Below, piece by piece: positions 1 to 64,000 of a stretch of 64,000 nucleotides of DNA. Within the stretch, counting starts at the first letter, position 1; each line of letters starts with the position of its first letter. The stretch lies in the NCBI GenBank assembly GCA_016217545.1, contig JACRHT010000004.1, positions 124,001 through 188,000 of the forward strand, given 5' to 3'. This stretch comes from Opitutia bacterium (GTDB lineage Bacteria > Verrucomicrobiota > Verrucomicrobiia > Opitutales > Opitutaceae). The notes below the pieces were generated by a model. It saw nothing but the letters and a program-made list of their open reading frames with translations, ran no database searches and was not told the origin of the DNA. A program made the translations under genes and the position numbers.

Positions 1-429
1 GCGGTAGCTCGGGACATTGTCCACCGACACGCTGCCGTCGGCGTGCAACGTCGCTGCCACGACGCCGACCGGCGTGTCGATCCGCACGACGCCCGGCTGC
101 GCGCGCCCGAGGTGCGCCAGCGAAACGACGAGCCCGATCGTGCCGTGCCCGCACATGCCGAGCGGACCGACGTTGTTGAAAAAAATCACGCCCACATCGC
201 AGCCCGGCGCATGCGGCTCGACCAACAGAGCGCCCACGACGACGTCCGATCCGCGCGGCTCGTTGACGATCGCCGAGCGGTAGTGATCGAACTCGCCGCG
301 AAACCGCGCCACGCGCTCCGCCAGCGGGCCGTCGCCCAGATCCGGCCCGCCCTCGAGCACAAGCCGCGTCGGCTCGCCGCCGGTGTGCGAATCGAGGATG
401 CGAATGCGTTGGACGGACGATGCTGCCAT
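1..429 (-). CDS. Proline racemase / 4-hydroxyproline 2-epimerase family, 5' part only
   Basis: The first 143 codons of a gene that runs off the left edge of the window. The product belongs to the proline racemase family, cofactor-independent enzymes that invert the alpha-carbon of proline or hydroxyproline with two cysteines. Seen: an N-terminal DSHTGGEP stretch (residues 13-20) and the motif MCGHGTIG with the first catalytic Cys at residue 93. The second Cys would lie outside the window. DSHTGGEP with MCGHGTIG fits hydroxyproline epimerases at least as well as proline racemases, so the substrate is open. The start chosen is the ATG whose complement is at 427-429; a GGGAG lies rather far upstream. 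The gene is divergent from gatC. Confidence 0.85.
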
Positions 430-542
430 GGCCCGGCGCGAAGCTCCCGGAGCGCCCCGCACGGCGCAAGCTCTTCCCTGCGCCCGCATGACAAGTTTGT
501 CGGTTGCCAGCCCGCAAAACGCTCCCGCACTCTCTGCGCCGC

Positions 543-833
543 ATGTCCGCTCCGCAGGACTTCAACGTCGATTACCTCGCCCAACTCGCCCGCCTCGCGC
601 TCACGCCCGAGGAAAAGGCCAAGTTCGCCGCGCAGTTGGGCGATGTGCTTCACCACATCGAGCAGCTCGCCAAGGTGGACGTCACCGGCGTCGAGCCGAC
701 GGCGCACGCATTCCCCATTGAAAACGTCTGGGACGCCGACGCGCCGCGCGCGGGCCTGAGCGTCGCCGATGCGCTTCGCAACGCACCCGCGCAGCGCGAG
801 AACATGATCAGCGTGCCGAAAGTCGTGGAGTGA
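543..833 (+). CDS. gatC: Asp-tRNA(Asn)/Glu-tRNA(Gln) amidotransferase subunit C
   Basis: Small subunit (96 aa) of the GatCAB amidotransferase, which converts misacylated Asp-tRNA(Asn) and/or Glu-tRNA(Gln) into the correct amide form. GatC wraps around GatA and stabilises the complex. The sequence has the family pattern: an N-terminal helix ([19 protein letters not shown]), a second helix ([21 protein letters not shown]) and the C-terminal [19 protein letters not shown] tail. The ATG at 543 is preferred over an upstream start at 504 because the product then begins at the usual family position. Its stop overlaps the GTGA in front of gatA, so the two genes are translationally coupled. Confidence 0.93.
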
Positions 834-838
834 GCGCA

Positions 839-2296
839 ATGGCCCCACTGCATTTCCAGACCATCGCTGAGCTGTCGGGTCGCCTCGCGCGCCGCGAGCT
901 TACCGCCGTCGAACTCATTCAGTCGCTCATCGCGCGCACCCGCGCCCTCGAGCCTCGACTGCACGCGTTCAACTCCTTCGACGAGGCCGACGCCCTCGCC
1001 CAAGCCACCGCGTCCGACGCCCGCCGCGCCGCCGGCCAAGTCCGCGGTCCGCTCGATGGCATTCCGATCGGTCTCAAGGACGTCATTGCCGTCACCGGCC
1101 AGCCGCTCACCGCTTCGAGCAAAATCCTCCAGAATTTCGTTTCACCCTACGACGCCACCGTCACGCGCAAACTCAAGGACGCCGGCGCCGTGCTCTTCGG
1201 CCGGCTCAACTGCGACGAGTTCGCCATGGGCTCGTCGAACGAGAACTCCGCCTTCGGCCCCGCCGGGAATCCCTGGGACACCACGCGCGTGCCCGGCGGC
1301 TCCTCGGGCGGCAGCGCCGCCGCGCTCGCCGCGGGCGAAGTCATCGCGTCGCTCGGCTCCGACACCGGCGGCTCCATTCGCCAACCCGCCGCACTCTGCG
1401 GCCTCGTCGGCCTCAAGCCGACTTACGGCCTCGTCTCGCGCTACGGTCTCGTCGCCTACGCGTCGTCGCTGGACCAAATCGGCCCGTTCGGCCGCACGAC
1501 CGAGGACATCGCACTCGTGTTGCGCGCCATCGCCGGACACGACCCGCTCGACTCAACTTCGTTCAAAGCCGAAGTGCCCGACTACCGCGCCGCGCTTGCC
1601 GGCCCCGCGCCGCGCCGCATCGGCATCCCGAAGGAGTATTTCGGCGAAGGCCTCGATCCCGAGATCGCCGCCGCGGTGGAAGACGCGGTGAAGTTTTACC
1701 GCGACCGCGGCTGCGAGGTGAAAGAGGTTTCGCTCCCGCACACGCGCTACTGTCTCGACGCCTACTACGTCATCGCGACGGCCGAAGCGTCGTCGAACCT
1801 CGCGCGCTTCGACGGCGTGCGTTACGGCCACCGCTCCAAAGCCGCGACCGATGCCATCGATCTCTACGCGAAGTCGCGCGCCGAGGGCTTCGGCGCCGAA
1901 GTGAAGCGCCGCATCATCCTCGGCACCTACGTGCTCTCGAGCGGTTACTACGACGCTTACTACCTGCGCGCGCAGAAAGTCCGCACGCTGATCCGGCAGG
2001 ATTTTCTCCAAGCGTTCACCGAAGTGGATGCGCTGCTCACGCCGACGTCGCCGGTGCCGGCGTTCAAGATCGGCGAGAAGGCCGACCCGCTCGCGATGTA
2101 TCTCCTCGATATCTACACCATCGGCGTGAACCTCGCCGGCCTGCCCGCCGCGAGCGTGCCCTGCGGTTTCACGAGCGGCGGCCTGCCCATCGGCCTGCAA
2201 CTCATCGGCCAACCCTTCAAGGAAGCCGACCTACTCGCCCTCGCCCACACCTACGAGCAGGCCCACGAGTGGACACGGCGCCATCCGGCGCTGTGA
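839..2296 (+). CDS. gatA: Asp-tRNA(Asn)/Glu-tRNA(Gln) amidotransferase subunit A
   Basis: Amidase-signature glutaminase subunit (485 aa) that releases ammonia from glutamine or asparagine for transamidation in GatB. The Ser-cis-Ser-Lys triad is visible: Lys80 in GLKDVI, the cis-Ser at 155 in PGGSSGGS, and nucleophile Ser179 in [11 protein letters not shown]. These positions are almost the same as in characterised GatA enzymes. Two starts are possible: a GTG at 830 that overlaps the gatC stop, and the ATG at 839, which has GGAG eight bases upstream and is preferred. It forms an operon with gatC. gatB follows after a 122-bp spacer that holds a palindromic repeat. Confidence 0.95.
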
Positions 2297-2330
2297 AAAT
2301 CCCAATAGCCAACCGCCAAACTCCAAACCT

Positions 2331-2410
2331 TTGAAACCACGAAATACACGAACCACACGAAACCTCCGGGCTCACGGTCCCTTTTCGTGTATTTCGTGTG
2401 TTTCGTGGTA
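2331..2410. repeat. Palindromic intergenic repeat between gatA and gatB
   Basis: Imperfect inverted repeat. The left arm carries ACCACGAAATACACGAA (from about 2337) and the right arm TTCGTGTATTTCGTG plus TTTCGTGGT (ending about 2409), separated by about 30 bases. The right arm ends nine bases before the gatB ATG, so it takes up the whole gatB leader and no Shine-Dalgarno is visible. A related arrangement with different arms lies at 46712-46798. Such elements are common between genes in this lineage. It could form a hairpin in the gatCAB mRNA. Confidence 0.8.
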
Positions 2411-2418
2411 ACTTAAAA

Positions 2419-3864
2419 ATGGATTTCGAAGCAGTCATCGGTCTCGAGGTGCACGTCCAAATCAAGGCGGCCTCCAAGATGTTCACGCGTGTCGCCACTG
2501 GCTACGGCGAGCCGCCGAACACGCTCACCGACCCCACCGTCCTCGCGCTGCCGGGCGCGTTGCCCGTGCTGAACAAGGCCGCGCTCGACGCCATCATCAA
2601 GACCGGCCTCATGCTCGACTGCGAGATCGCCACCGTCACGCGCTGGGATCGCAAAAATTATTTCTACCCGGATAGCCCCAAAAACTACCAGCTTTCGCAA
2701 TACGACCAGCCCGTCTGCCGCCACGGCGCCGTCGAGATCGAGCTGCCGGGCGCCTCGCTCGCCGTGATGGGCGAGCACAAGAAGATCGAGCTGACCCGCA
2801 TCCACCTCGAGGAAGACGTCGGCAAACTCAACCACGAGACCAACGACTCGCTCATCGACTACAACCGCGCCGGCACGCCGCTCATGGAGATCGTCACCGA
2901 GCCGGTCATCCGCTCCGCCGACGAGGCCTTCGCGTTCCTCACCTCGCTGCGCCAATCGCTCATCTACGCTGGCATCTCCGATTGCGACATGGAGAAGGGC
3001 CAGATGCGTTGCGACGCCAACATCTCCATCCGCCGCGTCGGCGAGACCAAGCTCGGCACGAAGGTCGAGCTGAAGAACCTCAACTCCATTTCCTACGTCC
3101 GCGACGGCATCGTCACGGAGATCAAGCGTCAGATCAACGTCGCCACCAGCGGCGGCACGATCGTGCAGGAAACGCGCCTCTACGACGGCGAGACCGGCCG
3201 CAGCGCCTCGATGCGTTCGAAGGAAATGGCGCACGACTATCGCTACTTCCCCGACCCCGACCTGATGCCCGTGCGCATCGACGCCGAGTGGAAAACGCGC
3301 CTCGCCGCCGAGTTGCCCGAGCGCCCGTTCGCGAAGCAGACGCGTTTCATCGAGCAACTCGGCCTGCCCTACTCCGCCGCGTCCGTGCTCGTCCGCGACC
3401 GCGCGCTCGCCGACTTCTTCGAGGCCGCCGTCAAACTCGGCGCGAAGCCCACCGCCGCCGCCAACTGGATCACGAACGACCTGCTACGCGACCTCGCCGC
3501 GGCCAACCTCGCCCTCGCCGCGAGCAAAGTCACCGCCGCCCACATCGCCGGCCTCGTCGCACTCGTCGAGCAAGGCGCCGTGTCGAGCAGTCAGGCGAAG
3601 GAGATTTTCGCCGACATGTTCCAGACCGGCGACCAGGCCGCTGCCGTCGCCGACCGCAAAGGTCTGCGCCAGTCCTCCGACACCGGCGCGCTCGAAGGCT
3701 GGTGCGCCACCGCCATCGCCAACGACGCGAAATCCGCCGACCAAGTCCGCAGCGGAAACGCCAAGGCGATCAACGCGCTGAAGGGCGCCGTGATGAAACT
3801 CTCCGCCGGCAAAGCCAACCCGAAGCTCGTGGACGACATCCTGCGGCGACTGCTTGTCGGCTGA
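2419..3864 (+). CDS. gatB: Asp-tRNA(Asn)/Glu-tRNA(Gln) amidotransferase subunit B
   Basis: The tRNA-binding and kinase/transamidase subunit (481 aa). It activates the side chain of the mischarged amino acid with ATP and adds ammonia supplied by GatA. Seen: the N-terminal EAVIGLEVHVQ, the metal/ATP region with DRKNYFYPDSPKNYQLSQYD, LTRIHLEEDVGK, DYNRAGTPLMEIVTEP, and the C-terminal YqeY/tail domain (ANPKLVDDILRRLL) that grips the tRNA elbow. The frame is open from a GTG at 2398, but that codon lies inside the upstream palindrome; the ATG at 2419 gives the normal MDFEAVIGLEVH start. Together with a full-length AspRS at 12-13.8 kb this suggests tRNA-dependent amide formation. Confidence 0.95.
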   Translation: MDFEAVIGLEVHVQIKAASKMFTRVATGYGEPPNTLTDPTVLALPGALPVLNKAALDAIIKTGLMLDCEIATVTRWDRKNYFYPDSPKNYQLSQYDQPVCRHGAVEIELPGASLAVMGEHKKIELTRIHLEEDVGKLNHETNDSLIDYNRAGTPLMEIVTEPVIRSADEAFAFLTSLRQSLIYAGISDCDMEKGQMRCDANISIRRVGETKLGTKVELKNLNSISYVRDGIVTEIKRQINVATSGGTIVQETRLYDGETGRSASMRSKEMAHDYRYFPDPDLMPVRIDAEWKTRLAAELPERPFAKQTRFIEQLGLPYSAASVLVRDRALADFFEAAVKLGAKPTAAANWITNDLLRDLAAANLALAASKVTAAHIAGLVALVEQGAVSSSQAKEIFADMFQTGDQAAAVADRKGLRQSSDTGALEGWCATAIANDAKSADQVRSGNAKAINALKGAVMKLSAGKANPKLVDDILRRLLVG

Positions 3865-3885
3865 GACCAGACTTCGTTCGTGTTT

Positions 3886-4077
3886 TGATGGAGGCGGGAA
3901 TCCATCCCGCCGATTGGATACTTTTACCTACAGAAATTTCCCGAGAGGCCGTTTCAGAAAGTGCACCGCAGAGTAAAATCTGCACCAGCCTTCTCGGGCA
4001 GGACGTATGGGCCTGCAAGCGGGGCGCACCAAGCGAGCCTTCTCTCCGGAGGGTCGCTACCGGGCGCCTTTCTTTTT
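3886..4077 (+). promoter_or_regulatory. Structured leader ending in an intrinsic terminator, upstream of the porin gene
   Basis: The 255-bp gap between gatB and the porin contains several nested hairpins. First is a small repeat-like hairpin, GGCGGG/CCCGCC (3893-3911). Next is a stem CCGAGAGGC (3941-3949) pairing with GCCTTCTCGG (3988-3997, one bulge), which encloses the hairpin GCAGA/TCTGC (3968-3983). Then comes GCAGG/CCTGC (3998-4016). Last is a stem from about 4023 to 4068 (GGCGC/GCGCC outside, AGCGA-CC/GGTCGCT inside) followed by TTTCTTTTT (4069-4077). The order of structured domain, terminator, then gene start 42 bases later resembles a transcription-attenuation leader, but I cannot match it to a known riboswitch class. 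The last hairpin could simply terminate gatB. Confidence 0.45.
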
Positions 4078-4119
4078 GGGAGCGCTGGAAGGTGTCCTGT
4101 CACCCTCCATCTGCAAAAC

Positions 4120-5307
4120 ATGAACCGCCCCCTCCGCGCCACCAGCATCGTCCTCGCACTGTTCAGTGCAAATCCCCTCACCGCCGCCGTTTCCATCGGC
4201 AACAGCAATGTCCAGATCGGCGGCTTCTTCAGCCAAGGTTACCTGAAGAGCTCCAAGAACAATTTTCCCTTCGAGTCCAAAGACGGCACCTGGGACTTCC
4301 GCGAGATGGCGGTCAACGTCTCCACGACCGTCGGCTCCCACCTTCGTGTCGGTGCCCAGGGTTTCGCCCAGCGCCTCGGCAACTACGGCGAGGACAAGGT
4401 GAAGCTCGACTGGGCTGTCGCCGACTACAACTTCCGCCAGGAAATCGGCGTGCGCGCCGGCCGCATCAAGTATCCCAAGGGTCTCTACGGCGAGGCGCTC
4501 GACGTCGACGCGATCCGCCCCTTCATCTTTCTCCCCTCCTCCCTCTACAATCCCGTCCTGCGCGACTTCTCGGCCTCGTTCGACGGCGCCATGATCTACG
4601 GCACGATCTCGACCGCCAAAGCCGGCAGCTTCGACTACAAGATCTTCTACGGCGACATCGCGATGAACACCGATCAAGGCGTCGCGGACTTCTTCAACGA
4701 CAGCGGCTTCTTTGCCGACGGCGTCAAAACGCTCGCGATTGATCACGTCAGCGGCGCCGCCATCGACTGGAGCACGCCCCTCAGCGGCCTGAAGCTCCAC
4801 TTCTCTTATTCCAAACTCGCCGACGTCGATGGCGTGGGGCCGTTCGCCGCGGCCCCCATGTTTACCGCACTCATTCGGGTCGCGCCCGCCTATACCACCA
4901 TCGGCGCCGAGTATGCCCACGGCGACTGGACCTTCGCCGCGGAGTGGCAAAATCAAGACGGCGACTCCCTCGTCCAAGCCCTGCCCGTCTACAACTCCGC
5001 CGGCAAATACGGCAGCCGCAACTACTACGTCTCCGCGACTCGCCGTTTCGGCGAGAAATGGGAAGCCGGCGCCTATTACTCGAAGAGCCGCGACCTCCAC
5101 CCCAACCCAAGTGCGACGACCGCCGAGAAACAGCTCGAGGACTACGCCGTGAGCGTTCGCTACAACGTGAACGAGCACGTCATTCTCAAGGTCGAGTTTC
5201 ACTCGATCGACGGCCGGTTCAACGTGTTCAACACCCCCCGCAACCCGAATCCGACCCTGGCCGACTCCTCGTCGTTCTGGGCGATCAAGAGCACCTTCAT
5301 TTTCTAA
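4120..5307 (+). CDS. Outer-membrane porin-like beta-barrel protein
   Basis: A 395-residue exported protein with a signal peptide (MNRPLRATSIVLALFSANPLTAA) followed by alternating polar/aromatic beta-strand sequence throughout. It ends in Phe (...IKSTFIF), the usual Omp85/BAM recognition end of outer-membrane barrels. It begins with SNVQIGGFFSQGYLKSS and has a region GVRAGRIKYPKGLYGE that resembles porins of the phosphate-selective or carbohydrate type. The substrate cannot be read from sequence. The frame is open from 3961 but the ATG at 4120 places the signal peptide correctly. It sits 38 bp before a periplasmic binding-like gene and then a chemoreceptor, suggesting a joint role in uptake or sensing of one ligand. 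Confidence 0.8.
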   Translation: MNRPLRATSIVLALFSANPLTAAVSIGNSNVQIGGFFSQGYLKSSKNNFPFESKDGTWDFREMAVNVSTTVGSHLRVGAQGFAQRLGNYGEDKVKLDWAVADYNFRQEIGVRAGRIKYPKGLYGEALDVDAIRPFIFLPSSLYNPVLRDFSASFDGAMIYGTISTAKAGSFDYKIFYGDIAMNTDQGVADFFNDSGFFADGVKTLAIDHVSGAAIDWSTPLSGLKLHFSYSKLADVDGVGPFAAAPMFTALIRVAPAYTTIGAEYAHGDWTFAAEWQNQDGDSLVQALPVYNSAGKYGSRNYYVSATRRFGEKWEAGAYYSKSRDLHPNPSATTAEKQLEDYAVSVRYNVNEHVILKVEFHSIDGRFNVFNTPRNPNPTLADSSSFWAIKSTFIF

Positions 5308-5345
5308 GCGGCATCTCCCGGCCAACTCACCACCCGATTTCCGCC

Positions 5346-5762
5346 ATGAAAACCATTTCCCGCTCTCTCGCGGTGCTCGCCCTGCTCGCGTTCACCCTCT
5401 CCGCCCACGCCGCCACCACCGTCATCGGCAACAAGAACCTCGCGGGCGAGAAGATCGACGCCGCCACGCTCAAGGCGGTCTTCCTCGGCAAGAAGGTTGC
5501 CTGGGACGGCGCCGGCCGCGTCACCCTCGCCGTGCTCAAGGGCGAGCTCGCCGACGAATTCCTCAAGGCCACCGTCGACATGAACGCCTCCACGTTCACG
5601 AACCACTGGCGCCGCCTCTCCATGACCGGCGGCGGCACCGCCCCGAAGTTCTTCGAGAAGGCCGACGAGCTGCGCAAGTTCGTCGCCGATACTCCGGGCG
5701 CGATCGGTTTCGTCGGCCCCGCCAGCGTCGATGGCTCCGTCATTCCCATCAACGGCGGTTGA
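5346..5762 (+). CDS. Small periplasmic phosphate-binding-like (PstS-type) protein
   Basis: A 138-residue secreted protein. After a signal peptide (cleavage after SAHA) it has the fold signature of PstS-type substrate-binding proteins: TVIGNKNLAGEKIDAATLKAVFLGKK, then LADEFLKATVDMNASTFTNHW and a C-terminal ADTPGAIGFVGPASV. At this length it can hold only about half of a normal two-lobed binding protein, as in other short PBP-like proteins found beside outer-membrane barrels and sensors. No ABC transporter genes are adjacent, so it is more likely a sensory or capture protein than a transporter part. It lies between the porin (38 bp) and a chemoreceptor (12 bp). Annotation as phosphate-binding rests on family resemblance only. 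Confidence 0.75.
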   Translation: MKTISRSLAVLALLAFTLSAHAATTVIGNKNLAGEKIDAATLKAVFLGKKVAWDGAGRVTLAVLKGELADEFLKATVDMNASTFTNHWRRLSMTGGGTAPKFFEKADELRKFVADTPGAIGFVGPASVDGSVIPINGG

Positions 5763-5774
5763 ACCGACTCCCTC

Positions 5775-7319
5775 ATGAGCGCCATCCCCCGCATCAATCT
5801 CAGACGCGCGTTCACCGGCATCACGATCAGCTACGTCTTCCTGACCGTGCTGATCGTGGGCATCGGCGTTGTCAGCTCGGAGTTCTCGAAGACTGGCACC
5901 GCGAAGACCAATGAGTTGAGCCAAAACCTCCTGCCCGCACTGCAGAAAGTCGCCGCGCTGCAGGAGGCCACGCTCAAGTATCACCTCGCCAACCTGGAAT
6001 TCGTCACCGGTCGCGACGAGGAGACGCAGACGCGCAAGCTCGCCGAAGCGAAGAAACAGCGCGAAGCGGTCGACGCCAACTCACAGGCGCTCACTCAACT
6101 CACGACTGACGCCGATACCGGCAAACACGAGGCGGAGTTCGCCTCCGCGCTCGCCGGCTACGATGCCGCAGTCACCCGGCTCCGCGCCGCGCTCAAGGCG
6201 AACGAGTTCGACGAAGCCATGAAAATCCTCGACGGCGACGTCGCCCGCGCGAACGGCACCGTCGAAACCGCGCTCAGCCAGCTCCGCAATCACATCTTCG
6301 AAATCTCCAACGCCAACGGCGAAGCCACCGCCGGCATCCTTGCCCGCAACCTCAAGCTCACCGTCACGATCTCCTTCGTCGCCGGCGCGCTCGGCCTCAT
6401 CGGCATCGGCCTGGTTCAATGGCTCGCCCGCCGCATCAGCCGTCCGCTCCACGACGCGATGGGCCAGATGCAGGAGTTCACCGAGCGCACCGCCGATGCC
6501 TCCGTGCAGATCTCGACCTCCAGCCAGTCGCTCGCCGACGGCGCCAGCCAGCAGGCCGCGTCGCTCGAAGAAACCTCCGCGTCGCTCGAGGAGATGTCCG
6601 GCATGACGCGCCGCAACGCCGAAGCCGCCCAAACCGCCAAGCATGCCGCCACCCAAACCCGCGGCACTGTCGAAGCGGGCGCCGCCGGCATGCAGCGCAT
6701 GAACACGGCGATGGAAGGCATCAAGTCCGCCTCCGCCGAAATCGCGAAGATCATCAAGACGATCGACGAGATCGCGTTCCAGACCAACATCCTCGCCCTC
6801 AACGCCGCGGTGGAAGCCGCGCGCGCCGGCGAGGCCGGCGCCGGCTTCGCCGTCGTCGCCGAGGAAGTCCGCGCGCTCGCCCAACGCTCCGCCAACGCCG
6901 CCAAGGAAACCGCCGAGAAGATCGAAGCGGCTCTTTCCAAGAGCGAGGAAGGCGCGCGCACCAGCTCCGAAGTCACCGGCATGTTGACGGAAATCGTCGA
7001 ACAGGTGCGCAAGATGGACGGCCTCGTCGCCGAGATCGCCACCGCCTCCGCCGAACAATCCGAAGGCATCGCCCAGGTGAACAAGGCCGTCGCCGCGATG
7101 GACAAGATCACGCAGTCGAACGCCTCCACCGCCGAGGAAAGCGCCGCCGCCGCCGAGCAACTCTCGTCGCAGTCGCGCGAACTCAAGGTCGTCGTCGAAC
7201 AGCTGCGCGACCTCATCGGCTCGTCGGCGCAAACGCACGCTCACGGCGCGCCGACTCCGTCCCCCGCGCCGCAAGCGCGCTCGGCGGAGATCAAGCGGCC
7301 GGTGCTCGCGGGCCGTTAA
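5775..7319 (+). CDS. Methyl-accepting chemotaxis protein without HAMP domain
   Basis: A 514-residue chemoreceptor. TM1 is at about residues 15-35, followed by a periplasmic four-helix-bundle-type sensor of about 155 residues. TM2 lies at about 193-216, and then the cytoplasmic signalling coiled coil. The hairpin tip is intact ([18 protein letters not shown]), and an [18 protein letters not shown] stretch with Glu/Gln pairs offers methylation sites. TM2 runs almost directly into the coiled coil; I see no HAMP linker. It starts 12 bp after the periplasmic PstS-like gene, so that protein may be its ligand-bound partner. A terminator follows. The paralogue at 9796 shares the signalling domain closely. 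Confidence 0.92.
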
Positions 7320-7344
7320 GCGACGCCAAGCCGCCATCCTCTCC

Positions 7345-7368
7345 AGCCCGCCGCGAGGCGGGCTTTTT
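7345..7368 (+). terminator. Intrinsic terminator after the first chemoreceptor gene
   Basis: Stem AGCCCGCC / GGCGGGCT with a short GCGA-type loop, followed directly by TTTTT. It lies 26 bp after the chemoreceptor stop and just before the end of the convergent glycoamylase-like gene. Confidence 0.85.
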
Positions 7369-7372
7369 GCAT

Positions 7373-9577
7373 TCAGCGGGAACGCCTCCGGCCCGCGCCC
7401 TGAAACACGCGACCGAACGCCAGCAGCACGAGCAGCAGCACCGACCAAAGCGTCGGCGCGCCGCCACCACCACCGCCGCGCGAGGGCGCTGGCGTGGGCG
7501 GCGGCACGTTGACCGTCACCGTCGCCGGCTGGCTGGTCGCGGATCCCTCGTTGTTGGAAACGACGACGGTATAGCTTCCGGCGTCGCTCGCCTGCACGCT
7601 CGAGAAGGTCAAGGTGTCGGACGTCGCGCCGGCCAGCGAGAGGCCGCCCTTGAACCACTGGTAGCTCAGCGGCGCGGCGCCGCTCGCGACGACACGCAAA
7701 GTCACGAGTTGTCCGGCCGTCGCGATCACGCCCGCCGGTTGCGTCGTGATCGAGATCGTCGCCGGTGTGCTCACGCTCACCGCGCCCTTAGCGCCGGAAA
7801 GTCCCGCGATATTGGTCGTGCGCACGCGCACGTGATACGTCGTGCCAGTGCGCGCGGCGAAACTCGCGCTCGTCGCGTTGGCCGGCGCCGTCGCCACGGA
7901 GGCATACGTCACTCCGGCGTCGGTCGATGCTTCGACCTGGAAGCCGGTTTCGAAATCGGCGCGGTCCGTCCACGCGACCGCGATCTGCGTCGGCGTGGAC
8001 ACGATCGCTGCCACGTTGTCGGGCGGCGGCGCGGTGAAACCGGCGCGCTGCAGTCCGCGTTGGATGATCGGGCTGCGCAGCAGGCGGCGCCACACCTCCG
8101 CGCTGCGGTGGTTCTCGATCATCAGGATGTTCGTGCCGACGCTGATGCCGATGACGTCCGGGTCGAACCACCGGTTCGCGGTGATGTTGAAGGCGTCGCA
8201 GTAGCCATAGTCGGACCAGATCGACGCGCCGTAGGTGTCGTAGAGGTGGCGCAGCGCCGGCACGCACGCCTCGGGCGCGAACGGCACCGAGCCCATCAAC
8301 GCCGTCGGCGCGAGCGTGCCGTCGTCGATCGTCGTCGGTCGGCCGGGCGGCGCGCCGCGACCGTCGTAGCCTGAGTATTTCACGCCGCCGATCGTCGCGT
8401 TCGGCCCGTCGCACGCCGTGAGGCCGAACTCGAGCGCACTGTAGTTCGTGAACGGCCGCGCGGCCGCATACGACTGCTGCGCGAGCGTCGCGCGGCGGGA
8501 GTTCTCGAAGTAATCGATGCCATCGCCGTGCGTGCGCAGATAGCCATCGGCGATGCCGCGGAAATCGATCCAGCAATGCGAGTATTGGTGCGTGAAGAGC
8601 GAGCCGGTGATGCACCAGACGTAACTCTGCCCGGAGTGGATTTTCCACTGATAGGTGGCGGTCCATGCCTCCCACGACGCGGTCGGCAATGGGTTGCTGG
8701 CGACGCCGAGGCCGAGGAGATAAAGCGCCATCGCCTCGTTGTAGCCGGACCAGCCGCTCGGGTGGTAGCCGGTCTCCGGTTTCCAATCCATCGCCACGAG
8801 ATTGTCCGGCCGCAGCACGAAGCCCCAATCGACGCGGTTCACGAGCGTGTCCGCCGCCTGCCGGATCGCGACTTCCGCGGCATCGGCGCCGTCGAAGTAG
8901 AGCGCGCAGTCAATCACACCGAGCAGCAACAGCGCGGTGTCGATCGTCGAGAGTTCGCAGTTGCCGGAACGCAGACCGGTATTCGTGTCGAGGAAGTGAT
9001 AGAACCAGCCGCGATAGCCCGCGACGCCGGTGGGGGATGGGCCTTGCGGAACATTGACGAGAAACTGCAGCGTCGTGCGCACGCGTTCGCGAGCGGCGGC
9101 ACGCGTGACCCAGCCACGCGACACGGCGACGTTTATACTGCTCAGGCCAAAACCGACCGCGGCGACGCTGCACACATCGAGGTTCGACGCGCGGTCGGGG
9201 ACGAGCCCCGTCGTCGGATGCTGCGTCGCCCAGAAATAGGCGAAACTCTGCTGCTCCACGTAGCCGAGAAAGTCATCGTCACTCGCGAAGCTCGCGCGAC
9301 GTCCGGTTTGCGCCGGCAACGTGTAAGCGAGAACCGGTGTGACGGCCGCGCTCAGCAGCACGATAACCGCAATGAGTCCGCGCCACCCCGGAGACCACAG
9401 GCCCGGGTCGCCGAAAGCGCGCCGAAATGACAACGTTTGCAACGCCGGCACCGTAGAGCGCCGGCGCCGTCCGGCCAACTCCAAACCCGGAGCGACCGCC
9501 GGTTCGCGGACAACACGCTTCACACCTCTTGCATCGACACTGGTGCCGCCCCCATGAAACCCAAACCGCTCTGGCAC
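7373..9577 (-). CDS. Secreted glycoamylase-like (GH144-type) protein with FN3, Ig-like domain and Gly-rich C-terminal anchor
   Basis: Up to 734 aa. The catalytic core (about residues 95-530: DDDFLGYVEQQSFAYFWATQ..., HFLDTNTGLRSGNCELSTID, WSGYNEAMALYLLGLG) matches the Glycoamylase/GH144 family, whose characterised members cut beta-1,2-glucans. It continues into a fibronectin-III-like domain (AIVSTPTQIAVAWTDRADFETGFQVEAS region) and an Ig-like domain (ISITTQPAGVIATAGQ...GSYTVVVSNNEGSAT). The end is a run of Gly, a hydrophobic helix and Arg-rich residues, the layout of a C-terminal protein-sorting signal. The true start is uncertain: the GTG at 9577 gives a long pre-signal stretch, and a GTG at 9451 would place the hydrophobic segment (LIAVIVLLSAAVTPVLA) closer to the N-terminus. 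It separates two chemotaxis gene groups. Confidence 0.78.
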   Translation of the reverse strand: MPERFGFHGGGTSVDARGVKRVVREPAVAPGLELAGRRRRSTVPALQTLSFRRAFGDPGLWSPGWRGLIAVIVLLSAAVTPVLAYTLPAQTGRRASFASDDDFLGYVEQQSFAYFWATQHPTTGLVPDRASNLDVCSVAAVGFGLSSINVAVSRGWVTRAAARERVRTTLQFLVNVPQGPSPTGVAGYRGWFYHFLDTNTGLRSGNCELSTIDTALLLLGVIDCALYFDGADAAEVAIRQAADTLVNRVDWGFVLRPDNLVAMDWKPETGYHPSGWSGYNEAMALYLLGLGVASNPLPTASWEAWTATYQWKIHSGQSYVWCITGSLFTHQYSHCWIDFRGIADGYLRTHGDGIDYFENSRRATLAQQSYAAARPFTNYSALEFGLTACDGPNATIGGVKYSGYDGRGAPPGRPTTIDDGTLAPTALMGSVPFAPEACVPALRHLYDTYGASIWSDYGYCDAFNITANRWFDPDVIGISVGTNILMIENHRSAEVWRRLLRSPIIQRGLQRAGFTAPPPDNVAAIVSTPTQIAVAWTDRADFETGFQVEASTDAGVTYASVATAPANATSASFAARTGTTYHVRVRTTNIAGLSGAKGAVSVSTPATISITTQPAGVIATAGQLVTLRVVASGAAPLSYQWFKGGLSLAGATSDTLTFSSVQASDAGSYTVVVSNNEGSATSQPATVTVNVPPPTPAPSRGGGGGGAPTLWSVLLLVLLAFGRVFQGAGRRRSR

Positions 9578-9795
9578 CCGCTCGCGCTTCGCGCGCCCGA
9601 GCGCGCACCGTCCCGCGCGGCAACAGCCGGCCTTTGCCTGTCGCCCGTCCCTCTCCAGTTTTCCGCCGCTGTGCCGATATCAGTCGGTAAGTATCGTGGT
9701 GTGCGTTCGCGCACGACCAGTTCGACCGGGCTGAACACATGGGTCAGCAAGGGTGAAGGCGATGCGAGCTTCGCTATTTCGTCCCAAAACCCATC

Positions 9796-11394
9796 ATGAA
9801 CTCCTGGACCATCTCCAAGCGCATCGTCGCCAACGCGGCGATTTTTACCCTGATCACCCTCGTGATCGCCCTCATCAGCATCGCTTCGCTCCGGTCGAAC
9901 GCCAACTACGCCGAAGCACGCCTCGTCAACGACGCGATTCCCGGCCTGAACCACGGCGCGGACATCGCGATCTTCGCCTTTCGCGGCCACGTGCGGCTGC
10001 TGATGGCTCACGAGAGCAACGAGGCGGCCGCGCGTGAAAAATTCCTCGAGCAAATGCGCGAAGCCACGGCCTCCGTCGGCGAGGCGATGAAAGGCTACGA
10101 AGCCTCGATCACGGCCGACGTGGATCGACAGAATTTCCAACAACTGCAGCAACTCCGCCAAAACTACGTCAGCCAACGCGAGTCTTTCATCGCGGCCTTC
10201 ACGCAGGGCAAGAGCGAGGAAGCCTCCCGCCTGCTCAACGAAAGCGTCGAGCCCGCCTTCGGCGCCTATCGCGACCAAGTCATCAAGATGCTTAAGTGGA
10301 ATCAGGAAGTTGCGACCACGGTTTCCACCACCATCGCCTCCGACTCGCGCCGCGCCTACACGCAGACGCTCGTTATTTCGGTCGCCGGACTCGCGACCGC
10401 CCTCGCCATCGCCGGCTTCATTGTCCGCGGCATCAATCGCACCCTCCAAGGCGTCGCCGGCTCGCTCGGTGAGTCGTCCGATCAGGTCGCCTCCGCCGCC
10501 GGCCAGGTTTCCTCCAGCGCGCAATCGCTCGCCAGCGGCGCCAGCCAGCAGGCCGCCAGTCTCGAGGAAACCACCTCCTCGCTCGAGGAGATGGCCTCCA
10601 TGACCAAGCGCAACGCCGAGGGCGCGAGCACCGCCAAGACCCTCTCCAGCGAGACGCGCACCGCCGCCGAAACCGGCAACTCCAGCGTGGACGAGATGCG
10701 CCGCGCGATGGACGCCATCAAGGCTTCCTCCAGCGACATTGCCAAAATCATCAAGACGATCGACGAGATCGCTTTCCAAACCAACATCCTCGCCCTGAAC
10801 GCCGCCGTCGAAGCCGCCCGCGCCGGCGAAGCCGGTGCCGGTTTCGCCGTGGTCGCCGAGGAAGTCCGCGCGCTCGCCCAGCGCTCCGCCAACTCCGCCA
10901 AGGAAACCGCCGAGAAGATCGAAGTCGCCATCCGCAATGGCGAGGAAGGCGCGAAAATCTCCGAGACCGTCGCCCAAGCGCTGTCCGTCATCGTCGAGAA
11001 AGCGCGCAGCGTCGATTCGCTCGTCGCCGAGATCGCCACCGCCTCGCTCGAACAGAACCAAGGCATCGACCAGATCACCAAGGCTGCGACGCAGATGGAC
11101 CAGATCACGCAATCCAACGCCGGCAGCGCCGAGGAATCCGCCGCCGCGGCCGAGGAGCTGAACGCGCAAGCCGCGTCCATGAACGATGCCGTGCAGCAAC
11201 TGCGGCGTCTCGTCGGCGGAGTCACCGCCGAAACCACGCACCACTCGGCACCTCCGTCGGCCAAGCGCGCCGCTCCCGCCGCCACGAAGCACCATGCGCC
11301 CTCGCCGCGCGCCGTGAAACCCGCACTGCAAACGCACAGCGCCGCGAAGGCCGCTGCCGCCAACGTCCACGAAGCCCACTTCATCGATTCCTAA
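9796..11394 (+). CDS. Methyl-accepting chemotaxis protein (second), coupled to cheW
   Basis: A 532-residue chemoreceptor with TM1 at about residues 12-31, a helical periplasmic sensor (four-helix-bundle type, Gln-rich segment [12 protein letters not shown]) and TM2 at about 191-211. The signalling domain is nearly identical to the paralogue at 5775, including the [16 protein letters not shown] tip. No HAMP domain is obvious. The C-terminal 65 residues are low-complexity Ala/His/Pro and end in HEAHFIDS, with no NWETF-type CheR-binding pentapeptide. One base separates its stop from the cheW ATG, so receptor and coupling protein are made together. The 218-bp upstream gap holds a short GTGCG/CGCAC hairpin but no clear promoter. 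Confidence 0.92.
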
Positions 11395-11395
11395 C

Positions 11396-11896
11396 ATGAG
11401 CGCGCCAACCTCGAACCAGACCGCGTCCGGACATGCGGGCAAATATCTCACCGTCCAACTGGATAACGAAGCCTACGGCATCGCCGTGCTGAAAGTCCGT
11501 GAGATCATCCGTCTCCAGAAAATCACCGCGGTGCCGCAGATGCCCGAGTTCGTCAAAGGCGTCATCAACCTGCGCGGCCGCGTCATCCCCGTGATCGACC
11601 TGCGCGTGAAATTCGGCCTCAAGAGCGAGTTCACCGAGCGCACCTGCGTGGTCGTAGTCCAGGTGCGACTGACGAGCGGAACCCACGTCCAGATGGGCCT
11701 GATCGTCGACAGCGTGGAGGAAGTCGTCCACGTGCCCGCCGAAGAGATCGAGCCGACGCCGGAGTTTGGCACCCAGGTGGACACGCGCTACCTGCTCGGC
11801 ATGGCCAAGGTCAAAGGACAGGTGAAGACGCTGCTCGATATCGATCGCGTCGTTGCCCCTGAGACGACGGCCGCGCTCGTCGACGCGATCAGCTGA
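11396..11896 (+). CDS. cheW: Chemotaxis coupling protein CheW
   Basis: A 166-residue CheW, the SH3-like adaptor that joins chemoreceptors to the kinase CheA. Family hallmarks are present: KYLTVQLDNEAYGIAVLKVREII, the receptor/CheA contact region MPEFVKGVINLRGRVIPVIDLR, and GLIVDSVEEVVHVPAEEIEP. It follows the second chemoreceptor with a one-base gap. No cheA, cheB, cheR or cheY is in the window, so the kinase must be encoded elsewhere. Confidence 0.95.
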   Translation: MSAPTSNQTASGHAGKYLTVQLDNEAYGIAVLKVREIIRLQKITAVPQMPEFVKGVINLRGRVIPVIDLRVKFGLKSEFTERTCVVVVQVRLTSGTHVQMGLIVDSVEEVVHVPAEEIEPTPEFGTQVDTRYLLGMAKVKGQVKTLLDIDRVVAPETTAALVDAIS

Positions 11897-11966
11897 GAAA
11901 TCAATCGGGCCGGTGTCCCGCCACCACGAGCCGGCACAGGCATTCCACGCGACCCAATTTCGGGCC

Positions 11967-12011
11967 AAAAAAACGCCTCGGGTGCCGGCTGATCAGCCAG
12001 CGCCCGAGGCG
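11967..12011 (-). terminator. Intrinsic terminator of aspS
   Basis: On the minus strand the stem CGCCTCGGG / CCCGAGGCG, extended inside by GGCTGA/TCAGCC, is followed by seven T residues (A run at 11967-11973 on the plus strand). It lies 14 bp after the aspS stop and separates it from the convergent cheW gene. Confidence 0.92.
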
Positions 12012-12025
12012 AAAATTCGAACCGT

Positions 12026-13804
12026 TTACTTCGCTTCGTCGACCACGCGGATGTGCAGGTCGCGGAGCTGTTTCTCGGTCACCGGCGTGGGACTCTGATT
12101 CATCAGGTCCTGTGCCTTTTGCGTCTTCGGGAAGGCGATGACGTCGCGGATCGAGTTCGTGCCGCAGAGCAGCGCGCACATGCGATCGAGGCCGAAGGCG
12201 ATGCCGCCGTGCGGAGGCGCGCCATACTTGAACGCCTTCAGCATGTAGCCGAAGCGGCTCTCGACCACGTCGGCCGGAATCTTGAGCACGTCGGTGAAGA
12301 CCTTCTCCTGCAGCGCCGGCTGGTGGATGCGAATCGAGCCGCCGCCGAGTTCCATGCCGTTCAAGACGACGTCGTAGTGCTGGCCGCGCACGGCCTTCGG
12401 GTTGCTGTCGAGCAGGTGCGCGTCTTCCTGCACCGGCGCCGTGAACGGGTGGTGCGTGGCCGCGTAGCCGCCGCGCTCCTCGTCGTAGCTCATCAGCGGG
12501 AAATCGACGACCCAGAGGAAATTCCACTGGTCGGGACGCAGCGTCATCTTGCCGCGCTTCACGAGCAGTTGCGCGGCGTCGAGGCGGATGCGGCCGAGGA
12601 TCGCGCACGCACGCTCCCACGGAGCGGCGGCGAAGCAGATCAGGTCGCCGTCCTGGATGTTGAGGCGCGCGGTGAGGTCGGCCTTCTCGGCGTCGGTGAA
12701 GAATTTCACGATCGGCGATTTCCATTCGCCCTTCTCGACCTTGATGTAGGCGAGGCCCTTCGCGCCCATCGCCTTCGCGGAATCCTCGAGCGAGGAAATC
12801 TCGCCCTGCGTGGCGTCGGCGAGGCCCTTCGCATTGACGGCCTTGATCGAGCCGCCCGAGGCCGCGGTGGACTGGAAGACCTTGAAACCGGAGCTGCGGA
12901 ACGTGTCGGTGAAGTCGACGAGTTCGAGGCCGAAGCGCGTGTCGGGCTTGTCGACGCCGTAGCGGTTCATGGCGTCGATGTAGGCCATGCGCGGGAACGG
13001 CGTGGGCAGGTCGTGGTTGAGCACGTCCTTCCAGACCTTCTTCAACATGCCTTCGAAGAGCGCGTAGATGCCTTCGCGATCGATGAATGAGACCTCAACG
13101 TCAATCTGCGTGAACTCCATCTGGCGGTCGGCGCGGAGGTCCTCGTCGCGGAAGCAGCGGGCGATCTGGAAATACTTCTCCACGCCCGCGACCATGAGGA
13201 TCTGCTTGAACTGCTGCGGCGACTGCGAGAGCGCGTAGAACTGGCCGGCATGGATGCGCGACGGCACGAGGTATTCGCGCGCGCCTTCGGGCGTGCTCTT
13301 GAAGAGCGCGGGCGTCTCGACCTCGTAGAAGCCTTGAGAGTCGAAGTAGTCGCGCACGGCCTTGGTGGCCTTGTGGCGCACCGCGAGGTTGCGGCGCATT
13401 TTCGGGCGGCGCAGGTCGAGGTAACGGTAAGTGAGGCGCAGGTCCTCGTTCACCTTGTCGCCGCCGGCATCGTCGAGCGGGAACGGCGGCGTCTCGGAAA
13501 GGTTGTGGATGATCAGCTCGGTCGCATCGACCTCGATCTCACCGGTCGGCAGGTTCTTGTTCACCATGTCGGCGGGGCGGTCCTCGACCTTGCCCGTGAT
13601 GCCGATGACGGACTCGTCCTTGAGCTTCGCGGCCTGCTCGCGCAGGGCGCTGTCGAACTTCACCTGCGTGATGCCCTGGCGGTCGCGGAGGTCGACGAAG
13701 ATGATGCCGCCGTGGTCGCGGACGGAGTCGACCCAGCCGGCGAGCGAGACGGTCGCGTGGAGGTCGGCCTTGGTCAGTTGGGCGCAATGGTGCGTGCGTT
13801 TCAT
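12026..13804 (-). CDS. aspS: Aspartate--tRNA ligase (probably non-discriminating)
   Basis: A 592-residue class II aminoacyl-tRNA synthetase of the bacterial type. It has an N-terminal OB anticodon-binding domain (ATVSLAGWVDSVRDHGGIIFVDLRD), class II motif 2 with FRDEDLRADRQMEFTQID, the inserted GAD domain, and motif 3 with GIAFGLDRM. The ATG at 13804 is used because the product then begins in the usual place; the frame stays open far upstream only by chance. Because GatCAB is encoded in the same window, the enzyme may also charge tRNA(Asn) with Asp; this is inference, and the absence of an asparaginyl-tRNA synthetase elsewhere would support it. Confidence 0.96.
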   Translation of the reverse strand: MKRTHHCAQLTKADLHATVSLAGWVDSVRDHGGIIFVDLRDRQGITQVKFDSALREQAAKLKDESVIGITGKVEDRPADMVNKNLPTGEIEVDATELIIHNLSETPPFPLDDAGGDKVNEDLRLTYRYLDLRRPKMRRNLAVRHKATKAVRDYFDSQGFYEVETPALFKSTPEGAREYLVPSRIHAGQFYALSQSPQQFKQILMVAGVEKYFQIARCFRDEDLRADRQMEFTQIDVEVSFIDREGIYALFEGMLKKVWKDVLNHDLPTPFPRMAYIDAMNRYGVDKPDTRFGLELVDFTDTFRSSGFKVFQSTAASGGSIKAVNAKGLADATQGEISSLEDSAKAMGAKGLAYIKVEKGEWKSPIVKFFTDAEKADLTARLNIQDGDLICFAAAPWERACAILGRIRLDAAQLLVKRGKMTLRPDQWNFLWVVDFPLMSYDEERGGYAATHHPFTAPVQEDAHLLDSNPKAVRGQHYDVVLNGMELGGGSIRIHQPALQEKVFTDVLKIPADVVESRFGYMLKAFKYGAPPHGGIAFGLDRMCALLCGTNSIRDVIAFPKTQKAQDLMNQSPTPVTEKQLRDLHIRVVDEAK

Positions 13805-13902
13805 AGGACGGAAGGGGCCAACCAAACGGCCCGCCCGCCGGAGGAGCAAACAGAATTTGGGCCGCGCCGAAACGCTATGACAGACGCGCCCCGCGGAACC
13901 AC

Positions 13903-14625
13903 TCAGGGCTTCCGCACCTCGATGAAGGCGGTGATCACCGGCCGGTTGCGGCCGTAGCACCAGTTGCGTTCGGCGAAATCCGGCGCGCGTTTTTCCGAAA
14001 CGACCGGATACGGCGCGAACAACCGCTCGAGTTCCGCCAACGTGAAATACCGCACGCCATCCGCGTAGCCTTTCCCGTCGCGGTCGCAGTCGGTCGTGAT
14101 GAGCAAGCTGCCGCCGGGTTTCAGACAGCGATACATCTCCGCCAGCGCGCGTTCGATCGCGGGAATGTGCTCGATCACCGAGATGCTGACGATCGTGTCT
14201 AGCGAGTTGTCCGCGTAGGGCATCGCGGTGAGGTCGACGTTGCGGATGTCGAGCCCCGGCGCGGCACCGAGCATGGCGCGACGCCAGCGCCAGAACGGCG
14301 CCTCGTTCGGCTTGCGCGGCAGGACGCGGAGCGCGCGCAGCACGCCCTTGCGCAACCGCGCGCCGTAGACATCGGACACGACGACACGTTCGTAACGCTC
14401 CGCGAGCCACAGGCCGAGGTAAGTGTTGAACGCGCCCGTATCGAGCACCGCGCCGTGCGGATGGCCGGCCGGTGGGAGCCGGCGCAGCACCTGCCACAAC
14501 TCCCAGTCGCGCATCCGCAGAGGATACCGATAGCCGTCCCCCACCCGCGCGCGGATGAATGCATCGTAATCACGCAGCATCGCATCGCATTCGCCCCAAA
14601 GTTCGTCGCGCTCAAAGAACTTCAT
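13903..14625 (-). CDS. Class I SAM-dependent methyltransferase
   Basis: A 240-residue protein with a Methyltransf_11-type Rossmann core: motif I is AVLDTGAFNTYLGLWLAE, an unusual variant in which GxGxG is replaced by a GAFNTYLG loop. It is followed by an acidic residue after strand 2 (VVSDVYG), motif II with LTAMPYADNSLDTIVSISVIEHIP, and KPGGSLLITTDCDRDG. The last part (YFTLAELERLFAPYP) is the usual cap region. The substrate is unknown. The N-terminal FFERDELWGECDAMLRDYDAF stretch may form a substrate lid. It stands between aspS and a secreted hydrolase-like gene on the same strand without tight coupling. Confidence 0.8.
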   Translation of the reverse strand: MKFFERDELWGECDAMLRDYDAFIRARVGDGYRYPLRMRDWELWQVLRRLPPAGHPHGAVLDTGAFNTYLGLWLAERYERVVVSDVYGARLRKGVLRALRVLPRKPNEAPFWRWRRAMLGAAPGLDIRNVDLTAMPYADNSLDTIVSISVIEHIPAIERALAEMYRCLKPGGSLLITTDCDRDGKGYADGVRYFTLAELERLFAPYPVVSEKRAPDFAERNWCYGRNRPVITAFIEVRKP

Positions 14626-14759
14626 GGCGTCGGGAAAGAATGGGGAAACAGAACGGTCACGAGAAAGCCGCGATACGCGCGCAACCGTCCGCGGCAGTCA
14701 AGTTTCGAACTGCCGCGAACGGGCTCCCGCGCGCAGAGGCGAGCGATCGCCGAATCTGC

Positions 14760-16466
14760 TCACGGCGCGCAAAACTCTCCGTAGACCCGGGGATCGAGAT
14801 AGCGGTAGCCTTTCGCCTCCTCGGGCGTGCCGGCTCGCATCGCGTGGATGAAACCGTTCAACTCCACCAGACGCGTGTGCCAGATCGCCGCCTCGGGATT
14901 GCGCCGCAGCAGGAAGATCGCGCGCCCGTCCTTCGCCCGGTGATCTTCGAGCGGGCCATCGTCGTTGCGTCGCTCGAAGCCGCCCAGCACGCCCGCGAGA
15001 TCGGTCAGCATCACCTGGCTCCGGCCCCACGTGCCGCCGGCCTCGCTGACGAACGCCTTCCCCTCGAGCCGCGCGCGGAAATCCTCGTAGGCCGCCACGT
15101 AGAGCACGCGATCGGGCGCGCCTTGCAGCCACGCCGCGAGCTTCGCCGCGTGGCCGCGACCCGCATCGTAGCGGTAGTTCGAATCGAGAAACACGAGGCG
15201 CTCCACCTCGTCCAGCAGACTTTCGCGCTCGTCCAGCAAACTGAAAATCGCGCTGCCGCCGGCGCTGTGGCTGGCGAGCGTGATTCGCGCACCCGGCACG
15301 GCGCGGCGCAATTCATCGAGCACCGCGTCGAACTTCGCGCCGGCGTGCGGCATCTCGCGCGTCCACGCCGTCCACGATTTCCCCTGCGGCTCGACGACGG
15401 CGAGAACGAGATTGGGATGACCGTGCGCGCGCAGCCAGCGCGTCTGCGCCGCTAGATGCTGGATGTCGAAATGCCAGTCGTCGTCCGCTCGCAGTCGCCG
15501 CCCGAGCGTCTGTTCGATCGTGTTGCCGGCCGGCACCGCATAGATGACCACCTGCACGGGCGCCGCAGGATCGGTTGCGACCGGCCGACCGATCAATGCC
15601 CGCACGCCCCCCGGGAAGAAACGCGCCTCCCACGTTTCGCCGGCAAACTCCGGCACGCGCGGCTTGATCGCGCCGTAACGCATCGGCTCGAACGGCCCCT
15701 CGTCGCTGAACAGCGTCCACCAGCGATCGTCGCGGACTAACTCATCGAGCCGGCGCACGCCACTGCCCCAGCCCAAGTCGCGCGCCACGAGCCGCACGCC
15801 GTGGCTGTAGTCGACCCACCGCGCAGAGTGCCCGAGGAACAGCGGTTGGATGGGCCGACCGTCGCTCCGATGCCAACCGTAGATCGCGACGCGATCCGGC
15901 AACTGCGCCAGCTGCGGCGAAGGCACGACATCCTTTTTGTGACCGGCGACCAATACGCCGTCGGGCTGCTGCCCGCGACGAGGCTGCCGCGCGGCTTCGA
16001 TCAACGCGTTGTGGCGCGCGAATTGCGCGACGGTCGTCATCTCCGGACCCGGCGGCATCGGCTGCGGCTCGAGCTTCAACGGCGCGGCGCGAAAAATAGT
16101 ATCGACCAACTTCGCTGTCGGCAGGGTGCACTCCAGTCGATCCGCGAGCGCTTGCGCCGCCGCGGGGGAAAGCGGCATCCGCAAAAAATCCTCGTCCGAG
16201 CCGATCGCCAGATAGTCCGGCGCCACGTGCAGCACGGCCGGCCCGACCGGGACGTCCACGAACCGCCGCCACCAAACAGGCACGTTGCCGCGCACGACTT
16301 CCGCGATGACGGCGTCCTCGCGCTCGACGATCGGGAGTTCGGCGAGTCGTCGCGCCATCTCCGCGCCGCCCGGCGCATCGGCCGGACGCGGCGGCAGCGT
16401 TGGCTCCCAAGCCCAAGCGCAGCCCGCACTGGCGAGCAGGAGCAGAAATACGCGGGCGCACTTCAC
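14760..16466 (-). CDS. Secreted two-part protein with C-terminal alpha/beta-hydrolase-like domain
   Basis: A 568-residue exported protein starting at a GTG (complement at 16464-16466) that puts a signal peptide (KCARVFLLLLASAGCAWA) at the N-terminus. The first half holds a conserved block VLVAGHKKDVVPSPQL...RVAIYGWHRSDGRPIQPL followed by WVDYSHGVRLV, which I recognise as a recurring hypothetical domain but cannot name. The second half looks like an alpha/beta hydrolase: the core strand IYAVPAGNTIEQTLG, a nucleophile elbow SHSAGGS and a later VFLDSNYRYD. The catalytic acid and His were not assigned. Reading onward from an earlier start (16502) would add 12 residues before the signal. Substrate and role are unknown. 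Confidence 0.65.
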   Translation of the reverse strand: MKCARVFLLLLASAGCAWAWEPTLPPRPADAPGGAEMARRLAELPIVEREDAVIAEVVRGNVPVWWRRFVDVPVGPAVLHVAPDYLAIGSDEDFLRMPLSPAAAQALADRLECTLPTAKLVDTIFRAAPLKLEPQPMPPGPEMTTVAQFARHNALIEAARQPRRGQQPDGVLVAGHKKDVVPSPQLAQLPDRVAIYGWHRSDGRPIQPLFLGHSARWVDYSHGVRLVARDLGWGSGVRRLDELVRDDRWWTLFSDEGPFEPMRYGAIKPRVPEFAGETWEARFFPGGVRALIGRPVATDPAAPVQVVIYAVPAGNTIEQTLGRRLRADDDWHFDIQHLAAQTRWLRAHGHPNLVLAVVEPQGKSWTAWTREMPHAGAKFDAVLDELRRAVPGARITLASHSAGGSAIFSLLDERESLLDEVERLVFLDSNYRYDAGRGHAAKLAAWLQGAPDRVLYVAAYEDFRARLEGKAFVSEAGGTWGRSQVMLTDLAGVLGGFERRNDDGPLEDHRAKDGRAIFLLRRNPEAAIWHTRLVELNGFIHAMRAGTPEEAKGYRYLDPRVYGEFCAP

Positions 16467-16563
16467 GCCGCCGAGCACGTCAGGTCCAGCGGCGCGCGGC
16501 AATCCTGCAACTCGGACGGACTCGTGCGATTGGAATTGGGTTCAGGCGAGAATCGTCGAGACG

Positions 16564-16642
16564 AAGGTGGAGCGCGTTTCCCCCAACGCGCTGATGAATT
16601 CTCGCTCTCGGCAAGCGCGTTGCGGTCAACGCGCTCCACCTT
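16564..16642. repeat. Dispersed palindromic repeat (GGTGGAGCGCGTT family), copy 1
   Basis: Two arms in opposite orientation: AAGGTGGAGCGCGTT at the left and AACGCGCTCCACCTT at the right (16628-16642), with the partner AACGCGCT also following the left arm. The same sequence occurs as an inverted pair at 32478-32555 and as a single arm inside a gene at 43618-43645. It fills most of the gap between gpmI and the secreted hydrolase gene. Confidence 0.9.
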
Positions 16643-16660
16643 TCCCTGTCTGAGCCGGGC

Positions 16661-18247
16661 TCAGCCGAGCACGAGGCTCTCGCCGGTCATTTCGGCCGGC
16701 TTGGGCAGGCCCATCAAGGCGAGCACGGTCGGCGCGATGTCCGCGAGGCGTCCGCCGGTGCGCATCTTGGTTTTGCCGACGGCGAAGCCTTCGCCGACGA
16801 CGAAAGCCTCGACGAGATTCAACGTGTGCGCGGTGTGTGGGCCGTTGACGCTCGGGTCCCACATCTGCTCCGCGTTGCCGTGGTCGGCGAGGATCACGGC
16901 GCGTCCACCCATTTGCTCGAGCGCGCCGAGCAACTCGCCCACGCCGGCGTCCGTCGCCTCGACGGCTTTCTTCGTCGCTTCGAGCGAACCGGTGTGGCCA
17001 ACCATGTCGGGATTCGCGTAGTTCACGACGACGAGGCCGTATTTGCCGGAGAGGATCGCTTCCTTCGCGAAACGCGTGACCTCGCTCGCCGACATCTCGG
17101 GCTGCAAGTCGTAGGTCGGGACCTTCGGGCTCGGCGGGCACGCGCGGTCTTCGCCCGGGAACGGCTCGCTGCGATAGTTGTTGAAGAAGAAAGTCACGTG
17201 CGGGTTCTTCTCCGTCTCGGCGCAGCGGAACTGGCGGATGCCCGCGTCGCTCACGACCTGGCCGAGGATGTTTTTTAACTTCTCCGGTTTCGGCGAGACG
17301 ACGTGCACCGGCAGGCCCTTCTCGTATTCGGTCATCGTCGCGTAGTAGAGATCGAGTTTCTTGCCGCGATTAAAGCCGTCGAACTGATCGAGCACGAACG
17401 CCTTGGTGATCTCGCGCGGGCGGTCGCCGCGGTAGTTGTAGAACAACACGGCATCTCCGTCGGCGATGGTCGCCACGGGCTTGCCGGCGCCGTCGACGAT
17501 CCACGTCGCGGGCACGAACTCGTCACCGACCTGCGTCGGGCTGAGCGGTTTTTCGTAATAAGCCTTCACGGCGGCCTCGGCGCTCGGCGCGGTGGCGACG
17601 GCGGCCTTGCCCGTGAGCATGTCGTAGGCTTTTTGCACGCGCTCCCAGCGGTTGTCGCGGTCCATGGCCCAGAAGCGTCCGCACACGCTGGCAATCTGGC
17701 CGACGCCGATGGTCTTCATCTGTTGCTCGACCTGCTGCACGTAGCCGAGGCCGCTCGATGGCGGCGTGTCGCGGCCGTCGGTGAAGGCGTGGAGGAACAC
17801 CTGCGCGACGCCGTCCTCCTTCGCTTGGCGAAGAATGCCGTAAAGATGCTCGAGCATGCCGTGCACTCCCGCGTCGGAGACGATGCCGAAGAGGTGCAGC
17901 TTCGCGCCGGGGCGCGCCTTCACGCGCGCGACGACCGAGTGCCAGACCGCGTTCGTCGCGAGGCGTTTTTCGGAAAAGAGCTTGTTCAGGCGCACGAGTT
18001 CCTGGTCGACGATGCGGCCGGCGCCGATGTTTTCGTGGCCCACTTCGCTGTTGCCCATCACGCCGTCGGGCAGGCCGACGTCGAGGCCCGAGGCCTTCAC
18101 GAGCGTGACCGGGAACTTCGCGTGCAACATGTCGTCGCAGGGCTTGTGCGCGAGGACGACGGCGTTGGTCTTATCCTGCGAAGGATCGGGATTCTTGCCC
18201 CAGCCATCACGGATGACCAGGAGGACGGGCTTGCGCGCTGAATTCAT
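16661..18247 (-). CDS. gpmI: 2,3-bisphosphoglycerate-independent phosphoglycerate mutase
   Basis: A 528-residue cofactor-independent mutase of the alkaline phosphatase superfamily, interconverting 3- and 2-phosphoglycerate in glycolysis through a phosphoserine and two Mn ions. Asp14 in VIRDGWG and the phosphorylated Ser67 in GVMGNSEVGHENIGAGR are present. So are the substrate-side HAFTDGRDTPP region, GKYGLVVVNYANPDMVGHTG and the metal site DHGNAEQM. The ATG (complement at 18245-18247) gives a normal N-terminus; the frame is open a little further upstream. Monocistronic. Confidence 0.96.
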   Translation of the reverse strand: MNSARKPVLLVIRDGWGKNPDPSQDKTNAVVLAHKPCDDMLHAKFPVTLVKASGLDVGLPDGVMGNSEVGHENIGAGRIVDQELVRLNKLFSEKRLATNAVWHSVVARVKARPGAKLHLFGIVSDAGVHGMLEHLYGILRQAKEDGVAQVFLHAFTDGRDTPPSSGLGYVQQVEQQMKTIGVGQIASVCGRFWAMDRDNRWERVQKAYDMLTGKAAVATAPSAEAAVKAYYEKPLSPTQVGDEFVPATWIVDGAGKPVATIADGDAVLFYNYRGDRPREITKAFVLDQFDGFNRGKKLDLYYATMTEYEKGLPVHVVSPKPEKLKNILGQVVSDAGIRQFRCAETEKNPHVTFFFNNYRSEPFPGEDRACPPSPKVPTYDLQPEMSASEVTRFAKEAILSGKYGLVVVNYANPDMVGHTGSLEATKKAVEATDAGVGELLGALEQMGGRAVILADHGNAEQMWDPSVNGPHTAHTLNLVEAFVVGEGFAVGKTKMRTGGRLADIAPTVLALMGLPKPAEMTGESLVLG

Positions 18248-18366
18248 GGCGAAATTGTGCCGATAAAGTCTCCGTTGCGCCCGCGCGCACAACTTTTAAA
18301 TCCGTCATCGCAATCCACGCCCACGCCTCGCCAAGACTGGCCCACGCCTTGCTGAGAAAGGAAACC

Positions 18367-18678
18367 ATGACGCTGCTCATCCGCGACCAGCTGACCTGCC
18401 CGCCGACGTGGTTCCTGAGCTACCGCGACCTGACCCTCTACTGCGCGGTGATGCTCAAGCTCGACGTCGTCCTCGAATCCGACGATCCCGACCGCTACTA
18501 CCGCTGGATTCGCCAGCGCGGCGGGATGGATTTCGTGCAGGATATCGTGCGCCCCGGCTCGGAGCGCGGCGTGCACCTCGACTGCGAGCGGCAGTTTTCC
18601 AACACAATCATCACCGACCGCATCGCCCCGGAAAACGTCCATCGCCTCATCGCGAGCATCCGCACGCTGGCCGCGTGA
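18367..18678 (+). CDS. Small conserved-looking protein of unknown function
   Basis: 103 residues starting at an ATG with a good AAAGGA site a few bases upstream, which is unusual among genes here. The sequence (MTLLIRDQLTCPPTWFLSYRDLTLYCAV..., YYRWIRQRGGMDFVQDIVRPGSERG) has no signal peptide or membrane helix and reads as a compact cytoplasmic domain. I do not recognise the family. It is divergent from gpmI, and a 381-bp repeat-bearing gap separates it from hemH. Confidence 0.65.
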   Translation: MTLLIRDQLTCPPTWFLSYRDLTLYCAVMLKLDVVLESDDPDRYYRWIRQRGGMDFVQDIVRPGSERGVHLDCERQFSNTIITDRIAPENVHRLIASIRTLAA

Positions 18679-19059
18679 GGATGCGTGAGCCGCGAGCAAA
18701 GCGGCCGGGGAACCGCGGAAAGGTGGTCGCCGCCGTCCCGGCGGCGACAAACTACTGCCGCCTGCGTGGCGCCGCCGAGGACGTCGGCGCCCACCTGCGC
18801 TGCCGCCTCCTCACGCGCATCCCCACGCCGTGCTGGCAGCGTGAGTTCTTGTTGGTAGGGCGGGACCGCTGGGCCCGCCGAGAGCGCGATGCCACCCACA
18901 CAGCGAGTCCCGCGGTCCCGCCCTGCCGGCTCGGCGTCTGCGATCGCGCACCGCCGCTGCAGAGCAAGCCTTCCCCGCATCCTTTGCCCGGGCCACCGCA
19001 CCGGCTGCCACCCGGTTGACTTCGCGGAAGTTTGCGCCACGTCTGGAGCGCCACACGCC
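18679..19059. other. Intergenic region with palindromic repeat, before hemH
   Basis: 381 bp without a credible gene. It contains the large palindrome at 18854-18927 and otherwise GC-rich sequence in which I see no terminator with a T-run, no tRNA and no clear promoter. Confidence 0.6.
18854..18927. repeat. Dispersed palindromic repeat (GGTAGGGCGGGACCGC type)
   Basis: Left arm GGTAGGGCGGGACCGC at 18854-18869 and right arm GCGGTCCCGCCCTGCC at 18912-18927, complementary with one mismatch, 42 bases apart. The design (GGTAGGG plus a self-complementary block) resembles the repeats at 22945, 35521 and 42149 but the sequence differs. Confidence 0.85.
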
Positions 19060-20106
19060 ATGTCCAAGACCGCCGTCCTCCTGCTCAACCTCGGTTCGCC
19101 CGACTCCACTTCCGTCCCCGACGTGAAGCGCTACCTGCAGGAGTTCCTCGGCGACGAGCGCGTGATCGACAAGCCCGCCATTCCCTTTCTCCGCAAGCTG
19201 CTCGTCAACGGCATCATCATCCCGTTCCGCGTGAAGAAATCCGCGCACGCCTACGAGAGCATCTGGACGCCCGACGGCTCGCCGCTGATCCTCACGAGCA
19301 AGAAAGCGCAGGCCGCCTTGCAGCAGAAGGTCACGATCCCTGTCGCGCTCGCGATGAACTACGGCAGCCCGTCCATCCCGGACGTCCTCCGCGAACTCGT
19401 CGCCCAAGGCGTCACACGCGTCCTGATGTTCCCGCAATACCCGCACTACGCGATGTCGTCGTGGGAAACCGTCGTCGTGAAGGTCCAGCGCGAAGCCGCG
19501 CAGATCGCGCCGCAGATGAAGCTCGACCTCGTCCAACCCTACTTCGGCGACGCCGACTACATCGACGCCCTCGTCGCCAGCGCGCAGCCCTACCTCGCGC
19601 AGCCCTACGACCATTTCCTCTTCAGCTACCACGGCATTCCGGTGCGCCACCTGACCAAGGCCGACAGCTCGCACGCGCACTGCCAGGTCGTCGCGGATTG
19701 CTGTAATTCCTGCTCCCCGATTCACCAAACGTGTTACAAGGCCCAAGTCACGCGCACCTCGCAGCTCTTCGCCCAGCGCGCCGGGCTCGATCCGCAGAAA
19801 TGGTCCATCTCCTTCCAATCGCGCCTCGTCGGCGAGCCCTGGCTCTCGCCCTACACCGACGCCGAATTCGAGCGCCTCGCGAAGGAAGGCAAGAAGCGCA
19901 TCGTGGTCATCACGCCGGCCTTCGTCACCGACTGCCTCGAGACGCTCGAGGAAATCCGCGTCGAGGGCGCCGAGGATTTCAAGGCCGCCGGCGGCGAGCA
20001 GTTCACCCACGTTCCCTGCCTCAACGATCAGCCGGTGTGGATCGATTTCCTCGCCCGGCGCGTGCAGCGCTGGCAACAGGCCGGCGCGCCCACGGGCGCG
20101 CAGTGA
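19060..20106 (+). CDS. hemH: Ferrochelatase (coproporphyrin/protoporphyrin) with internal Cys-rich insertion
   Basis: A 348-residue ferrochelatase that inserts Fe(II) into the porphyrin ring in the last part of heme synthesis. Seen: LLNLGSPDSTSVPDVKRYLQEFL at the N-terminus, LAMNYGSP, the catalytic His in FSYHGIPVRH and the Glu in VTDCLETLEEI. Just after the catalytic His there is a Cys-rich segment with Cys208, 214, 215, 218 and 225 (CCNSCSPIHQTC). Its position fits the internal [2Fe-2S]-binding ferrochelatases described in several phyla; cluster binding here is inference. The ATG at 19060 gives the usual MSKTAVLLLNLG start. Confidence 0.94.
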   Translation: MSKTAVLLLNLGSPDSTSVPDVKRYLQEFLGDERVIDKPAIPFLRKLLVNGIIIPFRVKKSAHAYESIWTPDGSPLILTSKKAQAALQQKVTIPVALAMNYGSPSIPDVLRELVAQGVTRVLMFPQYPHYAMSSWETVVVKVQREAAQIAPQMKLDLVQPYFGDADYIDALVASAQPYLAQPYDHFLFSYHGIPVRHLTKADSSHAHCQVVADCCNSCSPIHQTCYKAQVTRTSQLFAQRAGLDPQKWSISFQSRLVGEPWLSPYTDAEFERLAKEGKKRIVVITPAFVTDCLETLEEIRVEGAEDFKAAGGEQFTHVPCLNDQPVWIDFLARRVQRWQQAGAPTGAQ

Positions 20107-20203
20107 AACCGGTAAAACGCCGCTCAAACTTCCCCGGACCGCCGGCCCTCTCGCTTTCCGCGCTCGGCAACGGCACCCGTTCTGCTACCGATTTCGTCGC
20201 GTC

Positions 20204-22912
20204 GTGAGCATCCCCTCGCCCCAGAGTCACACGCAATCCGCGACTCCCTCCTTGGGAGCCGCCGTGCTGGTATTGGACGCGCAAGGCCGGGTCGAGCTCG
20301 CCAACACCGCCGCCGCCGCGCTCTGGCAAGCACGCGCCACGGAGCTCGCCGGCGATTTCCTGCCCAACCTCTTCGTCTTCGAAGTCACCTCGCGCGACCC
20401 CGACCTCGTGCAAGCCCAGTGGGAGGTCGTCTCAGCCGCCGCGCTCGCGCAACCCGTCACGTTGCGCCTGCAACCCAAAGAGGCCGCCGCGTTCGACGTC
20501 ATCGTCCGCCTCGAACAAGCCGGCGCCGAGCCCGCGCGCTACTTCGCCACCATCGCGCGCCCGGCGCCGCCCCCCGCCGCACTCGCGCCCGCCTCGTCCG
20601 GCGCGCCCGGCTCGGCCCACGCCACGCCGGGCGGCGACAACTTCCTCGCGTTGCTCGCCGAGCGCAGCGCGCTGGGTTTCTTCGACCTCAACTTCGTCAA
20701 GAACGAGACCTACCTCGCGCCCGCCTGGAAGCGCATGCTCGGCTACACCGACACAAGCCTGCCCAACACCTACGAATCCTGGCTCGCGCTCATCCACCCC
20801 GACGACTCCGCCGCCGCGCCCGACAAACTCTCCGGCCGCGCCTCCTCCACCGGCTCGCGCCCCTTCTCCGTCGAATACCGCATGAAGCACGCGCGCGGCC
20901 ACTTCGTCTGGCTGCAAGCGGTCGGCGCGCAAATCTTCGCGCCCAACGGCTCGCTCCAACGCGTGGTCGGCGCCCAGCTCGACATCACCGACCGCAAGGA
21001 AACCGAGGAAGTCTCGCTGCGCGCCGAGGAACGCCTCGCCGGCCTCTCCGAACGCGGCCGCATCGCGCTCTTCGAACTCGATTTCACCGACGGCGCCAGC
21101 TGGCTCTCGCCCGCGCTGAAGGCGACGCTGGGCTTCAAGGACGACGAACTGCCCGACGAGCCCGAGTCGTTCCTGCGCGCCCTCCCGCCCGAGGACAGCG
21201 TCGGCGGACTCGCCGCCTTTTTCACCGCCAAGCAGCCCGGCGCGCCCGTCTACTTCGACGCGCTCCGCCTCCGCCACCGCAACGGCACCGATCTCTGGGC
21301 CTACGCCGGGATCGTCCGCGTCATCTCGCGCAAGCGCGAGCTCCAGCGCGTGCTGGGCTTCATCGCCCCGATGCCCGAAGGCGTCGGCGGCTCGGCCGGC
21401 CCGGGCGTCGCGCCGGAGCATTTTTCGGCACTGCTCGCCAGTCTGCATGAAGGCGTGCTGGTCGTCGACGCGCGCGACCGCATCGTCTTGGCCAACCACG
21501 TCGCGGAGCGCCTCCTCGGCCGCAGCGCCGAACAACTCGTCGGCCAGCCCGGCAGCGAGGTCTTCCGTCTCGTCCACCGCTTCACCGGCGCCCCCGTCGA
21601 GAGTCCGCTCGAGAAGGCGCTCTCCACCGGCGAATCGACCGGCCTCAACAGCGAGTTCGCGCTCTCCCGCGGCGAAGGCACCAAGCCCACGTTCATCGTC
21701 TACAGCTGCCGCGCCGTCACGGATGCCGGCGGCCAAACCGCCGGCGCGCTCGTCGTCTTCCGCAATCCCGACGAGATGGGCCTCACGCCCGAGGAACTCG
21801 TGAAGGCCAACCGCTTCGAAGCGCTCGGCCAGCTCGCCAGCGGCATTTCGCACGACTTCAACAATCTCCTCACGACCATCATGGGCGGCCTGTCGCTGGC
21901 CCACGACCAGAAGGACTACTCCGGCCTCGAGGCCAGCCTCAAGACGTGCGAGAACGCCAAAGGCCTCAGTCGCCAGTTGCTGACCATCGCACGCGGCGGC
22001 ACTGGCACGCGCCAAACCGTCAAGACCGCCGACCTGCTCGCGGATTCCAAGCGCATCGCCGCGTCCGGCTCGACCGTCCAAGTCGAAATCAGCGCCCCCG
22101 CCGATCTCGCCACGATTCAGGTCGACCGCGCGCAGCTCCTCCAGGTTTTCCAAAACCTCATCGTCAACGCGATCCAGGCCATGCCCAACGGCAAGGGCAA
22201 CATCTGGATCACCGCGGGCAACGTCACACTCGCCAACAACCAGATCCCGCCGCTCGCCGCCGGCCAATACGTCGCCATCGAAGTCCGCGACAACGGCAGC
22301 GGCATCAAGCCCGAGCATCTCGAGAAAATCTTCGACCCGTTCTTCACCACCAAGAAGACCGGCACCGGCATCGGCCTGTCGACCGTCGTGAAAATCGTGA
22401 AGAACCACGGCGGCCAGCTCACGGTCGACACCGAGCTCGGCGTCGGCACGGCGTTCACGGTTTTCCTCCCGCGCGCCGAGCAGGAGGAAGTGATCGAAAC
22501 GCGGTCCCGCCCGACGCTCAACCGCACCACGCGCACCAATCGCGTCCTGTTCATGGATGACGACCCCGAGATCAGCCATCTCACGGAGAACATGCTCAAA
22601 GGCATGGGCTACGGAGTGGACCTCGCGAAAAACGGCGAAGAGGCGATCAAACTCTACCGCAGCTACCTCAACATCAACCGCCCGCACGACGTGGTCATCA
22701 TGGACCTCACGGTCATCGGCGGCATGGGCGGCGAAGAGTGTTTCCGCAAATTGCTCGAACTCGACCCGAAGGTCCGCGCCATCGTCGCCAGCGGCTACGA
22801 CAACGACGACATGAAGCGCCAGTTCCTCGACCTGGGCTTCTGCGGCTACCTGACGAAGCCCTACCGCGTCGGCGACCTCGGTCGCATCCTCAAACAGGTC
22901 TTGGGGTCATAA
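20204..22912 (+). CDS. Multi-PAS hybrid sensor histidine kinase with C-terminal receiver
   Basis: 902 residues starting at GTG. It is soluble: no membrane helix is visible. There is an N-terminal PAS-like region (about 10-115), PAS domains at about 155-265 (YLAPAWKRMLGYTD) and 285-390 (WLSPALKATLGFKDDEL), and a PAS at about 405-520 (ANHVAERLLGRSAEQLVGQP). The HisKA domain follows with His550 in GISHDFNNLL, then a HATPase domain (N-box LIVNAIQAM, DNGSGIKPEHLEKIFDPFF, GTGIGLSTV). The C-terminal receiver has Asp834 in VIMDLTVIGGMGG. The HDFNN-type box is typical of NtrB-like and PAS hybrid kinases. The signal is unknown. It lies 98 bp after hemH, so a redox or heme link is possible but unproven. 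Confidence 0.93.
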   Translation: MSIPSPQSHTQSATPSLGAAVLVLDAQGRVELANTAAAALWQARATELAGDFLPNLFVFEVTSRDPDLVQAQWEVVSAAALAQPVTLRLQPKEAAAFDVIVRLEQAGAEPARYFATIARPAPPPAALAPASSGAPGSAHATPGGDNFLALLAERSALGFFDLNFVKNETYLAPAWKRMLGYTDTSLPNTYESWLALIHPDDSAAAPDKLSGRASSTGSRPFSVEYRMKHARGHFVWLQAVGAQIFAPNGSLQRVVGAQLDITDRKETEEVSLRAEERLAGLSERGRIALFELDFTDGASWLSPALKATLGFKDDELPDEPESFLRALPPEDSVGGLAAFFTAKQPGAPVYFDALRLRHRNGTDLWAYAGIVRVISRKRELQRVLGFIAPMPEGVGGSAGPGVAPEHFSALLASLHEGVLVVDARDRIVLANHVAERLLGRSAEQLVGQPGSEVFRLVHRFTGAPVESPLEKALSTGESTGLNSEFALSRGEGTKPTFIVYSCRAVTDAGGQTAGALVVFRNPDEMGLTPEELVKANRFEALGQLASGISHDFNNLLTTIMGGLSLAHDQKDYSGLEASLKTCENAKGLSRQLLTIARGGTGTRQTVKTADLLADSKRIAASGSTVQVEISAPADLATIQVDRAQLLQVFQNLIVNAIQAMPNGKGNIWITAGNVTLANNQIPPLAAGQYVAIEVRDNGSGIKPEHLEKIFDPFFTTKKTGTGIGLSTVVKIVKNHGGQLTVDTELGVGTAFTVFLPRAEQEEVIETRSRPTLNRTTRTNRVLFMDDDPEISHLTENMLKGMGYGVDLAKNGEEAIKLYRSYLNINRPHDVVIMDLTVIGGMGGEECFRKLLELDPKVRAIVASGYDNDDMKRQFLDLGFCGYLTKPYRVGDLGRILKQVLGS

Positions 22913-22944
22913 AGCGCCGCACCCGCGCCGAATCTCGCCGCGTC

Positions 22945-22975
22945 GGTAGGGGCGGTTGCCCTCAACCGCCCTTCT
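22945..22975. repeat. Dispersed repeat (GGTAGGGGCGGTTG family), copy 1
   Basis: GGTAGGGGCGGTTG, then CC, then CTCAACCGCCCTTC: a tight inverted repeat. Variants of the same module with a changed stem lie at 35521-35550 (stem GGCCGTTG) and 42149-42180 (stem GGCGCTTG). The changes in the two arms compensate each other, which argues for selection or copying at the level of the hairpin. Confidence 0.85.
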
Positions 22976-23184
22976 CGTCCCGCATTCCCCGCCTGCGCCC
23001 GCCGTAGGCAGCGCGCTCGCGCGCGCGCCCCAGGACTCGCGCTCACTCGTCACCTCAGCACGCCGAATTCCCCCGGAATTAGCCCCGGCACACCTCCCCA
23101 CGCGGGTTCTGATGACGCGGCGGCGGTTCAAATTTTCCTCGCGCAAACCCCCGCGCGCCGCACCGTCCTTTTGTCATAAGCGCA

Positions 23185-25242
23185 ATGACGTTCCCCGCGA
23201 CTCCCACGCTTTTCCAACGCCGCGACCTACGCCTCGCCGACCTCGAACGCGACCGCACCGCCACGCTCCTCCAGCTCTATGCCTGGATGCAGCTCGCGCG
23301 CACCGGCGACAACCGCATCCTCGACCTCTTCCGCCAGGGCCTCATCCGCGGCACCGTCACCGGCGGCCAAGGCAACGAAGCCCTCATCTGCCCGCTCGCG
23401 CTCCTCGCCGACAAATCCGTCGACGTCATTTCCTTTTCCCACCGCGGCTTCGGCGGCCACGTGATCTGGAGCGGACACCTCTGCGATCACCTCGCGCAAT
23501 ACTTCGCCAACTCCGGCAGCCCCACCAAGGCCCGCGAAGGCAACATCCACCACGGCGACCCCGCCGCGCGCAGCCTGCCGATGATTTCGCACCTCGGCAT
23601 CATGCTCTCGAACGTCGTCGGCGCCGTCGATTCGCAGCGTCGCGCGGGCAAGAACGCCGTCGGCTTCGCGTTTTTCGGTGACGGCTCGAGTTCCACCGGC
23701 GACGTCCACGAATCCCTCAACCTCGCCGCGCTGCTCGGCGTGCCGGTCGTGTTCGTGATCGAGAACAACAAATACGCCTACTCGACGCCCGTCTGCGAAC
23801 AGTTCGTCTCGCCCAACCTCTTCGAACGCGCTCGCGGCTACGGCATGGAGGGCTTCGCGATGGATTGCAGCGATCCGGAGCACGTCGTCCGCACGCTCGG
23901 CGCCGCGATCGAGCGCGCCCGCAGCACCTCGCGCCCGATCCTGATCGAGGCCCACACCTTCCGCCTCCGCGGCCACGCCGCCTACGACACCTGCGACTAT
24001 ATGAAGCCCGGCGAAGCCGAGGCAATCCTCGCCGAAGACCCGCTCCCGCGCTGGCGCGCGAAACTCGCCGCCGCCGGCCTCTCGGCCGAACTCGACCGCA
24101 TCGACGCCCAAGTCCGCGACTTCGTCGAAACGTCGATCAAAGCCGCGATGGCGCTCCCGCCCATTTCACCCGAGGGCATGCTCGAAGACCTCTTCGCGCC
24201 CGACGCCCCCGCGATGCCGTGGATTCCCTCTCTTGGCTCTCAGCCCTCAGCTCTCAGCTTGTCATCGCCGGAGGCGATGACCATGGCCCAAGCCATCAAC
24301 CGCGCCCTCCGCAAAATCCTCACCGAACGCCCCGAGTCGCTCGTGCTCGGCCAGGACATCGGCACCTACGGCGGCGCGTTCAAGGTCACCGAAGGCCTGC
24401 TGAAAGACTTCGGCCGCCCGCGCGTCCTGAGCACACCGCTCTGCGAATCCGCCTCCACCGGCTACGCCATCGGCCTCGCCAGCATCGGCCACCGCCCGAT
24501 CGAGGAATTCCAGTTCGCCGACTTCGCCACCGACGCCACGACGCAGATCGTCCTCAACGCCGCGACCTATCACTTCCGCGCCGGCCAAAAGGTCCCGCTC
24601 GTCTTCCGCTTCCCCTGCGGCGGCGGCCTCACCTTCGGCTCGTTCCACTCCCAGGAACTCGAGTCCGCGCTCCTTTCATTCCCCGGTCTCAAGGCCCTCT
24701 ACCCGTCCACGCCGCAGGACGCCTTCAACGCCCTCCTCGCCGCCTACGAAGACGACAACCCCGTGATCGTCTTCGAGCACAAGGGCCTCTATCGCCGCGG
24801 CAAACACCCCGTGCAGTGGGACCCGAACTACCGCGCCATCTGGCAGCCGCGCCACGTGCGCAGCGGCGACTTCGCGACGATCGTCACCTACGGCGAAATG
24901 GTCCTGCACTGCACCGACGCCTGCCAATATTTCGCCGACGAATACGAGACGACCTTCGACCTGTTCGACCTTCGCGCGCTCTCGCCGCTGAAGCTCGATG
25001 CCATCAAAGCCTCCGTCGCGCGCACCGGCCGCCTCGTCATCGTGCACGAAGGCCGCAAGACCCACGGCTTCGGCGCCGAGCTCGTCGCGCAGCTGACGGA
25101 AGAGCACTGGGGCCAGCTCAAAGCCGCCCCGCTCCGCATCGCCGCGCTGGATTTGCCCGTCCCCTTCGCCCCCGAACTCGAAGCCGTCTACCGCCCGAGC
25201 AAGGACAAGATCATCGACGCCATCGCGGCGTGGATGGGGTGA
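23185..25242 (+). CDS. Fused E1 alpha-beta subunit of a 2-oxo-acid (branched-chain type) dehydrogenase
   Basis: 685 residues combining both E1 subunits of a thiamine-diphosphate-dependent 2-oxo-acid dehydrogenase. Residues about 1-345 are E1 alpha, with the ThDP motif from GDGSSSTGD to ENNKYAYSTP and the phosphorylation-loop-like HTFRLRGHAAYD. Residues about 365-685 are E1 beta, with ALRKILTERPESLVLGQDIG, CESASTGYAIGLASIGHRPI and FEHKGLYRRG. Branched-chain 2-oxo-acid specificity is more likely than pyruvate from overall similarity, not proven. No E2 or E3 gene is adjacent. The junction at 24229-24285 contains a dispersed repeat and a well-spaced GGAGG before ATG 24283, as if an E1 beta start had been joined in frame. 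Confidence 0.9.
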   Translation: MTFPATPTLFQRRDLRLADLERDRTATLLQLYAWMQLARTGDNRILDLFRQGLIRGTVTGGQGNEALICPLALLADKSVDVISFSHRGFGGHVIWSGHLCDHLAQYFANSGSPTKAREGNIHHGDPAARSLPMISHLGIMLSNVVGAVDSQRRAGKNAVGFAFFGDGSSSTGDVHESLNLAALLGVPVVFVIENNKYAYSTPVCEQFVSPNLFERARGYGMEGFAMDCSDPEHVVRTLGAAIERARSTSRPILIEAHTFRLRGHAAYDTCDYMKPGEAEAILAEDPLPRWRAKLAAAGLSAELDRIDAQVRDFVETSIKAAMALPPISPEGMLEDLFAPDAPAMPWIPSLGSQPSALSLSSPEAMTMAQAINRALRKILTERPESLVLGQDIGTYGGAFKVTEGLLKDFGRPRVLSTPLCESASTGYAIGLASIGHRPIEEFQFADFATDATTQIVLNAATYHFRAGQKVPLVFRFPCGGGLTFGSFHSQELESALLSFPGLKALYPSTPQDAFNALLAAYEDDNPVIVFEHKGLYRRGKHPVQWDPNYRAIWQPRHVRSGDFATIVTYGEMVLHCTDACQYFADEYETTFDLFDLRALSPLKLDAIKASVARTGRLVIVHEGRKTHGFGAELVAQLTEEHWGQLKAAPLRIAALDLPVPFAPELEAVYRPSKDKIIDAIAAWMG
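24229..24260. repeat. CTCAGC-rich dispersed repeat inside the E1 alpha-beta linker
   Basis: A run of CTCTCAGC/CCTCAGC units (GGCTCTCAGCCCTCAGCTC within 24235-24256) encodes the linker LGSQPSALSLSS. The same type of sequence (CAGCTCTCAGCCATCAGCTC) lies in the non-coding gap after lptB at 33361-33380. Confidence 0.7.
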
Positions 25243-25538
25243 GCCGATCGCGGATTTCGGATCGCGGAATGCGGAATACCCAGAGGTAGAGCGATTCGTC
25301 CCGACGCGCCGCGCCCGTCCGAAGAGCGCAATCTTTGAGACGTCATTCTCCGAATGAATCGTCCCAACGTTACACCCACTGCTCTTCCACCGCCCCGGCG
25401 ACCGCTATGCCAATCGGCTCATTTCATGATGAGCCAACGGCCGGTAAAACCGTAGACGCACCGCGCAACCCACTGAACCGCACCCGCCGAGTTTTAGGTA
25501 GCCTCACCGGCGTTGGCATATACAACGTTCGCCGGAAA
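25243..25538. other. Intergenic region, left flank of the low-GC cassette-like patch
   Basis: 296 bp. It begins with a short direct-repeat type sequence (GATCGCGGATTTCGGATCGCG, 25248-25267, then GGAATGCGGAAT). A hairpin GGCTCAT/ATGAGCC lies at about 25416-25435. Just before the next ATG is CAACGTTCGCCGGAAA, which matches the 3' box of the three palindromic elements downstream. An upstream extension of the next ORF to 25335 is open but has no coding character I can support. Confidence 0.5.
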
Positions 25539-25982
25539 ATGACTCCCGCTGAAAGAATCGAAATCCAGTTCGGCAAGTGGAACAAGAAGTTCCCCTTGGC
25601 CCATTGCACGATTCTCATCAAGGAGCAGGTTTCCGCCGTCGTGGATCAGAAGAAGACCGCTGCGATAGTGACGGTGCGCGCTTCCGATGGCCGGCTTCTC
25701 GAGCTGTTTCCCTCCCGTCTTACCTGGGACGGTCGCTCCGTAGACTATCAGGACATCGAGCGCCAAGAATGGATTGATCTAGAGCGCGAAGAGAAGGTCC
25801 GAAACAAGCAGTCGCACTTTGATCGCGTCCACATTGTCACGCGTCGCGGTATCACCACGCTGGATGGACTGGGCCAGGCAGTTTTCCCGCTGATGAAGGC
25901 GATAGACATGATCCTAAAGTCAAAGAAGAAGGGCGAACCAGTCGGCACAGACAACGACCGGGCTGCGCCCGCTCGTGTCTGA
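25539..25982 (+). CDS. Orphan protein, first gene of the cassette-like patch
   Basis: 147 residues, MTPAERIEIQFGKWNKKFPLA onward, of lower GC than the surrounding chromosome. It is charged, with no signal peptide or membrane helix; a middle part (VDQKKTAAIVTVRASDGRLLELFPSRLTW) looks like a small beta domain. I do not recognise it. The C-terminal tail GTDNDRAAPARV and the stop codon are encoded by the palindromic element that follows, and the tail is closely similar to that of the gene ending at 27082 (SATDNSGATPRRG). This is what is expected when a cassette gene ends inside its recombination site. Confidence 0.6.
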   Translation: MTPAERIEIQFGKWNKKFPLAHCTILIKEQVSAVVDQKKTAAIVTVRASDGRLLELFPSRLTWDGRSVDYQDIERQEWIDLEREEKVRNKQSHFDRVHIVTRRGITTLDGLGQAVFPLMKAIDMILKSKKKGEPVGTDNDRAAPARV

Positions 25983-26006
25983 CCTCAAACGATCGGCGGA
26001 AGAAAG
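25931..26006 (+). repeat. attC-like palindromic element, copy A
   Basis: Core hairpin CGGGC-TGC-GCCCG (25959-25971), flanked by CAGACAACGA and TCGTGTCTG (pairing with one bulge), then GACCTCAAACGATCGGCGGA directly before the next gene. Shares GCGAACCA, the GGGC-loop-GCCC core, CGTGTCTGACCT and CGGCGGAAG with copy B. It resembles integron attC 3' halves such as TTAACTCAAGCGTT but lacks an exact GTTRRRY box. Confidence 0.6.
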
Positions 26007-26324
26007 ATGAAGACACTTTTCCCAGAGCGCGTCACTAGATTGGGATTTCTCGTGCGGTGCGTCCTTGTGGGACTCCTGACAGTTCCCGTGAGATTGCACT
26101 TTCAGATCGTTCGCGAAGACACGTGGCCCCTTTGGGATTGGCTCGGCATCGGATTGATGGTCGCGCTCGCCGCCTACTCTGTGGTTTTCATCTCGATTCC
26201 GCGCGGTGTCGATGTCGGCATCTCGAAGGTTTTCTCGGGCCTACTCTCGCTAGTTCCGATGGTGAATGTGGTGTTCGGGTTGTTCCTGCTATTCACGAAG
26301 ACCGATGCCCTTCGCAGATCCTAA
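26007..26324 (+). CDS. Small membrane protein of unknown function
   Basis: 105 residues with three predicted membrane helices: about 12-32 (LGFLVRCVLVGLLTVPV), 46-64 (LGIGLMVALAAYSVVFIS) and 78-98 (FSGLLSLVPMVNVVFGLFLLF). The layout resembles short DUF805-like inner-membrane proteins, but no motif secures that. It starts right after element A with GGCGGAAGAAAG acting as the leader. About 160 non-coding bases follow before the next gene. Lower GC than the chromosome average of the window. Confidence 0.6.
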   Translation: MKTLFPERVTRLGFLVRCVLVGLLTVPVRLHFQIVREDTWPLWDWLGIGLMVALAAYSVVFISIPRGVDVGISKVFSGLLSLVPMVNVVFGLFLLFTKTDALRRS

Positions 26325-26410
26325 AAGAGCCGATCCAGCAGTCCTCGCAGCCATCATCATTATTGAAATGTTCGGGAAGCTGAAACCGTGACAATTTTCA
26401 TTGGCCTCAG

Positions 26411-26485
26411 AAAACCGAACCAATCCTCTCAGCCGACTCGGGGCTCCGCCCCTCCGTGTCTGACCTTGGACGTCGTCGGCGGAAG
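26411..26485 (+). repeat. attC-like palindromic element, copy B
   Basis: Core hairpin GGGGC-TCC-GCCCC (26440-26452), preceded by CCGAACCAATC and followed by TCCGTGTCTGACCTTGGACG and TCGTCGGCGGAAG directly before the ATG of the next gene. Same order of blocks as copies A and C. Confidence 0.6.
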
Positions 26486-27082
26486 ATGAAGACGTCACAG
26501 GCCATACTCTTATTCGCGATCGCGACGGTGGCAAAATCCGGCGAGCCTGATGCCGCGACAATCCTCTCCGAGGTGCGACCGATCATTTCGGCTCCGGACC
26601 AATGGGCAGACATGTCACAGGGGGTCGACACACTCGCGGCGCTCGCAAAACGCTGCAAAGAAAAGAACAAAGACGCTGTGGAGAGCTTTGGTCAGAGTTT
26701 GGCCAGTTATCGCGCCTTTTTTGCCGACCACCGATTTGCGATGTCGACGGATGAGCGAATCGCTTTGTCAGGCATAATTTTGGCCTATGAAGCTCGGTTT
26801 GCGAGTGAGAGAGCGTGCATTCTGGCGTCCTGGCGTGAACATCCTGATCAAGACCGCGGCTGCCTTGAGTCCTCCGCCCTCGCGCTATTCCCTGCGGACT
26901 TCGAGTTGGAGCGATGTGCCTCGCTGTTTGCGGGGCACAATACAAATAAGTCCCGACCCAATGAGTTGGCGGGTGTTTATATTGAAGTCGTGAGGATCTA
27001 CGGGCGACTGATGGCGTCGCTCGCACCCGAGCCGATCCCGAGCGCCACCGACAACTCCGGGGCTACGCCCCGTCGTGGCTGA
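26486..27082 (+). CDS. Putative secreted orphan protein in the cassette-like patch
   Basis: 198 residues with an N-terminal hydrophobic segment (MKTSQAILLFAIATVAKSGEP) that looks like a signal peptide. The rest is helical, with four Cys (in AKRCKEK, ERACILA, RGCLES and LERCASL) that could form disulfides. Not recognised. The ATG at 26486 follows element B directly; an upstream GTG at 26456 would start inside the element and is disfavoured. The tail SATDNSGATPRRG and the stop lie in element C. Confidence 0.6.
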   Translation: MKTSQAILLFAIATVAKSGEPDAATILSEVRPIISAPDQWADMSQGVDTLAALAKRCKEKNKDAVESFGQSLASYRAFFADHRFAMSTDERIALSGIILAYEARFASERACILASWREHPDQDRGCLESSALALFPADFELERCASLFAGHNTNKSRPNELAGVYIEVVRIYGRLMASLAPEPIPSATDNSGATPRRG

Positions 27083-27098
27083 GCTCAAACGAGCAGAC
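27017..27098 (+). repeat. attC-like palindromic element, copy C
   Basis: The most complete palindrome of the set. Core GGGGC-TAC-GCCCC (27059-27071), next pair GCCACCGAC / GTCGTGGC, then the outer GTCGCTCG...CGAGCC on the left opposite GAGCTCAAACGAGCAGAC on the right. The next gene starts immediately afterwards. Shares CGA(A/G)CC(A/G)ATC and the TGA(C/G)CTCAAACG block with copy A. Confidence 0.6.
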
Positions 27099-27515
27099 AT
27101 GGCTGTCTCTTATTTGATCAAAGCTCCACGTCTCGACTCCAATGCGGCGGCTTTCACCTTCCCCGCGCAGAAAACGATGTATGGCGCCAAGCGCATCGCG
27201 GCGGGCGACACGATCTACCTCGTCGACTCGGAGAACGAAGGCGGCGTCGGCCTCGTCGCGCGCGGGGTCGTCACGGCGGCAGAACCGACACCGCGCAAGC
27301 CCGGCGTGGCGCGCCAGACGCCGCGCGTCAGCATCACCGTCAAGCGCACCGCGCTCGCCCGGCGACGGCTAGGCCGCGCGGAATTGAAGCCGTTCTCCAA
27401 CTGGAAAGACGGCCGCCCGGAGACCGAGCTGAACTTCAAGTTCTACCGCCAAGCCACGAACAAGATCGGCGGCATCTCCTCCGCCGCCGCGGCGTTTCTC
27501 GAGGGGTTCTTTTGA
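27099..27515 (+). CDS. EVE/PUA-like small protein
   Basis: 138 residues starting MAVSYLIKAPRLDSN. The central part (AAGDTIYLVDSENEGGVGLVARGVVTAAEP) resembles the beta-barrel of EVE/PUA-type domains, which bind modified nucleotides or RNA, but I cannot place it in a named family. Its GC content is like the main chromosome, unlike the three genes before it, and no element follows it. It may therefore be the chromosomal flank of the array or its last cassette. Confidence 0.55.
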   Translation: MAVSYLIKAPRLDSNAAAFTFPAQKTMYGAKRIAAGDTIYLVDSENEGGVGLVARGVVTAAEPTPRKPGVARQTPRVSITVKRTALARRRLGRAELKPFSNWKDGRPETELNFKFYRQATNKIGGISSAAAAFLEGFF

Positions 27516-27612
27516 CCTCGCGGCCCGGTCCGCAGGTCGTTCGAGCTCGATCCTGCGGCGCTCCGCGGGGCGAAACGGACTAAGAAATCCGCGGCTGGCT
27601 CGTTAACCTGAC

Positions 27613-28245
27613 ATGCGCACCGCACAACGCTTCGTGATCCTCGGAATCGCATCGTCGCTCACGGCCGGCCCGATCGTCATGGCCTGCCTCGTCGAGCCCG
27701 AGTTCAAGCCGCCGCAAGTCGCCTTCGCTCCGGCATCGATCATCGTGACCGTGCCGGCGCCGAAACTCCGGACCGGCGCACTGCTTTCGCCGATGGGATG
27801 GTCCTGCGGCGGCGCGGTCGTCTTGCCGAAGCCGCCCGCCATCGACGGCTTGGTCGACTTGTTCGGCTCGGTCGCCAATCTCCGCACCGCGATGGCCAGT
27901 GATCGCGTCTCCTTCGCCAGCGACGAGTTCACTGTCACCCCGCCCTGCGACCTCGGCCAGCTCGGAGATCCGGAAATACCCGACCCCACCCGCCTGCGAA
28001 ATCTGCTGCTCGACGACGCGAGCTACGACTGGGCGGGCGATTTTTTCGAAACCGAGGAACCCGTCTTCACCACCAAGCTGTCGTTCGCATCGGACGCGCG
28101 AACTGTGGTGGCGGAAATCGCCCCAAAATCCGGGACGGTGCGGATCCTCGTCGACACCCGCGAAACCGGCCGCGCCAAACTCCGCCTGCCTCCCCCGGAA
28201 CTCGAAGCGCTGCTCGCGGACGTCGCCGCAGGCGTTTGCCGCTGA
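27613..28245 (+). CDS. Putative exported protein of unknown function
   Basis: 210 residues with an N-terminal signal (MRTAQRFVILGIASSLTAGPIVMAC); VMAC could be a weak lipobox, so a lipoprotein is possible. The mature part is Pro-rich at first (PPQVAFAPASIIVTVPAPK) and then has a negatively charged C-terminal domain with FSFASD-like strands. Its mid-region repeats the block VSFASDEFTVTPP / LSFASDARTVVAE. No family recognised. It is followed after 91 bp by a VOC-domain gene. Confidence 0.55.
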   Translation: MRTAQRFVILGIASSLTAGPIVMACLVEPEFKPPQVAFAPASIIVTVPAPKLRTGALLSPMGWSCGGAVVLPKPPAIDGLVDLFGSVANLRTAMASDRVSFASDEFTVTPPCDLGQLGDPEIPDPTRLRNLLLDDASYDWAGDFFETEEPVFTTKLSFASDARTVVAEIAPKSGTVRILVDTRETGRAKLRLPPPELEALLADVAAGVCR

Positions 28246-28336
28246 CCAAGCCACCGGCCGGCTCCGAGGGAGAAATCGCGGCCAGCCTGTCCGCTGCGGG
28301 CCCGGTCGCTCGTTGGAGTTCTGTTCCCCCGCCACC

Positions 28337-28753
28337 ATGATCCAACAGCTGTTCATCGATGTCCCGGTCGCCGACCTGCCCAAGTCGCTCGCCTTTTTCC
28401 AATCACTCGGCTTCGCCGCGGACCCGCAGTTCACCGGCGATGCCACCGCCTGCGTCATCGTCAACGACTCCATCTCGCTCATGTTGATGACGCACTCCCA
28501 GTTTCGCCAATTCACTCCCAAGGCCGTCTGCGACACGAGCCAGGCGGTCGAAATCCTGTTCTGCCTGCGCTGCGAGAGTCGCGAGGAAGTCGACGCCCTC
28601 GTCTCCAAGGCCCTCGCGGCCGGCGGCACGACCTACGACAAGGCCGAGGATTTCGGCTTCATGTATTCGCACAGCTTCGTCGACCTCGATGGCCACGGCT
28701 GGGGGCTCACGCACCTGAGCGGACCGCCGCCGCGTCCCTCCTCCCCCGCCTGA
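28337..28753 (+). CDS. VOC (glyoxalase/bleomycin-resistance fold) family protein
   Basis: 138 residues with the paired beta-alpha-beta-beta-beta modules of the vicinal-oxygen-chelate superfamily: FIDVPVADLPKSLAFFQSLGF at the N-terminus and SFVDLDGHGWGLTHL at the C-terminus. Members include glyoxalases, dioxygenases and resistance proteins. The metal ligands are not all evident here, and the substrate is unknown. The ATG at 28337 gives the canonical start. Convergent with the ClC gene. Confidence 0.85.
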   Translation: MIQQLFIDVPVADLPKSLAFFQSLGFAADPQFTGDATACVIVNDSISLMLMTHSQFRQFTPKAVCDTSQAVEILFCLRCESREEVDALVSKALAAGGTTYDKAEDFGFMYSHSFVDLDGHGWGLTHLSGPPPRPSSPA

Positions 28754-28780
28754 TCGCGCCGCCTCCGCACCGCTCTCGTC

Positions 28781-30661
28781 TCACGCGGTCGCGCCCGACG
28801 CCGGCGACTTTTCCGACAACGCCAGCAACAGGTCCGTCTTCGACAAGCTGCCGAGCAACCGGCCGTCGCCGTCGAGCACGGGCAGGCGCTCGGCGCTGAC
28901 TTCGCGGAAGCGCTTCAGGCCGTCGCTCAACGGCTGGTCGGCGCGCACCGTCGGGAAATCGTCGCGTAGGATGTCGCTCGCGCGCACCACCTCCGCCAGC
29001 TCGGGCTGGAGCAGGAACGGCTTGATGTCGTGCAACGAGACCACGCCTGCGTAACGACCGTCGGCGTCGAGCACGTAGAGATTGTTCACGCGATTGGCCA
29101 GGAACAGGCGGCCGATGTCGCCGAACGACGCCCCGCGCGCCACCGTCGGCGGCTCGGTGCGCATGAGTTCGCCGACCTTCACCGGCACCGCGGCCGGCGC
29201 GGGCACGGGGTGTTCGACCGCCTTGCGCTTGAGCGACTCGCTGTAGATCGATTCGCCCTCGAGGCTCTTCGCCGTGAAATACGCCACCACGCTGCACACC
29301 ATCAGCGGCAGGATGATGTCGTAGCTCAGCGTCATCTCGAACAGCATGATGATCGCCATCACCGGCGCATGGCTGGCCGCCGAGAGAAAAGCTCCCATGC
29401 CCACCAGCGCGATCGTGCGCGGATCGATGCCGCCGCCCGGCCAGAGCATCTGCACGCCCTGCCCGAACACATAGCCCGCGCCCGCGCCCATGAAGAGCGA
29501 CGGCGTGAACACACCGCCCGGCGCGCCCGAGCCGAACGAGGCACACGTGGCGAGCCACTTGCACCACACGATCAGCAGCAGCGCGCTCCACACGTAGTGG
29601 CCCTGCAACACGTCCACGACCACCGAGTAGCCGTTGCCGCACACCTCGGGCACCTTCACCGCGAGGATGCCGACGCACAAACCGCCGAGCCCCAGCCGCA
29701 CGATCGGCGGCAGCGACAGGCTCCGGAAAAATCCTTCCGCCAGACGCAGGCTGCGCAGGAACCACGGCGCCAGCGCGCCGACGATCAGCCCGAGCACCAC
29801 GTAGGCGACCATCTCCCACGCCGTGTGCATCTCGTAGCTCGGCACGGCGTAGAGTTTGCTCGCGTTGGTCATCACCCGCAGCGTCAACGCCGCCGTGACC
29901 GCCGAAATGACGAGCGGCCCGAGGCTCTCCATCGCGATCGTGCCGAGGATGATTTCCGCCACGAAGAACGAGCCCGCGATCGGCGCGTTGTAGGCCGAGG
30001 CGATGCCCGCCGCCGCGCCGCACGCCACCAGCAGGCGCTGCTTCGGCGCGCTCAAGCCCAGCCAGCGCCCGAGCCGCGACGAGGCCACCGCGGCCAGCTG
30101 CACGAGCGGACCCTCGCGGCCGATCGAGCCGCCCGAGCCGATCGTGAACATCGCCGCCACGCTCTTCACCAGACTCGCGCGCGCCGGCACGTAGCCGTTG
30201 CCGATGACGATGGCCTCCATGTAGTCCGTCGCGCCCTGCTTGCCCGCGAAACGCTCGCCGAGTTTCAAAATCAAACCCGCCGCCACGCCGCCCGCCGCCG
30301 GCACGAGCACCACCGCCCACACCGGAATCTGCCGCATCGTCTCGACGACACCCGCCCGCGAACCGGTCAGCAACACGTGCACGCCCTCCGTCAAGCTCGT
30401 GAACGCCACCGCCGCCAACGCGCCGAGGAAACCCGCCAGCGCCGACCAGAACAGCGTGATCTGCCACTCGGTCGGATGGAGCTTTTCCTGGAGCCAGAGG
30501 CGCCGCGCGAGCAGCTTCATGAGCTGCTGGTGGCTGACGTTCAGCAACCGCTCGAACGACAGCCGCGCCCGCTGCTTCTCCTTGGCCAGGGCCTGTTGCT
30601 GCGCGGCGGACTGCGCGTCGGCAGGCGGAGGAGGCGGCACTGGAGTGAAGTCCTGCGACAT
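28781..30661 (-). CDS. ClC-family chloride channel/antiporter with CBS pair
   Basis: A 626-residue inner-membrane ClC protein. Selectivity-filter motifs are visible: GSGGSIGREGPLVQLAA (the GREGP loop), GSGAPGGVFTPSLFMGAG, and helix-N-like sequence. The second conserved ClC block VACGAAAGIASAYNAPIAGSFFVAE is present. The C-terminal roughly 130 residues form two CBS domains (GELMRTEPPTVARGASFGDIG...; ASDILRDDFPTVRADQPL), which usually bind adenine nucleotides and gate the channel. The N-terminus before the membrane part is long and Pro/Gln-rich. The start chosen (complement at 30659-30661) opens with MSQDFTPV; a nearby upstream ATG (30673) is possible. Confidence 0.92.
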   Translation of the reverse strand: MSQDFTPVPPPPPADAQSAAQQQALAKEKQRARLSFERLLNVSHQQLMKLLARRLWLQEKLHPTEWQITLFWSALAGFLGALAAVAFTSLTEGVHVLLTGSRAGVVETMRQIPVWAVVLVPAAGGVAAGLILKLGERFAGKQGATDYMEAIVIGNGYVPARASLVKSVAAMFTIGSGGSIGREGPLVQLAAVASSRLGRWLGLSAPKQRLLVACGAAAGIASAYNAPIAGSFFVAEIILGTIAMESLGPLVISAVTAALTLRVMTNASKLYAVPSYEMHTAWEMVAYVVLGLIVGALAPWFLRSLRLAEGFFRSLSLPPIVRLGLGGLCVGILAVKVPEVCGNGYSVVVDVLQGHYVWSALLLIVWCKWLATCASFGSGAPGGVFTPSLFMGAGAGYVFGQGVQMLWPGGGIDPRTIALVGMGAFLSAASHAPVMAIIMLFEMTLSYDIILPLMVCSVVAYFTAKSLEGESIYSESLKRKAVEHPVPAPAAVPVKVGELMRTEPPTVARGASFGDIGRLFLANRVNNLYVLDADGRYAGVVSLHDIKPFLLQPELAEVVRASDILRDDFPTVRADQPLSDGLKRFREVSAERLPVLDGDGRLLGSLSKTDLLLALSEKSPASGATA

Positions 30662-30837
30662 CGGGAAAACCATCACGCCCGGGCCGAACGACGAACCGGC
30701 GACGCGATACCCGAAGCAACTCCGCCCGACCCGGCGGCGCAAGTCGATTGGTGCACGCACGGGCCGTTCCGGGAAGTTCCCGCGCTTGATAAATCGGATT
30801 GGCGGCCTGCATCGGAGCCCGCAACCTCCGCTCCGCC

Positions 30838-31380
30838 GTGGCCGCCCAGAAAAAATCCCGCCGTTCCGCCTCGCCCAAGCCCGCCCGCCTCGCTTGGGGC
30901 GCGATCAAGTTGTTCGCGATGGACGTCGACGGCGTGCTGACCGACGGCACCGTGCGCATCCACTCCGACGGCACGGAATCGAAGAATTTCTCCATCCTCG
31001 ACGGCATGGGCCTCGTGCGCCTCCGCAAAGCCGGCGTCGCGCTCGCGTGGATTTCCGGCCGCGCCTCGGGTGCGACCACCGCGCGCGCTACCGAGCTGCA
31101 GATTCCCCACCTCATCCAAGGCCGCACCGACAAGCTCGTCGCACTCCAGGAACTCGCCGCTCAACTCGGCCTGTCCGCCGCCGAAGCCTGCTACATGGGC
31201 GACGACGACATCGACGCCTCCGCCATCGCGTGGGCCGGCATCGGCGTCGCCCCGCGCGAAGCGATGCCCGCCGCGCTGAAGGTCGCCAAATTCATCCCGC
31301 CGCGCGCCGCCGGCCACGGCGCCGTGCGCGAAGTATGTGAACAAATCCTCGCCGCCCGCGGTCGGAAGGCAGCCTCGTGA
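30838..31380 (+). CDS. kdsC: 3-deoxy-D-manno-octulosonate 8-phosphate phosphatase
   Basis: A 180-residue C0-type HAD phosphatase that removes phosphate from KDO-8-P in lipid A-core synthesis. Seen: catalytic Asp29/Asp31 in MDVDGVLTDG, the ISGRASG motif II region, a Lys in TDKLVAL and GDDDIDASAI as motif III. The GTG at 30838 is preferred because it gives the normal short N-terminus; an in-frame TTG at 30799 is less likely. Its stop overlaps the GTG of lptC (GTGA), so it is the first gene of the LPS export operon. Confidence 0.92.
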   Translation: MAAQKKSRRSASPKPARLAWGAIKLFAMDVDGVLTDGTVRIHSDGTESKNFSILDGMGLVRLRKAGVALAWISGRASGATTARATELQIPHLIQGRTDKLVALQELAAQLGLSAAEACYMGDDDIDASAIAWAGIGVAPREAMPAALKVAKFIPPRAAGHGAVREVCEQILAARGRKAAS

Positions 31381-31904
31381 GTTTTTTCGCGCGCTTCTCC
31401 CTCGCCTTGTCATCGCGAGGCCCGCAACGCGGGCCGTGGCGATCCAGCTGGATGGCCGCGTCGGTTCGCTGCGCGACCCTCCTCGCCATGACAGGAGGAA
31501 CTTGGCTCTCCGCTCCCGCCCAGACGAGCACGCGCATCGCCAACGACGCCCCGATCGTGAACTTCCGCCTGCCCACGTTCACGCCCGACGGCTTCCGCCA
31601 GTGGCTCGTCCGCGGCACCGAGGCGCGCCTGATCTCCTCGAAGGAAATCGACGTTCGCGAGCTCACCCTGACCGTCTTCACCGCCGATGTGCAGGACCGC
31701 ATCGACACGATGCTGCTCAGCCCCGCGGCCACCATTTACACCGACACGCAAATCGCCACCGGCCCGAGCACGATCCGCGTGCTGACCGACGCCCTCGAGG
31801 CCACCGGCGAGCAGTGGACCTACGACCACCGGGAGAAAAGGGTTTCCATGCGCAAGAACGTGCGCGTAACGTTCCGCGCCGAATTGAAGAACCTGCTGCA
31901 ATGA
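31377..31904 (+). CDS. lptC: LPS export protein LptC-like, with a repeat-encoded insertion in its N-terminus
   Basis: 175 residues. The C-terminal 120 residues form an LptC/LptA-like beta-jellyroll (VNFRLPTFTPDGFRQWLVRGTEARLISSKEIDVRELTLTVF...). Position between kdsC and lptA, with overlaps on both sides (GTGA, ATGA), supports LptC, the bitopic partner that hands LPS from LptB2FG to LptA. The N-terminus is odd: after MSFFARFSLA about 31 residues (LSSRGPQRGP...LLAMTGG) are translated from a dispersed palindrome, and then TWLSAPAQTS continues. Removal of the insert would still leave a short hydrophobic signal. Whether the insert disturbs membrane anchoring cannot be told from sequence. Confidence 0.8.
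   Translation: MSFFARFSLALSSRGPQRGPWRSSWMAASVRCATLLAMTGGTWLSAPAQTSTRIANDAPIVNFRLPTFTPDGFRQWLVRGTEARLISSKEIDVRELTLTVFTADVQDRIDTMLLSPAATIYTDTQIATGPSTIRVLTDALEATGEQWTYDHREKRVSMRKNVRVTFRAELKNLLQ
31407..31497. repeat. Dispersed palindromic repeat inserted in the lptC coding sequence
   Basis: A large palindrome. The outer arms are TTGTCATCGCGAGG at the left and CCTCGCCATGACAGG at the right; inside are GGCCCGC/GCGGGCC, GATCCAGCTGGAT and smaller stems. It is of the type TCAT(C/T)GCGAGG...GGCGATCCAG found between genes in many bacteria. Here it is wholly inside lptC and leaves the frame open. Confidence 0.88.
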
Positions 31905-32449
31905 CGATGCCCCGCCTCGCTCTCCTCCTCGCCGCCCTCGCCGGCACGCTCCTCGCGCAAAACGCCGAGACGCAGCCCACCGTCATCACCAGCGACAACT
32001 ACGACGGCCGCAGCACCGACGCCGAGATGACGTCGATCTTCGACGGCCACGTCGTCGTCACCGGCACGAATCTCAAACTCACCTGCGACCGCCTCGAAGT
32101 CGTGGCCATGCGCAGCAAGACCGACCCCACCGCGACCGTCGCCAAGCTCGAACGCTTCAAGTCCCTCATCGCCATCGGCAACGTCCACATCGTCCAGGGC
32201 GACCGCGAAGCCGCGTGCGGCAAGGCCGTCGTGCTGCCCGGCGACAACAAGATCACGCTGAGCGACCGCCCCGTCGTCACCGACCGCGGCGCCGGCTGGA
32301 CCTACACCGGCGACGAGCTCCTGCTCCTCCGCGGCGAGCGTCAGGTGCGCGGCACGAACGTCCGCATCGTCGGCCCGCCGGTGAAGGACCTCGGTTTCGA
32401 CAAGGACAAGAAAGTCGAAGGCGCGCCGGAGGCACCGAAGCAGCCGTGA
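31901..32449 (+). CDS. lptA: LPS transport periplasmic protein LptA-like
   Basis: 182 residues with a signal peptide (MTMPRLALLLAALAGTLLAQ) and an OstA/LptA beta-jellyroll: VITSDNYDGRSTDAEMTSIFDGHVVVTGTNLKLTCDRLEV, then AIGNVHIVQGDREAACGKAVVLPGDNKITL. LptA forms the periplasmic bridge for LPS between LptC and LptD. The ATG overlaps the lptC stop (ATGA). A repeat-filled gap of 151 bp separates it from lptB. Confidence 0.88.
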   Translation: MTMPRLALLLAALAGTLLAQNAETQPTVITSDNYDGRSTDAEMTSIFDGHVVVTGTNLKLTCDRLEVVAMRSKTDPTATVAKLERFKSLIAIGNVHIVQGDREAACGKAVVLPGDNKITLSDRPVVTDRGAGWTYTGDELLLLRGERQVRGTNVRIVGPPVKDLGFDKDKKVEGAPEAPKQP

Positions 32450-32477
32450 ATCGAACTTCGACGAAAGCCGGCGGCGG

Positions 32478-32555
32478 AAGGTGGAGCGCGTTGACCCCAA
32501 CGCGCTTCCCGCGCACGTCGACCTACCAGCGCGTTGGGTTAAACGCGCTCCACCT
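32478..32555. repeat. Dispersed palindromic repeat (GGTGGAGCGCGTT family), copy 2
   Basis: Left arm AAGGTGGAGCGCGTTGACC (32478-32496) with CCAACGCGCTT, and right arm AGCGCGTTGGG...AACGCGCTCCACCT ending at 32555. Same family and same inverted-pair layout as 16564-16642. It lies within the lptA-lptB interval, so any operon transcript contains it. Confidence 0.9.
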
Positions 32556-32600
32556 CGCGAATACGTTTTCAGTCCGGCCGCAAGCACCGACCCTACCCGC

Positions 32601-33347
<747 letters not shown>

Positions 33348-33450
33348 GCTGTCGGCGTTCAGCTCTCAGCCATCAGCTCAACGCCCCTGAAATCACCGTC
33401 TTGCCTCCGTTCTCCAGAGCTGAAAACTGACGGCTGATCGCTGACCGCTC
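33348..33450. repeat. CTCAGC/GCTGAC-type inverted repeat between lptB and hprK
   Basis: GTTCAGCTCTCAGCCATCAG (33359-33378) on the left; GAGCTGAAAACTGACGGCTG and ATCGCTGACCGC on the right, about 40 bases apart, forming an imperfect palindrome. Related sequence forms the linker of the fused E1 at 24229-24260. Confidence 0.7.
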
Positions 33451-33457
33451 CCCGACC

Positions 33458-34504
33458 ATGCCCACCAAAGCCATCAACGGCATCACCGTCTCGCACTTCT
33501 ACGAGACGTATAAGACCAAGCTCCAGCTCGAGCTGCTCACGGGCGAGGAAGGCATGCACCGCCTCATCAAGGAGGGCTCGATCAACCGCCCCTCGCTCGC
33601 GCTCACGGGCTTCTTCAAATATTTCGCGAACAAACGCATTCAGGTCCTCGGCGCCGCCGAGATGACGTTCCTGAAAACGCTCACGCAACGCCAGCAGATC
33701 GAGATCTTCGCCGAGATGGTGAAACGCGGCATCCCGTGCCTCGTCCTCACGCGCAACTACAACGCCACGCACCCGATGCTCGCGGTCTCGCTGGAGATGC
33801 ACCTCCCGATCTTCCGCACGCCGATGATCACGATGAATTTCGTGAACGCGGCCACGCTGTGCGTCGACAACGAGTTCGCCCCGTCCGGCACCGAGCACGC
33901 CACCACGCTCGATATCAAAGGCATCGGCGTGATGATCCGCGGCGACTCCGGCATCGGCAAATCCGAGTGCGCCCTCGCGCTCATCGAGCGCGGCCACTCG
34001 CTCGTCGCCGACGATCTCACCTGCCTGCGCCTCGTCGACGAACGCGAACTCACCGCCAGCTCGCGCGAACTCAACCGCGGCTACATGGAGTGTCGCGGCA
34101 TCGGCATCATCAACATCGCCGAAATGTTCGGCGTGAAAAGCATCCGCCTCGAGAAACGCGTCGACATCGTCGTCACGCTCAAGGAGTGGAGCCCCGAGGT
34201 GATCGAGGAACGCACCGGCCTCGAGGAGAATTTCTACGAGATCCTCGGCGTGAAGGTGCCGCACATTGAATTCTACGTGCGCCCCGGCCGCGACATCGCC
34301 CGCCTTGTCGAAGTGGCCGCGATGGTGCAGGCGCTGAAGATCATGGGGCACGACCCCGCGAAGACTTTCAACGACCGCCTCATCGCGCACATGCAGGAGC
34401 AGGCCGCACAGAAGACCACGACGCACCGCATCGCCGAGCCACGCACGCCGTTCGTCCCGCAGCAGTTTCAGGACGACGAAGAGCCGCCGGCGAACCCGAG
34501 CTGA
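33458..34504 (+). CDS. hprK: HPr kinase/phosphorylase
   Basis: 348 residues. HprK phosphorylates HPr on Ser46, and reverses it, to set carbon regulation. The N-terminal MurF-like domain is followed by the kinase domain with Walker A GDSGIGKS (162-169), the [12 protein letters not shown] segment, and the HprK signature [40 protein letters not shown] forms the C-terminal helix. The tail of about 40 residues is acidic and Pro-rich. In Gram-negative bacteria this gene commonly neighbours lptB and PTS genes; no hpr/ptsH is visible here. Confidence 0.95.
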
Positions 34505-34508
34505 GGAT

Positions 34509-34624
34509 CAACGGAGAACCAGGGACGGAAAACGGAGGACAGCAGACAGTCCGCCGATTCCGGCTCCGCTCGCCGCCCGCAGTTCTCCGTCACTCCGTGC
34601 GCGGTCGCGCCGTCTTCCGTCCTT
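34509..34624. repeat. ACGGAGAAC/GGACGG-type inverted repeat before rph
   Basis: Left: ACGGAGAACCAGGGACGGAA, AACGGAGGACAG. Right: AGTTCTCCGTCACTCCG and GTCTTCCGTCCTTG (ending 34624). Same vocabulary (GGACGGA, ACGGAGG, CTCCGTCC, TCTTCCG) as the repeat at 61922-62066. Confidence 0.7.
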
Positions 34625-34658
34625 GCCCCCGGCGCGAGCCACGCGTCTGCTAGCGCCC

Positions 34659-35408
34659 ATGTCTACCCAGCCGCGCGCCGACGGCCGCAAGTTCGACCAG
34701 CTGCGCCCCATCACCCTCGAGGCCAACATCGCCCCTCACGCCTCGGGCTCCGTTCTCATCGGCTTCGGCCACACGCGCGTCATCTGCGCCGCGACCATCG
34801 AGCCGAAAGTCCCCTCCTGGATGCGCCAGCAAGGCGTCACCGGCGGCTGGCTCACCGCCGAGTATTCGATGCTCCCCTACTCGACGCACGATCGCAAACA
34901 GCGCGACATTTCCAAGGGCAAGATCGACGGCCGCACCGTCGAAATCCAACGCCTCATCGGCCGCTCGCTGCGCGCCATCATCGATCTCCAGAAACTCGGC
35001 GACAACACGCTCTGGATCGACTGCGATGTCCTCCAGGCCGACGGCGGCACGCGCACGGCGTCCATCACCGGCGCCTACCTCGCCGCGCGCCTCGCGATCC
35101 AGAAGCTCCTCGACGCGAAGAAAATTTCCGAGAACCCGCTCACCGATTCCGTCGCGGCCGTCAGCGTCGGCCTGTTTAACAGCCAGCAATTGCTCGACCT
35201 GAACTACATCGAGGACAAGGACGCCGCCGTGGACTTCAACGTCGTCATGACCGGCAAGGGCCAGTTCGTCGAAGTGCAGGGCACCGGCGAGGAATCCACG
35301 TTCTCGCAAGAGGAACTCGACGGCCTGCTCGGCCTCGCCCGCAAGGGCCTCCAGGAACTCGCCGGCATCCAGTCAGCCTTCCTCGCGAAGCAGCTGTTGA
35401 AGTTCTGA
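34659..35408 (+). CDS. rph: Ribonuclease PH
   Basis: A 249-residue phosphorolytic 3' exoribonuclease that trims tRNA 3' ends. Typical blocks: [86 protein letters not shown] and the phosphate-site region [10 protein letters not shown]. The ATG at 34659 gives the standard start; the frame is open from 34623. No rdgB gene adjoins it, unlike in many genomes. Confidence 0.96.
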
Positions 35409-35520
35409 GCACCGCGCTCTCTCGCGGCTTGTCGGTGATCGCCGCCGTCCCGAAGGCGAGAATCATCCGCCTCGCGCGGAAAACCGCGTGTGCTCCACGA
35501 AGGCCCGCAAGGTTGCCGGT

Positions 35521-35620
35521 GGTAGGGGCCGTTGCCCTCAACGGCCCTTCGTCCGCGTTCTGGTCTCGCGCTCGCGTTTTTCTCGTCTGCACGCGAGGGC
35601 GGTTGAGGACAACCGCCCCA
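35521..35620. repeat. Dispersed repeats (GGTAGGGGCGGTTG family), copies 2 and 3
   Basis: Two modules about 45 bp apart: GGTAGGGGCCGTTG-CC-CTCAACGGCCCTTC at 35521-35550, and an opposite-oriented GAGGGCGGTTGAGGACAACCGCCCCA at 35594-35619. They occupy the intergenic space between rph and the minus-strand HTH gene (35409-35661), in which I see nothing else. Confidence 0.82.
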
Positions 35621-35661
35621 CCGTTCTCCGCTCGCGCGCTCCCGCCCGATCTCCGCGGCGT

Positions 35662-36153
35662 TCAGCCCGAGTGCTTCGCGTCGCGCGCGACGGCTTCCGC
35701 CTTCAGCGCGCTGAAGTTACCTTCCTCGCAATTGCGCACGAAGCCCTCGGTCACGCTTTTCAGGTCCTCCCAGCGGCGCCGGATGGCTTTCGCCTCCTCC
35801 TTGGAAATCTGGTTGTCCGCCGCGGCCACGGCGATGACGCCGAGCATGTCCGCGAACTCCTGCACGATGTTGTTCGTCGACGGGATGAGATTGATGTCGT
35901 GCGGCTTGGTCTTCGGATTGGTGATGAAGAAACCGCCTGCACGCTCGCACACCCACTGCGCGATGCGCGCATCGTTGGTGATCTTCAACAGCTGCTCGAT
36001 GCGGTCCAGCGGGTTGTTGGCGCCGCTGCCGGTCTCGTCGGCGGGCGGCTCGGCCCACTTGTAGATGAGCGACAGGGACAAGCCCATGTCACCCGCGATT
36101 TGTTTCGCGCTGGTCTTCTTGAGCACCTCCTTGAGCAGCTCGTGCGAATGCAT
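35662..36153 (-). CDS. Small HTH protein, phage CII (CP76)-like
   Basis: 163 residues starting MHSHELLKEVLKKTSAKQIA. The first 35 residues form a helix-turn-helix (SAKQIAGDMGLSLSLIYKWAEPP) like that in phage CII/CP76-type regulators; next comes NNPLDRIEQLLKITNDARIAQWVCERAGGFF. The C-terminal half (QEFADMLGVIAVAAADNQISKEEAKAIRRRWEDLK) is helical. It probably acts as a DNA-binding regulator conserved in the lineage rather than as prophage debris; no other phage gene is nearby. The start (complement at 36151-36153) is preferred over an upstream one that adds 12 basic residues. Confidence 0.7.
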   Translation of the reverse strand: MHSHELLKEVLKKTSAKQIAGDMGLSLSLIYKWAEPPADETGSGANNPLDRIEQLLKITNDARIAQWVCERAGGFFITNPKTKPHDINLIPSTNNIVQEFADMLGVIAVAAADNQISKEEAKAIRRRWEDLKSVTEGFVRNCEEGNFSALKAEAVARDAKHSG

Positions 36154-36396
36154 ACGCGCGCATCTTGCGCGGCGCGGGGCGCAACGCAATCACCGACCTT
36201 GCGCCGCTTTGCGTATCTGTTCCCCGGCTCGCCCTCGCTTCCGACGCAGTCCACCGCCCACCTTTAGCCCACGGCGGCTTATGCTCCGCGTGCGGGAACG
36301 CCCCGGGTCTCTTATGATGCGTTTCGGCCAAGGGACGCGGCATCTTTTGGGTGTCATTCGGCTGGTTTTTGTGGCTTAAAAAACCCCTCTTTTCCC

Positions 36397-37578
36397 ATGA
36401 ACATTCACGAGTATCAGGCCAAAGCCTTGTTCGAAAAATACGGGGTGCCGGTGCCGAAGGGCGTGCCCGCCCGTTCGCCCGCCGAATTCGAGTCCGCGCT
36501 CTCGGCGCTGGGCGAGGCTCCGTATGTCGTCAAATCCCAGATCCACGCCGGCGGACGCGGCAAAGGCACGTTCACCGACGGCTTCAAGGGCGGCGTCAAA
36601 TTCGCCAAGACCAAGGCCGAGGCGCTCGACTACGCCAACAAGATGTATGGCAACACGCTCGTGACCGCGCAGACCGGCACCGCCGGCCGCAAGGTCCAGA
36701 CGATCTACTTCACCAAGGCCGCGGACATCTCCAAGGAATACTACCTCGCGATTCTCCTCGACCGTAACACCTCGAAGCCCGTCATCGTCGCCTCCACCGA
36801 AGGCGGCGTCGAAATCGAGAAGGTCGCGCACGAGACGCCCGAGAAGATCTTCAAGGTCTTCATCGATCCCGCCGTCGGCCTCCAAGGCTACCAGGCGCGC
36901 CAGCTGGCGTTCCAACTCGGCTTCACCGGCGACTACTTCAAGAACGCCGTCAAACTCATCACGAATCTCTATCGGATGTTCTGGGACACCGACGCCTCCA
37001 TGGTCGAGGTCAACCCGCTCATCACCACGCCCGCCGGCGAAGTTCTCGCGCTCGACGCCAAGGTCTCCTTCGACGACAACGCGCTCTTCCGCCACAAGGA
37101 CATCGTCGACCTCCGCGACCTGAACGAAGAGGACTCCAAGGAAATCGAAGCCTCGAAGTTCAACCTCAGCTACATCGCGCTCGACGGTAACATCGCCTGC
37201 CTCGTCAACGGCGCCGGCCTCGCGATGAGCACGATGGACATCATCAAACACTTCGGCGGCAACCCCGCCAACTTCCTCGACGTCGGCGGCGGCGCCTCGA
37301 AGGAGCAGGTCCAGGCGGCCTTCCGCATCATCCTCACGGACCCGAACGTGAAGGGCATCCTCGTGAACATCTTCGGCGGCATCATGGACTGCAACACGAT
37401 CGCCACCGGCGTCGTCGCCGCGGCCCGCGAGCTCGGCCTCACCATCCCGCTCGTCGTGCGCCTCGAAGGCAACAACGTCGCCGCGGGTAAGAAGACCCTC
37501 GCCGAGTCCGGCCTCAAGATCGAGTCCGCCGACTCCATGGCCGACGCAGCCCAAAAGATCGTCAAACTCGTCGCCTAA
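36397..37578 (+). CDS. sucC: Succinate--CoA ligase, beta subunit
   Basis: A 393-residue beta subunit of succinyl-CoA synthetase (TCA cycle), with an N-terminal ATP-grasp domain ([36 protein letters not shown]) and a C-terminal CoA-ligase domain containing [17 protein letters not shown] and [14 protein letters not shown]. The nucleotide-specificity loop was not resolved. It is followed by sucD after 26 bp. The 243-bp upstream gap contains no second gene. No clear Shine-Dalgarno precedes the ATG, as is common in this window. Confidence 0.97.
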
Positions 37579-37604
37579 CCGCCCACCGCTAACCGACCAC
37601 TTCA

Positions 37605-38528
37605 ATGGCTATCATCGTCAACGAAAAGACCAAGGTCCTCGTCCAGGGCATCACCGGCGAGTTCGGCGGTCGTCACACCAAACTCTCCCTCGACTACGGC
37701 TCCGCCATCGTCGCCGGCGTCACGCCGGGCAAGGGCGGCCAGTTCTTCGAGCACGGCTCCCACAAGGTTCCGATCTTCAACACCGTCGCCGACGCCGTCG
37801 CCGCCACCGGCGCGACCGCTTCCGCGGTGTTCGTCCCGCCGCCCTTCGCCGCTGACGCGATCCTCGAAGGTGTCGACGCCAACCTCGACCTCTGCGTCGC
37901 CATCACCGAAGGCATTCCGGTCCGCGACATGATCCAGGTGAAGCGCGCCATGGCCGGCAAGAAGACCCGCCTCATCGGCCCGAACTGCCCCGGCATCGTC
38001 ACTCCCGGCACCGGCGAAGGCTCGAAGGGCGGCTGCCGCATCGGCATCGCTCCCGGCTACATTCACAAGAAGGGCCACGTCGGCGTCGTCTCGCGCTCCG
38101 GCACCCTCACCTACGAAGCGGTCTGGCAGCTCACCGTGAAGAACATCGGCCAGTCGACCTGCGTCGGCATCGGCGGCGACCCCGTCAATGGCACCTCGCA
38201 CCTCGACGTCATCAAGATGTTCAACGACGACCCCGAGACCTGGGGCATCATCATGATCGGCGAAATCGGCGGCAGCGCCGAAGTCGAAGCCGCGCGCTGG
38301 GTGAAGGCCAACTGCAAGAAGCCCGTCGCGGGCTTCATCGCCGGTGCGACCGCCCCCAAGGGCCGCCGCATGGGCCACGCCGGCGCCGTCGTCGGTGGCG
38401 CCGAAGACACCGCCGCCGCGAAGATCGCCATCTTCGAGGAGTGCGGCATCGAAGTCGCCGTGACGCCCTCCGACATGGCCGACGCCCTCGAGCGCTCCGC
38501 CAAGAAGCTCGGCGTCAAACTCGCGTAG
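37605..38528 (+). CDS. sucD: Succinate--CoA ligase, alpha subunit
   Basis: A 307-residue alpha subunit carrying the phosphohistidine (His258 in RRMGHAGAVVGGAEDT) and the CoA-binding Rossmann fold (TKVLVQGITGEFGGRHT; GPNCPGIVTPG). The pair with SucC makes ATP or GTP from succinyl-CoA. Translation is probably coupled through the short intergenic space. A terminator-like hairpin begins 28 bp after the stop. Confidence 0.97.
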   Translation: MAIIVNEKTKVLVQGITGEFGGRHTKLSLDYGSAIVAGVTPGKGGQFFEHGSHKVPIFNTVADAVAATGATASAVFVPPPFAADAILEGVDANLDLCVAITEGIPVRDMIQVKRAMAGKKTRLIGPNCPGIVTPGTGEGSKGGCRIGIAPGYIHKKGHVGVVSRSGTLTYEAVWQLTVKNIGQSTCVGIGGDPVNGTSHLDVIKMFNDDPETWGIIMIGEIGGSAEVEAARWVKANCKKPVAGFIAGATAPKGRRMGHAGAVVGGAEDTAAAKIAIFEECGIEVAVTPSDMADALERSAKKLGVKLA

Positions 38529-38555
38529 TCTACCCAGACTGGACGGGTAGAAATC

Positions 38556-38621
38556 GGCCTGCGGCCCACACCAAATGAAAAATCTCCAAATTCTTCTTCG
38601 GGCCGCAGGCCTTCTTGTTTT
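38556..38621 (+). terminator. Long-loop terminator-like hairpin of sucCD, enclosing the next gene's start codon
   Basis: A 12-bp perfect inverted repeat: GGCCTGCGGCCC (38556-38567) and GGGCCGCAGGCC (38600-38611), followed by TTCTTGTTTT (38612-38621). The 32-base loop contains the ATG (38575) of the small secreted protein gene. A shorter hairpin CTACCC/GGGTAG (about 38530-38550) precedes it. Confidence 0.65.
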
Positions 38622-39063
38622 AGTCAGCTTGTCGACGCCGCCCCTGCTCCGGGCCGAGCCAGATCCCAGCCACCTGTTGGCCAGAGTGGAGCCGGACGGC
38701 ACCATCAGCGCCGGATCGAAAGCGGCCCTGCGACAGGCAGTTGAAGCCGGCCGGGCGATCCGCGTCGGATGGGCGCTGGACTTCAACAATGACGGCCGCG
38801 TCGATCTCGTTCACTGGGCCGACGCCTCGTTTCTCACTGTTTTGGGCGATGAAGTGTATGCGCAAATTCCTCCGATTCGCGAACAAGGCGGCGCGCGGAA
38901 AGGCGACAAAGTTGTCATCCAACTAGCCGAAAGCAGCCGCCGCTGGTATGGGCTTTTAGGCACGAATGGAGTGTTGGAAGGAGCGTTTGACGACAACTCC
39001 CCCAAACAAGTTGTGCCCGCGCGCATTTGGTGGTGCCTGACCGAAGGCGAATCCAAGAAATAG
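38575..39063 (+). CDS. Small secreted protein of unknown function
   Basis: 162 residues with a signal peptide (MKNLQILLRAAGLLVLVSLS...LLRA). The mature part contains IRVGWALDFNNDGRVDLVHWADASFLTVLGDEVYAQI and ends in ARIWWCLTEGESKK. It is a compact secreted beta domain I cannot name. Codons 9-13 lie in the right arm of the hairpin at 38556-38611, so part of the signal peptide is encoded by a probable terminator stem. If transcription from sucCD stops there, the gene needs its own promoter or read-through. A later start would destroy the signal peptide. Confidence 0.65.
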   Translation: MKNLQILLRAAGLLVLVSLSTPPLLRAEPDPSHLLARVEPDGTISAGSKAALRQAVEAGRAIRVGWALDFNNDGRVDLVHWADASFLTVLGDEVYAQIPPIREQGGARKGDKVVIQLAESSRRWYGLLGTNGVLEGAFDDNSPKQVVPARIWWCLTEGESKK

Positions 39064-39236
39064 ATCTGTCGCTTCGATTCAGGACTGCGGCGCTGATGCT
39101 CCTCTTGCGTCGGCTCCCAAGCGCTGCGGGAGGTTAAGCGGCCTCCAGAAAACTTAGCGCCAAACCCGCCAGCGGAGAGCCACAGGCACTTTCTTCGCGC
39201 TTGGTCTGCCGTGCCTGGCCCGGTTTTCGCCACACC

Positions 39237-40367
39237 TTACGCCACCGCGTCGACCTCGATCTCGAACAACAGATCGTCGCGGCACACCACGCTCGCCGTG
39301 TTCACCACTGGCAACACCTCATGTGCGTGCTGCGCCTGCCACGCCTGGAAATGCCGCACATCCGCCGCATGCCGGTAATACGCCGTCGCTCGCGTCACAT
39401 GCCGCCACTCCATGCCGCGCGACGCGAGGATCGCAGCCACGACCTCCATCGTGAGATCCACCTGCCGCCGCGCGTCGCCGATCCACGCCGTGCGTCCATC
39501 CGGATGAATGCTCGCCGTGCCCGACACCGTCAGCCAGCGCCCGCTCGCGCCCACCGCGACTTCCATCGCCCGGCTGAACGAGCTGCCGTAACGCGGCGCG
39601 GGGCACTGCAGCGGTGACGCGATCTCCCGCGGCGCCGCTGCCGCACCCGATACGGCTCCCGCGCCGCTCTTCGGCCGCCACGCGCGGAAGCCCACGCTGA
39701 GCGCCGCGCCCCTCGGATTTCTGGCGCCGATCCCCGTGCTCGCCGGCAGCGACCCCGAACGCCATTGCACCGGCGCGTAGTGCGCGGTGCGCACGCGATT
39801 GAAATCCCCATACCACGCCAGGATGTCGTCGTTGTAGAACCAAGTCCGCACGACGTCGCGGAGTTCAAACCCCGCCAAATCCAGCGCCAGCTCAGCCGCG
39901 CTGAACATCTGCTGCGTCTGCGCCGCCGCGCCCAAGGTCAACGTCTGCGGCCCAACGCCGCCCAGCCAGCAATGCCGCGCAGCACCGTCGTCACCGACTG
40001 TGCCGACCACCTGCCGGCCCAGCCGGATCGGCTCCAGTGTTCTCCCGAGCCAAACCATCGCCTGCACGCCCGCGAGCGGAGTCCCGTCGCACGCCGCGCC
40101 CTCGACCCAAGTGACGGGAAACGCCACCTCGCCGAATCCCGCGCGCAACGCCTGCTCGCGTTCCGCCGCGCGATCGACCGCGCCATAGACGAACAACGCC
40201 GCGACCGCTCCGTTCACCTCCCGCACGCGCCTCGCCAAACGCCGAAACGTCGCCACCGCCTCCTCGCCCTCGCGCGGCACTTCCGTCAGGCAAAATTCCC
40301 GCACGATCGCGGAGCCGGCATCGTTTTGAAGTATCACGGAGAATGGCTCACTGCCGCGGGGTAACAT
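39237..40367 (-). CDS. Chorismatase (FkbO/Hyg5)-like / RidA-fold protein
   Basis: 376 residues built as two RidA (YjgF)-like halves. Motifs recall chorismatases: a middle segment RTWFYNDDILAWYGDFNRVRTAHY, then STGIGARNPRGAALSVGFRAW, SPLQCPAPRYGSSFSRA and the last strand TASIHPDGRTAWIGDARRQVDLTMEVV. Chorismatases such as FkbO and Hyg5 hydrolyse chorismate or convert it to hydroxybenzoate, starting compounds for polyketides and pigments. Whether the active-site residues are present was not checked residue by residue, so function stays provisional. No biosynthetic cluster adjoins it. The start is the most upstream in-frame one. Confidence 0.6.
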   Translation of the reverse strand: MLPRGSEPFSVILQNDAGSAIVREFCLTEVPREGEEAVATFRRLARRVREVNGAVAALFVYGAVDRAAEREQALRAGFGEVAFPVTWVEGAACDGTPLAGVQAMVWLGRTLEPIRLGRQVVGTVGDDGAARHCWLGGVGPQTLTLGAAAQTQQMFSAAELALDLAGFELRDVVRTWFYNDDILAWYGDFNRVRTAHYAPVQWRSGSLPASTGIGARNPRGAALSVGFRAWRPKSGAGAVSGAAAAPREIASPLQCPAPRYGSSFSRAMEVAVGASGRWLTVSGTASIHPDGRTAWIGDARRQVDLTMEVVAAILASRGMEWRHVTRATAYYRHAADVRHFQAWQAQHAHEVLPVVNTASVVCRDDLLFEIEVDAVA

Positions 40368-40583
40368 GACCTCTCTGACGCGGCACGCGCCTCGCAGTTA
40401 CCGCCGCGCGCCTTCTCCCCGACTCAGCATTCCGCGAACTAGGGTCCATTAGCCGACTTGTTTTGCGCAGCCTCTGCGTAGCCGCACGCCGCGCGTTCCG
40501 TCATTCTTCACCTGCGCGCCCCACGCGCCGCGCGGGTTCGGTCACCTGTGAACTCGCTCCCCTGCCCCTCCGCTGTCACCTCG

Positions 40584-42137
40584 ATGCGCCGCTTCGCGCG
40601 CCTCGCCGCCGCGCTCTGTGCCTTGATCACTCTCGTCGCCGCAGCCGCGCCCGCGCTTTCCCCTTACGAAACCGCCGCGCACACGTCGCCGCGCTCGCAG
40701 ATCGACGAACTCGTCCAAACCGACCTCACCGCGCTCGGCCTCATTCCCGCCGCACCGTGCAGCGACGCCGTGTTCGTGCGCCGCATCTTCCTCGACGCCA
40801 TCGGCACCTTGCCTACCGCCGACGAGGCCCGTGCCTTCCTCGCCGACCGCGCCACCGATAAACGCGCCGCGCTGATCGACCGCCTGCTCGCGCGCGAGGA
40901 GTTCGCCGACTACTGGGCCATGCTCTGGAGCGACACGCTGCGCGTGAAAGCCGAGTTCCCCGTCAACCTCTGGCCCAACGCCGCGCAGTGCTACCACCAC
41001 TGGATTCGCGACGCCCTGCACGACGGTCTGCCGCTCGACCAATTCGCCCGCGAGCTCCTCACCGCCAACGGCTCCAACTTCCGCGTCGGCCCCGCCAACT
41101 TCTGGCGCGCCTCCGCCAACCGCCAGCCCGCCGGCCTCGCACGCGTCGTCGCGCTCACCTTCCTCGGCGAGCGCGTCGAAACTTGGCCGCCGGAAAAACT
41201 CGCCGCCTTCGCCCCGCTGTTCTCGCAACTCGCCACCAAGCCCACCCGCGAGTGGAAGGAGGAGATCGTCTACTTCGACCCCACGCTCCCCGCGCCACCT
41301 CCGACCACGCGTTTTCCCGACGGCTCGCCCGCGAAGCTCGCGCCCGACCAAGACCCGCGCGCGGCCTTCGCCCATTGGCTGCTCCGCGCCGACAATCCGC
41401 GCTTCGCCCGCGCCCTCGCCAACCGCGTGTGGAGTTGGGTCTTCGGCCGCGGGATCGTGCAACCCGCGGACGATTTCCGCCCCGACAACCCGCCCGCGAA
41501 TCCCGCGCTGCTCGACCATCTCGCCGCCTCGTTCGCCGCCGCGCACTACGACTTGCGCACCTTTCTGCGCGAAGTGCTGAACTCGCAAACCTACCAGTCT
41601 TCCTCGTTCGCGCCGACCGACGGCCCGCGCGCCGAAACGCACTTCGCGTTCTACGCGCCGCGCCGCCTCGACGCCGAGGTCCTCGCCGACGCGATCAACC
41701 AAGTCACCGGCACGCATGAGAACTACACCAGCGCGATCCCGGAGCCATTCACCTTCATTCCCACCGAGCAACGCGCCATCGCCCTGCCTGACGGCAGCAT
41801 CACGAGCGCGTTCCTCGAAAAATTCGGCCGCCCCACCCGCGACACCGGCGAACTCGCCGAGCGCACCACGACCACCACGAGCGCCGCTCAACGCCTGCAC
41901 CTGCTCAACTCGACGCACATCCAGCGCAAACTCTCCCAAGGCCCCGCCCTAGCCGCGCTCCTACGCCTCAAGCAGCCCATCGACGAACTCTACCTCACCT
42001 TCCTCTCCCGTCCGCCCACGCGCGCCGAACGCGACGCCGTCAACCGCTACCTCCGCGATCATCCGCAATCCCGCCGCGCCGGCCTCGACGTCGCCTGGGC
42101 CCTGCTCAACAGCGACGAATTCCTCCTCCGCCACTAG
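40584..42137 (+). CDS. DUF1549/DUF1553 domain secreted protein
   Basis: A 517-residue exported protein. A signal peptide (MRRFARLAAALCALITLVAAAAPA) is followed by DUF1549 (SQIDELVQTDLTALGLIPA, FVRRIFLDAIGTLPTADEARAFL) and DUF1553 (HWLLRADNPRFARALANRVWSWVFGRGIV, RLDAEVLADAINQVTG, TFLSRPPTRAERDAVNRYL). Such proteins are abundant in Planctomycetes and Verrucomicrobia and nearly always paired with a DUF1501 gene, as here. Their biochemical role is not established. This one is shorter than usual: there is no PSCyt cytochrome or PA14-like domain. Start at ATG 40584 rather than an upstream GTG at 40548. Confidence 0.88.
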   Translation: MRRFARLAAALCALITLVAAAAPALSPYETAAHTSPRSQIDELVQTDLTALGLIPAAPCSDAVFVRRIFLDAIGTLPTADEARAFLADRATDKRAALIDRLLAREEFADYWAMLWSDTLRVKAEFPVNLWPNAAQCYHHWIRDALHDGLPLDQFARELLTANGSNFRVGPANFWRASANRQPAGLARVVALTFLGERVETWPPEKLAAFAPLFSQLATKPTREWKEEIVYFDPTLPAPPPTTRFPDGSPAKLAPDQDPRAAFAHWLLRADNPRFARALANRVWSWVFGRGIVQPADDFRPDNPPANPALLDHLAASFAAAHYDLRTFLREVLNSQTYQSSSFAPTDGPRAETHFAFYAPRRLDAEVLADAINQVTGTHENYTSAIPEPFTFIPTEQRAIALPDGSITSAFLEKFGRPTRDTGELAERTTTTTSAAQRLHLLNSTHIQRKLSQGPALAALLRLKQPIDELYLTFLSRPPTRAERDAVNRYLRDHPQSRRAGLDVAWALLNSDEFLLRH

Positions 42138-42148
42138 CCCCGCTTCTT

Positions 42149-42180
42149 GGGTAGGGGCGCTTGCCCCCAAGCGCCCTTCC
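42149..42180. repeat. Dispersed repeat (GGTAGGGGCGCTTG variant)
   Basis: GGTAGGGGCGCTTG-CC-CCCAAGCGCCCTTCC between the DUF1549 and DUF1501 genes. Same module as at 22945 and 35521 with a compensated stem change (GGCGCTTG with CAAGCGCC). Confidence 0.85.
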
Positions 42181-42193
42181 CGCTCCCGCCGCC

Positions 42194-43603
42194 ATGTCCC
42201 TCCACCACAGCGAAGACCCGCACCACTGGAATCTCGACACCGAGCTGCGCACGCTCGGCCTGCGCGGCGCACCCATGACGCGTCGCGACGTCCTCCGCCT
42301 CGGCCTGCTCGGCGCCGCCGGTCTCGCACTCGGCTCCCGCTTCGCCTCGGCTGCCGAACGCCTCGCCCTTCCTTCCGCCGCCTCCGCGCCCGCAACGCCC
42401 GTCGTCACCGCTCGCGCCCGCTCCGTCATCCAAATCTGGCTCTGGGGCGGCCCGTGCCACCTCGACACCTTCGACCCCAAACCCGACGCAGGCTCGGCCT
42501 ATTGCGGCCCGCTCACCGGCACCGCCGACACCAACGTCGCCGGCATCCGCATCGGCGAACTGCTCCCGCTCCTCGCTCGCCAAGCCGACAAATACGCCCT
42601 CCTCCGCAGCCTCAGCCACGGCAACAACTCGCACGAAACCGCCGCCTACATGGTGCAAACCGGCCAAGCCGCCGGCCGCGACGTCTTCCCCGGCGCCGGC
42701 GCGGTCGTCTCGCTTTTCAAAGGTTACGACGCCGGCTACCGCGGCCTGCTGCCGCCCTACATCGTGCTGACCGAGCTGCAGGGCCGTTTCTCCGAGTCCG
42801 GCTTCCTCGGCGCCCGCTACCGCCCGTTCGCGACCGGCGGCGATCCCGGCGCTGACCGCTTCGTCGTCGAAGGTGTCGTGTCGCCCGACCTCGACGAGGC
42901 CCGCCAGCGCGCGCGCCGCGACCTGTTGCATCAGCTCAACACCTACGAACGCGCCGCGCGCTCCGGCGACCCGCGACTCAAGGCCCTCGCCCGCTGCGAA
43001 GACGAGGCTTACGAGATGATCCTCGGCGACGCCGGCAAAGTCTTCGATCTCTCCAACGAACCCGCCGCCACCCGCGAGCGTTATGGTCGCAACACCTTCG
43101 GCCAGTCCTGCCTCATGGCGCGCCGCCTCGTCGAAAAAGGCGTCCCCTACATCACCATCAACTACAAGGGCTGGGACACCCACAAACAGCACTTCCAACA
43201 GATGCGCCGCAAACTCCCCGAGTTCGACCGCGGCCTCGCCACGATGCTCGACGACCTCGCCCAACGCGGCCTCCTCGACTCGACGATCGTGTGGGCCGGC
43301 GGCGAATTCGGCCGCACGCCGAAAGTTCTCTGGGAAGCACCCTGGAACGGCGGCCGCGGCCACCACGGCAAAGTCTTCTCCGCGCTCGTCGCCGGCGGCG
43401 GTTTCCACGGCGGCCAAGTCATCGGGGCCTCCGACGCACACGGCGAGGAACCCGCCTCCGCTCCCGTCGCGCCCTCCGACCTCATCGCCAAAATCTACGG
43501 CCAGCTCGGCATCGCCGCCGACGCGCGCCTCCCGCACCCGGAGGGGCTCGACCTCCGCGCCGTCCCGACGAACGCCGGCCAAAACCTCGCCGCCCTCACA
43601 TGA
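42194..43603 (+). CDS. DUF1501 domain protein with Tat signal
   Basis: 469 residues with a twin-arginine type leader (TRRDVLRLGLLGAAGLALG, about 40-58) preceded by a hydrophilic extension. The DUF1501 domain belongs to the alkaline-phosphatase-like/sulfatase superfamily in fold: IQIWLWGGPCHLDTFDPKPD, LLRSLSHGNNSHETAAYM, WAGGEFGRTP and GGRGHHGKVFSALVAGGGF. The family is the constant partner of DUF1549/DUF1553 proteins; function is unknown. Its stop overlaps the start of the next gene (ATGA at 43600-43603), forming a three-gene operon. Confidence 0.9.
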   Translation: MSLHHSEDPHHWNLDTELRTLGLRGAPMTRRDVLRLGLLGAAGLALGSRFASAAERLALPSAASAPATPVVTARARSVIQIWLWGGPCHLDTFDPKPDAGSAYCGPLTGTADTNVAGIRIGELLPLLARQADKYALLRSLSHGNNSHETAAYMVQTGQAAGRDVFPGAGAVVSLFKGYDAGYRGLLPPYIVLTELQGRFSESGFLGARYRPFATGGDPGADRFVVEGVVSPDLDEARQRARRDLLHQLNTYERAARSGDPRLKALARCEDEAYEMILGDAGKVFDLSNEPAATRERYGRNTFGQSCLMARRLVEKGVPYITINYKGWDTHKQHFQQMRRKLPEFDRGLATMLDDLAQRGLLDSTIVWAGGEFGRTPKVLWEAPWNGGRGHHGKVFSALVAGGGFHGGQVIGASDAHGEEPASAPVAPSDLIAKIYGQLGIAADARLPHPEGLDLRAVPTNAGQNLAALT

Positions 43604-45903
43604 GAATCGTCTTCGCCAGGTGGAGCGCGTTGACCCCAACGCGCTCTTCTTTCGCTCCGATCATCACACTCATCTCGGCGCTTTTCGCCTTCGCATCGCT
43701 CTCCGCCCAACCGGCCAACGCCCCGCGTCCGCCACCGCACCTCGCCTTCGCCTACCCCGCCGGCGCGATGCGCGGAGCGACCGTCACGCTCACTCTCGGC
43801 GGCGAACATCTCGCCGACGCCACACTCGTTCACCTCAACGGCCCGGGCATCAGCGCACGCATCACCGGCTACGAGCGCCCGCTGAACCAACGCGAGGCCG
43901 TCGACCTCCGCGAACAAGCCGAGCAACTCCGCAACAAACGCCGCTATCATCCCAACCAGTTCACTGCCGCCGACGCGAAGAAACTCACCGAAGTCCAGGA
44001 CACCCTCGCGCGCCGTAACCCGAACCCCAAAACGCCCGCGCTCGCCGAATCCGTCACACTCGAGCTCACTGTCGCCGCCGACGCTCCGCTCGGCGCCCGC
44101 GAACTCCGCCTCGCCACAACCACCGGCCTCTCGAATCCCCTCGTCTTCGAAGTCGGCACGCTCCCCGAAATCACTCCGCCCGTCGTCACCGCCACCTCCG
44201 CCGGCCAGCGCAAGGGCGCACAACAGACCGCGACCCAACGCAGCGCGCCCCTCGACGTCACGCTCCCCGCCATCGTCAACGGCCAGATCCTGCCCGGCGA
44301 AATCGACACCCTGCGTTTCACCGCCCGCCGCGGCCAGCAACTCACCTGCGTCCTCCACGCGCGCGCCCTCATCCCTTACCTCGCCGACGCCGTGCCGGGC
44401 TGGTTCCAAGCCGTGCTCCACCTCCGCGACGCACACGGCCGCGAGATCGCCTTCAACGACGATTTTCAATTCCGCCCCGATCCCGTCATCGGCTGCGAGA
44501 TCCCCGCCGACGGCACCTACGAACTCGAAATCCACGACGCCATCTACCGCGGCCGCGAGGATTTCGTTTACCGCGTCACCCTCGGTGAATTGCCCTTCAT
44601 CCGCAGCGTCTTCCCCCTCGGCGCCCCGCGCGGCCAACCCGTCACGCTCGCGCTCACCGGCTGGAATCTCCCCGCCCCCACGCTCGAATTGCCCGCGCCC
44701 ACCTCGCCCGCCGGCACGATGCTCCTCTCCGTCCGCCGCGACGCTCACCCCTCCAACCAGATCCGCTTCGCCATCGGCGACACACCCGAGATCACCGAGC
44801 CCGCGCAACCCGCCACGCCGCCGCCTCTCCTTCCCCTGCCCACCGTTGCCAACGGCCGTATCGCCGCGCCCGACGAGCGCGACACCTATCGCTTCACCGG
44901 CCACGCCGGCCAGCCAATCGTCGCCGAAATCTTCGCGCGCCGCCTCGACTCCCCGCTCGATTCGCTCCTCGAACTCCACGCGCCCGACGGCCACCACCTC
45001 GCGCGCAACGACGACACCGAGGACAAGGCCGAAGGCCTCCTCACGCACCAAGCTGACTCGCGCCTCGCCACCACGCTGCCCGCCGATGGCGTCTATACAC
45101 TCACCGTCGCCGACACCCAGCACCGCGGCGGCCCCGAATTCGGCTACCGCCTCGCGGTCCACACCGCGGCGCCCGATTTCGCGCTGCGCGTCACGCCTTC
45201 CGCCGTGAACCTTCCCGCCGGCGGCAGCGCGCTCGTCACCGTCTTCGCGCTGCGCCACGACGGCTTCGACGGCCCCATCGACCTCGCCCTCGACGCGCCG
45301 AACAACGGCCTCCGCCTCAGCGGCGCGCGCATCCCCGCCGGCGCCGACTCCGTGCAACTCACCCTCAGCGCTCACCCCAGCCTCGCGCCCAGCGCGCCGC
45401 TCCCGCTCGCGCTCCACGGCACCGCCACCCTCGCCGGCCGCTCGGTCACGCACGCCGCAGCCGCTTGCGACGACACAATGCAAGCCTTCCTCTGGCGCCA
45501 CCTCGTGCCCGCCGCGCAGTGGCTCGCCCAAATCACACCGCGCGCGCCCGGCCTGCGCATCGCCTCGCCGGAAATCGCCCGCCTCGCGCCCGCCCAACCG
45601 CTCACCGTGAAAATCGAGCTCGCTCCGCCAAGCCCCGCCTACGACGCGCTCGCCGCCGAACTCATCAACCCGCCGCCCGGCCTCTCCATCACCGCCTCGC
45701 GCCTGCGCGGCCGCACGCTCGAGCTCACGCTCACCGCCGAATCACTCCCGCCCGCCGGCCAGCGCGCGGGCAACCTCATCTTTTCGATCAGCGGCACGCG
45801 CGCCAATCGCAGCGCCAAAGCCGACACCAAGAACGCCGCCAAACCCCGCCCCCTCGGCCTAGCCCCCGCCTTGCCCTACGAATACGTCACCGCTGCACGC
45901 TGA
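43600..45903 (+). CDS. Secreted protein with pre-peptidase C-terminal (PPC)-type domains
   Basis: 767 residues, start ATG 43600 overlapping the DUF1501 stop. The signal peptide core is FAPIITLISALFAFASLSAQPA, but the preceding residues ARWSALTPTRSS are encoded by a dispersed repeat. The mature part carries beta-sandwich modules: an N-terminal IPT-like domain (AYPAGAMRGATVTLTLGGEHLADATLVHLNGPG) and PPC-like domains (VNGQILPGEIDTLRFTARRGQQL...; NGRIAAPDERDTYRFTGHAGQPIVAEIFARRL with LEIHDAIYRGREDFVYRVTLG). Third member of the DUF1549-DUF1501 operon, as seen in planctomycetes. Likely periplasmic or surface binding protein. Confidence 0.85.
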   Translation: MRIVFARWSALTPTRSSFAPIITLISALFAFASLSAQPANAPRPPPHLAFAYPAGAMRGATVTLTLGGEHLADATLVHLNGPGISARITGYERPLNQREAVDLREQAEQLRNKRRYHPNQFTAADAKKLTEVQDTLARRNPNPKTPALAESVTLELTVAADAPLGARELRLATTTGLSNPLVFEVGTLPEITPPVVTATSAGQRKGAQQTATQRSAPLDVTLPAIVNGQILPGEIDTLRFTARRGQQLTCVLHARALIPYLADAVPGWFQAVLHLRDAHGREIAFNDDFQFRPDPVIGCEIPADGTYELEIHDAIYRGREDFVYRVTLGELPFIRSVFPLGAPRGQPVTLALTGWNLPAPTLELPAPTSPAGTMLLSVRRDAHPSNQIRFAIGDTPEITEPAQPATPPPLLPLPTVANGRIAAPDERDTYRFTGHAGQPIVAEIFARRLDSPLDSLLELHAPDGHHLARNDDTEDKAEGLLTHQADSRLATTLPADGVYTLTVADTQHRGGPEFGYRLAVHTAAPDFALRVTPSAVNLPAGGSALVTVFALRHDGFDGPIDLALDAPNNGLRLSGARIPAGADSVQLTLSAHPSLAPSAPLPLALHGTATLAGRSVTHAAAACDDTMQAFLWRHLVPAAQWLAQITPRAPGLRIASPEIARLAPAQPLTVKIELAPPSPAYDALAAELINPPPGLSITASRLRGRTLELTLTAESLPPAGQRAGNLIFSISGTRANRSAKADTKNAAKPRPLGLAPALPYEYVTAAR
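43618..43645. repeat. Dispersed repeat (GGTGGAGCGCGTT family), copy 3, inside a coding sequence
   Basis: AGGTGGAGCGCGTTGACC followed by CCAACGCGCT, identical in its core to copies at 16564 and 32478. Here it is a single module and codes for RWSALTPTR in the n-region of a signal peptide. Confidence 0.88.
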
Positions 45904-46012
45904 CCGGAACCGCGCGCACGCCCACGTCGGACACCCGCTGTCCCACCCAGACCCGGCCCGGGAAAATTTTCAGCGACTTACATTTTTCCTGCCGCTTGCG
46001 CGCCGATGCCTG

Positions 46013-46032
46013 TAGTGTTCACCTGAACACTA
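46013..46032. promoter_or_regulatory. LexA operator (SOS box) overlapping the lexA start codon
   Basis: Perfect palindrome TAGTGTTC-ACCT-GAACACTA. Its core TGTTC-N4-GAACA is the LexA-binding motif reported for Verrucomicrobia. The last A is the first base of the lexA ATG, so a bound repressor would block the start region itself. Sequence seen directly; the role is inferred from the motif and position. Confidence 0.88.
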
Positions 46033-46652
46033 TGGCAGACGCAACGCCTCTCACCGACCGACAGCGCAGGGTCCTCGACTTCGTCCACGCCCACCAACGC
46101 CAGCACGGCCACTACCCGAGCCTGCGCGAGATCTGCGCGCATTTCGGCTTCGCCAGTCCCTTCGCCGCCACGCGCCACCTCCGCGCGCTCGAAGCCAAGG
46201 GCGCCCTCGAACGCATCGCCGGCAAAGCCCGCGCCTTCGCCACGCCCGCCCATCGCCGTCGCGCCGCGCTCCTCGACATCCCGCTCTACGGCACCATCCC
46301 CGCCGGCTCGCCCACTGCCGCCGAACAGGAGCCCGACAGCTACGTCGCCGTCGACGCCACCTCGCTCGGCCTGCGCGCCACCAGCCGCGTCTTCGCCCTG
46401 CGCGTGCGCGGCGACTCGATGCAGGACGCCTCGATCCTCGACGGCGACCTCGTCTTCCTCACCCCGCGCGAGCCGCGTCCGCGCGACATCGTCGCCGCCC
46501 TCATCGACGGCGAATCCACGCTCAAGCGCTACCTCGTCCAACGCGGTCGCCCCTTTCTCCGCGCCGAAAACCCAAAGTATCCGGACCTCCTCCCCGCCAC
46601 CGAACTCCTCATCCAAGGCGTGATGGTCGGCCTCCTCCGCCGCCACGCCTGA
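46032..46652 (+). CDS. lexA: LexA repressor
   Basis: A 206-residue SOS repressor. It has an N-terminal winged HTH (TDRQRRVLDFVHAHQRQHGHYPSLREICAHFGFASPFA...) and a C-terminal S24 self-cleavage domain with cleavage site Ala91-Gly92, nucleophile Ser129 in RVRGDSMQD and Lys165 in ESTLKRYLV. On RecA-ssDNA activation it cleaves itself. It is preceded by its own operator and followed, after 320 bp, by imuA-imuB-dnaE2, so it most likely controls the mutasome as in other lexA-imu loci. No Shine-Dalgarno is visible before the ATG. Confidence 0.95.
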   Translation: MADATPLTDRQRRVLDFVHAHQRQHGHYPSLREICAHFGFASPFAATRHLRALEAKGALERIAGKARAFATPAHRRRAALLDIPLYGTIPAGSPTAAEQEPDSYVAVDATSLGLRATSRVFALRVRGDSMQDASILDGDLVFLTPREPRPRDIVAALIDGESTLKRYLVQRGRPFLRAENPKYPDLLPATELLIQGVMVGLLRRHA

Positions 46653-46972
46653 ATCTTTCTCTTTCCTCCGCGCTCGCCCTTCCGCTCATGTCGCGCTCGC
46701 ACGTCTATCTCACCACGGATTGCACGGATAATTTCGGATTAGCAGATCACACTGCGAAGTCATCGGGCTCATCCGTGATAATCAGTGTAATCCGTGGTCA
46801 AAAAAAACACTCGCCGGCGGCATCAGCCACGTCCTCGCCCATCTGGCCCACGCTTCGGCGCCTTCCGTGTGTTCAGTGTCTTCAGTGGACCACTCCGCAC
46901 GCTCGTCTTTCAGCCGCTCACTGCGGCGCCGCATGAGCTCGCCGCGCGCCGCCACCGCCTTCTCTCCGCCCG
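46653..46972. other. lexA-imuA intergenic region with palindromic repeat
   Basis: 320 bp without a credible gene. Contains the repeat at 46712-46798, followed by ATCA-rich sequence and GTGTGTTCAGTGTCTTCAGTG (46868-46888), a half-related repeat. No second TGTTC-N4-GAACA site was found here, so imuA would depend on the lexA promoter or an unseen one. Confidence 0.6.
46712..46798. repeat. Palindromic intergenic repeat (CCACGGATT type)
   Basis: Left arm ACCACGGATTGCACGGATAA (46712-46731), right arm ATCCGTGATAATCAGTG and TAATCCGTGGT (46771-46798). Similar in design to 2331-2410 (CCACGAAATACACGAA arms). It lies inside the presumed lexA-imuA transcript. Confidence 0.8.
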
Positions 46973-47620
46973 ATGTCCGCGTCCGATCAAATCGCCCGCC
47001 TGCGCCAGCAGCTCGCCGCCCGTTTCCCCACGGCGCAGCGCGCCGCCGGCCGTGCGCTGGCGACGGGCATCCCGGCCATCGATGAAACCACCGGCGGCGG
47101 CCTGCCGCTGAGCGCCGTCACCGAGATCGTCGGCGCCGCTCCGAGCTGCGGCATTTCTCTCCTCTGGGGCCAGCTCCTCGCCGCCACGCGCGCCGCGCAA
47201 ACCCGCGCCGCACTCATCGACGCATTCGACGAGTTCGATGCCACGTCCTTTCCCGCCGACCTGCTCGCGCACCTGATCTGGGCACGCTGCGGCGGCATCA
47301 CCGAAGCGCTCGCCGCGACCGATCTCCTCGCCCGCGACGCCAATTTCGGCCTCGTCCTCCTCGATCTCCGCCACGCGCCGCTGCGCGAACTCCGCCGCGT
47401 CCCCTCCACCTCGTGGTATCGCCTCCAACGCGCCGTCGAGCCCGCCGATCTCGCGCTCGTCGTCGCCACCCCCGCCGCCTGCGTGCCGAGCGCGCAACTC
47501 CGCCTCGAACTCGACCACGCCGCCACGCTCGACGAACTCGCCCGCGAACGCGCCGCACTCGCCGCCGCCCTCGCGCCCGTCCTGCAACGCCAGCGCCGCT
47601 CCCTCGCCGCGGCCGGTTGA
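46973..47620 (+). CDS. imuA: ImuA, RecA-like mutasome accessory protein
   Basis: A 215-residue RecA/SulA-superfamily protein that works with ImuB and DnaE2 in damage-induced mutagenesis. The fold pattern is ATGIPAIDETTGGGLPLSAVTEIVGAAPSCGISLLWGQLL. The P-loop position reads GAAPSCGIS, so Walker A is degenerate, as is usual in ImuA. Then come FGLVLLDLRHAPLRELRRVPSTSWYRLQRAVEPADLALVVATPAACVPSAQLRLEL. Three bases separate its stop from the imuB ATG. Confidence 0.9.
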   Translation: MSASDQIARLRQQLAARFPTAQRAAGRALATGIPAIDETTGGGLPLSAVTEIVGAAPSCGISLLWGQLLAATRAAQTRAALIDAFDEFDATSFPADLLAHLIWARCGGITEALAATDLLARDANFGLVLLDLRHAPLRELRRVPSTSWYRLQRAVEPADLALVVATPAACVPSAQLRLELDHAATLDELARERAALAAALAPVLQRQRRSLAAAG

Positions 47621-47623
47621 GCC

Positions 47624-49174
47624 ATGTTCGCCGTCCTCCACCTTGCCGGCTTCGCCCTGCAAGCGGTTCTCCGCGCCGAGTCCGCCACGGCCACCGCCTA
47701 CCGCGACCGTCCCGCCGCGCTCTTTAGCGGCACCACGAAAAAATCCGCCGTGCTCATGCTCAACGCCTCCGCCCTTGCCGTCGGCGTCGAGCCGGGCATG
47801 AGCGCTCCGCAAGCCATCGCACGCTGCGCCGACCTCCTCATCCGCTCGCCGCTCGCCGATGCCGAAGCCGACGCGCGCGCCGCGCTGCTCGCCGCGGCCT
47901 TCACGGTCTCCCCGCACGTCGAAGCCACCGCTCCCGGCATCGTAACAATCGACGCCCGCGGCCTCTCTTCCTCTGTCCGTGTTTCCGCCTGCGAAGCCGC
48001 ACTCGCACGCCTCGCCCTGCTCGGCCTCTTCGGCACCGCCGGCCTCGCGCGCACGCCCCTGATCGCCCTCTACGCCGCGCGGAATCGTTCTCGTTCTTTT
48101 GCTCCTTCTCGTTCTCTCGAATCGCACCGGATTGAGAACGAGGAACGAAAACGAGAGGCTGCAATCTGCGAAATCCCGACCAATCCCTCCGCCGAATCCT
48201 CCTTCCTCAGTCCACTCCCGCTCGCGACCGCGGAACCTGACACCGAAATCGCCGGCGTCCTCCACGCCTGGGGCCTGCGCACGCTCGGCGATCTCACGCG
48301 CCTCACGCGTGATGACCTCGGCCGACGCCTCGGCACCGCCGGCACCGCACTCTGGGATCGCGCCCGCGGCGGCGAGCCGCGTCCGCTGCATCTCGTCCCT
48401 CCGCCGCAGGAGTTCGTCGCTGCGATGGAGTTCGAGGACGCGTTCGAGACGCTCGAGCCCCTGCTGTTCATCCTCCGGCGCTTTCTCGATCGCCTGACGC
48501 TCGAGCTGGAAGCCGCGCACTTCGTGGCCGTCGAACTCGACCTCACGCTCATGCTCGCCGACGACACCGCGCACGCCCGCTCCTTCCGACTGCCGGAGCC
48601 GACGCGCGACCTCGAGATCCTCTTCCGCACGCTGCACACGCATCTCGAATCCGTGCGCACCGACTCGCCGATCGTCGCCGCGCGCCTGCGCGTCACACCC
48701 GCACGACCGCTCGTGCGCCAGCACGGACTCTTTGACACCGGCCTGCGCGATCCGCACGGCTTTGCGGAAACCCTCGCGCGCGTCGTGGCCCTTGTCGGCT
48801 CCGACCGCGTCGGCACACCTCAACTCGAGGACACGCACCGACCCGACGCCATAAAGCTCGTGCCGCCGCACGCGGTGATTCCACCCGCCGCGCCTGCTCC
48901 CGTGCAACCCGTGGTCGGCCGGCCGCTGCGCCGTTTCCGCCCGCCGCTCCCCGCGCGTTTCGAGATGAGCGAAGGCCAGCCGACGTTCCTCTGGACCGAG
49001 CGCGTGCAAGGCACCATCGCGGGCCATCTCGGCCCGTGGTGCAGCAGCGGCGAGTGGTGGCAGGCCGACCGCATCTGGAGCCGCGAGGAGTGGGATCTCG
49101 CCCTCGTGGACGGCGGCGTTTACCGCATCTGTCGCACGGCGGAGGGCTGGTTCCTCGAGGGTGAATACGACTGA
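47624..49174 (+). CDS. imuB: ImuB, Y-family polymerase-like mutasome protein, with a repeat-encoded insertion
   Basis: A 516-residue catalytically inactive Y-family (DinB-like) protein that links the beta clamp and DnaE2. The palm starts MFAVLHLAGFALQAVLRAE; the first catalytic acid is replaced (HLAGF), as known for ImuB. LSPLPLATAEPDTEIAGVLHAWGLRTLGDLTRL is the HhH/thumb region, and the C-terminal part has the LPARFEMSEGQP...ERVQGTIAGHLGPWCSSGEWW...YRICRTAEGWFLEGEYD domain. Between LIALYAAR and FLSPLPL lies a basic linker of about 40 residues (152-192), part of which is translated from an inverted repeat at 48085-48157. Stop and next start are three bases apart. Confidence 0.92.
   Translation: MFAVLHLAGFALQAVLRAESATATAYRDRPAALFSGTTKKSAVLMLNASALAVGVEPGMSAPQAIARCADLLIRSPLADAEADARAALLAAAFTVSPHVEATAPGIVTIDARGLSSSVRVSACEAALARLALLGLFGTAGLARTPLIALYAARNRSRSFAPSRSLESHRIENEERKREAAICEIPTNPSAESSFLSPLPLATAEPDTEIAGVLHAWGLRTLGDLTRLTRDDLGRRLGTAGTALWDRARGGEPRPLHLVPPPQEFVAAMEFEDAFETLEPLLFILRRFLDRLTLELEAAHFVAVELDLTLMLADDTAHARSFRLPEPTRDLEILFRTLHTHLESVRTDSPIVAARLRVTPARPLVRQHGLFDTGLRDPHGFAETLARVVALVGSDRVGTPQLEDTHRPDAIKLVPPHAVIPPAAPAPVQPVVGRPLRRFRPPLPARFEMSEGQPTFLWTERVQGTIAGHLGPWCSSGEWWQADRIWSREEWDLALVDGGVYRICRTAEGWFLEGEYD
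48085..48157. repeat. CGTTCTCGTTC-type inverted repeat inside imuB
   Basis: Left arm CGTTCTCGTTCTTTTGCTCC and CTTCTCGTTCTC (48086-48117). Right arm GAGAACGAGGAACGAAAACG and AGAG (48134-48157). The frame stays open and yields the Arg/Ser/Glu-rich peptide RSRSFAPSRSLESHRIENEE. Confidence 0.8.
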
Positions 49175-49177
49175 GCC

Positions 49178-52100
49178 ATGACAACCGATCGCGCCGCAGC
49201 CGCCAGTCGCCGGGAAGACACATGGTTCTTCGCGTTGCAGCCGCCCGCGCCGGCACGCGAAAAAATTTGCCAGTTACAGGACGAACTGGGCGCCCGCCAC
49301 GGCTTCTGCGGTTATCGAGTGAAACCGGAGAACCTGCACGTCAGTCTGCATGCCATCGGAGCGGGACGCACCTTGCCGGAAAGCAGACTTAAAGCCGCGT
49401 GCGCGGCCGCCAGTGCGTTGGTCTTCGAGTCGTTCGAATTCACGCTCGACCAGGCCCGCAGCTTCACGAACAAGCGGGATAAAAAGCCGTTCGTGCTTTC
49501 CGCCGACGGAGCCAGCGCCGCACTGAAGCCGTTCCACCAGACCCTGGGCGCAGCGCTGGAGCAGCACGGCGCCGGTGATCTTGTCGGTTCCAGCTTCACG
49601 CCTCATCTCACGCTGTTCTGGGAACACGCGCTGATCGAGCGGCACGCCGTGCCGCCGATCCGCTGGACGGTGGCCGAATTCGTGCTCGTGCACAGCCACA
49701 CTGGCAAAGCCATCCACGAAGTCGTCGGGCGCTGGCCGCTGCGCCAATATGGCGACTCGCGGTCTGCGCTTATCTCCCGCGCCAAAAAATACGCTCCGGC
49801 TTACGTCGAGCTGCACGCGCGCAGCGCCTTCAGCTTTCTCCGCGGCGCTTCGCTGCCGGAGGACTACGTGAAGAGCGCCGTGGAGAACGCGCAGCTGCCC
49901 GCCGTCGCCCTGCTCGATCGCGACGGCGTCTACGGCGCGCCGCGCTTCTACGGCAGCGCGCAGGAAAACAAGTTTGCCGTGCGTCCGCGCGTCGGAGCCG
50001 AGATCACGATGGAGGACGGCACCGTCGTGCCGCTACTCGTCGCCAATCGCACCGGCTACCAAAACCTTTGCCAGCTCATCACCGAGGCGAAGATGACCGC
50101 GCGCAGCGCCGCACCGGCTGCCAGTCGGCCGTCCGAAGTCTGCCGGCCGGCAGTCGGCGCTGCTCCGTCCGACCGCAAGCGCCCGTGCTTCGCTACGTGG
50201 GAGGAGCTGGCGCGCTTTTCCGGGGGCCTCATCGCGTTCACGGGCGACGAGGAAGGGCCGGTGCGCACGGCGTGGCGCACGCTCGGGACGACGGCCGCCG
50301 GGGCCGCGCTGGAGAAACTCACCGCCATTTTCGGGCGCGAAACCGATCCGGCGCGCGCGCGGCTCTTCGTCGAACTGCAACGTCATCAAATTCGCGGCGA
50401 AGATCGCGAAGTTGCCTTCCTGCGCGACCTGGCTGCGGCCCACCGGCTTCCACTGCTCGCCACCGGCGGAGTCAACTATGCCGTGCCCGAGCATCACATC
50501 GTCGCGGACGTTTTCACCTGCCTGCGCCATCACACCACGCTCGATGCGGCGGGTCGCCTGCTTGAAATCAACTCCCGACGCGGCCTGAAATCCGCGCGCG
50601 AAATGCAGGGGCTGTTTCGCGACTTGCCGGAAGCCGTCGCCAACGCCGTGCGCCTCGAGCAACGGCTCGAGTTCACCTTGCAGAACCTCGGCTACCAGTT
50701 TCCCGCCTATTCCACGCCGAACGGCGAGGACATGGACGCCTACCTGCGTCGCATCACCTTCGAGGCCGCGCGCCGGAAAGTTAAACCCCAGGAGTGGTCG
50801 GCGAAGTGGGACGCGCAACTCAACCGCGAACTCGAGCTCATCGCCCGCCTGAAATTCTCCGGCTATTTTCTGATCGTCTGGGACATTTGCCAGTGGGCTC
50901 GGCAGCAAAGCATCCTCGTGCAAGGCCGTGGCAGCGCCGCCAACAGCGCCGTCTGCTACGTGCTCGGGATCACGGCGGTCGACCCGATCAAGAACCAGCT
51001 TCTCTTCGATCGCTTCCTGAACGACAGCCGCGTCGGACCCGACGGCAATCCCTCGTGGCCGGACATCGATCTCGACTTCCCCAGCGGTGACCGGCGCGAG
51101 CGCGTCATCCAGGAAGTCTACGCGCGTTACGGCCGGCGCGGCGCGGCGATGACGGCCAACGTCATCACCTATCGCGGCCGCAGCACCATTCGCGAAGTCG
51201 GCAAGGTGCTCGGCTTCGGCGACGATGCGCTCGACCGTTTCTCGAGCCTCTATGCCAACGGCGATTTTCCGGAGACGCTCGATCTCCAGGAGCAGCTTCG
51301 TCTCTCCGGCATCGCCGATCACCATCCGCGCGCCGAGGCGCTGGTGCGGCTGCAGCACTATTTCCGCCGCGCCCTCCCGCGCCACCTCGGCCAGCACTCC
51401 GGCGGCATGGTCATCTCCCAGCACCAGCTCGACAAAGTCGTCCCGCTCGAGCCCGCCACGATGCCCGACCGCAGCGTCTGCCAATGGGACAAGGACGACT
51501 GCGAGAATCTCGGCATCGTGAAGATCGACTTTCTCGGACTCGGGATGATGGCGGTGCTGCAGGACAGCTTCGAACTCTGCACCGGTCAGGGCGACACTCC
51601 GCGCAGCTTCGACGACATCCCTCCCGACGACCCGGAAACCTACGAAAAAATCCGCGCCGCCGACACGGTGGGAGTTTTCCAGATCGAAAGCCGCGCGCAG
51701 ATGGCAACGCTGCCGCGCTTCAAGCCGCGCGTTCTCTACGATCTCGCGATGCAGGTTGCCATCATCCGCCCCGGCCCGATCACCGGCAATCTCGTGCATC
51801 CCCTCATCCGCCGTCGCGATGGCAAGGAAGCGGTCGACTACATCCACCCCAGCGTGGCCCACATCGTGGAGCCGATTCTCCAGCGCACCAAGGGCGTGAT
51901 CCTGTTCCAGGAGCAGATGCTGCAGCTCGCGATCCAGCTCGCGAAATTCACCGGCGGCGAAGCCGAGGAACTGCGCCGCGCCATGGGATTCACCAAAGAC
52001 CCCGAGCGGCTCCCTCGTTCGATGGAAAAACTGACGCTCGCACTGCGGCGGCAGCACTACAACGAGGAGGTCGTGCAAAAAGTCGTCCAAGCCACCACGA

Positions 52101-53038
52101 CGTTCTCCGCCTACGGTTTTCCCGAGTCTCATGCCATCGGCTTCGCGATGCTCGCCTACTTCAGCACGTGGCTGAAGATTCACCGCCCCGCGGCATTCTA
52201 CGCCAGTCTGCTCAACAATCAGCCGATGGGATTTTACTCACCCGCGACGCTCATTCAGGATGGCCGGCGTCACGGCCTCGTGGCTCATCCCGTTTGCGTG
52301 CAGCACTCGGTGTGGGACTGCACGGTCGAGACGGCGCAAAGCATCCGCATCGGCCTGCGTTTCGTGAAAGGTCTCCGCGAAGCCACCGCGCGCGCGATGC
52401 TCGCCGCGCGGCGGGACGGACCGTTCGCCTCGCTCGCCGACTTCCTGCGCCGCACGAATCTCCCTGCCTCAGATCGGCGCGCGCTCGCCACCGTCGGCGC
52501 GCTCAACGCCCTGTCGCACGATCGGCGCGCCGCCCTCTGGCAAATCGAGGCCGCGTGGTCCGACGACGAAGCATTGTTCAAGCAGTTCGCCGACGCTTAT
52601 CGCGAGGGTTCGCCGCTCGCACGGATGTCGCCGGTTGAGGAAGTCCAGGCCGACTTCGCCGGACTCGGCCTCACGACCGAGGAACACCCGATGGCCGCGC
52701 TGCGCTCGCAATTGCACGGCGTCACTCAGGCGAGTCAGTTGAAAGAGACCCCAGACGGCGCCCGCGTGACCATCGCCGGCCCCGTGATCTGCCGCCAGCG
52801 ACCCGGCACGGCGAAGGGTTTCGTTTTCATCAGTCTCGAGGACGAGACGGGCATAGCCAACGCCGTCGTGCTGCCGCAGCTCTTCGAGCGCCTCCGGCTG
52901 GTCATCACGCAGGAACCGTCGCTGCGCATCACCGGTCCCCTGCAAAACGTCTCCGGCGTGCAGCACGTGAAAGCGGAGGTCATCGAGCCGCTGCGCTGCG
53001 CCACGCTGCCCGCGCAGGCCTCGCACGATTTCCACTGA
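49178..53038 (+). CDS. dnaE2: Error-prone DNA polymerase DnaE2 with an N-terminal 2H phosphoesterase domain
   Basis: 1286 residues against about 1050-1090 for ordinary DnaE2. Residues about 13-190 are a complete LigT/ThpR-like 2H phosphoesterase domain: motif 1 HVSL (His54), motif 2 HLTL (His143), and the terminal strand FVLVHSHTGK...VVGRWPL. Residues about 205-1286 are DnaE2: a PHP domain with YVELHARSAFSFLRGAS (metal-site HxH lost, as in DnaE2), palm acids Asp629/Asp631/Asp633 in PDIDLDF, RAHLGQHSGG-like RHLGQHSGGMV, and a C-terminal OB domain (VTIAGPVICRQRPGTAKGFVFISLEDETG). No ATG, GTG or TTG in frame stands at the polymerase N-terminus, so the fusion is likely translated as one chain. 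Last gene of lexA-imuA-imuB-dnaE2. Confidence 0.93.
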   Translation: MTTDRAAAASRREDTWFFALQPPAPAREKICQLQDELGARHGFCGYRVKPENLHVSLHAIGAGRTLPESRLKAACAAASALVFESFEFTLDQARSFTNKRDKKPFVLSADGASAALKPFHQTLGAALEQHGAGDLVGSSFTPHLTLFWEHALIERHAVPPIRWTVAEFVLVHSHTGKAIHEVVGRWPLRQYGDSRSALISRAKKYAPAYVELHARSAFSFLRGASLPEDYVKSAVENAQLPAVALLDRDGVYGAPRFYGSAQENKFAVRPRVGAEITMEDGTVVPLLVANRTGYQNLCQLITEAKMTARSAAPAASRPSEVCRPAVGAAPSDRKRPCFATWEELARFSGGLIAFTGDEEGPVRTAWRTLGTTAAGAALEKLTAIFGRETDPARARLFVELQRHQIRGEDREVAFLRDLAAAHRLPLLATGGVNYAVPEHHIVADVFTCLRHHTTLDAAGRLLEINSRRGLKSAREMQGLFRDLPEAVANAVRLEQRLEFTLQNLGYQFPAYSTPNGEDMDAYLRRITFEAARRKVKPQEWSAKWDAQLNRELELIARLKFSGYFLIVWDICQWARQQSILVQGRGSAANSAVCYVLGITAVDPIKNQLLFDRFLNDSRVGPDGNPSWPDIDLDFPSGDRRERVIQEVYARYGRRGAAMTANVITYRGRSTIREVGKVLGFGDDALDRFSSLYANGDFPETLDLQEQLRLSGIADHHPRAEALVRLQHYFRRALPRHLGQHSGGMVISQHQLDKVVPLEPATMPDRSVCQWDKDDCENLGIVKIDFLGLGMMAVLQDSFELCTGQGDTPRSFDDIPPDDPETYEKIRAADTVGVFQIESRAQMATLPRFKPRVLYDLAMQVAIIRPGPITGNLVHPLIRRRDGKEAVDYIHPSVAHIVEPILQRTKGVILFQEQMLQLAIQLAKFTGGEAEELRRAMGFTKDPERLPRSMEKLTLALRRQHYNEEVVQKVVQATTTFSAYGFPESHAIGFAMLAYFSTWLKIHRPAAFYASLLNNQPMGFYSPATLIQDGRRHGLVAHPVCVQHSVWDCTVETAQSIRIGLRFVKGLREATARAMLAARRDGPFASLADFLRRTNLPASDRRALATVGALNALSHDRRAALWQIEAAWSDDEALFKQFADAYREGSPLARMSPVEEVQADFAGLGLTTEEHPMAALRSQLHGVTQASQLKETPDGARVTIAGPVICRQRPGTAKGFVFISLEDETGIANAVVLPQLFERLRLVITQEPSLRITGPLQNVSGVQHVKAEVIEPLRCATLPAQASHDFH

Positions 53039-53105
53039 GTCCCCGCCCGCGCGAAAACTACCACGCTTTTCCCGTCGCCTTGTCCGCCGCGCCGTGCCGC
53101 CGCCC

Positions 53106-53408
53106 TTAATCGCGCGGCACCACGATCTCGAGTTTCACCCGGCATCCCAGCGCCGCGGCGAGCCGCGTCAGCGTGTTCAACGTCAGCGAGGTGTTCAGCG
53201 GATCGAGCACGCGATTCACCGCCGCGCGACTCGTGCCGAGCGTGCGTGCGAGCTCCGAGACCGACATGTCGAGGCGTTCCATGCGGTGCATCAGCGTCGT
53301 GGCGATGACTCGCTTCAACGCGGTCGCCTCGACATCGCTGTAGATGCCCTCTTCACGCAGGCGTTCGGTCGATGTCTCCTCGAAACGATGGCGCTTGTCC
53401 TGTTCCAT
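53106..53408 (-). CDS. XRE-type HTH regulator
   Basis: 100 residues. The C-terminal half is a Cro/C1-type helix-turn-helix (MSVSELARTLGTSRAAVNRVLDPLNTSLTLNTLTRLAAALG) followed by RVKLEIVVPRD. The N-terminal part is charged (EQDKRHRFEETSTERLREEG). This layout is that of antitoxin-like or small regulatory XRE proteins. No toxin gene is adjacent on the same strand, so a solitary regulator is more likely. It is convergent with dnaE2. Confidence 0.82.
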   Translation of the reverse strand: MEQDKRHRFEETSTERLREEGIYSDVEATALKRVIATTLMHRMERLDMSVSELARTLGTSRAAVNRVLDPLNTSLTLNTLTRLAAALGCRVKLEIVVPRD

Positions 53409-53584
53409 GCCGCAAGCGAATCAGAATAGATACATTTTGCGCGCTCGAATTCGACTTTAGGAAAAAATCTTTTGCCCCGCGTTTTTGTCGTAAGCCGGCC
53501 AACCGCAGGCCTCTAGCCCGCGCGCGAATGCCGACGCGAAATTTCGCGTGAAGATTTTTCTGGCGCAGCGCGCGGCGATTTGTT

Positions 53585-53773
53585 CCTTTCGCCGTGCATC
53601 AGGAAAGGATCGACGGAGCAATCCGCCGGTTCTGCCAACCGGGTCTAGGAGTGATCACGGTGGTTCCGAGTGACGAAAGTCGCCCGGATGCGCGAGCGGT
53701 AAAACGCTCGAACAAAAAACTCCTCCGAAAAAAGCGAAAAGCCGCCTGATGCCCTCAGGCGGCTTTCGTTTTT
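53585..53773 (+). ncRNA. Candidate structured RNA (sRNA or riboswitch-like leader) with terminator
   Basis: Within the 420-bp gap 53409-53828 is a chain of hairpins: CCTTTC/GAAAGG (53585-53608); CGGA-GCAA-TCCG (53614-53625, GNRA loop); CCGGTT/AACCGG (53626-53642); a long-range pair AGGAGT (53647-53652) with ACTCCT (53719-53724). The long-range pair encloses TCCG-A-GTGAC-GAAA-GTCGC-C-CGGA (53665-53688, GNRA loop) and CGAGCG/CGCTCG (53693-53710). A terminator follows. No ORF explains this. It could be a stand-alone RNA or a leader of the 79-residue gene at 53829. I cannot match it to a named RNA family. A palindrome ACGCGAAATTTCGCGT lies just upstream (about 53532-53547). Confidence 0.6.
53737..53773 (+). 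terminator. Intrinsic terminator of the candidate RNA
   Basis: An 11-bp stem AAGCCGCCTGA / TCAGGCGGCTT with a five-base loop, followed by TCGTTTTT. Placed 55 bp before the next ATG. Confidence 0.9.
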
Positions 53774-53828
53774 CCCGGAAAATCCCTGAAGCGCGAACGA
53801 TTAACTCAACATCAACCGCTCACGCCTC

Positions 53829-54068
53829 ATGTCCAACGTCATCACCCTCCCCGCCCTCCGCGTCAACGCGGAGAACCCGAACCACCACTTGTGGAACAAC
53901 AACGGCACGTGGTTCCTCCACTACACCGTTTACCCGACGCCCTTCACCAAGGAGCGCATCCGCCGCTCGCTCGGCACGAAGGACCTCGCCGTCGCCCGCC
54001 AGCGTCGCGACTCGTTCTTCCAGCACCTGCTCGGCCAGGCGCAACCGACCAAGACCGCGGTCGCCTGA
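53829..54068 (+). CDS. Small protein resembling the arm-DNA-binding domain of tyrosine recombinases
   Basis: 79 residues: HLWNNNGTWFLHYTVYPTPFTKERIRRSLGTKDLAVARQRRDSFF. The pattern WFLHYTV...RIRRSLGTKDLAVARQRRD is like the N-terminal arm-binding/AP2-like domains of phage integrases, but there is no catalytic domain and none follows. It could be a stand-alone small DNA-binding protein or a conserved short protein of the lineage. It is bracketed by two intrinsic terminators (53737-53773 and 54099-54132) and preceded by the structured RNA candidate, so it is a single transcription unit. Confidence 0.6.
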   Translation: MSNVITLPALRVNAENPNHHLWNNNGTWFLHYTVYPTPFTKERIRRSLGTKDLAVARQRRDSFFQHLLGQAQPTKTAVA

Positions 54069-54098
54069 CGCACCGCTTCGATTTCAACCCATAGTTCG

Positions 54099-54132
54099 AA
54101 AGCCCGCGCCGAGTGCGCGGGCTTTTCGTTTT
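54099..54132. terminator. Terminator between the 79-aa gene and the convergent LysM gene
   Basis: Stem AAGCCCGCGC / GCGCGGGCTT (54100-54124) followed on the plus strand by TTCGTTTT. Mirror-image T residues on the minus strand (CTTTCG) are weaker, so it mainly serves the plus-strand gene and may act in both directions. Confidence 0.82.
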
Positions 54133-57100
54133 ACGGGATGCGCAGGCGCTGTCCGACGCGCAGCGCGTTCGCGCCCTGCAAGGCCTCGCGGTTCGCGTTG
54201 TAGATCTCCTGCCAGCGATTCGCCGTGCCGTAGTAGCGCAGGCTCAAGCGCGAAAGGGAGTCGCCCTCGCCCACCACGTGATAACGCGCCTCGGGCGCGT
54301 TCGTGGCCGAGGGGGTCGCGCTGCCCGAGCCGGTCGCGGGCGGCGGATTGGCGGACGCCAGGCTCGACGCCGGGGTCCCAAGCCGCGCCGCGGACGCAAT
54401 CTGATCGAGCGTGCCCTGGGCCTGCGCCAGACGCGCGGCCAAGGCGCTGTTTTCCTGGCGCAACTGGGCAAGAGCCGCCTGCCGCTCGCGATCGAGCGTG
54501 CGGTTCGACTCCGACAGGCTCTGGTTCGACGCCCGGAGCCCTTCCACTTCGCGCCGCAATTGGGCCATCTGCGCGGTGAGCGCGTCGACGTTGCGAGCCG
54601 CGCTCTGCTCGGCGTCCGTGCGCGACTGCTCCGCGCTCCGCTGCGCCTGCGCGAGACGACCCGCTTCGGCCTGTGCGCTCGCCAGTTGCACCTTCAACGC
54701 ATCGCGCTCCTCGGCGAGCTTCTGATTGGTCGCCGTGAGATCGGCGACGGACGAGCCCTGCGAATCGGCCGCCTTCTCGCTTTCGGCGAGGCGCGTGCGC
54801 AGCGCCGCGATTTCGGCCTGCGCCTTTTCCGCCGCGGATTGTGAAGCGATCGCCGATTGAGCGGCATCGGTCCGCTGCTGTTGCAGCTGGTCGATCTGGC
54901 GCTGCGCGGTCACGAGTTGCGCGCCGACGTTCTTCAGTCGCTCGTCGAGAGCCCGGTTCTCGTCCGCCAGCTTGGAATTCTCGGCGCCGGTCAGCCGCTC
55001 GGACTCGGCCAGCTTTTGCGTCAGCACCGCGATCTGGGTCTTGAAATCCGCCTTCTCCTGCTGGAGCCGGCTGTTCGCCTCGGTGAGGTCCGCGACGGTC
55101 GAGCTGTGCGAGCCCTCGGCCTTCTCGGCTTCCGCCAGTTGCGCGCGCAATGTCTCGCGCTCCTTCGCGGCCTTTGCGCCGTCCGCGAGCAGTTGCTCGT
55201 TTTGCCGACGAAGGTTCTCCGCCGCATCCGTCAGCTCGCGCACGCGCGCCTGCGCACGATCGAAATCGGCGCGATTGGGGCCGTCGTCCGCCTGCTTGGC
55301 CGCGAGCAGCGCGCGGTTGGCGTCGCTGAGCGCCCGGCTGGTCTCGCGGGCCTTCTGCAACTGCTCCGCGAGCGCGCTGATCTCGCGCGCAGCGGCGGTG
55401 CGGTCGTCCTCGATGGCGCCTTCGAGCTGTTTCACGCGATCCTGCAGCGTGCGGATCTCCATCTGATACGCATCGGGCCGGGCGGCGTTCACCGCCTGCG
55501 ACTGGGCCGCGAGCGCGGCCTCCGCGGTCTTCTGCGCGTTCACGAAATCCTGTTCCAACTTCGAGTTGGCAACCGTGAGCTCCGCGATTTGCGCGCGTAA
55601 TTTCTCGTTGGCCTGACTCGCTTCCGCCAGATCGCCACGCAACTTCGTCGCGGCGGTGTCGTCGGCCGGCGCCTGCGTGCGCACGGTGACGAGGCGGGCG
55701 TCATCCAGCTGCTTTTCGGTCGCGGCCAGGCGCGCCTGCGCGCTCTGCAAGTCGGCGGCGCGCTTCGAAGATTCGCGCTGGAGCTGCTCCAGTTGGGTCC
55801 GAAGTCCGGGCACCTGCGCGGCATCGCGACGCAACTGGGCATTCTCGTTCTGCAGCGTCGCCAAACCGGCGGCCGACGCGCGGAGATTCGCCAACTCCGT
55901 CCGCAAGCCGGCGGCTGCCGCCGCCTCCTGCTGGGCTGCGGCGAGCGCTTTCTCCAGTCGGTCGTTCACCGCCGTCAAGTCGGCCACGTCGGCCGCGCTC
56001 TTGTTGAGCGCCGCGTTCGCTTCGGCCAATTTGCTCTGGAGAGCCGACGAATCCGTCGCCCCCGCGGAAGCTTGCGCGAGCTGTAGGCGGGCGTCGTCGC
56101 GCTCACGTTGTGCGCCGGTCACGTCGTCCTGCAAGCGCGCCACGTCAGCCTTCGCGCTCGCGGCTTCCGCCTGGCTCTTTTCCAAGGCGGCGCCGAGGTC
56201 GGCGAGTTTGGCCTGCAACGCGGCGGTATCGGCGCTGCCGGAGCGGGCGCTCGCGAGCTGGCCCTTCAACACGTCGCGCTCGATGGTGACGTCTTTCACG
56301 GCCTCTTCCGCCTTCGAGAGTGCGGCCTTGGTCGCAGCGAGGTCGTTTTGCGCGGGACCCTGCTTTGACTGGAATGCGGCGAGTTCACGCTGCGCCGTCA
56401 CCGCCTGGCGTTCGGCGCGTTCGCGGTCGAGGCGCGCTCCGGTGAGCGCATTGTTCGCCGCTTTCAAGGCGGCTTCCGCGTTCGCCAACTTCGCTTCGAG
56501 TTCGGCGGAACGGTTCCCCGACTTGGCAGACTGGGCGATTTGCTGGCGCAGCGCTTCGGCCTGCGTCGCGTTTTCGCGCGCGGCCTGCTCGGCAGTGGCC
56601 AAAGCCGACTTCGCGTTCGCGAGCTCGGACTCGAGCGCGGCGACGCGAGCGGCCTGCTCGCGGGCGGCGTCGGAGGCCGAGTCGCCCGCGGTTGCCTGCT
56701 GCTGTTTCAGATTCGCGGCCGCGTCGTTGGCGGCGGCCAATTGCGCGCGGAGGTCGCGCACGAGCGCCTCGCCGGCCGCCACCGCTTGGTTCGCGGCGCC
56801 GAGCTGGCTCTCGAGTTCCGAAACGCGCTCCGCCTGCTTTTGCGCGGCCGCGGCCTGCTCTTGGAGCGCCCGCATTGCCGTCGCGTTCTGCGTGAGATTC
56901 GCCTCGGCAGTCGCGAGCTTGGCTTTGGCCGTCGCGAGTTCGTCGCGGAGCGAAGCGGCTGTGCCCGACGCGGCTTGCGCCTGCTCGGCGGTCTTGGAGG
57001 TGGCGGAGAGTTGGTCGCGCAGTTGCTCCGTCGCGGCGACGGATTTCGCGAGTTCGGCCTTGGTGGCATCGAGTTCGGTGCGCACCGGCCGCAGTTCGGC

Positions 57101-60100
57101 CACGGCGGCGTCGCGTTCACGCTGGGCCGCAGCGGCCTGGCGCTCGGCGCGTTCGCGATCGAGGCGCGTGCCGCTCAACGTCGCGTTCGCCTTCTTCAAG
57201 GCATCCTCGGCGGCGGCGAGACGGGCTTCGAGGTCGGCCGATTTCTCGCCAGCTTTCGCGGCCCCGGCGACCTGCTGACGCAAAGTCTCCACCTCGGTGG
57301 CGCGCGTGCGCATGGTCTGCTCGGCGGCCGCGAGCGCCTTCTGGCTGTTGGCCAATTCCGTTTCCAAAGACGCGATACGTTCGCGCTGCTGTTGGGAATT
57401 CTCGGTGGCGGCCTGCAGCGCGGTCAGCTGCTGCTGCAATGCCCGCACGGTGTCGGCGTTCTCGGACGCGGATTTTTCGGCGGCGGCCAGCCGCGTTTGC
57501 GTGGCGGCGAGTTCATCGCGCAACGCCTTCGCGGTCGCCGACGCATCCTGTGCGCTCTCCGCGGCTTTCGTGGCGGCGGCGAGTTGATCGCGGAGCTGCC
57601 GAACGCTGGCTTCGCTGGAAGCAAGTTCGGTCTTCGCGGCGGCGAGTTCGGTCTCCACGGCCGCCCGCTTGTCCGCCTCTGCCTTGGCGGCGCGCTCGAG
57701 CTCGGCGCGGGCGTTTTCCGTCACGCTGGCCTGTTGCTGGAATTGCTGGGTGCCCGAGGCGGCTTTGGCCAACTCGGCCTTGGTCGACTCGAGTTCGGCG
57801 CGCAGCGGCCGCAATTCGGCCACGGCGGCATCGCGTTCGCGTTGGGCCGCGACGGCCTGTCGCTCGGCGCGTTCGCGGTCGAGGCGGGCGCCGCTCAAAG
57901 TGGTGTTCGCCTTCTTGAGCGCGTCCTCGGCGGCAGCAAGGCGCGTCTGGAGATCTGAGGCTTTCTCGCCTACCTTCTCCGTGCCGGCGACCTTTTGGCG
58001 CAACGTCTCGACTTCGGCGGAACGCTCGCTCGCGGTCTGCTCGGCGGCGGCGAGCGCTTTCTGCGCACGGGCAAGCTCGGCTTCCAACGCGCTCACGCGT
58101 TCGCCCTGCTGTTGGGCGCTGGACGCGGTCGCGCGCAAGGCGGTGATCTGCTCCTGCAACGCGCGCACGGCGGCGGCGTTGTCAGAGGCGGTCTTTTCCG
58201 CTCGGGCGAGCTGCGCCTTGGAGGTCGTGAGTTCGTCGCGCAGGGCGTTCGCGGTGGCGGACGCGGTTTGCGCGCCCTCCGCGGCCTTCGCGGCGGCGGC
58301 CAACTGCTCGCGCAGCTGGCGCACGGCGGTTTCGCTCGTCGCGAGATCGGTTTTCGCGGCGGCCAGTTGCTCCTGCAAGGCCGCGAGTTTTCCAGCCTGA
58401 TCGCGCGCCGTCTCGGCGGTCTGCGTGGCGGTCGCGAGCTGTTGCCGCAGCTGGGCGATTTCCTGCTCGGCGCGAGTGCGCGCGGTGGCGACATCGGATT
58501 CCAAGGACGCGATGCGGGCGTTGGCGGCATCGAGCTGACGCGTGTCGCGCGCGGCGGCGGCGAGCCGCTCGTTCTCGGCGCGGAGCGCGGCGACCTGGGC
58601 CATCGCGGCTTCGGCGTTCTTGGCGGCGTCGCGCAAGGTCGCGAGGTCCTGCTGGAGCTGCTGGTTTTTCTCCTCGGCGGCGGCGAGGGTCTGGCGGGCG
58701 TTCTGGTATTCGGTGCGGAGCTTGCCGGCGTCTTCGCGGATGCTGGCGCGGTCGGCCTCGGCGATGGAGAGCTGCGATTGGAGCTCCTCGAGCTGCTTTT
58801 TCGCGGCGAGAAGCGGCGCGTCGTTGCGCTGGGCGGCGGCGCCGAGTTTCGCGTTTTCGTCGGTGAGCTGCTGGACGCGGTTGCGGAGTGCTTCGAGATC
58901 CTTCGCGGCGGCATCGGCGGCCGCGGCGGAGGCGCGGGCGGTATCGAGCTCCTTTTGGAGCGATGCAAGTTGGGCGGCGTTCGCGTCGGCTTCGGCGCGC
59001 AGGGCGGTGGCGCTGGTTTGGGCGGCCTTCAGGTCCTGACGGGCTTTTTCCTCGGCGGCGACAGACGCGTTGAGCTGAGAACGGAGCTGCTCGAGCTGCG
59101 CGGGGGAAACGGCTCCCGCTTTCAGGCGGTTGATTTCGCCCTCGAGCCGCTGGTTGAGGACGCGAAGATTGCTCGCCTCTCCGGCGAGGCGGCGCAGGCG
59201 CGCCACTTCGTCCTGCAGATTGCGGAGCTCGGTGCCGGGATTCGCGGCGGCGGCGACCTGATCGCGCGCGGCGGCGAGGTCTTTCTCGAGTTGGGCGGCG
59301 GTGGCGGTGGTCTGTTCGAGACGCTGCTTGGTGTCCGCGAGTTCACGGTTCAGACGCTCGAGGTCGGCCTTCGGGTTGCCTTGTTCGTTGAGGGATTTCT
59401 CGAGCGAGCTGGCCCATTTTTCCAGTTCGCCTTTCTCCTTTTCGAGGCGGGTCTTTTCGAGGGTGAGGCGCTGGTTGACCTCGGAGAGTCGGTTGTTGGC
59501 GGTCTGGAGTCGCTCGATCTCGTCGCGGTTCGGCGCGGTGGTGCGAGGCGCGGACGGCGCGCTGGTAGCGGCGACCGTGGGTGCGGCGGAAGCGGCGGCT
59601 TTCAGCTGGTCGCGCAGCTGGGCGACGAGTTGCTCGGACTGGGCGCGTTGCTCGGCGGTGAGCGACTTCGCGACGAAATCGCGGCCTTGAGAATTGGCGC
59701 CGCCCTCGGAGCCGAGGGTGAGCCACGCGTAGGCCGTGGCCGGATCGACGGGCAAGCCGCCGCGGCCGGTGACGTAGAGCAGGCCGAGGTTGTTCTGCGC
59801 CGGGGCGAAACCTTGGACCGCGGCGGCGCGATAGAGCGCGGCGGCCTGAACGTCGTCCTGCTTCACGCCGCGACCGTCCTCGAAGAGGAGGCCGAGGTTG
59901 TATAGGGCGCGCACGTAGCCTTGGTCGGCGGCGGCTTTATACCACCGGGCGGCTTGGGCGTCGTCCCTGCGCACGCCGCGGCCGACTTCGTAGACGAGAC
60001 CGAGGTTGTATTGCGCTTCGGCGAGGCCCTTTTCGGCGGCGGCTTTGAACCAGACGTTGGCTTCGAACTCGTCCTTCGCCACGCCGCGCCCGCTGGCATA

Positions 60101-60502
60101 CATGTTGCCGACGTTGAACTGCGCGACGGGATAGCCCTGCTCGGCGGCTTGGAGGTAGAAGCGGAAGGCGGTCTTCTCGTCTGGCGCGGTGCCGCGACCG
60201 AGTTCGTGGGCGAGGCCGAGGTTGAATTGCGCGGGGGCGTAGCCCTTGGCGGCCGCACGCTCATACCAGCGCAAGGCGCCGGCGTAGTCCTTGTTTTGCG
60301 AAAGCGCGTTGCCGAGGGCGTTCTGGGACTCCACGTCGCCGCCTTCCGCGCGCTGTTGCAGCGCCGCGACGTCCGCAGCCGGCGCATCGGCGGCGCGGAG
60401 CGGTGCCGTCAAGGCCAGCAGCGTGCAAAGAAAGGCGATCACGCGCCCGTGGCGCGATGAGCTGAGTCGATTAAAACCTCCGAGGAGACCGGCGATGCGC
60501 AC
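54131..60502 (-). CDS. Giant Sel1-repeat / coiled-coil / LysM envelope protein
   Basis: 2123 residues, GTG start. After a signal peptide (VIAFLCTLLALTAPLRAA) come about six Sel1-like repeats (residues about 60-270: GRGVAKDEFEANVWFKAAAEKGLAEAQYNLGLVYE type). These are followed by about 1,750 residues of almost unbroken Ala/Glu/Gln/Arg-rich coiled coil. The C-terminus is a LysM domain (YHVVGEGDSLSRLSLRYYGTANRWQEIYNANREAL...LRVGQRLRIP) that should bind peptidoglycan. The middle contains three long tandem units of about 240 residues. A fibrous periplasmic tether or scaffold spanning the envelope is plausible. The long plus-strand ORFs in this region are shadows. It starts three bases after the end of the ATP-grasp-like gene. 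Confidence 0.88.
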   Translation of the reverse strand: MRIAGLLGGFNRLSSSRHGRVIAFLCTLLALTAPLRAADAPAADVAALQQRAEGGDVESQNALGNALSQNKDYAGALRWYERAAAKGYAPAQFNLGLAHELGRGTAPDEKTAFRFYLQAAEQGYPVAQFNVGNMYASGRGVAKDEFEANVWFKAAAEKGLAEAQYNLGLVYEVGRGVRRDDAQAARWYKAAADQGYVRALYNLGLLFEDGRGVKQDDVQAAALYRAAAVQGFAPAQNNLGLLYVTGRGGLPVDPATAYAWLTLGSEGGANSQGRDFVAKSLTAEQRAQSEQLVAQLRDQLKAAASAAPTVAATSAPSAPRTTAPNRDEIERLQTANNRLSEVNQRLTLEKTRLEKEKGELEKWASSLEKSLNEQGNPKADLERLNRELADTKQRLEQTTATAAQLEKDLAAARDQVAAAANPGTELRNLQDEVARLRRLAGEASNLRVLNQRLEGEINRLKAGAVSPAQLEQLRSQLNASVAAEEKARQDLKAAQTSATALRAEADANAAQLASLQKELDTARASAAAADAAAKDLEALRNRVQQLTDENAKLGAAAQRNDAPLLAAKKQLEELQSQLSIAEADRASIREDAGKLRTEYQNARQTLAAAEEKNQQLQQDLATLRDAAKNAEAAMAQVAALRAENERLAAAARDTRQLDAANARIASLESDVATARTRAEQEIAQLRQQLATATQTAETARDQAGKLAALQEQLAAAKTDLATSETAVRQLREQLAAAAKAAEGAQTASATANALRDELTTSKAQLARAEKTASDNAAAVRALQEQITALRATASSAQQQGERVSALEAELARAQKALAAAEQTASERSAEVETLRQKVAGTEKVGEKASDLQTRLAAAEDALKKANTTLSGARLDRERAERQAVAAQRERDAAVAELRPLRAELESTKAELAKAASGTQQFQQQASVTENARAELERAAKAEADKRAAVETELAAAKTELASSEASVRQLRDQLAAATKAAESAQDASATAKALRDELAATQTRLAAAEKSASENADTVRALQQQLTALQAATENSQQQRERIASLETELANSQKALAAAEQTMRTRATEVETLRQQVAGAAKAGEKSADLEARLAAAEDALKKANATLSGTRLDRERAERQAAAAQRERDAAVAELRPVRTELDATKAELAKSVAATEQLRDQLSATSKTAEQAQAASGTAASLRDELATAKAKLATAEANLTQNATAMRALQEQAAAAQKQAERVSELESQLGAANQAVAAGEALVRDLRAQLAAANDAAANLKQQQATAGDSASDAAREQAARVAALESELANAKSALATAEQAARENATQAEALRQQIAQSAKSGNRSAELEAKLANAEAALKAANNALTGARLDRERAERQAVTAQRELAAFQSKQGPAQNDLAATKAALSKAEEAVKDVTIERDVLKGQLASARSGSADTAALQAKLADLGAALEKSQAEAASAKADVARLQDDVTGAQRERDDARLQLAQASAGATDSSALQSKLAEANAALNKSAADVADLTAVNDRLEKALAAAQQEAAAAAGLRTELANLRASAAGLATLQNENAQLRRDAAQVPGLRTQLEQLQRESSKRAADLQSAQARLAATEKQLDDARLVTVRTQAPADDTAATKLRGDLAEASQANEKLRAQIAELTVANSKLEQDFVNAQKTAEAALAAQSQAVNAARPDAYQMEIRTLQDRVKQLEGAIEDDRTAAAREISALAEQLQKARETSRALSDANRALLAAKQADDGPNRADFDRAQARVRELTDAAENLRRQNEQLLADGAKAAKERETLRAQLAEAEKAEGSHSSTVADLTEANSRLQQEKADFKTQIAVLTQKLAESERLTGAENSKLADENRALDERLKNVGAQLVTAQRQIDQLQQQRTDAAQSAIASQSAAEKAQAEIAALRTRLAESEKAADSQGSSVADLTATNQKLAEERDALKVQLASAQAEAGRLAQAQRSAEQSRTDAEQSAARNVDALTAQMAQLRREVEGLRASNQSLSESNRTLDRERQAALAQLRQENSALAARLAQAQGTLDQIASAARLGTPASSLASANPPPATGSGSATPSATNAPEARYHVVGEGDSLSRLSLRYYGTANRWQEIYNANREALQGANALRVGQRLRIP
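56310..58390 (-). repeat. Three tandem 720-732 bp units inside the giant coiled-coil gene
   Basis: The marker GCGCGTTCGCG(A/G)TCGAGGCG occurs at 56415, 57147 and 57867, spacing 732 and 720 bp. At protein level each unit carries LRDEL, then MRALQEQ- or VRALQ(E/Q)Q-type, ETLRQ(K/Q)VAG and DALKKAN(T/A)TLSG(A/T)RLDRERAERQ. The third unit (towards the C-terminus) is the most diverged. Limits are approximate. Confidence 0.8.
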
Positions 60503-60505
60503 CGT

Positions 60506-61927
60506 TCAAGCTAAGGGGAAAACCTTAGCCGGGAGCAAGGCTGCATCCTGCATTCCGTGAATGATTTTCTTATCTGGCGGGCAAAACGTGGCGAGAGCGC
60601 TGGAGAGCCGAACGGCTCCACCGACGACGAAGTAATACGGACACAAACGCAGGCGGCCGGCCTTCATTTCCGCGACGGGCAGAGCCGAGGCGGAGGCCTT
60701 GGTGTAGACGAGGTGCTCGACGCGCTTCGGCTTCCGGTATTCCTGCAGGACGTGGAGGTTCGTCGGGGCGAGTTTCAGTGCCTGTTCGACGCCGGCCTGC
60801 CACTCCTCGCGCGAGCAATCGCTGCCGAGGACGACGCTGCGTGCGCCCCACGCGGTTTCGTGGAAGCCGGAAATCTTGATGATGAGATCGCGCTCCTTCT
60901 GCGAAGCGCCGACGAGATCGCGCCAGTCGTTGAGCGAGCGGCCGCCGACGCGCGGACCGTCGAGCACGGCGCCGGGCGGCAACGGCGCAGGGTCCATGAT
61001 CCACGACTGGGGAATGAGCGAGCGAAGCGTCGCGAGGGATTTCTTCGAGAGGTTCTCCGCCCAGAAATCGCCCAGCAGGTGGTGGTGGAAGAGCGCGAGC
61101 GCGAGTTTCTCCTCCTGAAAATGCCGCATCGGCGGCGCGATCGCCACGTGGCCGGCGTGCCAGACTTCCAGAATGTGCGGCGCGACGCGGATGCTGGCCC
61201 AATCGAACAGCTCGAAAAACCGGTAGATGATGTCGATCTTCTCCGGCGTGCCGCCGACATCGAAGAACAGTTCGCCGCCGAGCGGGAAGACATCGTCGGG
61301 CGCGAGGCAGTAGACGCGGCGGCCGAGGCGCTGGAGTTGCTCGGCGAGCCAGAGCATCTCGGGGCGGTAGGTGCCGGCTTCCTCGCTGACGAGAATCGCG
61401 ATGAGCGGATTGCGGGTATCCGGCCGCAATGTGGCGAGCGACGCGTAGAAGTTCTCGATCATCGCGTCGCCGTGCCCGAGCACGCGGTCGCCGGCCTCAT
61501 CGGCATAGAGTCGGTTCAGGAACGCCGTGAGGCCGATGCCGCCGGGCACCGAGTCGAGTTCGGTGAGCGCGAAGCCGTCCTCGGTGAGCAAGAGGTCCGG
61601 CCGCAGCACGGTGGGAAACGCTCCGCGATTCTTCGGGTCGCGAGCGTGGCGGACGAGTTCGGCGGGCTTGCCGCGGTCGAGGTAGTCGGCGACCCACGGC
61701 GCGAGCAGCGGCTTGTTGCGGAGAAGATTTTTTCCGGCGGCGGAGCGCAGGTAGAGCGTTTCGAGCGCCTGGTGGAACTCAAGGCAGGCTGCACCGATCG
61801 TCTCGAGTTGCTGCACCTGTTCCGGCGTGAGCGGCCACGCCTCGGGCGACAGTTGCCACGTCTTCGCCTCGAAGAGCGGTTGCGCCCCGAGGGAGGACTG
61901 AATGTGAGCGTAGGCGAGGCCGGGCAT
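60506..61927 (-). CDS. ATP-grasp-like protein of unknown function
   Basis: 473 residues, cytoplasmic. Blocks such as TVLRPDLLLTEDGFALTELDSVPGGIGLTAFLNRLYA, NPLIAILVSEEAGTYRPEMLWLAEQLQRLGRRVYCLAPDDV and ERDLIIKISGFHETAWGARSVVLGSD resemble the ATP-grasp enzymes of the circularly permuted/glutathionylspermidine-synthase-like type, which form amide bonds to carboxylates. The Mg-ATP residues were not assigned one by one. The next gene, the giant LysM protein, begins three bases after the stop, so the two are probably co-transcribed. An envelope or peptide-ligation role is possible, unproven. Confidence 0.6.
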   Translation of the reverse strand: MPGLAYAHIQSSLGAQPLFEAKTWQLSPEAWPLTPEQVQQLETIGAACLEFHQALETLYLRSAAGKNLLRNKPLLAPWVADYLDRGKPAELVRHARDPKNRGAFPTVLRPDLLLTEDGFALTELDSVPGGIGLTAFLNRLYADEAGDRVLGHGDAMIENFYASLATLRPDTRNPLIAILVSEEAGTYRPEMLWLAEQLQRLGRRVYCLAPDDVFPLGGELFFDVGGTPEKIDIIYRFFELFDWASIRVAPHILEVWHAGHVAIAPPMRHFQEEKLALALFHHHLLGDFWAENLSKKSLATLRSLIPQSWIMDPAPLPPGAVLDGPRVGGRSLNDWRDLVGASQKERDLIIKISGFHETAWGARSVVLGSDCSREEWQAGVEQALKLAPTNLHVLQEYRKPKRVEHLVYTKASASALPVAEMKAGRLRLCPYYFVVGGAVRLSSALATFCPPDKKIIHGMQDAALLPAKVFPLA

Positions 61928-62066
61928 GGTCAGAGGACTGAGGACGGAATACGGAGGGCGGAAAAATACAAATGACGCGTGCGTGTTAGGCGGGAAGTGG
62001 ACGGCGCTGTGCTTTCGTTTCTCCGGTTTTCAGTCCTCCGTCCACTGTCCTCGGTCATCCGTCTTC
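61922..62066. repeat. GGACGGA/CTCCGTCC inverted repeat between prfB and the ATP-grasp-like gene
   Basis: Left part AGAGGACTGAGGACGGAATA and CGGAGGGCGGA; right part TCAGTCCTCCGTCCACTG, TCCTCGGTCATCCGTCTTCCG (to 62066). Related in wording to 34509-34624. Confidence 0.72.
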
Positions 62067-62069
62067 CGC

Positions 62070-63216
62070 TTACTCGTCGTCCATCTGGATGTCCTTGTTC
62101 CGGTGGCGCGGGCAGCCGGCGCGGAGCCAGGCATAGACGAAGCGATCGAGGTCGCCGTCGAGCACGCCCTGCGTATCGCTGGTGGAAACGCCGGTGCGCA
62201 GGTCCTTCACCATCTGGTAGGGCTGCAGCACGTAGCTGCGGATCTGGCTGCCCCACCCGATTTCGCCTTTTTCGCCGTAGAATTTCTCCATCTCGCTGCG
62301 CTGCTCGTCCTGCTTCTTTTCGTAGAGGCGAGCTTTGAGGACGTTCATGGCGCTGGCGCGGTTCTTGATCTGCGAACGTTCGTTTTGGCAGACGACGACC
62401 AGACCGGTCGGGATGTGCGTGATGCGCACCGCGGAGTCGGTGGTGTTGACACCCTGGCCGCCCTTGCCGGACGAGCGGTAGACGTCCACGCGGATGTCGC
62501 TGTCGGGAATTTCGATTTCGATTTCGTCGGTGACTTCGGCGATGACGTCGATGGCGCAGAACGAGGTGTGACGGCGCTTGTTTGCGTCGAACGGGCTGAT
62601 GCGCACGAGGCGATGCACGCCGCGCTCGGCCTTGGCGTAGCCGTAGGCGTTCTCGCCCTTGATGAGGAGCGTGGCCTTGGTGATGCCCGCCTGGTCGCCG
62701 GCCTGCACGTCCTGCACCTCGACTTCGAAGCCGCGGCGCTCGGCCCAGCGCAGATACATGCGGAAAAGCATGTCGCACCAGTCGTTCGACTCGGTGCCAC
62801 CGGCGCCGGACTGGATCGAGAAGATGGCGTTGTTGCGGTCGAACTGGCCCGTGAGGAAGGACGAGATCTCGAGCTTGTCGAGTTCCTCGACCATGGTCGC
62901 GACGTTGGCGTCGAGTTCCTTGGCGTAGGCCTCCTGCTCGGCTTTGTCCGCGGACTCGATCAGCTCCACCATGACGGCGGCGTCATCGAGCTTCTTGTTG
63001 AAGGCGACGAGGCCGGCGATGGTCTTCTTGAGGCCGTTGACCTTGGCGATGTGTTTCTGGGCCTTATCGGTATTGTTCCAGAAATCCGGGGCGCCCATCT
63101 GCGCCTCCATCGCTTCTATTTCACGCTGCTTTTGTTCGACGTCAAAGAAACCTCCACAAGTAGCCGGCGCGCTTCTTGATGAGCTCGAGGTGCGAGAAGG
63201 TTTCGGGAGCGATCAT
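62070..63216 (-). CDS. prfB: Peptide chain release factor 2, with programmed +1 frameshift
   Basis: RF2 (381 residues after frameshifting) ends translation at UGA/UAA. A first frame of 24 codons from ATG 63216 ([20 protein letters not shown]...) ends in an in-frame TGA at 63142-63144; the +1 frame then continues to 62070. The main part contains the peptide anticodon region [15 protein letters not shown] and the catalytic [16 protein letters not shown]. Domain 1 starts with [22 protein letters not shown]. The usual self-regulation applies: low RF2 allows frameshifting at the UGA. Coordinates span both parts, with one base (63144) skipped. Confidence 0.96.
63142..63155 (-). promoter_or_regulatory. 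prfB programmed frameshift site
   Basis: Minus-strand GGAGG-TTT-CTT-TGA-C: an internal Shine-Dalgarno-like GGAGG three bases before the slippery CTT, then the in-frame TGA followed by C. This is the classical RF2 arrangement. Confidence 0.96.
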
Positions 63217-63240
63217 GTCGGAGCCATGAGCCCAAGAAGC

Positions 63241-64000
63241 TCACGGCTCCGCAAGGGTTTTTTGCAGTTCCGGCAGGCGCGGCGGCTCGCCGAGGTAAAC
63301 GACCCGGCGGTTTCCGAGCCAATACCAGCGCTTCGCCTCGGGCCGGGTCGGCAGGAAAAACGTCCGCACATCGGCCAATTCCCGCTGCGCACTGTCGTAG
63401 AGCACGATGCCCCACCCGGCCTCGCCGCCCGCCGACGTCGGCACCGGCACCGCCAGCGTGACCTTCAAATCCCGCCGCGGATACGGCTCGAGCAACAGCT
63501 CGCCGCCCACGCGCGCGTAGGCCCTTTGCGCCGGCGAAGCGGCCCCCGCCCGCTCGACCCGCAGCGGCTCGGGCGTCGTGGTCGGGACGTCCCACGGACG
63601 CAACGGGCCGCGCGGACGTTTGCCGAAACCGTCGTCGTAGGTTTCGAACAGCGTCCCGTCCTTCGCGACCTCCGCGCCATCCGCGCGCGGCGTGAAATGA
63701 TGCAGGACCGTCGGAGGGCTCGGCCGCGCCGAAAAATCGATCCCGAGCCACGGCAGGACGCAGAGCACGAGCGGGACGAGATTCGCGAGCGTCGCCAGCA
63801 CCCAAAGCTCGGTCAGGCGCGAAGGCGCTTCCGGCTGCGCATCCTTCACGCGCAGCGCCCGCAGGTCCGCACACACTTGGGCGAACTCGGCCGCGAGTTG
63901 CGGCGCGCTTTTCCCGAGCGCCGCGCCGCTCTCTCGGGCCATCCGCACGGCACGGCCCGGGCCATCGCGCCACGTCCAAGGCGCGGAGCCGGGCGCTTCG
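63241..64000 (-). CDS. Membrane-associated protein of unknown function, 5' end outside the window
   Basis: The frame is open to the right edge, and coding-like sequence (APGSAPWTWRDGPGRAVRMARES) continues past the GTG at 63948, so the gene is probably truncated by the window. The visible part (about 253 codons) has a helical N-terminal region (PQLAAEFAQVCADLRALRVKD), one membrane helix (ELWVLATLANLVPLVLCVLPWLGI) and a C-terminal beta-rich domain (GGELLLEPYPRRDLKVTLAVPVP, WYWLGNRRVVYLGEPPRLPEL). I do not recognise it. It ends 25 bp before prfB on the same strand and may be co-transcribed with it. Confidence 0.6.
   Translation of the reverse strand, partial: EAPGSAPWTWRDGPGRAVRMARESGAALGKSAPQLAAEFAQVCADLRALRVKDAQPEAPSRLTELWVLATLANLVPLVLCVLPWLGIDFSARPSPPTVLHHFTPRADGAEVAKDGTLFETYDDGFGKRPRGPLRPWDVPTTTPEPLRVERAGAASPAQRAYARVGGELLLEPYPRRDLKVTLAVPVPTSAGGEAGWGIVLYDSAQRELADVRTFFLPTRPEAKRWYWLGNRRVVYLGEPPRLPELQKTLAEP

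Follow-up and report, generated by a model that had tools for sequence, protein, structure and literature searches.

A dispersed palindromic repeat, element A, occupies the 5' end of lptC in the 64,000-nucleotide stretch of DNA analyzed here (the window). The explanation that best accounts for this arrangement, and that we consider probable on the sequence comparisons below, is that a probably mobile palindrome came to lie in the start of the gene, where it is translated in frame and contributes to the N-terminal export signal of LptC. Element A would be translated whole, from the GTG at the kdsC stop, or in its second half, from a start within the element. It would be tolerated because the LptC N terminus should need no more than a hydrophobic stretch and an n-region that is positive and does not fold; GC-rich palindromes would often present a reading frame that is open and Arg-rich, and the end of this one (..CATLLAMTG..) would rebuild the hydrophobic core of LptC. 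Several unrelated REP families would likewise have landed in lptC of related lineages. The nearest relatives of the window genome (G000) do carry other palindromes at the same place in lptC, a finding that goes beyond the earlier note on this DNA. The features concerned are as follows.

30799 to 31380, forward strand: kdsC (KDO-8-phosphate phosphatase, TIGR01670)
31377 to 31904, forward strand: lptC, with its GTG start over the kdsC stop; 175 aa, of which residues about 60-166 make up the LptC jelly roll
31377 to 31379, forward strand: preferred lptC start, GTG; an NTGA overlap with kdsC is seen in 54 of 109 genomes
31407 to 31495, forward strand: element A, a CGTC/TGTC-tagged palindromic repeat, head-to-head dimer; equals lptC codons 11-40
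31407 to 31409, forward strand: alternative lptC start, TTG, the first codon of element A
31408 to 31446, forward strand: unit 1 of element A, with TGTC tag, ATCGC/GCGAT outer stem, inner hairpin and CCA tail
31449 to 31493, reverse strand: unit 2 of element A, inverted and diverged; reads ..CATLLAMTG.., much of the hydrophobic core
31452 to 31454, forward strand: alternative lptC start, ATG inside element A; would yield MAASVRCATLLAMTGGTWLSAPA-QT
31488 to 31490, forward strand: ATG at the end of element A; leaves no signal peptide
31901 to 32449, forward strand: lptA (PF03968), with an ATGA overlap with lptC
32476 to 32562, forward strand: family G palindrome in the lptA-lptB spacer, dispersed and unrelated to element A; a neighbor, not part of it
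32601 to 33347, forward strand: lptB (TIGR04406)

Element A is a CGTC-type REP dimer built on a palindromic unit of 39 nt. Its outer arms are exact (TTGTCATCGCGAGG at 31407-31420 and CCTCGCCATGACAGG at 31481-31495), and the stretch has a folding energy of -53.4 kcal/mol (z = -4.0). A blastn search of G000 gives 29 matches, which represent 26 distinct places including the lptC copy. A covariance model of one unit, with 22 aligned units as input, finds both units in the window (unit 1 at E 2.4e-19 on the forward strand, unit 2 at E 8.8e-6 on the reverse) and yields 32 matches in G000 at E <= 0.01, adding one clear new place (L361) for a total of about 27. At least one of the weakest matches to this model, L366, lies in a coding region, looks like chance and was set aside. 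Both dimers and single units occur among the copies. In 25 units taken from the 26 places the tag is TGTC in 21, CGTC in 3 and TGCC in 1, and most have the CCA tail. The stem consists of 5 bp, an internal loop and a further 7 bp, closed by a 3-nt loop; at its base, columns 5-36 are AU in 21 of 22 units and columns 6-35 are UA in all 22. Across 22 distinct units 98.1% of the stem cells pair, and 17 cells are changed on both sides, against a shuffle mean of 3.3 and a count reached in 0 of 500 shuffles. The stem shows compensatory changes across copies. An Rfam search of the window and a blastn search of PLSDB plasmids with element A each return 0 matches, and a literature string search with TCATTGCGAGG brings up unrelated papers only. 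We infer that element A is a miniature palindromic repeat and probably mobile. That it is instead a chance palindrome or an assembly artefact is scarcely credible: we found no point in support, and against it stand the repeat copies, the E value of 2.4e-19 and the separate assemblies of relatives, which have the same arrangement with other repeats.

The gene that hosts the repeat belongs to the order kdsC, lptC, lptA, lptB, hprK. Its product scores below cut-off with the LptC profiles (18.1 of 21 bits for PF06835, 24 of 38 bits for TIGR04409), and a profile search of PDB sequences with it gives no LptC match. With Foldseek, ranks 1-5 are all LptC (top 6mit_C at E 3.0e-6; 4b54, 6mjp, 3my2). Judged by predicted fold and by the operon kdsC-lptC-lptA-lptB, the protein is a divergent LptC, as the earlier note had named it. 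In the AlphaFold model, residues 60-166 form a confident jelly roll (pLDDT > 90) and residues 1-44, which include element A, mostly have pLDDT < 50; element A sits in the signal-peptide region, outside the folded domain. E. coli is described as viable with an LptC that has lost its N-terminal TM domain, and with a malE-lptC fusion (PMC4986956).

The GTG at 31377 shares four bases with the kdsC stop (GTGA), and lptC overlaps lptA by ATGA, so the claim that the gene overlaps both neighbors was correct. The reading frame is open through element A, which begins exactly 10 codons past the GTG and lies wholly within lptC, again as first described. With the start of lptC bound to the end of kdsC, repeats that at other junctions would be classed as intergenic would come to lie inside the gene. 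The NTGA overlap, counted over the 109 genomes in which the kdsC stop was located, extends to the close relatives G006, G007, G005 and G009. Translation from this GTG is predicted to yield the stretch SFFARFSLALSSR. The hydrophobic stretch of LptC in the window is largely encoded by element A, and its core is the weakest of seven, with a best 12-residue mean of 1.09 against 2.2-3.0. On a home-made hexamer coding score trained on 30 window ORFs, the first 10 lptC codons score -0.03 and element A -0.58, as compared with 0.79 for the remainder of the gene; neither the first 10 codons nor the element is coding-like by this measure. Choice of frame by positive charge is not significant (p 0.09 and 0.06).

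The earlier note had held that the start could not easily be moved. This did not survive inspection: TTG 31407, ATG 31452 and ATG 31488 are all in frame, and only the last leaves no signal peptide. Translation might therefore begin inside element A, at TTG 31407 or ATG 31452, leaving 10 or 25 codons untranslated, in which case the element would supply both a start codon and a new leader. We regard this as unlikely though worth serious weight, and it is a variant of the export-signal explanation rather than its opposite. The two codons are present in frame, MAASVRCATLLAMTGGTWLSAPAQ resembles a plausible signal peptide, and the same genome offers an apparent parallel at lpxA and perhaps another at a gene for a GDSL hydrolase. 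Weighing the other way, G006, G007, G005 and G009 all retain a GTG over the kdsC stop, the NTGA overlap recurs in 54 of the 109 genomes, and the palindromes in G007, G015, G074 and G004 contain no such codon. Of the earlier proposal that about 31 residues were added to the export region, the in-frame N-terminal position stands, while full translation is not compelled given the starts within the element. Most likely, as far as can be read from the sequence, at least the second half of element A is translated in the window, and possibly all of it; its translation and its function as an export signal are both predicted.

A different view would make the palindrome an untranslated spacer or RNA hairpin that controls lptC expression, with the true start after it. 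The strong fold, the compensatory changes across copies and the intergenic position of most copies would all suit such a role, and a similar case has been argued for N-terminal repeats of other species (PMC3733652), where many intragenic REPs at N termini are suspected, with a warning, to reflect misannotated starts. We nonetheless consider it very improbable, since the sole later start in the window, ATG 31488, leaves MTGGTWLSAPAQ and no signal peptide, and since four relatives with other palindromes have no suitable later start.

LptC is found in 52 of 57 genomes by single-sequence query and in 194 of 200 genomes of the family by profile; within the genus it is found in 11 of 12 other genomes, and its leader varies from species to species. 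Leaders were parsed in 127 genomes, of which 48 were tested for repeats, 13 of these having been picked for long leaders; G008 (no LptC match) and G026 (frame trouble at the locus) were left out of the counts. Over 50 lptC 5' regions an inverted-repeat score alone could not tell inserts apart from the GC-rich background, so dispersal within the own genome was adopted as the criterion for an insert. The joined queries scored 9-16 candidates per genome, which means that low-copy repeats could be missed.

By this criterion, 7 of the 48 genomes have a dispersed palindrome at the lptC leader. The sister of G000 is G007: over the LptC core, LptA and the final 160 residues of KdsC the two are 93.2% identical, and G006 and, farther out, G001 branch outside the pair. 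The LptC leaders of the two sisters are nevertheless unrelated in sequence. All four genomes have a palindrome at this place, and three families are involved: A in G000, B in G006 (33 matches in its own genome) and in G007 (21 matches), and C in G001. Family D is found at the leader in G004 (10 matches), and families E and F in G015 and G074, each from another genus of the family. All six families, A to F, are open in frame at lptC. Elsewhere among the relatives, for example in G005, G003 and G009, the leader has no such palindrome, which agrees with the earlier expectation that the insert should be absent in some. Six different families point to no fewer than six acquisitions; the presence of B in both G006 and G007 may go back to a single inherited event. 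Elements A and B stand at the same 28-nt offset from the lptC GTG, and the first 28 nt of lptC (31377-31404 in the window) are unrelated to those of G007 at identical length in operons otherwise 93% identical at the protein level. As these 28 nt differ almost wholly between the two genomes, the case does not amount to a clean insertion at a known empty site.

In four of these genomes translation of the palindrome is hard to avoid. G015 and G074 have no in-frame ATG, GTG or TTG between the element and the conserved domain, and in G007 and G004 the in-frame starts after the element occur only within the hydrophobic core. In none of the four does an ATG, GTG or TTG after the element leave a positive leader together with a full hydrophobic core. 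Given a canonical start and an exported LptC, the element would have to be read. The net charge of the leaders before the hydrophobic stretch ranges from +2 to +7; for G015, the predicted leader peptide is NRADPGSRGRRPRSGLTEAGYIR. In G006 and G000 translation could begin within the element, which would still leave at least part of it read, and for G001 a start after element C is possible.

Whether lptC is a favored site depends on how common such repeats are at gene starts generally. At the starts of lptA, the next gene and one that also encodes an exported protein, a dispersed palindrome is present in 0 of 27 genomes. The difference from 7 of 48 at lptC has a Fisher p of 0.037, for genomes that are related and include the 13 chosen for long leaders; with G030 and G074 set aside it is 6 of 35 against 0 of 26 (p 0.029), again among related genomes. 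Because of this relatedness the excess at lptC over lptA is only suggestive. In G030 (C181, 161-256) some 90 nt after the lptC stop are repeated at 98-100% in eight other contigs; this repeat is IS-like and was not judged a palindrome, and other weak matches at lptA starts look like Leu- and Ala-rich signal-peptide codons.

The background repeat density of G000 is high. At least six more repeat stretches, from families B, C and G, lie in the window (blastn E <= 0.01). Family G has 65 blastn matches in G000, with further window copies at 16563-16642 and 43612-43645; a C-like pair and further C-like and B-like REP units lie at 18721-18796, 35434-35459, 23004-23027 and 14331-14361. The repeats at lptC may thus reflect no more than the rate for any gene junction in REP-rich genomes, with no special niche, and we give this nearly an even chance. 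Besides the further stretches in the window it draws on the weak lptA comparison (7 of 48 against 0 of 27, p 0.037, from non-independent genomes) and on the stretch before lpxA, where A is likewise present in G000 and C in G007. Less easily fitted to it are the position of the lptC repeats in coding frame and the finding that the adjacent species G001, G006, G007 and G000 all carry one, from three families. Our tentative proposal, which we put at somewhat under an even chance, is that in Opitutaceae the leaders of LptC and of other exported proteins are colonized time after time by unrelated REP families, which may displace each other there, so that the n-region would be a niche for mobile palindromes.

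By the hexamer coding score, about 3 of the 27 places of element A are in coding sequence (lptC, L070 and L082), and all three are leaders; the search for other copies that the earlier note had suggested thus finds them mostly outside genes. L070 encodes a GH43 protein whose leader is element A and whose start overlaps the upstream gene. L082 encodes the GDSL hydrolase, with element A in the same frame as in lptC; its start options are GTG 1354 and the element's own TTG only. By eye, the leader of this gene (1354-2805) also has an apparent second palindrome (GGTAGG..CCTACC) upstream of A. At L081 (722-1612, G000) lpxA likely begins at the final ATG of a copy of A; in G007 (L315) the stretch before lpxA holds a C repeat, making this a second recurrent spot beside an LPS gene. 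For the other families and RAYT genes, 34 of 60 loci do not touch any scored ORF, and among the 26 overlaps many disappear once the next start is taken. A clear case inside a gene is the copy of element E at L320, which lies in the linker of a dihydrolipoyl acyltransferase, near 190, between Pfam domains that end at 177 and begin at 213. In G074 (L297, 1217-2473) element F provides the only early ATG and the n-region of an exported-looking protein (MTAEKKRRDADGGHRPPLQ..), which matches no Pfam family.

In-frame palindromes as such are already known, from the Rickettsia RPEs and from intragenic REPs including those of Opitutus terrae. What is new is that unrelated families have settled in one export-signal region repeatedly and independently. 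N-terminal palindromes outside Rickettsia have in many cases been set aside as wrong start calls (PMC3733652). The gene lptC, essential in E. coli, offers several independent cases; in most of them the start is coupled to the gene before it, and in four there is no alternative start. Such a gene provides a clean test of whether selfish repeats become protein, and it hints at why they persist in the export signal in particular. If the niche proposal holds, selfish DNA would serve as an exchangeable source of signal-peptide sequence and, at times, of start codons. With element A, CGTC-type repeats are also seen in a host that is probably verrucomicrobial; this phylum is not one of the five given for these repeats in PMC3733652.

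Families B to E are REPs, since their copies flank RAYT transposase genes: B at L287, C at L312, D at L295 and E at L336 each have copies on both sides of a Y1 (PF01797) RAYT gene. Element A has no copy at any of the 30 PF01797 matches, of 37, that were examined as loci, and CGTC repeats are described as apparently without a dedicated transposase (PMC3733652). That paper describes both GTAG and CGTC REPs and equates the R. conorii RPE-4 with CGTC-4 and RPE-6 with CGTC-1. Element A has the features of the CGTC superfamily (terminal CGTC/TGTC, A-T stem base, CCA tail, head-to-head dimers). The published CGTC families 1-4 have an 8-9 bp stem and a 4-5 nt loop, which element A does not fit, so it is not filed in any of them.

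The likeness to Rickettsia palindromic elements drawn in the earlier note holds for kind, since element A shares with RPE-4 and RPE-6 the CGTC/TGTC tag, the AT stem base, the CCA tail and head-to-head dimers, and is likewise a dispersed palindrome read in frame in a protein gene (for A, as predicted). RPE insertion in frame is summarized in the review PMC10969869. The likeness fails for distribution: a large share of RPEs is reported in ORFs, whereas element A is mostly intergenic, with about 3 of 27 places coding. Its in-frame copies, moreover, are in export signals, its stem is longer and interrupted, and its host is Opitutaceae-like; the resemblance drawn here is one of description. Among intragenic GTAG REPs the highest number is given for Opitutus terrae (PMC3733652, section 15), probably of the same bacterial family, and these are translated in frame, as is predicted here. 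That account puts its emphasis on DNA-repair genes and regards many of the N-terminal cases as misannotated, and its intragenic-REP text does not name LptC or export signals. A search of the open-licence PMC literature found no report of palindromes in LptC leaders. A further published parallel in PMC3733652 is recB in two Xanthomonas species, which has different REPs at about the same site, much as lptC does; there two species are involved, and at lptC six families over seven genomes, in the leader.

What the first reader, a model, noticed from the sequence alone, without database searches (positions are those of the whole stretch)
49178..49800. 2H phosphoesterase domain fused to the error-prone polymerase DnaE2
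Seen: the first roughly 200 residues of this DnaE2 form a full LigT/ThpR-type 2H domain with both catalytic motifs (HVSL with His54, HLTL with His143) and the closing VVGRWPL strand. The polymerase homology begins near residue 205 without any in-frame ATG, GTG or TTG at that point. 2H enzymes act on 2',5' or 2',3'-cyclic phosphate ends of RNA or on nucleotide derivatives. Coupling this activity to the SOS mutasome suggests end-processing of RNA or ribonucleotide-containing damage at stalled forks, or a regulatory small-molecule activity. I know of no described ImuABC system with such a domain; novelty must be checked.
Basis: partly seen in the sequence, partly recalled or inferred. Interest (0 to 1): 0.85.

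Follow-up and report, generated by a model that had tools for sequence, protein, structure and literature searches.

The report
RNA-end enzyme fused to mutagenic polymerase
In a few soil and groundwater bacteria, an enzyme of the kind that trims RNA-type phosphate ends is built into, or encoded right beside, the error-prone DNA polymerase switched on by DNA damage, which points to an undescribed extra component of the bacterial mutation machinery.

Summary
ORF 49178-53038 (1286 aa) is one uninterrupted frame: a LigT-like 2H phosphoesterase (residues ~14-190; His54 and His143 in HxS/HxT motifs) fused to a complete DnaE2 (from residue 206) in a lexA-imuA-imuB-dnaE2 cassette behind a perfect LexA box. 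It is no assembly error: two other genomes carry the same fusion (82% and 71% identity overall), and the 2H domain is under purifying selection.

The fusion is one form of a wider association. In Opitutaceae the DnaE2s with a 2H form one clade (100/100): three fused, one with a separate 2H gene between imuB and dnaE2, one with it directly after dnaE2. A distant lineage of the class also has imuA-imuB-dnaE2-2H. One unlinked 2H gene has a perfect LexA box 3 bp before its ATG. Over half of this 2H subfamily (14 of 25) start with a Q[LF]x[LF] peptide resembling a beta-clamp-binding motif; the window's fusion lacks it.

Best reading: a damage-induced 2H subfamily brought to the clamp/mutasome by its own peptide or by fusion, probably acting on 2'- or 2',3'-phosphate (ribo-type) 3' ends. 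The SOS/mutasome link is well supported; substrate and clamp binding are inferred. New variant of a known kind.

The parts
46016..46029 (+). LexA box TGTTCACCTGAACA (TGTTC-N4-GAACA), 2 bp before the lexA ATG
   Evidence: Perfect match, the only one in the window; same-type boxes precede the cassettes of G035, G388, G489, G694 and G984
46032..46652 (+). lexA
   Evidence: Pfam LexA_DNA_bind 8.6e-21 and Peptidase_S24 1.5e-21
46973..47620 (+). imuA
   Evidence: NCBIfam ImuA_translesion E 2.6e-9, below its curated cutoff; position between lexA and imuB
47624..49174 (+). imuB, inactive Y-family partner
   Evidence: Pfam IMS and IMS_C above cutoffs
48719..48733 (+). QHGLF in ImuB (residues 366-370), fits the clamp-binding consensus QxxLF
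   Evidence: Sequence; consensus from PMC12309361
49178..53038 (+). 2H-DnaE2 fusion gene, 1286 aa
   Evidence: Open frame; orthologous fusions in G006 and G035
49178..49747 (+). LigT-like 2H phosphoesterase domain (residues 1-190; globular 14-190)
   Evidence: Pfam LigT_PEase and 2_5_RNA_ligase2; model pLDDT 79.5, LigT Z about 19-20
49331..49348 (+). first catalytic motif NLHVSL, His54 codon 49337-49339
   Evidence: aligned with the LigT NLHLTL motif
49601..49621 (+). second catalytic motif PHLTLFW, His143 codon 49604-49606; Trp148 at the LigT Arg130 position
   Evidence: role of Arg130 from PMC5283653
49742..49792 (+). linker, residues 189-205, no in-frame start codon, no detectable constraint
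   Evidence: pLDDT under 50 from residue 194
49793..53035 (+). DnaE2 polymerase, residues 206-1286, with degenerate PHP metal site and intact PDIDLDF / VKIDFLGL motifs
   Evidence: PRK05672 1126 bits; alignments to Pol III alpha; motif positions

Best explanation
A distinct LigT-like 2H phosphoesterase subfamily in Verrucomicrobiota has become part of the SOS-induced ImuA-ImuB-DnaE2 mutasome. Standalone members appear to be targeted to the sliding clamp by a short N-terminal Q[LF]x[LF] peptide; in the window the enzyme is instead covalently attached to DnaE2, which reaches the clamp through ImuB (QHGLF), so the peptide could be lost. The most likely job is local repair of ribose-type blocked 3' ends (2',3'-cyclic phosphate or related phosphoesters left by ribonucleotide hydrolysis, topoisomerase incision or RNA-primer breakage) at stalled forks and gaps. 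LigT-type chemistry opens a 2',3'-cyclic phosphate to a 2'-phosphate and leaves a 3'-OH, the end a polymerase needs, and DnaE2 could then extend it. Shown here: the fusion, selection on it, cassette association in two lineages, one clade in Opitutaceae, LexA boxes, predicted LigT fold and catalytic residues. Inferred: catalysis, clamp binding, substrate and order of events.
For: Fusion in three assemblies with purifying selection. Cassette-linked 2H genes: upstream separate in G388, downstream in G489, downstream in G694 and G984. The five Opitutaceae DnaE2s with a 2H are one clade, 100/100. Perfect LexA box 3 bp before the unlinked G973 2H gene and a one-mismatch box before the G388 2H gene. 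Clamp-like peptide in the first 12 residues of 14 of 25 subfamily members against 2% of background ORFs. LigT fold, Z about 19-20, with aligned catalytic histidines. LigT and close relatives open cyclic phosphates to 2'-phosphate (PMC5283653, PMC5591277). Independent precedent: ligT-recA / cinA-ligT-recA operons in the Deinococcus radiation regulon (PMC5552922).
Against: No biochemistry. LigT Arg130, which holds the product phosphate, is Trp148 here and aromatic throughout the aligned subfamily, so substrate or product may differ. The clamp peptide is absent from the window and G006 fusions, degenerate in G035, and missing in 11 of 25 members. The peptide pattern was defined after it was seen, and the members are related. 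Most subfamily members (18 of 25) are not next to imu genes in the DNA fetched, and some of those genomes lack a DnaE2 above cutoff (G473, G700, G936, G944, G898), so the enzyme has a role beyond DnaE2. Whether DnaE2 can extend a 2'-phosphate end is unknown.
Confidence: 0.4

Rival explanations
1. The 2H domain hydrolyses a small nucleotide made during the damage response (a 2',3'-cyclic NMP, a cyclic-phosphate form of ADP-ribose, or a cyclic or 2'-5' oligonucleotide signal) and so tunes the response. Fusion and co-transcription only ensure matched expression.
For: Other 2H enzymes act on such molecules: LigT forms 2'-AMP from 2',3'-cAMP, plant CPDase cleaves ADP-ribose cyclic phosphate, and the fold search also reaches Acb1 and cGAMP phosphodiesterases. 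Deinococcus ligT shares an operon with cinA, a pyridine-nucleotide recycling enzyme.
Against: A diffusible-substrate enzyme needs neither fusion to a polymerase nor a clamp-like peptide. No signal synthase was noticed in the cassettes, though this was not searched for systematically.
Confidence: 0.2
2. The domain is mainly a binding or architectural module: it recognises RNA, primer ends or mutasome partners through the 2H groove, and catalysis is secondary or absent.
For: 2H-fold proteins without a known catalytic role appear in the fold list (AKAP18 central domain, mitoribosomal 2H proteins). Trp replaces Arg130. The PHP domain beside it is the modelled contact for ImuB-C (PMC12926913).
Against: Both catalytic His positions and the S/T partners are kept in all three fusions and nearly the whole subfamily, which binding alone would not require.
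Confidence: 0.2
3. The 2H enzyme repairs cellular RNA (tRNA or mRNA ends) damaged in the same stress and is simply co-regulated with the mutasome; the fusion is a nearly neutral by-product of adjacency.
For: 2H enzymes are RNA end-healing enzymes; G388 shows that one stop codon separates fused from unfused; the fusion is rare, 3 of 252 family genomes.
Against: The genome keeps an ordinary ThpR elsewhere; fused domains are constrained; the clamp-like peptide points to DNA.
Confidence: 0.15
4. Assembly or frameshift artefact joining two genes.
For: A relative (G388) has two genes in the same frame separated by one TGA.
Against: Three separate assemblies carry the fusion in two genera, with selection on the domain and no coding start between the parts in two of them.
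Confidence: 0.02

Closest known systems
ImuA-ImuB-DnaE2 mutasome (DnaE2A group of PMC12926913)
   Same: lexA, imuA, imuB, dnaE2 order, LexA box, DnaE2 with degenerate PHP site, ImuB clamp motif
   Different: DnaE2 carries an N-terminal 2H domain, or a 2H gene lies in the cassette; the passages read of the 2026 survey of DnaE2 associations mention no 2H or LigT partner
LigT/ThpR RNA 2',3'-cyclic phosphodiesterase (E. coli 4QAK, 5LDI)
   Same: 2H fold (Z about 19-20), both HxS/T motifs
   Different: Below the TIGR02258 cutoff (52.7-58.1 against 65.7), Trp at the Arg130 position, separate clade from the ThpRs tested (99/99), paralogue present in the same genome
Deinococcus LigT of the cinA-ligT-recA radiation-response operon
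   Same: 2H enzyme placed under DNA-damage control beside a recombination gene (PMC5552922)
   Different: Not linked to ImuB/DnaE2 and not fused; different regulator (DdrO, not LexA)
SRAP and standalone ImuB-C accessory genes of SOS operons
   Same: Extra genes recurrently encoded beside mutagenic polymerases (PMC3765255)
   Different: Unrelated folds and proposed functions; no 2H component mentioned in the passages read

Membership tests
2H phosphoesterase superfamily | Two HxS/T motifs in the characteristic bilobal fold | tested here: met
   His54-Val-Ser, His143-Leu-Thr; model matches LigT, Z about 19-20
2H phosphoesterase superfamily | Phosphodiesterase activity dependent on both His | not testable with these tools
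   Needs purified protein
ThpR (RNA 2',3'-cyclic phosphodiesterase, TIGR02258) | Score above curated cutoff 65.7 | tested here: not met
   52.7 (whole protein) and 58.1 bits (domain), while the genome's other copy scores 137
ThpR (RNA 2',3'-cyclic phosphodiesterase, TIGR02258) | Arg at the LigT Arg130 position | tested here: not met
   Trp148; Tyr or Trp across the aligned subfamily
DnaE2 / ImuC error-prone polymerase | DnaE2 family score and catalytic Asp motifs | tested here: met
   PRK05672 1126 bits over cutoff 939; PDIDLDF, VKIDFLGL
DnaE2 / ImuC error-prone polymerase | Deviating PHP active site | tested here: met
   ELHARS, LRG, LDRDG in place of the HxH, D and H metal ligands; rule from PMC12926913
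lexA-imuA-imuB-dnaE2 cassette | Gene order and LexA control | tested here: met
   imuA scored below its curated cutoff and is placed partly by position; control by LexA is read from the box only
Beta-clamp-binding protein | QL[S/D]LF or QxxLF / QLSLPL peptide | tested here: not met
   Absent from the N-terminus of the window's fusion; present in 14 of 25 subfamily members, mostly standalone; consensus from PMC12309361
Beta-clamp-binding protein | Measured binding to DnaN | not testable with these tools
   Needs peptide or protein binding assay

The most novel reading that the evidence does not exclude
DnaE2 mutasomes in these bacteria contain a dedicated ribo-end-opening enzyme: the 2H domain turns a 2',3'-cyclic-phosphate 3' end on DNA or an RNA primer into an extendable 3'-OH, so damage bypass can restart from broken ribonucleotide-containing ends; unfused relatives do the same from the sliding clamp.
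Probability: 0.3. Interest if true: 0.88.

Novelty: new variant of a known kind. Interest (0 to 1): 0.68.

Why it matters
The ImuA-ImuB-DnaE2 mutasome drives damage-induced mutation, including drug-resistance mutations in mycobacteria, and its composition is still being worked out. A phosphoesterase fused to the polymerase, with separate genes in the same operon elsewhere and a LexA box before an unlinked copy, names a new candidate component with clear catalytic residues to test. It would also give a physiological setting for LigT-type 2H enzymes, whose biological role is described as open (PMC5283653), and would connect to the unexplained ligT gene in the Deinococcus radiation regulon.

Tried and rejected
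Looked for a misassembly: rejected, since two other genome assemblies share the fusion.

Two-gene explanation: G388 does have two genes in the same frame with one TGA between them, but its DnaE2 is sister to the fused G035 (99/97). The 2H tree places G388 outside the fused trio, so whether G388 is a fission or the fusion arose twice is left open.

In-frame stops reported upstream of DnaE2 in G025, G033, G034, G028, G019 and G020 first looked like adjacent 2H genes; no 2H match lies there, and the readings are mostly imuB read in another frame.

Mobile origin: no relatives in phage records or in a viral-contig scan with one query; plasmid relatives are Paracoccus genes (plus one Legionella ThpR), and the two Paracoccus regions with annotation lie in lactate or biotin neighbourhoods, not SOS.

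2H-PHP packing: the 521-residue model was too poor beyond residue 190 to use (mean pLDDT 45.8).

Only one scan of the GTDB contig collection was available; it used two peptide patterns from the three fusions and found only G006 and G035, so distant fusions in other phyla may have been missed.

Literature: no paper in the held library contains both DnaE2 and 2H phosphoesterase, nor RNA ligase with ImuB, LexA and sliding clamp; subscription papers and preprints are not held.

Full report
What is there. The frame 49178-53038 is open throughout and encodes 1286 residues. Residues 206-1286 are a full DnaE2 (PRK05672, 1126 bits, cutoff 939), and the first 207 residues match the 2H families LigT_PEase and 2_5_RNA_ligase2 at E about 5e-11. 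The gene starts 3 bp after the imuB stop and is the last of a lexA-imuA-imuB-dnaE2 cassette whose lexA ATG lies 2 bp after a perfect TGTTC-N4-GAACA box. The imuA match (E 2.6e-9) is below its curated cutoff and rests partly on position.

The domain. AlphaFold2 with three sequences gives pLDDT 79.5. The best solved matches are E. coli LigT (Foldseek E about 2e-10; VIA-align Z 18.6-19.7 over about 165 residues, 24-26% identity). Profile alignment places His54 and His143 on the two LigT catalytic motifs. One active-site residue differs: the LigT Arg130 that holds the product phosphate (PMC5283653) is Trp148 here and Tyr or Trp in the aligned relatives. The genome also has an ordinary ThpR elsewhere (TIGR02258 137 bits against 58 for the fused domain), and a tree separates the two groups at 99/99. 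So this is a 2H phosphoesterase of the LigT-like branch, but not ThpR.

It is real and maintained. The same fusion occurs in G006 (GenBank JACPIT010000006.1, groundwater Opitutia) and G035 (CALFNN010000006.1, uncultured Opitutaceae), at 82% and 71% identity overall. Nei-Gojobori dN/dS is 0.19-0.29 for the 2H domain and 0.14-0.23 for the polymerase; synonymous sites in the 2H domain are close to saturation, so the values are rough. The linker shows no constraint. No in-frame ATG, GTG or TTG lies between the RWPL strand and the PHP domain in G000 and G006; G035 has one GTG.

The wider association. Searching 252 genomes of the family with the 2H profile gave six hits. Besides the three fusions, G388 has lexA-imuA-imuB-2H-dnaE2 with the 2H as a separate gene in the dnaE2 frame, ended by a single TGA right after the RWPL strand, and G489 has lexA-imuA-imuB-dnaE2-2H with 11 bp between the last two genes. 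In the DnaE2 tree the five cassette-linked Opitutaceae sequences are one clade at 100/100, nested among relatives whose dnaE2 has no 2H match beside it, so the partnership was probably gained once and rearranged. G035 (fused) and G388 (separate) are sisters in that tree (99/97), which suggests either fission in G388 or two fusions; the 2H tree groups the three fused domains instead (99/95), so this stays open.

A second lineage. A phylum-wide sample and a sample of the order of G694 found about twenty further members. Two of them, G694 and G984, encode imuA-imuB-dnaE2-2H. The others examined have no imu genes within the roughly 8 kb fetched on each side, less where contigs end. These genomes share the class, not the order, with the window. 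The relation of the two cassette groups to each other is not resolved: several forks of the 2H tree are open and many unlinked rows lie among them.

Regulation. Perfect LexA boxes in the fetched loci occur before the lexA or imuA gene of the G035, G388, G489, G694 and G984 cassettes, and once more directly before the ATG of an unlinked 2H gene in G973 (TGTTCATTTGAACA, 3 bp before ATG). With ten fixed bases a chance box within 370 bp has a probability near 0.0004 per gene (my arithmetic), about 0.01 over the 25 genes examined. G388 has a one-mismatch box before its 2H gene. This supports SOS control of the enzyme itself, in one or two cases.

A clamp-like peptide. Fourteen of 25 members have Q[LF]x[LF] in the first 12 residues, such as MAEQLLLPGM (G694 cassette), MTGQLSLPGF (G489 cassette), MDEQLLLFDM and MSDQLELFGG, followed by a variable linker; 2% of background ORFs do. 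These resemble the clamp-binding consensus QL[S/D]LF / QxxLF and the Hda peptide QLSLPL (PMC12309361). The pattern was chosen after it was seen, the start was taken as the last Met before the domain (the background used the first Met of each frame), and members are related, so the binomial value is only indicative; clustering at 50% identity leaves 11 of 18 clusters with the peptide. The window and G006 fusions lack it and G035 has a degenerate METQLSFDAP. A simple reading is that covalent attachment to DnaE2, with ImuB supplying QHGLF, made it dispensable.

How it may work. LigT and close structural relatives open 2',3'-cyclic phosphates to a 2'-phosphate (PMC5283653, PMC5591277), which frees the 3'-OH. 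Hydrolysis or topoisomerase cleavage at a ribonucleotide in DNA is known to leave 2',3'-cyclic phosphate ends (general knowledge, not tested here). A 2H enzyme at the clamp or on the polymerase could convert such ends to primers. This is inference, and the Arg130 replacement leaves room for another substrate. Rivals are small-molecule hydrolysis, a binding role, or RNA repair co-regulated with mutagenesis.

What is known. The Feb 2026 survey of bacterial polymerases and DnaE2 associations (PMC12926913) states that DnaE2 PHP sites are degenerate as a rule and that PHP contacts ImuB-C in a model; its passages searched do not mention a 2H or RNA-ligase partner. No held paper contains DnaE2 with 2H phosphoesterase. 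The nearest precedent is the radiation-induced cinA-ligT-recA operon of Deinococcus (PMC5552922, PMC2669436). The finding is therefore a new architecture and a new recurrent partner of a known system.

Noticed in passing
L095 8471-8484 (G973): Perfect LexA box 3 bp before the ATG of an unlinked 2H gene; the nearest divergent gene starts roughly 150 bp or more away.
   Followed up: partly
L064 7319-7894 (G700): A standalone 2H protein without the N-terminal peptide ends in KLVQSELF, which fits QxxLF at the extreme C-terminus.
   Followed up: no
G694 and G984 (L063, L093): These genomes carry two DnaE2 genes each; only one is in the imuA-imuB-dnaE2-2H cassette. The G694 cassette DnaE2 is matched in two pieces and scores below the DnaE2 cutoff, possibly a frameshift.
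   Followed up: no
L045 3210-3223 (G388): TGTTTTTTTGAACA, one mismatch from the LexA box, between imuB and the separate 2H gene, suggesting a second LexA-controlled promoter inside the cassette.
   Followed up: partly
L007 and L008 (G008, G009): Two genomes placed in the window's genus have DnaE2 without any 2H match upstream, so the partnership varies within a genus.
   Followed up: partly
53106-53408, - strand: Small helix-turn-helix (XRE-type) gene convergent with dnaE2.
   Followed up: no
L052 5863-6429 and L051 5869-6429 (Paracoccus plasmids): Distant 2H relatives beside a GntR-family regulator and near biotin or lactate genes, not SOS genes.
   Followed up: partly
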